A program made the position numbers and the translations under genes. Below are positions 1 to 15,350 of a DNA stretch of 15,350 nucleotides, in pieces (within the stretch, counting starts at the first letter, position 1; each line of letters opens with the position of its first letter). The DNA lies in NCBI GenBank assembly GCA_009777365.1, contig WRLZ01000005.1:1-15350 (forward strand), written 5' to 3'. This DNA comes from Candidatus Saccharimonadota bacterium (GTDB lineage: Bacteria; Patescibacteriota; Saccharimonadia; Saccharimonadales; Saccharimonadaceae). A model generated the notes under the pieces. The model had not been told where the DNA came from. It saw only the letters and a program-made list of their open reading frames with translations, and made no database searches.

Positions 1-732
1 GAAAAAGAAGCCCGCAAACTAGCACTCGCTGGCGGAGCAGGCAAAGACGCTGAAATCAGCCTAACTGGTAGCGATCTATTGACTATGATGGAAAATAACA
101 GCGAACAAAAACCTTTCCGTGTCATTATCAAGGGCGACGTTTTCGGCTCTATCACATCTGTCTCCGACAGTCTCCGCATGATTGATACTGGTGGCCAAGT
201 TGCCGTCGAAGTCGTCGGATCTGGCGTAGGCGATATTACCGAAAGCGACATCCTCCTAGCTGGCGGTCCAAACGTAATTATCTACGGCTTTAACGTCAAC
301 ATGTCCGCAAGCATCAAGCGCCTCGCCCTAGCGCAAGGCGTCAGCGTACGCTTGTTCACCATTATCTACGAACTTCTTGATGATGCCAAAGAAGAAATGT
401 CGAGGCTCATTGCCCCAGAAGTCAAAGAAACCGAACAGGGCGAACTAGCCATCCGCGGCGTTTTCCGCCTAACTTCCGACCTAGCCATCGTCGGTGGCGA
501 AATGCTCGAAGGTCGCGTCAAAAAAGAATACATTGCCCGCGCTATGCGTAAGAAAGAAATTATTGGCGAAGCCATTGTCATCAACGTCCAACGTGAAAAG
601 CGCGATGTCCCGGAAGCCGTTCCACCCGAAATGTGCGGCCTCTCCCTAAAGACCAATGGCAAGCGTCTCAAGCTCGAAATAGGAGATAGACTAGTATTCC
701 TTACACGAGAAATCCAGGAAGTGAAACTATGA
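1..732 (+). CDS. infB: Translation initiation factor IF-2, C-terminal part (5' end outside window)
   Basis: IF-2 is the GTPase that places initiator fMet-tRNA on the 30S subunit and promotes 70S joining. The reading frame is open from base 1, so the G domain and N-terminus lie upstream. The 243 visible residues cover the end of domain II, domain III and domain IV. Family-typical stretches are RVIIKGDVFGS (about residues 40-50), GVGDITESDILLAGG and IIYGFNV with IIYELLDDAKEEM (domain III), then APEVKETEQGELAIRGVFR leading into the C-terminal tRNA-binding domain with MCGLSL and LEIGDRLVF near the end. The C-terminus is close to the usual end of the family. The stop TGA overlaps the ATG of the next gene (ATGA), so the two are probably translationally coupled. 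The + strand is C-rich here, as in most of the window. Confidence 0.95.
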   Translation, partial: EKEARKLALAGGAGKDAEISLTGSDLLTMMENNSEQKPFRVIIKGDVFGSITSVSDSLRMIDTGGQVAVEVVGSGVGDITESDILLAGGPNVIIYGFNVNMSASIKRLALAQGVSVRLFTIIYELLDDAKEEMSRLIAPEVKETEQGELAIRGVFRLTSDLAIVGGEMLEGRVKKEYIARAMRKKEIIGEAIVINVQREKRDVPEAVPPEMCGLSLKTNGKRLKLEIGDRLVFLTREIQEVKL

Positions 733-1034
733 TCGACGACACCTTTCTCCATGAGACAGGTGTCTATGACGGGCTGAACTCCAAAGAACGTAAAGCCTTC
801 CTCGACCACTGCAAATCCGAACTCGACCGACGTGTCGGCGAAGTCCTATCCGATCTCCTAACCAGCGACCAGATCGCTACCTTCGAGGAATTTATGAACC
901 AAGGCGAATCTGGCGCTCGCGATGCTATCGTCTGGATCACCCAAGTCGTCCCAGATTACGACTCTATTGTTCTAAAAACCCTCGGCGAACTCAAAACCGA
1001 CATCATCAACAACCGCGATAACATCCTAGGCTAA
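729..1034 (+). CDS. Small acidic helical protein (DUF5663-like), coupled to infB
   Basis: This is a 101-residue soluble protein of unknown function with no membrane segment, signal peptide or cysteine. It is rich in Asp/Glu and predicted to be mainly helical. The core DRRVGEVLSDLLTSDQIATFEEF (read here in two parts: DRRVGEVLSDLL, then TSDQIATFEEF) resembles small CPR proteins annotated DUF5663, which carry a similar ELxxRVG...LxxxQLxEF pattern; this is recalled from memory and not searched. The start ATG overlaps the infB stop by four bases (ATGA), so coupling to infB is expected. The position is where rbfA sits in many bacteria, but the sequence lacks RbfA KH-domain features. No clear terminator follows. 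Confidence 0.8.
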   Translation: MIDDTFLHETGVYDGLNSKERKAFLDHCKSELDRRVGEVLSDLLTSDQIATFEEFMNQGESGARDAIVWITQVVPDYDSIVLKTLGELKTDIINNRDNILG

Positions 1035-1061
1035 CCTCATTCTCAATCAACTCATATACGA

Positions 1062-1079
1062 AATCCTCTGGGTGGTCGG
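1062..1079 (+). repeat. Left copy of 18-bp inverted repeat flanking the surface-protein cassette
   Basis: The sequence aatcctctgggtggtcgg here is repeated exactly, in inverted orientation, at 4817-4834. The upstream bases are also similar if one base is allowed to slip (CAT-NNN-CGA before the core in both). It begins 27 bases after the stop of the infB-linked gene. The matching copy begins 30 bases after the fmt stop, so each copy has the same orientation relative to the conserved gene it follows. It has no hairpin of its own. Confidence 0.85.
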
Positions 1080-1174
1080 GGAGTTATCTTCAGTCTATAA
1101 CCAGCACTAATGCGTGGTTCAGACGTGGAGACTCACGCTAACTAAAACGACGTAAAGCATACAGGGTATTTTTA

Positions 1175-1202
1175 TTGTTATTTATCTAATATATGATAAA
1201 AT
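1175..1202 (+). promoter_or_regulatory. Candidate sigma70-type promoter for the surface-protein gene
   Basis: TTGTTA (1175-1180), a 16-base spacer and TAAAAT (1197-1202) lie in a very AT-rich stretch. An overlapping alternative -10 is TATGAT at 1192-1197. The GTG start lies about 50 bases downstream, preceded by AAGGAG (1245-1250) five bases before it. The rest of the gap 1035-1255 holds the inverted repeat and a possible structured segment at 1091-1140. Confidence 0.45.
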
Positions 1203-1255
1203 ATTAAATAATAGGGTGTACAAATTGAGTAAAATCTCAGCGAGAAGGAGTTGAT

Positions 1256-4200
1256 GTGAAGAGGTTATCAAGAATTGGTTGCATTGCGAGTGTCTTTATG
1301 CTCGTCAGTTCGGTTTTTGTGAATATGGTGGATGTGAATGCGGCAATAGCAGGATGGCATAGGCCTGGTCCTATAGGCAATGCTTGCGTCCATAATTATA
1401 ACCCAAATGCCATTAATCCCGAAGATGTCTATTTTGTTGACAATTGGAGCCGCGTTGATTCATGCAGATATATTGATGAATGGTTTCAGGTTGGCCAAAC
1501 CGCAAATAATCCTGAGTATCTCGAAAGAATAATTGAAGCTACAGGTGCGTTGCGAGGCGTAACATACAATGGGTTTTCCACCGCATCTTCGACCTATCTT
1601 CTTGAAAACGATCTTTCCTTACTAAGCGATTTCTCCTCAAAAAATGGCATGGTTTCCGAAATAGGAGAGTTTAATTACAAACATCTTGATATTTCAAACG
1701 TTGTATTGCCTAGTGACACATCATTCTGGCCAACTAACCTAGATAAACTTAGGGGGCTTAGTAGTATAGATATTTCTCACAACCGAATTCAAGATTCTTC
1801 ATTTCTACATATGCTATCTGCAAACACCTTTTTTTATCTGCATACTCTTGATTTGAGCCACAACAATATATCTGATATTAATCCCGTTGAAAGAATCTTG
1901 TGGCTACGAAACATCAACCTTGAAAATAATCCTAATATCACAGACATAACGCCTATAATGAACCTACACTTGCTCAATAGTTTGAATTTGAAAGACACGA
2001 ATGTTACTAACCAGAGCTCAAATATAGACCAACTAGTATGTAGGGGCGTAAATGTTATCCTGCCTAACGGTAGCATAGCTGAAGTGCCTGCTTCATGCGA
2101 TGGATTTACTGCTCCTTCCGAGCCTACCGTACCTGATTTGTCAGGCAATGGATATTGGGGTCCCGTGTTTCGTCCGACATTCCCTCTAGGCAATCCGGCA
2201 CCATTCCCAGTGCTAAACTCTATGACAAACAATCCGGCTGTTCGTAACGGCTCAAACGATGAGCGCGATTTTGTTAAGGTTTCTGCGACCAATAATCTCA
2301 ATGACCTAACTGAAACCCTAGAGGTTACTGATGGGCAGGAAGTCTATGTTTTCGCCTATGTTCATAATAATGCCGCCGCAGGTGTTACGGCACGTAATGT
2401 CATAGCGCAGTTTGATGTCAACAGGGAAGCTTGGCAATCGACTATTACGGGAAAATTCACTAATGGTGTTGATGGATTCATACACTCGAGCAACGCATCT
2501 CCCGCAACTGTTTATGACAGGGGTTCGTTTACTGCTGACCAACCATTCCGAATTAGTTATGTTCCAGATTCAGCACAATGGGAGGGTATGGGCGCTCCGA
2601 TTATGGCGATAGATGATCCAACAACAGGAACAGGTGCTTGGCTTGGCAATATACAGAGCGGAGTAGAAAATTCTGGTTGGGTTTCGTTTAAGGCGCGCAT
2701 AACTTTTGAGGATGTTTATTTCTCGCTAGATAAATCTATACATGGTCCCGATTCTAGCGATGGAGCGCCATCATCTGATGCAAAACCAGGAGACATAGTT
2801 AATATTAGGCTAACCTATGCCCAAACTGGCAGTGGGATTTTTCGAGATAACATTACATTAAAGAGCCAGTTGCCGGCGGGATTGGAGTATGTTGTTGGTT
2901 CATCAAAAATTAATGATTATCCCGTGTCCGATATTGACATACAAAGACCAAACTTTGCTGACAATGCAACGAATAATATTACAACAACTGGTTTGAATAT
3001 CGGTGGCTTCTATGGTAGCGGTAGCACTACTGTAACATTTGACGCGCGCGTTATGGATGCTGATGCGTTCGGTATTTGCGGAATGAACTATCTGAGCAGC
3101 ACCTCTCGTGTCATCGTTGATGGTAACGAAAAGACCGCTTCAGTCGATATTCGTGTAGAAAAAGATTGCGATAGCCCAAATCCTCCTGTTAGTGGTTGGG
3201 GGCCCTCACGTCCAACATTTACCCTTGAAAATCCTGCGCCATATAACACATTCAATTCCATGACGAATAATCCAGCCGTGATGAACGGGACTGGGGATGA
3301 GCGCGACTTTGTTAAAGTAGCAACCGATAGAGGCAATACCTCAACCATAACCGAAAGTCTAACTGTTACAGATGGGCAAGAGGCTTATGTATTGGCCTAT
3401 GTACACAATAATGCCGCGCCGCACCTAAGTATGGTAGCGCAAAACGTCATGGCTAAGTTTGATACCAACCGAAACGCAGAGTTTATCAACGGACAATATG
3501 TTCTACCAGTTACAGGGTGGATTAATTCTGCCAGTGCCAGTCCTGCAAGCGTTTGGGATAGCGCTCAATTTACAGCCGATAAACCGTTTTCTATTAGTTA
3601 TGTAGAAAATTCAGCACAATGGGCGCAATATGGCCAAGCTGTAAAAACAATTAGCAACCCGACAGTTGGCAATGGCGCAAGCATTGGAAGTGTTCAAGGT
3701 TGTACGCAGTATTCTGGTTGGGTAACATTCAAGGTTAAGATAAATTATGACAATCAAAACGAATTCACATTAACTAATTCTGTACGACATGATGGGCAAG
3801 GAGTGGATGATTGGGAGAATTCTATTAGCGCGAAAACAGGCGATATAGTCAATTTCAGGTTGGTCTATACTCAAACAGGCGACGTAACACGAAATAACGT
3901 TATCATGCGCAGTCAACTACCGGTTGGCTTAGAATATATTGTAGGTTCGGCGCGAATTGCGAACGCATCTCATCCAAATGCTCCCTTAGTAAAAGATATT
4001 AATCCCGATGCTGATACCGAAACTAAAAATATTACCACAATCGGCCTTAACATTGGTAACTACACCAATAGCAGTAACGCAGTTATAACCTTCAGCGCTC
4101 GTGTAGCTGATGCAAATCTGCTGGCGAATTGCGGGGCGAATATGCTGACTAATGCCGCAGAAGTCATGACTGGGGCTGATGGTAAAAAGAGTGCTGATTC

Positions 4201-4747
4201 CGTTGTGAATGTTGAACGTGTATGCCAGACTATCCCTGACGGCATCCACCCCGATAGTGGTTCTCTTGAAGAAGAAATTAAGAACAACCCTTCGGTTCGA
4301 GAAATCAATATACAAATCACCAATAACGGCCAATCAATCCGAATCAATGTTGGACAACTCGGCGACGGAAAATTCTTGGTCTATTTCTACTCTACGCCAG
4401 TAGCCGCAACTTGTAACGGCGGAGCGTGTATTCCCGATGAGAACGGCTACATAACTGTTGATTTACCACAATCATTGCCAAGTGGTATGCACACACTAGC
4501 AATCTATAACGAGAGCGGCACTCTGCTTGGTTATGCCCGTGTCGAAGTTATCAACGGCGGAACATCCTCTATCCGTGTCCGAGCACCACTTTCAGGCGTT
4601 CTTAATCCGTTAGACTCAATGTCTGCATCGTCAAACAACATCTTTGCTACAGCTTTCATGATAACATTGTGTCTGTGGGGCTTCAGTAGTTTTCTGCGCA
4701 AGAGATTTAATTTATCCATTGCAACCTTCTTCAGTAAACTAGGCTAA
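1256..4747 (+). CDS. Large exported surface protein: leucine-rich repeats, two DUF11-like tandem units, C-terminal membrane anchor
   Basis: This 1163-residue protein starts at GTG with AAGGAG five bases upstream. Residues 1-29 form a signal peptide (basic KRLSR, hydrophobic core, cleavage likely after VNA). Residues about 100-280 hold leucine-rich repeats such as LHTLDLSHNNISDINP and LNSLNLKDTNVTN. Two homologous units of about 340 residues follow, starting at W301 and W648. Each begins WGP..RPTF, shares SMTNNPAV and DERDFVKV, and contains a DUF11-like beta-sandwich (GDIV..RL.Y.QTG, then QLP.GLEY.VGS). Each ends in a segment with two conserved Cys that could pair. Residues about 996-1105 form another beta-rich domain. 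A hydrophobic anchor at about 1127-1149 (FATAFMITLCLWGFSSF) is followed by LRKRF, with no LPXTG sortase motif. The likely role is adhesion or host contact, by inference from architecture. Its composition differs from the neighbours: AT-richer and without the C-over-G skew. It is flanked by an inverted repeat. Confidence 0.85.
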   Translation: MKRLSRIGCIASVFMLVSSVFVNMVDVNAAIAGWHRPGPIGNACVHNYNPNAINPEDVYFVDNWSRVDSCRYIDEWFQVGQTANNPEYLERIIEATGALRGVTYNGFSTASSTYLLENDLSLLSDFSSKNGMVSEIGEFNYKHLDISNVVLPSDTSFWPTNLDKLRGLSSIDISHNRIQDSSFLHMLSANTFFYLHTLDLSHNNISDINPVERILWLRNINLENNPNITDITPIMNLHLLNSLNLKDTNVTNQSSNIDQLVCRGVNVILPNGSIAEVPASCDGFTAPSEPTVPDLSGNGYWGPVFRPTFPLGNPAPFPVLNSMTNNPAVRNGSNDERDFVKVSATNNLNDLTETLEVTDGQEVYVFAYVHNNAAAGVTARNVIAQFDVNREAWQSTITGKFTNGVDGFIHSSNASPATVYDRGSFTADQPFRISYVPDSAQWEGMGAPIMAIDDPTTGTGAWLGNIQSGVENSGWVSFKARITFEDVYFSLDKSIHGPDSSDGAPSSDAKPGDIVNIRLTYAQTGSGIFRDNITLKSQLPAGLEYVVGSSKINDYPVSDIDIQRPNFADNATNNITTTGLNIGGFYGSGSTTVTFDARVMDADAFGICGMNYLSSTSRVIVDGNEKTASVDIRVEKDCDSPNPPVSGWGPSRPTFTLENPAPYNTFNSMTNNPAVMNGTGDERDFVKVATDRGNTSTITESLTVTDGQEAYVLAYVHNNAAPHLSMVAQNVMAKFDTNRNAEFINGQYVLPVTGWINSASASPASVWDSAQFTADKPFSISYVENSAQWAQYGQAVKTISNPTVGNGASIGSVQGCTQYSGWVTFKVKINYDNQNEFTLTNSVRHDGQGVDDWENSISAKTGDIVNFRLVYTQTGDVTRNNVIMRSQLPVGLEYIVGSARIANASHPNAPLVKDINPDADTETKNITTIGLNIGNYTNSSNAVITFSARVADANLLANCGANMLTNAAEVMTGADGKKSADSVVNVERVCQTIPDGIHPDSGSLEEEIKNNPSVREINIQITNNGQSIRINVGQLGDGKFLVYFYSTPVAATCNGGACIPDENGYITVDLPQSLPSGMHTLAIYNESGTLLGYARVEVINGGTSSIRVRAPLSGVLNPLDSMSASSNNIFATAFMITLCLWGFSSFLRKRFNLSIATFFSKLG
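2156..3166 (+). repeat. First of two homologous coding units in the surface protein
   Basis: This encodes about residues 301-637. It aligns with the unit starting at 3197 through WGP..RPTF, NPAP, SMTNNPAV, DERDFVKV, VTDGQE.YV.AYVHNNAA, SAQW, SGWV.FK, then the DUF11-like block and the closing Cys pair. The DNA has diverged enough that this is an old duplication and not a recent one. Confidence 0.8.
3197..4225 (+). repeat. Second of two homologous coding units in the surface protein
   Basis: This encodes about residues 648-990. It matches the first unit motif by motif, with small insertions, for example after HNNAA (PHLSM) and in the DUF11-like part (ASHPNAPLV). The closing block LANCGANML...VERVCQ keeps both Cys of the first unit. 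Confidence 0.8.
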
Positions 4748-4761
4748 TGCCGTCAAAATCA

Positions 4762-4792
4762 AAAGAGCCCTCCTGTCCGCGCAGGGCTCTTT
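4762..4792. terminator. Bidirectional intrinsic terminator between the convergent surface-protein and fmt genes
   Basis: A perfect 10-bp stem (aaagagccct at 4762-4771 with agggctcttt at 4783-4792) encloses an 11-base loop. The stem ends in T-rich sequence on both strands (tttcattcgtt on +, ttttgatttt on -). It lies 14 bases after the surface-protein stop and serves the convergent fmt operon as well. Confidence 0.9.
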
Positions 4793-4816
4793 CATTCGTT
4801 CTAAAACAAAACCCTT

Positions 4817-4834
4817 CCGACCACCCAGAGGATT
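4817..4834 (-). repeat. Right copy of 18-bp inverted repeat flanking the surface-protein cassette
   Basis: Read on the - strand this is aatcctctgggtggtcgg, identical to 1062-1079. It begins 30 bases beyond the fmt stop and outside the bidirectional terminator. The two copies therefore enclose promoter, gene and terminator as one 3.7-kb unit. Confidence 0.85.
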
Positions 4835-4864
4835 CGAAGATGCATATTGTACGATACCCAGTAA

Positions 4865-5761
4865 TTATTTCCTACCGTTTAGAAACGCCTGAACGGTCAT
4901 TCTTTTCCCATTCTCTGGGATAATCTCGAGAAGCTCCAAATACATCCCATCTTTGCACCTGACAGCGCCATCAGACGGCTCTGAAGAAACCTTCGCCGCT
5001 ACAACTGTAATCTTTACCCCCGCTAGTTCCATCTTCGACTTCGGAAATCCTATGAACGCCCTAATCCGATCCAAAATCTGTTCAGCCGTATACTCATCTG
5101 GCTTTATCTGACTCATATCCCTCGAGAGCATCTGGGTATAAGTCGCCCTATCTTCATCCTGCACCCAAGGTTCCGCCTCGCCCGACACAATAAAAGGCAA
5201 ATTCTCCATCAACATCCCAGCGCCAAGAGAAGCCAATTTCTCATAAATCTCCTGCTTCGACATATTCGGAGCAACCTCAAGAGAAGCCTGTGCATACACC
5301 GGCCCCGCATCCATCTTCACCACCAGACCCATCAGCGACACCCCAGTAACAGAATCCCCATTCATGATAGCCGTCTCAATCGGCGTCGTCCCCCGATACT
5401 TCGGCAAAAGAGAAGGGTGAATATTCAAAATCCCCCCAGGAAACAGCTCAATCGTACTCTTCTTAACAATCTTCCCGAAACTCGCCAGCACCCCAATCTC
5501 CGCCCCCAACTCTCCGAGGGCATTATTAAACTCCTCTATCCCAGCGAATGAATCAGCAAAAATCACCCGCACCCCCTTCGCTCGCGCCTTTTCAACAATC
5601 ACCATCTCCAGCGACTTACCCCTCGACCGCCCACCAGGCTCCCTCGGCAAAACCAACGCCACCACCTCGTACTCTGACTCAAGAAGCGCGTCAAAACAGG
5701 GCGTAATAGTCCTCACGAGCCCCTGCGCCAACTGCTCATTCCCAAAAAATACAATCTTCAC
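4865..5761 (-). CDS. fmt: Methionyl-tRNA formyltransferase
   Basis: The enzyme transfers a formyl group from 10-formyl-tetrahydrofolate to Met-tRNA(fMet) in the cytosol before initiation. The 298 residues are near the usual 300-315. The N-terminal Rossmann-like domain starts MKIVFFGNEQLA. The catalytic signature NIHPSLLPKYRGTTPIETAI spans residues 113-132, with N113, H115 and, in MDAGPV, D151 as the expected Asn-His-Asp triad. A C-terminal OB-like domain follows from about residue 208 (IRAFIGFPKSKMEL, then MTVQAFLNGR at the end). The start is GTG at 5761, nine bases after the stop of the small upstream gene, with only a weak GGGA as ribosome site, so coupling is likely. It is the last gene of the operon def - small lipoprotein - fmt and ends before a bidirectional terminator. 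Confidence 0.95.
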   Translation of the reverse strand: MKIVFFGNEQLAQGLVRTITPCFDALLESEYEVVALVLPREPGGRSRGKSLEMVIVEKARAKGVRVIFADSFAGIEEFNNALGELGAEIGVLASFGKIVKKSTIELFPGGILNIHPSLLPKYRGTTPIETAIMNGDSVTGVSLMGLVVKMDAGPVYAQASLEVAPNMSKQEIYEKLASLGAGMLMENLPFIVSGEAEPWVQDEDRATYTQMLSRDMSQIKPDEYTAEQILDRIRAFIGFPKSKMELAGVKITVVAAKVSSEPSDGAVRCKDGMYLELLEIIPENGKRMTVQAFLNGRK

Positions 5762-5770
5762 TATCCCAAA

Positions 5771-5941
5771 TTACTTTCTAATAAATTCCCAAAAACTCAA
5801 GTACTCCACCTCCTTGTCAGCACTTTCACACTCTATACACGACCAAGGATCCGTATACTCAAATATCGGCAAACACGACACCACCCCCAACAAAACCACC
5901 GCTCCCCCAATCATTATCGCTATAACTTTCCTACTATCCAT
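5771..5941 (-). CDS. Small putative lipoprotein between def and fmt
   Basis: The product has 56 residues. The ATG at 5941 is chosen because GGGGAGGGG (5948-5956) lies six bases upstream and the def stop is one base away (TAA-A-ATG). A longer in-frame version would start inside def and is less likely. The N-terminus has a basic MDSRK, a hydrophobic stretch (residues 6-22) and V20-V21-S22-C23, which fits a lipobox. If cleaved, this leaves a 34-residue acidic peptide starting at Cys23. The rest contains C35-I-E-C38 and several aromatic residues. It could instead be a single-pass membrane protein. The function is unknown, and I do not recognise a family. Confidence 0.7.
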   Translation of the reverse strand: MDSRKVIAIMIGGAVVLLGVVSCLPIFEYTDPWSCIECESADKEVEYLSFWEFIRK

Positions 5942-5942
5942 T

Positions 5943-6524
5943 TTATTCCCCTCCCCAAAGGCTTTTATTATTTTCCACTTCCGAATAATCCAACTGTTGC
6001 AATTTCCCATCATCATCCAACCTATAAAACGCCTTCTTCTGCCCCCTAATATGATCAATAAACAGCACCCCATTCATATGATCAATCTCATGCAGTAACA
6101 CCCTCGCCGTTCCATCCGTCGCCTTAATCCGCACCTCATCCCCATTCTCCATAGTCGCCTCAATCGTCGCCTTTTCCGGCCGCTCTATCATTCCATATAT
6201 ATCTGGCACACTCAAACATCCCTCATAGTCCCTCTTGGTTTTACTACTAGTACGAATCACCGTAGGGTTAATGAGCGCAACAAAGCTAGCATCATCCTTA
6301 TCATCATTATTCTCCCGCACAATCACAATCTGTTTCGAGTACCCAAGCTGCGGAGCCGCCATCGCCGCACTCATCTCATGCGGATGATCCCGCTCCCAAT
6401 CCAAGCTCGCCTTCCGCATCTCCTCAATAATCTGCCTCACCTCATCCGTAATCTCCCCGACTTTCTCGGCCTTTTGCCTCAGCACCGGATCTGGCACAAC
6501 TCTAATCTGATCTTTCATACCCAT
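5943..6524 (-). CDS. def: Peptide deformylase
   Basis: This metalloenzyme removes the formyl group from the N-terminal methionine of nascent proteins. The product has 193 residues. Motif II EGCLS is at 101-105 (C103 metal ligand) and motif III HEIDH at 145-149 (H145, H149 ligands, E146 catalytic). Motif I, normally GxGLAAxQ, reads SAAMAAPQ at 52-59: the Gln is kept but both Gly are replaced. There are two in-frame starts (6524 and 6518). No Shine-Dalgarno precedes either, but TAAAAT (6525-6530 on the - strand) ends six bases before the second ATG, so a leaderless transcript starting near 6518 is possible. It is the first gene of the operon with the small lipoprotein and fmt, pairing formylation with deformylation. 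Confidence 0.93.
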   Translation of the reverse strand: MGMKDQIRVVPDPVLRQKAEKVGEITDEVRQIIEEMRKASLDWERDHPHEMSAAMAAPQLGYSKQIVIVRENNDDKDDASFVALINPTVIRTSSKTKRDYEGCLSVPDIYGMIERPEKATIEATMENGDEVRIKATDGTARVLLHEIDHMNGVLFIDHIRGQKKAFYRLDDDGKLQQLDYSEVENNKSLWGGE

Positions 6525-6612
6525 ATTTTAACACAAAATACCTAAAATTCCCACATACTACTGTCATTACAGACTTTTTACCCCTAAAACACCCCAAAAA
6601 GCCCCAAAACCA

Positions 6613-6641
6613 TTGACTTTTTCATGAAAGTATGATATAAT
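6613..6641 (+). promoter_or_regulatory. Near-consensus sigma70-type promoter
   Basis: TTGACT (6613-6618), a spacer of exactly 17 bases and TATAAT (6636-6641) form the best promoter match in the window. Transcription should start about 6648, leaving an untranslated leader of about 180 bases before the ATG at 6830. Confidence 0.88.
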
Positions 6642-6647
6642 GGCTAC

Positions 6648-6676
6648 AGTATAATGAAATAATGTTTCATTATACT
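6648..6676 (+). promoter_or_regulatory. Palindrome at the transcription start: operator or 5'-end hairpin
   Basis: A perfect 12-bp inverted repeat, agtataatgaaa (6648-6659) and tttcattatact (6665-6676), is separated by five bases. It begins where the transcript should start. It could be a repressor operator covering the start site or a hairpin protecting the 5' end of the message. No regulator gene sits next to it. Confidence 0.7.
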
Positions 6677-6717
6677 AAACAAACTGCAAACAGGGCAGCA
6701 ATATGTAAAAATAGAGC

Positions 6718-6791
6718 TTCCCCTGCAGGGGAATATTTTATAAGATAAAATATTCCCCTGCAGGGGAATATTTTATAAGATAAAATATTCC
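6718..6791 (+). repeat. 35-bp tandem direct repeat (2.1 copies) with nested palindromes in the leader
   Basis: The unit starts at 6720 and repeats exactly at 6755, with a partial third copy to 6791. Each unit contains the palindrome cccctgcagggg and the stem aatatttta / taaaatatt around the loop taaga. Across the two copies this makes a perfect 23-bp hairpin (6718-6740 with 6746-6768). The second copy can instead form an 11-bp hairpin (6765-6775 with 6781-6791), which competes for the same bases. It ends 24 bases before the Shine-Dalgarno. Confidence 0.9.
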
Positions 6792-6814
6792 AACAACTTT
6801 AATCGAAACTTAAT

Positions 6815-6821
6815 AAGGAGG
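6815..6821 (+). promoter_or_regulatory. Strong Shine-Dalgarno of the orphan gene
   Basis: AAGGAGG lies eight bases before the ATG at 6830. It is a full match to the anti-Shine-Dalgarno and far stronger than the sites before priA, parA or recJ, so it supports this start and high expression. Confidence 0.85.
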
Positions 6822-6829
6822 GTTATAAA

Positions 6830-7732
6830 ATGGACCTTTTTGCACACGTAACTACCACATACCAAGCCTTTCGTGAGGCAAATGTTAGCCACACAGATTC
6901 AATCTGCTTACTCAGGGAGCACGCAGCCAAGCTTTGCCTTACCGACACCATCCGTTGCAAGCTTGTACCCACACCTGAAAGCAACCTAGTGAAATGCGGC
7001 CGAATCTACAGCCATTTCACCAACGGCGGCTACATGCGATTCCCCATAGAATGCCTAAAAGACGGGGATTTCACCCCAGAAGGTATCTGTGGCGGCGGGG
7101 AAAAATACACCCCATCTATCGCCGACGGTCCTACCAATTTCGGAAGTTTTATCGAAAACAACTACGAAATGTTCAAAAGTGACGACAAGACCTGGGGACT
7201 TTGTACCCAAGTACATCTGTATCAAGATGTTGCCACGGACAAAGTTTTCCAACGCATGACTGCAAACTTCGGCGAAGTCGAATCTGGCAGCGTTTTAATC
7301 CACGGCAGGTTTGAGGCGACTAACAAAAAAGTCACCTACAAGCTTTCCGGGAAAGAAACCGACGGCGCAACATTTCGCAACAATATTGCCAACGCCAACA
7401 CATTGTTTCACAATTTCCTTGTCAAACAACTGGCAACAAAGCACAACGTGAGCAAAGAAGAGATCGAGGAAGTCATCCAGGCTACCCACGATTCCTTCGA
7501 CAGGTACTATGATAGCCAAATGGCGGAAACGTCAAAAGGCTACCTTAAGCCAAATCCACTCTGGTTCACCGATGAAACCGACCCCGAACTGGAGCGCATA
7601 ACAGCCGAGCTCATCGAGACCGGCTTCTGCACCACCAAGGAGCAGCTTACCGAGTTCTGGACTTTGCTTTCAAGCGAAGCCACCTTTGCCTGCGACGTAT
7701 TGCTTAATGAGATAGTCTTTTCCCAATCGTAA
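6830..7732 (+). CDS. Uncharacterised 300-residue soluble protein, strongly expressed monocistronic gene
   Basis: I do not recognise this protein. It has no signal peptide and no membrane segment. The N-terminal third has five Cys before residue 75 (around CLLREHAAKLCL, IRCKL, VKCG, IECL), followed by a Gly-rich turn ICGGGEKY and aromatic-rich stretches such as NFGSFIENNYEMF. A middle part (about residues 145-180) alternates hydrophobic and polar residues like beta strands. The C-terminal half is mostly helical and charged (VSKEEIEEVIQATHDSF, DPELERITAELIETGF). It stands alone between a near-consensus promoter with an elaborate leader and its own terminator. That signal set suggests an abundant or tightly switched cytoplasmic product. 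No catalytic motif is evident. That it is a real gene is well supported; function is open. Confidence 0.85.
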   Translation: MDLFAHVTTTYQAFREANVSHTDSICLLREHAAKLCLTDTIRCKLVPTPESNLVKCGRIYSHFTNGGYMRFPIECLKDGDFTPEGICGGGEKYTPSIADGPTNFGSFIENNYEMFKSDDKTWGLCTQVHLYQDVATDKVFQRMTANFGEVESGSVLIHGRFEATNKKVTYKLSGKETDGATFRNNIANANTLFHNFLVKQLATKHNVSKEEIEEVIQATHDSFDRYYDSQMAETSKGYLKPNPLWFTDETDPELERITAELIETGFCTTKEQLTEFWTLLSSEATFACDVLLNEIVFSQS

Positions 7733-7738
7733 CCCCCT

Positions 7739-7780
7739 AAAGCCCCCTACTTGAAATACAGTAGGGGCTTTCTTCTTTTT
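7739..7780 (+). terminator. Intrinsic terminator of the orphan gene
   Basis: The stem aaagccccctac (7739-7750) pairs with gtaggggcttt (7761-7771) with one bulged C and a 10-base loop. A T-rich run (7769-7780) follows. It starts seven bases after the stop codon. On the - strand there is no comparable T-run, so it does not obviously serve the convergent priA. Confidence 0.9.
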
Positions 7781-7797
7781 CTACAATAATAAATTTT

Positions 7798-9954
7798 TTA
7801 CAACAAATTAAACGGATCCAAATCCACCGACCAATTCGCCATATGGAGATCAACTTTCGCCAAAATATCCAACAACTCCTGCCGCCTCGCAGACTTTATC
7901 ACAATCTGCCACCTATACTTCCCACCCATATACTCATAAAACGCCGGCGCTGGCCCAAAAATCTTCACTCCAGGATAAAGCCTCCGCACCTCCAGCGCCG
8001 TCTTTGAACAATTTTTTATCGCCGCCCCCTCAGTCTTGTACGAACACACTAGCTTGAGCAGATGAGAGAAGGGCGGGAAAAAATCTCTCTTCCGCTCCTT
8101 CAGCGTCAAACTCGCCAACCCCTCATAATCCTGCTGGGTCGCCATCTTCACAATCGGATTCTCTGGCTGATACGTCTGGATCACCACCTCCGCCTTCGAG
8201 GTATGCCCCCGCCCAACCCGCCCAATCACCTGACTGAGCAGCTCAAACACCCTCTCATTACTCATATAATCCGGCATCGTCAGCCCACTGTCCGCCTGCA
8301 AAATCCCCACAGTAGTCAAATTCGGCAAATCAAACCCCTTAGCAATAGATTGCGTCCCAATTATTATCCCATACTCCCCACTCTTCACCTGATCATACAG
8401 CTTATTCATAGTCTGATCTGCCGCCGTATCAGAATCAAACCTCGCAATCTTCTCATCTCTAAATATCTTCTTCAATTCCTCCTCAACAGTCTTCGTTCCA
8501 AACCCTTTATAAACTATCTTCGGCGACTTACAATCTGGGCAATTCTTAAGCGCCTCATCTTTCCACCCACACAAGTGGCATATCACCTTAAACTTATCAT
8601 GGTGCAAAGTAAGCGGCATCCGACACATCGGACAAAGCGCCTGATACCCACACTCCTCGCAAGCAATCATATTCGAGCTCCCCCGCCTGTTATGAAAAAT
8701 CAAAGACTGCTGCCCATTCTTCAGCCCCTCCCTAATAGACTTCAGCAGTGCATCACTTATGAACCGATGTTGGCTAAACAATTCCTTATTCTTCATATCA
8801 ACAGTCGTAATCTTTACATCAGTCTTAGTTTCAATAGCTTTGGTCTTGAGAGCGATTATAGCGTCCTTCTGCCTCGCAATAGCATAATCACTAACCAACG
8901 GCGTCGCAGTGCCTAGAATCGTCTTAAACCCGCCCATAGCGGCCATTTGCGATGCCAGCCGCACCGCGTTATACTTCGGCGTCTTGTCCTGCCGATAACT
9001 CGGCTCATGCGCCTCATCAATCACTATCAGCCCCAATTTCGCCACAGGAGCAAAAAGCGCCGACCTCGGCCCCACGATAATGAGCGGCTCATCTGACAGC
9101 AACACCCTCTGCCAAATATCCCGCCGCTCCGCCGGCGTCTGCTTCGAATGAATCTCCACCACCCGCTCCCCAAAAACCTCCCGAAACTTATCATTCAACT
9201 GACTCGACAAAGCAATCTCCGGCACAAGCACAACCGCACTCTCGCCTTTCTCCAATGTTCTCCTACACAGCTCCAAATAAATATTCGTCTTCCCCGACCC
9301 AGTCACCCCATGAAGAAGCAAAGTACTCCCCTCGAATTGTTCAAATTTTCGAGTAACCTCTTTCTGATCTTTATTCAATGGGATAATAAAGTCATCAACC
9401 GAAGTCGGTGCAAGGGACTCAGAACGACATCCCGGAAGGCGGCAGCCTGAGGGCGAAGCATGCCCGCCCCGTGGCGACGGGCGCGGGCAATGCTGTTCGT
9501 TCTGAGTCCCTTGCACCGACTTCACCGAAGCTTTCTTCCTCACCACACTCTCCGGAACCATAGACTGCACAATCAAAGGCACAGGTGAAAAATAATACTC
9601 CCCCATCCACCTTATCGCCCGAACCAAATGCTCCGGCAACCTCCTAGGAAATATCTGTAGAGCAATTTCTTTACAAGGGAAACTCGGCTTCCGCACCTTT
9701 TTCAATACCACCCCAAGCGCCATCTGCTTCCCAACCTCCACCGAAACAATCGACCCCACCCCAATCTCCTCATCAGTAGTCATATACGTCAAAAAATCCT
9801 GCCCGCTCATCACGATCCGATTCACCCCCACCAGGAAATATTTTGCTTTATTGGGTAACGACCAAGAGGATAAAACTCCACCCTTTTGGGCGGTACCCGC
9901 CGTAGGCGGGGTCAGGGCTTGCCCTGAAGTTTTATCCTCTTGATTTTCTCCCAT
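7798..9954 (-). CDS. priA: Primosomal replication-restart helicase PriA, with two in-frame repeat insertions
   Basis: PriA is a 3'-5' superfamily 2 helicase that reloads the replisome at stalled forks. The product has 718 residues. The N-terminal DNA-binding domain starts at about residue 36 (KAKYFLVGVNRIV). The helicase core has Walker A GVTGSGKT at 216-223, the DEAH box at 313-316 (VIDEAHEPSYRQ) and GTATP at 348-352. The eight zinc-binding Cys lie at 432, 435, 441, 444, 460, 463, 472 and 475, all present, followed by GFGTKTVEEEL and QVIGRVGRG. Oddly, residues 5-31 and about 144-185 are encoded by palindromic repeat DNA. The second insertion lies in the linker between the DNA-binding and helicase domains and is rich in Cys, Pro, Ser and Arg. 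The frame stays open through both, so the protein is probably functional. The gene follows the CPBP protease gene by 28 bases and has only a weak AGGA just before its ATG. Confidence 0.94.
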   Translation of the reverse strand: MGENQEDKTSGQALTPPTAGTAQKGGVLSSWSLPNKAKYFLVGVNRIVMSGQDFLTYMTTDEEIGVGSIVSVEVGKQMALGVVLKKVRKPSFPCKEIALQIFPRRLPEHLVRAIRWMGEYYFSPVPLIVQSMVPESVVRKKASVKSVQGTQNEQHCPRPSPRGGHASPSGCRLPGCRSESLAPTSVDDFIIPLNKDQKEVTRKFEQFEGSTLLLHGVTGSGKTNIYLELCRRTLEKGESAVVLVPEIALSSQLNDKFREVFGERVVEIHSKQTPAERRDIWQRVLLSDEPLIIVGPRSALFAPVAKLGLIVIDEAHEPSYRQDKTPKYNAVRLASQMAAMGGFKTILGTATPLVSDYAIARQKDAIIALKTKAIETKTDVKITTVDMKNKELFSQHRFISDALLKSIREGLKNGQQSLIFHNRRGSSNMIACEECGYQALCPMCRMPLTLHHDKFKVICHLCGWKDEALKNCPDCKSPKIVYKGFGTKTVEEELKKIFRDEKIARFDSDTAADQTMNKLYDQVKSGEYGIIIGTQSIAKGFDLPNLTTVGILQADSGLTMPDYMSNERVFELLSQVIGRVGRGHTSKAEVVIQTYQPENPIVKMATQQDYEGLASLTLKERKRDFFPPFSHLLKLVCSYKTEGAAIKNCSKTALEVRRLYPGVKIFGPAPAFYEYMGGKYRWQIVIKSARRQELLDILAKVDLHMANWSVDLDPFNLL
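9401..9523. repeat. 123-bp palindromic element inserted in frame in priA
   Basis: Perfect 27-bp inverted arms (9401-9427 and 9497-9523; outer end gaagtcggtgcaaggg) enclose a 69-bp GC-rich core with smaller stems (cccgt/acggg and gcccg/cgggc). The length is exactly 41 codons. The bases accgaag occur at 9398-9404 and again at 9524-9530, 126 bases (42 codons) apart, as a target-site duplication would. It encodes PriA residues about 144-185. Confidence 0.85.
9863..9942. repeat. 80-bp palindromic element at the start of priA
   Basis: Perfect 15-bp inverted arms, caagaggataaaact (9863-9877) and agttttatcctcttg (9928-9942), enclose a core with two tight hairpins: cccgcc/ggcggg (9896-9910) and cagggc/gccctg (9913-9926). 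It encodes PriA residues 5-31 (starting EDKTSGQALTPP after Q5), ahead of where the family normally begins. Confidence 0.8.
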
Positions 9955-9982
9955 ATTCCTATTCTACCACGCTACCAGAGTT

Positions 9983-10711
9983 TTATATCGCAAGCAACAT
10001 AAATATCGCGGCTACAATATTATTCACCGCATGCACCACGATCGCCGCCGCCAAATTCCGCCCCGTCTTTAGGTATGTAATCGCGAACATCGACCCCATC
10101 AAAACGTAAAGTATCGTCGCCACTCCACTCCAATGCATCAACCCGAATACCGCCGCCGACAAAATAACAAACACCACACTATTCTTCACTATATCCCCCA
10201 GCGCTTTCCTGAAAACTACTTCCTCCCACACTGGTGCCGCTATCATTATACCAAAAGCCCCGAGTATCATTGCCGTCCCAAAAGCTCCCTCGACCGCATC
10301 CTGATTCGCTACCTCTTCAGCTCCAAGCGCCCCCAGTATTATTGATACCACTATACCCAAAGCCAAAACCCCCACTGCCATAGCCGCCGTGAACAGCCAG
10401 TTTTTCTTCGTCATCCTCTTTGCGTCGTCTCGAATCGTCTTGGCATACATCGCGCCGAAAACTGCGAGCAACACTATATGCGGCAAGAAAGTAATCCACC
10501 CAGGCATCGTTGCCAATAATTCAGCTTCATCCATCCCCAGTATATCCACACCACTCGCCACCATCCATATAACTGTCGCTACTAAACTCACCCCAAACAA
10601 AAGCACAAACGCTAGCACTATTGTTATCACAGCTTTCGTCTTATCTGTCATCCCTTTTCGCTCTACTGCTATAGGCACCTTCGGTACTGGCGTTATCATC
10701 TCTCCATCCAT
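9983..10711 (-). CDS. CPBP-family (CAAX/Abi-like) intramembrane metalloprotease
   Basis: This is a polytopic membrane protein of 242 residues. It carries the three family motifs: EExxxR in APVWEEVVFRKAL (E163, E164, R168), FxxxH in FGLMH (H193) and HxxxN in HAVNN (H227, N231). These would form the metal site inside the membrane. About seven hydrophobic segments are visible, beginning with VITIVLAFVLLFGVSLV. The start at 10711 is preferred because AGGAG lies seven bases upstream and the promoter at 10748-10776 would start transcription too close to, or past, the more upstream in-frame ATGs. Longer versions from 10747 or 10774 are possible. The substrate is unknown; relatives process prenylated proteins, act in bacteriocin immunity or mature surface peptides. 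It is the first gene of a two-gene unit with priA. Confidence 0.88.
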   Translation of the reverse strand: MDGEMITPVPKVPIAVERKGMTDKTKAVITIVLAFVLLFGVSLVATVIWMVASGVDILGMDEAELLATMPGWITFLPHIVLLAVFGAMYAKTIRDDAKRMTKKNWLFTAAMAVGVLALGIVVSIILGALGAEEVANQDAVEGAFGTAMILGAFGIMIAAPVWEEVVFRKALGDIVKNSVVFVILSAAVFGLMHWSGVATILYVLMGSMFAITYLKTGRNLAAAIVVHAVNNIVAAIFMLLAI

Positions 10712-10747
10712 AACATTTCTCCTGCCTGTTGGTTTTCCTTCATTCAT

Positions 10748-10776
10748 ATAATAGCACAAACAATCTGTTCTCACAA
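10748..10776 (-). promoter_or_regulatory. Promoter for the CPBP protease - priA unit
   Basis: On the - strand, TTGTGA (10776-10771), a 17-base spacer and TATTAT (10753-10748) match a sigma70-type promoter. The expected start near 10741 leaves a leader of about 30 bases before the ATG at 10711. Confidence 0.65.
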
Positions 10777-10851
10777 ACCCAGGAGGGCTTCCTTGCTTTT
10801 CCTTTCAAACTATGCTAACCTAGAAATGAGAGTGAGAGACTTATACACTAT

Positions 10852-11304
10852 ATGCTAGATATTTTTATTTCGTCAAGAGTACGCCGCAAGATCATCATAG
10901 TCTTCGCCAAGTATCCAGATTTCAAGATCCACGTTCGTGGACTCTCGAAAATCATCAAGGAAAACTCCGGCAATATCCAGCGCGAACTAACCAAGCTCAG
11001 AAAATGCGGCTTCTTGACCGCCACTAAAGCCGCCAACACCTGGTCCTACCAAACCAACAAAAACTTCCCAATTTTCCGCGAGCTCCAGAGCATAGTTATC
11101 AAAACCCAACAAGAGCAGGCCAAGGCTAAAGCCGCCCGAGCCGCCGCTCGCCGTGCCGCCAGCCAAAACGCCGCAGCCGCTGCCGAAGGCTTAGGAGGAG
11201 CAAAGGAGGAGGAACAAAAACCGAGCGATCGGCAGCCTTCAAAAAACCTCGACAACCAGATCATCGGCGCCATCAAGGAAGCCGGGGATAGTGTAGCAAA
11301 GTAG
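10852..11304 (+). CDS. Winged-helix DNA-binding protein with Ala/Lys-rich tail
   Basis: The product has 150 residues. Residues about 8-80 look like a winged helix of the ArsR/MarR type: RRKIIIVFAKYPD, then HVRGLSKIIKENSGNIQRELTKLRKCGFL as the helix-turn-helix, and an ATKAANTWSYQTN wing. An Ala-, Lys- and Arg-rich segment (about 86-112) follows, probably helical and DNA-contacting. The tail AEGLGG...PSDRQPS is encoded by repeat DNA shared with parB. There is no Shine-Dalgarno. TATACA (10842-10847) sits four bases before the ATG, so the message may be leaderless. It is probably transcribed with recJ, whose GTG lies six bases beyond its stop. The likely role is transcriptional regulation or DNA binding; the target is unknown. 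Confidence 0.78.
   Translation: MLDIFISSRVRRKIIIVFAKYPDFKIHVRGLSKIIKENSGNIQRELTKLRKCGFLTATKAANTWSYQTNKNFPIFRELQSIVIKTQQEQAKAKAARAAARRAASQNAAAAAEGLGGAKEEEQKPSDRQPSKNLDNQIIGAIKEAGDSVAK
11179..11240. repeat. In-frame repeat element in the tail of the winged-helix gene (related to parB copy)
   Basis: Short inverted arms gctgccg (11179-11185) / cggcagc (11230-11236) and gaaggct (11185-11191) / agccttc (11234-11240) bound this segment. The bases tgccgaaggc and ttaggagga inside it recur at 13898-13919 in parB in the same reading frame with one extra codon. agcgatcggc (11224-11233) recurs at 13860-13869, also in the same frame. Confidence 0.6.
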
Positions 11305-11310
11305 GCGCTC

Positions 11311-13005
11311 GTGGCTAGCCCATCAGCTGTTTTCAAGAAATTACTAAACAAACGCGGTCAAAAAACCGACCAGCAGATCAAATCATTCCTCCACCCCAAC
11401 TACAAAGACCTCCACGACCCCATGCTTCTACCAGATATGAAGTCTGCCGTTGATCGGCTGAAACTAGCCCTAGACAAACAGGAAAAACTCATGATCTTCG
11501 GCGACTACGACGCCGACGGAGTCACGGCCACCTCTGTTTTATATCTAGGCCTCAAGCAGCTCGGCTTCACCGACATCGCCATCTCCCTCCCCAACCGTAT
11601 CAAGGACGGCTACGGCATATCGCGCTCAGCCGTCTCCAAGATGAAGAAGACCAAAGCCACCCTAGCTCTATCTGTCGACTGCGGCAGTAAAGACAACGAA
11701 ATTATCGACGATCTGAAAGCAGCCAGTATCGACGCTATTATAACAGATCACCACGAAGTCGGCGAAACCCTACCAAATGCTATTGCTGTCATAAACCCCA
11801 AGAGAGAAGACAGCAAATATCCCTTCAGGGGTCTTGCTGGCGTTGCTGTCGCTTTCAAGCTCATCCAAGCTCTCCAGATAAGTTTGAAGCCAAAGTCCAT
11901 GCCAATCGGCCAAGAAAAGTGGCTCCTTGATCTGGTAGCCATCGGCACCATCTGTGATTGCATGGACCTCGTTGACGAAAACCGAATCCTCGCCCACTAC
12001 GGCTTCCGAGTCATCGGCAAAACCCGCCGCCGAGGATTGAAAGAACTGATGAGGTCTGCTTACTCAGGAGGCCATGGTGTCGGCTCTTATCTAGTCGGAT
12101 TTGTCATAGGCCCCCGCATCAACGCCGCTGGCCGCCTATCTGACCCCATCGGCGCCCTCAAGGTCTTTCTTTGTGGCCGCGCACCAGACGTAGCCGCCGC
12201 AGTCAAAAACCTCGAACAGCTCAACGATAAGCGCCGTAGCATCCAAGACAAAGGCGCAAAAGACGCCGAAAAACAGATCATGGATAGCCTAAAGGGCAAC
12301 CAAACCCTACCACACGTACTTTTCGTCAAGCTCCCCGACCTCCACGAAGGCGTCATCGGCATCGTCGCTGGCAAACTCATAGATCGCTTCAAGCGCCCCA
12401 TCTGGGTCTTTACCCAAACCGAGAACGGGCACTGGAAAGGCTCCGGCCGAAGCTTCGGCGATTACTCTCTCGCCGAGCTTATCACTCGCGCCAAAGGAAT
12501 CTACGAAAGGGGCGGCGGGCACAAGGAAGCAGCTGGCGTAACAGTAAAAAATATAAAAAAGTTGAACGATTTTATAAAATGTGCAAATAATTTATACGTC
12601 GATAAAAAACTTGAACACGAAGCCCAAGCCAAGTTTCTCCTGCCAGTAGCGGACATGGAAATGAAAAGCCTCAATGATCTGACCTTCCAGTTCGCCCAGG
12701 AGATTACTACCATGGAACCATTCGGCCGCGGCAACGAACAGCCCATCTTCAAGCTGATCGACATGCTCATAGTCGGCAGGAAACGCATCAAGGAAAAATA
12801 TCTCGCAATCACCGTCCGAGACAAGGAGGGGAAAGAAATGGACCTCATGAGTTTTCGCCCAAACGAAGAGTGGTTTGACGTCAAAAACGGCACCAGCGCC
12901 GACTTCCTCATCAACCTCGAAGCCAACGAGTGGCGCGACCGCCAGTCCGCCAGAGGTATCATCCTCGACTTGCAACAGAACCAAGACCAAAAACACCCAT
13001 TCTAA
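11311..13005 (+). CDS. recJ: Single-stranded-DNA-specific 5'-3' exonuclease RecJ
   Basis: RecJ degrades single-stranded DNA 5' to 3' in recombination and repair, using two metal ions. The 564 residues match the usual length. The DHH phosphoesterase motifs are present: GDYDADG at 64-70, SVDCG, and TDHHE at 145-149 (D146, H147, H148). They are followed by FRGLAGVAVAFKL and IGPRINAAGRLSDP. The DHHA1 part has HEGVIGIVAGKL, GSGRSFGDYSL and RGGGHKEAAGV. A C-terminal OB-fold contains MEPFGRGNEQPIF. The start is GTG, six bases after the winged-helix gene, with no real Shine-Dalgarno, so it is probably translated by coupling. A patch at about 12540-12610, encoding NIKKLNDFIKCANNLY, is much more AT-rich than the rest of the gene and falls between the DHHA1 and OB parts. 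Confidence 0.96.
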   Translation: MASPSAVFKKLLNKRGQKTDQQIKSFLHPNYKDLHDPMLLPDMKSAVDRLKLALDKQEKLMIFGDYDADGVTATSVLYLGLKQLGFTDIAISLPNRIKDGYGISRSAVSKMKKTKATLALSVDCGSKDNEIIDDLKAASIDAIITDHHEVGETLPNAIAVINPKREDSKYPFRGLAGVAVAFKLIQALQISLKPKSMPIGQEKWLLDLVAIGTICDCMDLVDENRILAHYGFRVIGKTRRRGLKELMRSAYSGGHGVGSYLVGFVIGPRINAAGRLSDPIGALKVFLCGRAPDVAAAVKNLEQLNDKRRSIQDKGAKDAEKQIMDSLKGNQTLPHVLFVKLPDLHEGVIGIVAGKLIDRFKRPIWVFTQTENGHWKGSGRSFGDYSLAELITRAKGIYERGGGHKEAAGVTVKNIKKLNDFIKCANNLYVDKKLEHEAQAKFLLPVADMEMKSLNDLTFQFAQEITTMEPFGRGNEQPIFKLIDMLIVGRKRIKEKYLAITVRDKEGKEMDLMSFRPNEEWFDVKNGTSADFLINLEANEWRDRQSARGIILDLQQNQDQKHPF

Positions 13006-13021
13006 CACCCCACCACAGGGC

Positions 13022-13052
13022 TTGCAAAGTTTATCGCAATAGTATATACTAT
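13022..13052 (+). promoter_or_regulatory. parA promoter with overlapping 14-bp palindrome
   Basis: TTGCAA (13022-13027), a 17-base spacer and TATACT (13045-13050) form a good promoter. The -10 lies inside the perfect palindrome atagtatatactat (13039-13052), a plausible operator. Transcription would start only a few bases before the parA ATG at 13061, and no Shine-Dalgarno is present, so parA is probably translated from a leaderless or nearly leaderless message. Confidence 0.7.
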
Positions 13053-13060
13053 TATACAGT

Positions 13061-13840
13061 ATGGCACTGGTAATCACAATAACCAACCAAAAGGGAGGCG
13101 TCGGCAAAACAACAACCGCCGTCAACCTCGCATATTTTTTGGCACGCGACCGCTTCCGCACCCTCCTAGTCGACATCGACCCCCAGGGCAACGCTGGATC
13201 AGCCCTAGCTATAAACAAAGACTCCCTCCCAGCCACCATGACCGACGTAATCGCTGGCGATAGCAAAATGTCAAAGGCCATCAACTCCACCCAATTCGAC
13301 AATTTCGACATCGCTCCCACCACTGCGAATCTCGCCAATGTTGAAGCTAGCATCGACAACAATTCCCCCGAGCGATTTCTGCTTCTGAAGCGCGCCCTCG
13401 CCACAGTAAAAAAGGACTACGATATTATCATTGTTGATTCACCCCCCAGCCTTAGCCTCCTCACTGTTTGCGGCCTAGTCGCCGCGGATTATCTGCTTTT
13501 GCCGGTCCAAACAGAGTTCTTCGCCCTCGAAGGCGTCTCCCAGCTCCTCCGCTCCATGGACCTCGTCAAAAAAGCCATGAACCCGAACCTAAAACTACTT
13601 GGCGTCCTAGCCACCATGACCGACACCCGCACCACCTTGAGCAAACAAGTCCACACCGAACTCCAGAAATACTTCGGCAAAAGCGTTTTCAGGACCACTA
13701 TCCCACGCTCTATCCGCCTCGCCGAGGCCCCTAGCTTTGGCATGCCTATAGGAGCGTATGACAGATTAAACAAAGGCTCCAGAGCCTACAAATCTCTGGC
13801 TCGTGAAGTTGAAAACAGGATTAAGGGGGAGGGCAAGTAA
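13061..13840 (+). CDS. parA: Chromosome-partitioning ATPase ParA (Soj)
   Basis: This is a P-loop ATPase of the MinD/ParA group that binds DNA nonspecifically and moves ParB-parS complexes. The product has 259 residues, a typical chromosomal length without the extra N-terminal DNA-binding domain of plasmid ParAs. The deviant Walker A KGGVGKTTTAVNLA starts at residue 11, with the signature Lys near its start and the second Lys at 16. Walker A' is DIDPQGNAGSAL and Walker B DSPPSLSLL. The C-terminal part has TEFFALEGVSQLL, FRTTIPRSIRLAEAPSFG and AYKSLAREV, all family hallmarks. The ATG at 13061 is the only start fitting the domain, and it has no Shine-Dalgarno. parB starts one base after its stop, so the pair is coupled. 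Confidence 0.96.
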   Translation: MALVITITNQKGGVGKTTTAVNLAYFLARDRFRTLLVDIDPQGNAGSALAINKDSLPATMTDVIAGDSKMSKAINSTQFDNFDIAPTTANLANVEASIDNNSPERFLLLKRALATVKKDYDIIIVDSPPSLSLLTVCGLVAADYLLLPVQTEFFALEGVSQLLRSMDLVKKAMNPNLKLLGVLATMTDTRTTLSKQVHTELQKYFGKSVFRTTIPRSIRLAEAPSFGMPIGAYDRLNKGSRAYKSLAREVENRIKGEGK

Positions 13841-13841
13841 T

Positions 13842-14861
13842 ATGATAAATACAAAGCAAAGCGATCGGCCGCGGTCAGATTCCGCTGGCAAAGCCAGTGC
13901 CGAAGGCTCTTTAGGAGGAATCCGGAAATCACAATTTTCGGATTCCGCTCGGCCGCGGTCAAAAAAAGGTCTAGGCAGAGGTTTCGAGTCGTTGATTCCA
14001 ACAGATTTTATCATTGATGAAAAGCTCGACACGACCAGCCATGAAGACGCCCGCGTCACCTCGCTTCTCGAGTTGGAAATTACTGAAATCACACCCGATC
14101 CAGACCAGCCTCGCAAAGCCTTCAACACCGAAGAACTAGAAGAGCTATCCGACTCCATCAAGGAGCACGGCGTCCTCCAGCCAATCATGGTCGTCAAAAA
14201 TATCAAAAATACAGATGGCACCAGCGCCAAATACATCATCGTTGCTGGCGAACGCCGTTGGCGCGCTTCACGTCTCGCAGGCCTATCGACCATTCCCGCC
14301 CTCGTTCGCGAACTATCGGACCAGAAGCGTCTCGAAGTTTCTATCATCGAAAACGTCCAACGCTCCGATCTCAACCCCCTTGAAGTCGCGACCGCCTATC
14401 TGAAACTCCAAAACCAATTCAACCTCAGCCCAGACGCTATCGCCAGGAAAATCGGCAAATCAAGCGGCCTAGTCCGTAACCGCAGCCGCCTCGTAGCTCT
14501 CCCTGAATCCGTCAAAGACGCAGTCATATCTGGCAAAATGACCGAAGGGCAGGCTCGCCCACTCATCTCGGTCGATCCAAAAATCATCGAGCAAATCCTC
14601 CCGAGAATCCTCAAGGAAAATTGGCCAGCCCGCAAAATCGAGCAGCTAGCAGTCCAACGCCGCAGCGAAGCAGGGAAGAAACTGGATAAATCAGCAAAGC
14701 TGCTCCCCTACGAAGACGAAGTCATAGAAATGGATACTGCGCTGAAAGCCAAAACTACTGTCGCTACCAGCACCCGCGGCTCTGGCTCCATCACCATCCG
14801 CTTCCGCACCCCCGCCGATTTTCGACGCATTTTCAACAAGATCACAGGCAAAAAGGACTAA
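13842..14861 (+). CDS. parB: Chromosome-partitioning CTPase/DNA-clamp protein ParB (Spo0J)
   Basis: ParB loads at parS sites, binds CTP and spreads as a sliding clamp to recruit ParA and SMC. The start at 13842 has GGGGGAGGG eight bases upstream and follows the parA stop by one base. The product has 339 residues. The conserved ParA-stimulating motif GLGRGFESLI is at 43-52. The CTP-binding boxes are GERRWRAS (136-143) and ENVQRSDLNPLE (170-181). The helix-turn-helix lies at about 195-220 (SPDAIARKIGKSSGLVRNRSRL). The C-terminal dimerisation strand ends SITIRFRTPADFRRIFNKI. The first 40 residues, normally very short before LGRG, are encoded by repeat DNA (SDRPRSDSA and SDSARPRS as flanking copies). 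No canonical parS site was seen in this window. Confidence 0.95.
   Translation: MINTKQSDRPRSDSAGKASAEGSLGGIRKSQFSDSARPRSKKGLGRGFESLIPTDFIIDEKLDTTSHEDARVTSLLELEITEITPDPDQPRKAFNTEELEELSDSIKEHGVLQPIMVVKNIKNTDGTSAKYIIVAGERRWRASRLAGLSTIPALVRELSDQKRLEVSIIENVQRSDLNPLEVATAYLKLQNQFNLSPDAIARKIGKSSGLVRNRSRLVALPESVKDAVISGKMTEGQARPLISVDPKIIEQILPRILKENWPARKIEQLAVQRRSEAGKKLDKSAKLLPYEDEVIEMDTALKAKTTVATSTRGSGSITIRFRTPADFRRIFNKITGKKD
13865..13961. repeat. Repeat element encoding the extended ParB N-terminus
   Basis: A 13-bp direct repeat, tcggccgcggtca, occurs at 13865-13877 and 13949-13961, 84 bases (28 codons) apart. gattccgct occurs just inside each (13878-13886 and 13941-13949). Between them are hairpins: ctggc/gccag at 13885-13897, and ggaatccg (13917-13924) with cggattcc (13939-13946), which continues inward through a G.T pair. 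Part of it matches the winged-helix gene tail. Confidence 0.7.
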
Positions 14862-14862
14862 C

Positions 14863-15350
14863 ATGGAAGGAAACGTGATAAAGCGGCAAGCTCATTTTTG
14901 GCAGAAACACCCATTCCTCAAGGACCTCATCGGGCTCTTCCTATTCATAGCTGGCGTTATTTTTGTAACCTTCGTTCTCACCTCTTTCGTTTTTCGCTCC
15001 TACAACGTCGTAGGAGGCAGCATGGAGGAAACCCTCCACCCCGAGGACCGGGTCATTGTCAATCGCCTCCCAGTCAGCTGGGCCCATCTCTTTGGCCGAC
15101 AATACATCCCCAAGCGTGGCCAAATCGTCGTCTTTAGCAACCCCAATTTCGTCGCAGGCGACCGCGACCAATTCATTATCAAGCGCGTCATAGCTTTCCC
15201 AGGCGAAAGAGTAGTCGTAAAAAACGGCTCCCTCACAGTTTACAACGACGATCACCCCGACGGCTTCAACCCCGACGAAGCCTACGACGGCCCCAAGGAG
15301 TACACCACTGGCGATGTCGACGAAATTATCCCCGACGGCGCCATCTTCGT
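14863..15350 (+). CDS. lepB: Signal peptidase I, N-terminal part (3' end outside window)
   Basis: Type I signal peptidase cleaves signal peptides from exported proteins at the outer face of the membrane. The 162 visible codons start at ATG 14863, one base after the parB stop, with AAGGA five bases upstream. A cytoplasmic N-terminus (RQAHFWQKHPFLKD) precedes a single membrane segment at about 22-44. The catalytic Ser is S53 in GGSMEETL (family pattern GxSMxPT, with E in place of the usual P). The general-base Lys is K107 in IIKRVIAFPGE. The frame runs open to the end of the window. It is the last visible member of the parA-parB-lepB cluster and could process proteins such as the surface protein encoded at 1256. 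Confidence 0.93.
   Translation, partial: MEGNVIKRQAHFWQKHPFLKDLIGLFLFIAGVIFVTFVLTSFVFRSYNVVGGSMEETLHPEDRVIVNRLPVSWAHLFGRQYIPKRGQIVVFSNPNFVAGDRDQFIIKRVIAFPGERVVVKNGSLTVYNDDHPDGFNPDEAYDGPKEYTTGDVDEIIPDGAIF

Follow-up and report, generated by a model that had tools for sequence, protein, structure and literature searches.

How does a perfect palindrome come to lie in frame inside the gene of a helicase, and do its arms belong to an inserted element or to the host gene? The question is raised by priA, the gene of the primosomal helicase, in a Candidatus Saccharimonadota bacterium. In the window, by which we mean the whole stretch of 15,350 nucleotides that was analysed, priA occupies positions 7798..9954 of the minus strand. 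It is an open reading frame (ORF) of 718 amino acids (AA) in which Pfam recognizes PriA_3primeBD, DEAD, Helicase_C and PriA_C. A segment of 123 nt, composed of a core and mirrored flanks, was delimited at 9401..9523 on the same strand by repeat search, by its fold and by comparison with the priA genes of relatives.

The palindromic segment of priA

A preliminary description of this DNA proposed that perfect 27-bp inverted arms enclose a GC-rich core, that the whole amounts to 41 codons in frame, and that it lies in the linker between the DNA-binding and helicase domains. All of this proved correct. The repeat search places the arms at 9401-9427 and 9497-9523, 27 nt long, 100% complementary and 69 nt apart. 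The 123 nt are in the priA ORF, starting at a third codon position (residues ~144-185), between PriA_3primeBD (residues 54-134) and DEAD (195-352) by Pfam. In gene sense, the upstream arm (9497..9523, minus strand) holds the codons for KSVQGTQNE and has a length that fits the host linker of a relative, and the repeat search identifies the downstream arm (9401..9427, minus strand) as its perfect reverse complement. The 69-nt core between them (9428..9496, minus strand), a member of a repeated family, is oriented like the gene and has a GC content of 74%, versus 50% for priA. It is a double hairpin: P2 (9458..9493, minus strand) is defined by a covarying helix and by the position of the search pattern, with the apex CCCGTCGCCACGGG at 9468-9481, and P3 (9433..9451, minus strand, CTC-AGGC-TGCC-GCCT-TCCG) is defined by a covarying helix. 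Folded as RNA, positions 9390-9534 of the minus strand reach a predicted -93 kcal/mol (z = -9.7), and none of 200 shuffles was as good. At 1776 random positions of copy-bearing loci, arm scores for the same geometry have a median of 7 and reach 12 at the 99th percentile, so that 27 perfect pairs in priA exclude a chance origin of such arms.

The segment was expected to be missing from close relatives, and it is. The same-genus priA (L005) is without it, with a net difference of 96 nt, i.e. 69 + 27, the core plus one arm. priA frames were recovered from 23 of the 30 loci fetched, own included; 21 of the 22 relatives are plain by eye, and the linker of the remaining one, G029, holds a different insert. 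From an LPxG anchor to the Walker motif, the window's priA has 82 residues, G029 has 83, and all 18 relatives with the anchor have 48-53; the other four of the 22 comprise three genes in which the pattern caught another anchor, and G029 with the insert just mentioned. The window's priA is therefore longer than the 18 relatives by 29-34 residues (87-102 nt), about a core and one arm, which is less than the 123-nt segment and contradicts the precise insertion of 42 codons that had been proposed. Judging from linker length, the 123 nt would include host sequence amounting to roughly one arm. The heptamer accgaag, described as repeated at both borders, is indeed present at 9398 and 9524, 126 nt apart, but an insertion of 126 nt is contradicted by the length of the linker, and neither this length nor a survey of direct repeats (see below) supports accgaag as a 7-bp target-site duplication. 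The different insert of G029 (L010) measures about 30 residues, and its presence at the same place marks the PriA linker as a tolerant site.

A dispersed double-hairpin core

The repeated unit is not the 123-nt whole; what recurs is a core of ~70 nt, with arms that vary by locus. In the window's genome, whose completeness of 64% bounds any search for copies, the 123-nt segment occurs only once with these arms, but diverged copies of its core are found on C3, C53 and C9, the C53 core through a search with the whole segment, the C3 copy through the inserted peptide in the priA protein search, and the C9 copy through a covariance model. The apex motif CCCGTCGCYACGGG has 41 exact copies in 10 of the 151 genomes of the family, versus two matches of the reversed pattern in all 151. 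The covariance model R1, used with strict filters and a ceiling of 29 scored candidates per genome that make its counts lower bounds, has matches in at least 22 of these 151 genomes, with at least 29 in one of them. When one genome per species was searched with a pattern combining apex and second hairpin, at least 117 stretches were found. Among the 80 matches listed, 79 are titled Saccharibacteria or Nanosyncoccus (Nanosyncoccus alces is a member of the phylum Saccharimonadota), one is titled Nomurabacteria and matches G010, in the window's own family, and no title names Rickettsia. Viral carriage received no support from viral_contigs, where the strict pattern has no exact match. The 80 listed loci provide the 119 copies analysed below, and 37 further loci, presumably the remainder of the 117, are comparison sequences for the site and filled/empty comparisons. 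The insert in priA belongs to a family of short DNA modules that are dispersed in Saccharibacteria and have a GC-rich core of ~70 nt. An artefact, which had been a concern, is unlikely, since the core is found again in many separate MAGs. In the open-licence literature we found no description of palindromic, in-frame, inverted-repeat or miniature inverted-repeat elements of Saccharibacteria.

The core alignment (A1) contains 34 of the 41 copies, five having been dropped as nested, truncated, tandem or interrupted, and two more omitted. For 15 of the 22 core pairs, at least one of the 34 sequences has both sides changed with pairing kept. With the P2 register picked for best pairing and P3 counted only where its motif matched, the core helices have 616 + 438 Watson-Crick pairs versus 2 + 2 G-T, 5 A-C and 37 other pairs. 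The P2 apex seems invariant in A1 because the rows were picked by exact motif, and related copies differ there; the C9 copy of the window's own genome has ATCTGT..ACAGAT at this position. The openness of the cores in several frames is not a special adaptation: on average 4.7 of the six frames are open, versus 5.1 after shuffling at the same composition (79% GC), so that openness follows from GC content. In L003 (near 1500-1650), L073 (near 1337) and the Der gene of G002, cores are interrupted by extra hairpin sequence; G002 Der has two similar interruptions (GCGTCCCAAGGGGCGA), one in the P2 loop and one in P3. These interruptions are nested insertions into hairpin loops. L239 and L250 share a MnmA-like host site and carry a diverged core subfamily with the apex CCCGTCGTTACGGG and another P3 loop; judged by eye, their arms are also self-complementary.

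Host genes and reading frames

In 95 of the 119 copies the element lies in frame in an ORF that spans it, and both orientations and all six frames are used. This count rests on an ORF rule (minimum length 150 AA) and not on annotation. It gives no indication of gene targeting, as 80% of the copies and 78% of random positions (1231 of 1580) are genic by the same rule, and the closeness of the two rates means that there is no visible loss of genic copies. The hosts, named from their translations (Pfam was used for PriA only), include Der, LepA, UvrC, TatD, thioredoxin reductase, AlaRS, IleRS, MnmA, TrmD, UvrD/PcrA and an aminopeptidase. Pre-existing host hairpins seemed a possible target at UvrC, but none was seen by eye in empty LepA and Der. 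Two loci deserve a separate mention. In L034, with a copy from the window's own genome (G000 C3:11500-15000, core at C3:13134-13222), a frame that resembles LeuRS by eye is joined to a tail that resembles, again by eye, a phosphotransferase, possibly by recombination or by an assembly join at the repeated core. In L173, a UvrD-like site, an in-frame stop codon adjoins the element, reflecting either a sequencing error or a decaying gene.

Arms are specific to each locus

Arms were measured in 110 of the 119 copies, the other nine being without P3 motif or sufficient flank. They have a median aligned length of ~50 nt and a median identity of 0.76. In 106 of the 110 copies the own arms score above 99% of a control in which arms are exchanged between loci, and when the inner 10 nt are left out this is still the case for 102 of 110, with medians of 17 for own and 7 for swapped arms. 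Many copies share a short inner stretch of the arm (~TCGGG/CCCGA); the outer arms differ between loci and do not form terminal inverted repeats shared by the copies. Non-genic copies have arms as well (median score 23 for 21 copies, versus 21 for 89 genic copies), which indicates that arms are no by-product of coding. We conclude that the long arms derive from the host and not from the element, whether they are made by later switching or at the time of insertion, and for priA we favour the reading that the arms are host sequence mirrored on the two sides of the core.

The same host site in different genomes

A requirement for at least 50% identity of the flanking protein on both sides yielded 65 pairs of copies, which represent 19 host sites and 54 copies. 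All 65 pairs have better pairing between own arms (mean score 20.3) than between arms swapped across the two genomes (9.5). Upstream arms could be aligned in 15 of the 32 same-orientation pairs; there, 94 of the 128 changed columns are altered on both sides yet paired, a count that rests on local alignments and is thereby biased toward paired columns. By these two measures arms are homogenised between orthologous sites. The close pair L174/L212, in which none of four changed columns is compensated, fits slow decay between renewals. The core is present in both orientations at 11 of the 19 sites, and the flipped copies of a site would descend from one insertion. Total length differs by at most 6 nt in 18 of 33 flipped pairs, and by none in seven of them; it is equal in eight of the 32 same-orientation pairs, and differs by more than 6 nt in 32 of the 65 site pairs.

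Origin of the arms

Our preferred explanation, to which we assign a probability of about two in three, is that a mobile hairpin core comes to lie in frame in a gene, where template switching during replication then mirrors the flank and inverts the spacer; the insertion and the switching are both inferred. Template switching was chosen because the homogenisation of arms and the inversion of spacers are its known outcome in yeast. The core would enter a gene in frame and then serve as a fold-back point in single-stranded DNA, on the lagging strand or in a cruciform. There, the DNA polymerase would switch template and copy one flank onto the other, so that adjacent host codons become a palindrome, and intermolecular switching would also flip the core between its arms. 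Arms would decay by point mutations until fresh switches restore them; in this scheme the perfect 27-bp arms of priA would have been renewed recently. Survival would be limited to outcomes in tolerant linkers that leave the reading frame open. The 32 site pairs whose lengths are more than 6 nt apart speak against this scheme, as do the uncompensated columns of L174/L212.

The palindromes could also be made by insertion itself, if each core insertion duplicated the neighbouring host sequence in inverted form, for instance by snap-back synthesis at the insertion break, and if permissive loops were hit repeatedly across species; later conversion would then be unneeded. We give this explanation a smaller but real share of the probability, and several observations are in its favour. 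Copies are found in the Der linker and in the LepA loop in several species. Core similarity has no clear tie to the site, as it is 0.834 for the same orientation and 0.844 for flipped copies at one site versus 0.823 between sites (permutation p of 0.26 and 0.08, respectively, for same-site likeness), and as cores from different sites of one genome (0.857) are slightly more alike than cores from one site in different genomes (0.839), with 0.792 for unrelated pairs; these values are compatible with independent insertions that hit the same loops repeatedly. Finally, the net insertion fits core plus one arm in priA and in 13 of 34 filled/empty pairs. Against this explanation, the net insertion has a median of 84 nt, is at most 90 nt in 21 of the 34 pairs and is long enough for core plus two arms in four; filled or empty status was assigned by motif and length, and among the loci taken as empty some probably contain decayed copies (net 0, 3, 33 and 36 nt). 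Moreover, LepA is exactly 75 nt longer in the filled L212 than in the empty L126 and L127, with the 16 residues of the host loop preserved in spite of the long arms, which means that the arms of L212 were made from sequence already there and not added. Lastly, the pairs of equal length, seven flipped and eight in the same orientation, would need independent hits at about one nucleotide.

A conventional transposon, similar to Rickettsia palindromic elements (RPEs) or to MITEs and with arms that are its own terminal inverted repeats, is very unlikely. Copies are dispersed, short, palindromic and in frame in ORFs, and many have the inner arm, as such an element would; however, arms past the inner 10 nt are not common to the copies, and the swapped-arm control rules out a transposon with 27-bp ends of its own, leaving this explanation viable only for the core with the inner 5-8 nt. 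Direct repeats of at least 7 nt between the 70-nt flanks are not in excess (24 of 110 own versus 20% of swapped flanks), those of 2-6 nt being too short for this comparison to tell from chance. REP elements are linked to RAYT (Y1) transposases. The Y1 transposase domain (PF01797) is present in none of 13 carrier genomes tested, several of which are incomplete, versus two of 13 genomes without a match to the model, so that RAYT mobilisation was rejected.

The template-switching reading also has to be weighed against selection of the structure as RNA in the mRNA (as a regulatory hairpin, for translational bypass or for intron-like removal), an explanation suggested by the very stable predicted fold and by the conserved, covarying core helices but highly improbable: arm mismatches of genic copies comprise, in mRNA sense, 153 G-U, 156 A-C and 381 of other kinds, and this parity points to a DNA process and away from selection on an RNA hairpin; the core helices, which should be richer in G-U if selected as RNA, have nearly no G-T (four in P2 and P3 together, with five A-C), and the two mismatch counts together led us to reject a functional RNA as the reason for pairing; the use of both orientations and all six frames implies that no single RNA is made; the frames of genic copies are open, hence removal is not required; and the window has no Rfam match at gathering scores.

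Relation to known systems

The initial comparison with RPEs was apt as far as in-frame insertion is concerned and does not extend to the long arms. RPEs (Ogata 2000) are described, in the portions of two reports that we used, as short palindromic DNA tolerated by proteins and found in intergenic regions and in frame in conserved protein genes (PMC2229807, PMC6649704), 105-146 bp long and bounded by their own terminal inverted repeats (PMC2229807), and with a repeat identity that is lost over time (PMC6649704). In contrast, the long arms of the Saccharibacteria element are locus-specific and are self-complementary per species at shared sites, and its core is also found flipped. Coding palindromes are also known from the mitochondria of Nematomorpha, where inverted repeats with complementary arms occur in functional protein genes and template switching was proposed as one possible mechanism (PMC6649704, in part). 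Those arms, as far as the same portion of that report goes, are mitochondrial, nearly always perfect and up to 142 bp long, and both encode conserved protein; it describes no repeated mobile core, unlike what we propose for Saccharibacteria. In yeast genes, template switching between inverted repeats leads to arm homogenisation and spacer inversion (PMC8604942, in part). It acts there, according to the sections considered, on scattered inverted repeats and yields substitutions of 2-5 bp from inverted spacers, whereas in Saccharibacteria it would be tied to a dispersed element with strong hairpins and to an inverted spacer of ~70 nt. For RNA genes, mutation patterns consistent with template switching have likewise been reported as a source of hairpins and a means of their maintenance, with compensatory multi-base changes in stems (PMC8794818, in part). 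REP elements, which are small palindromic repeats of 20-40 bp described as extragenic (PMC3733652, in part), share with the Saccharibacteria element a small size, a palindromic structure and dispersion in bacteria, the latter being mostly inside ORFs. In the literature read, RPEs are the closest elements and template switching is the closest process, and we found no description of the two combined, with a core that flips and arms that are host-derived and locus-specific. In-frame palindromic inserts and template switching are known separately; our explanation unites them in a single repeated element of bacteria.

The element may thus rewrite the genes in which it lands. One tentative reading, which we state without favouring it, is that of a distinct class of selfish DNA without ends of its own, whose double-hairpin core makes replication rewrite the flanking codons repeatedly and in a locus-specific way while the core itself flips. 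In that reading it would be a palindrome that renews itself and that keeps on changing several residues at a time in the products of essential genes. Under our explanation the element would also make template switching in coding DNA measurable, by arm length, direction and tolerance by protein, in over a hundred natural copies, many of them at sites common to related species. In proteins of Saccharibacteria, unusual loops rich in Arg and Pro may be parasites at the DNA level, and clustered residue changes beside such loops are not necessarily adaptive.

Further palindromes in the window

A second palindrome is located in the N-terminal extension of priA, at 9863..9942 (minus strand). It has 15-bp perfect arms (9863-9877 and 9928-9942, CAAGAGGATAAAACT) around a different core of 50 nt with three predicted hairpins, and the priA ORF of the same genus begins beyond its position. 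One of its hairpins, CAGGGCNNGCCCTG, has no further exact match in the window's genome, at 64% completeness. Perhaps the same kind of process acted here with another core. Outside priA, overlapping palindromes are clustered at 6718-6791, in the gap before the ORF that starts at 6830, with 24-bp arms (TTCCCCTGCAGGGGAATATTTTAT) and a loop of 3.
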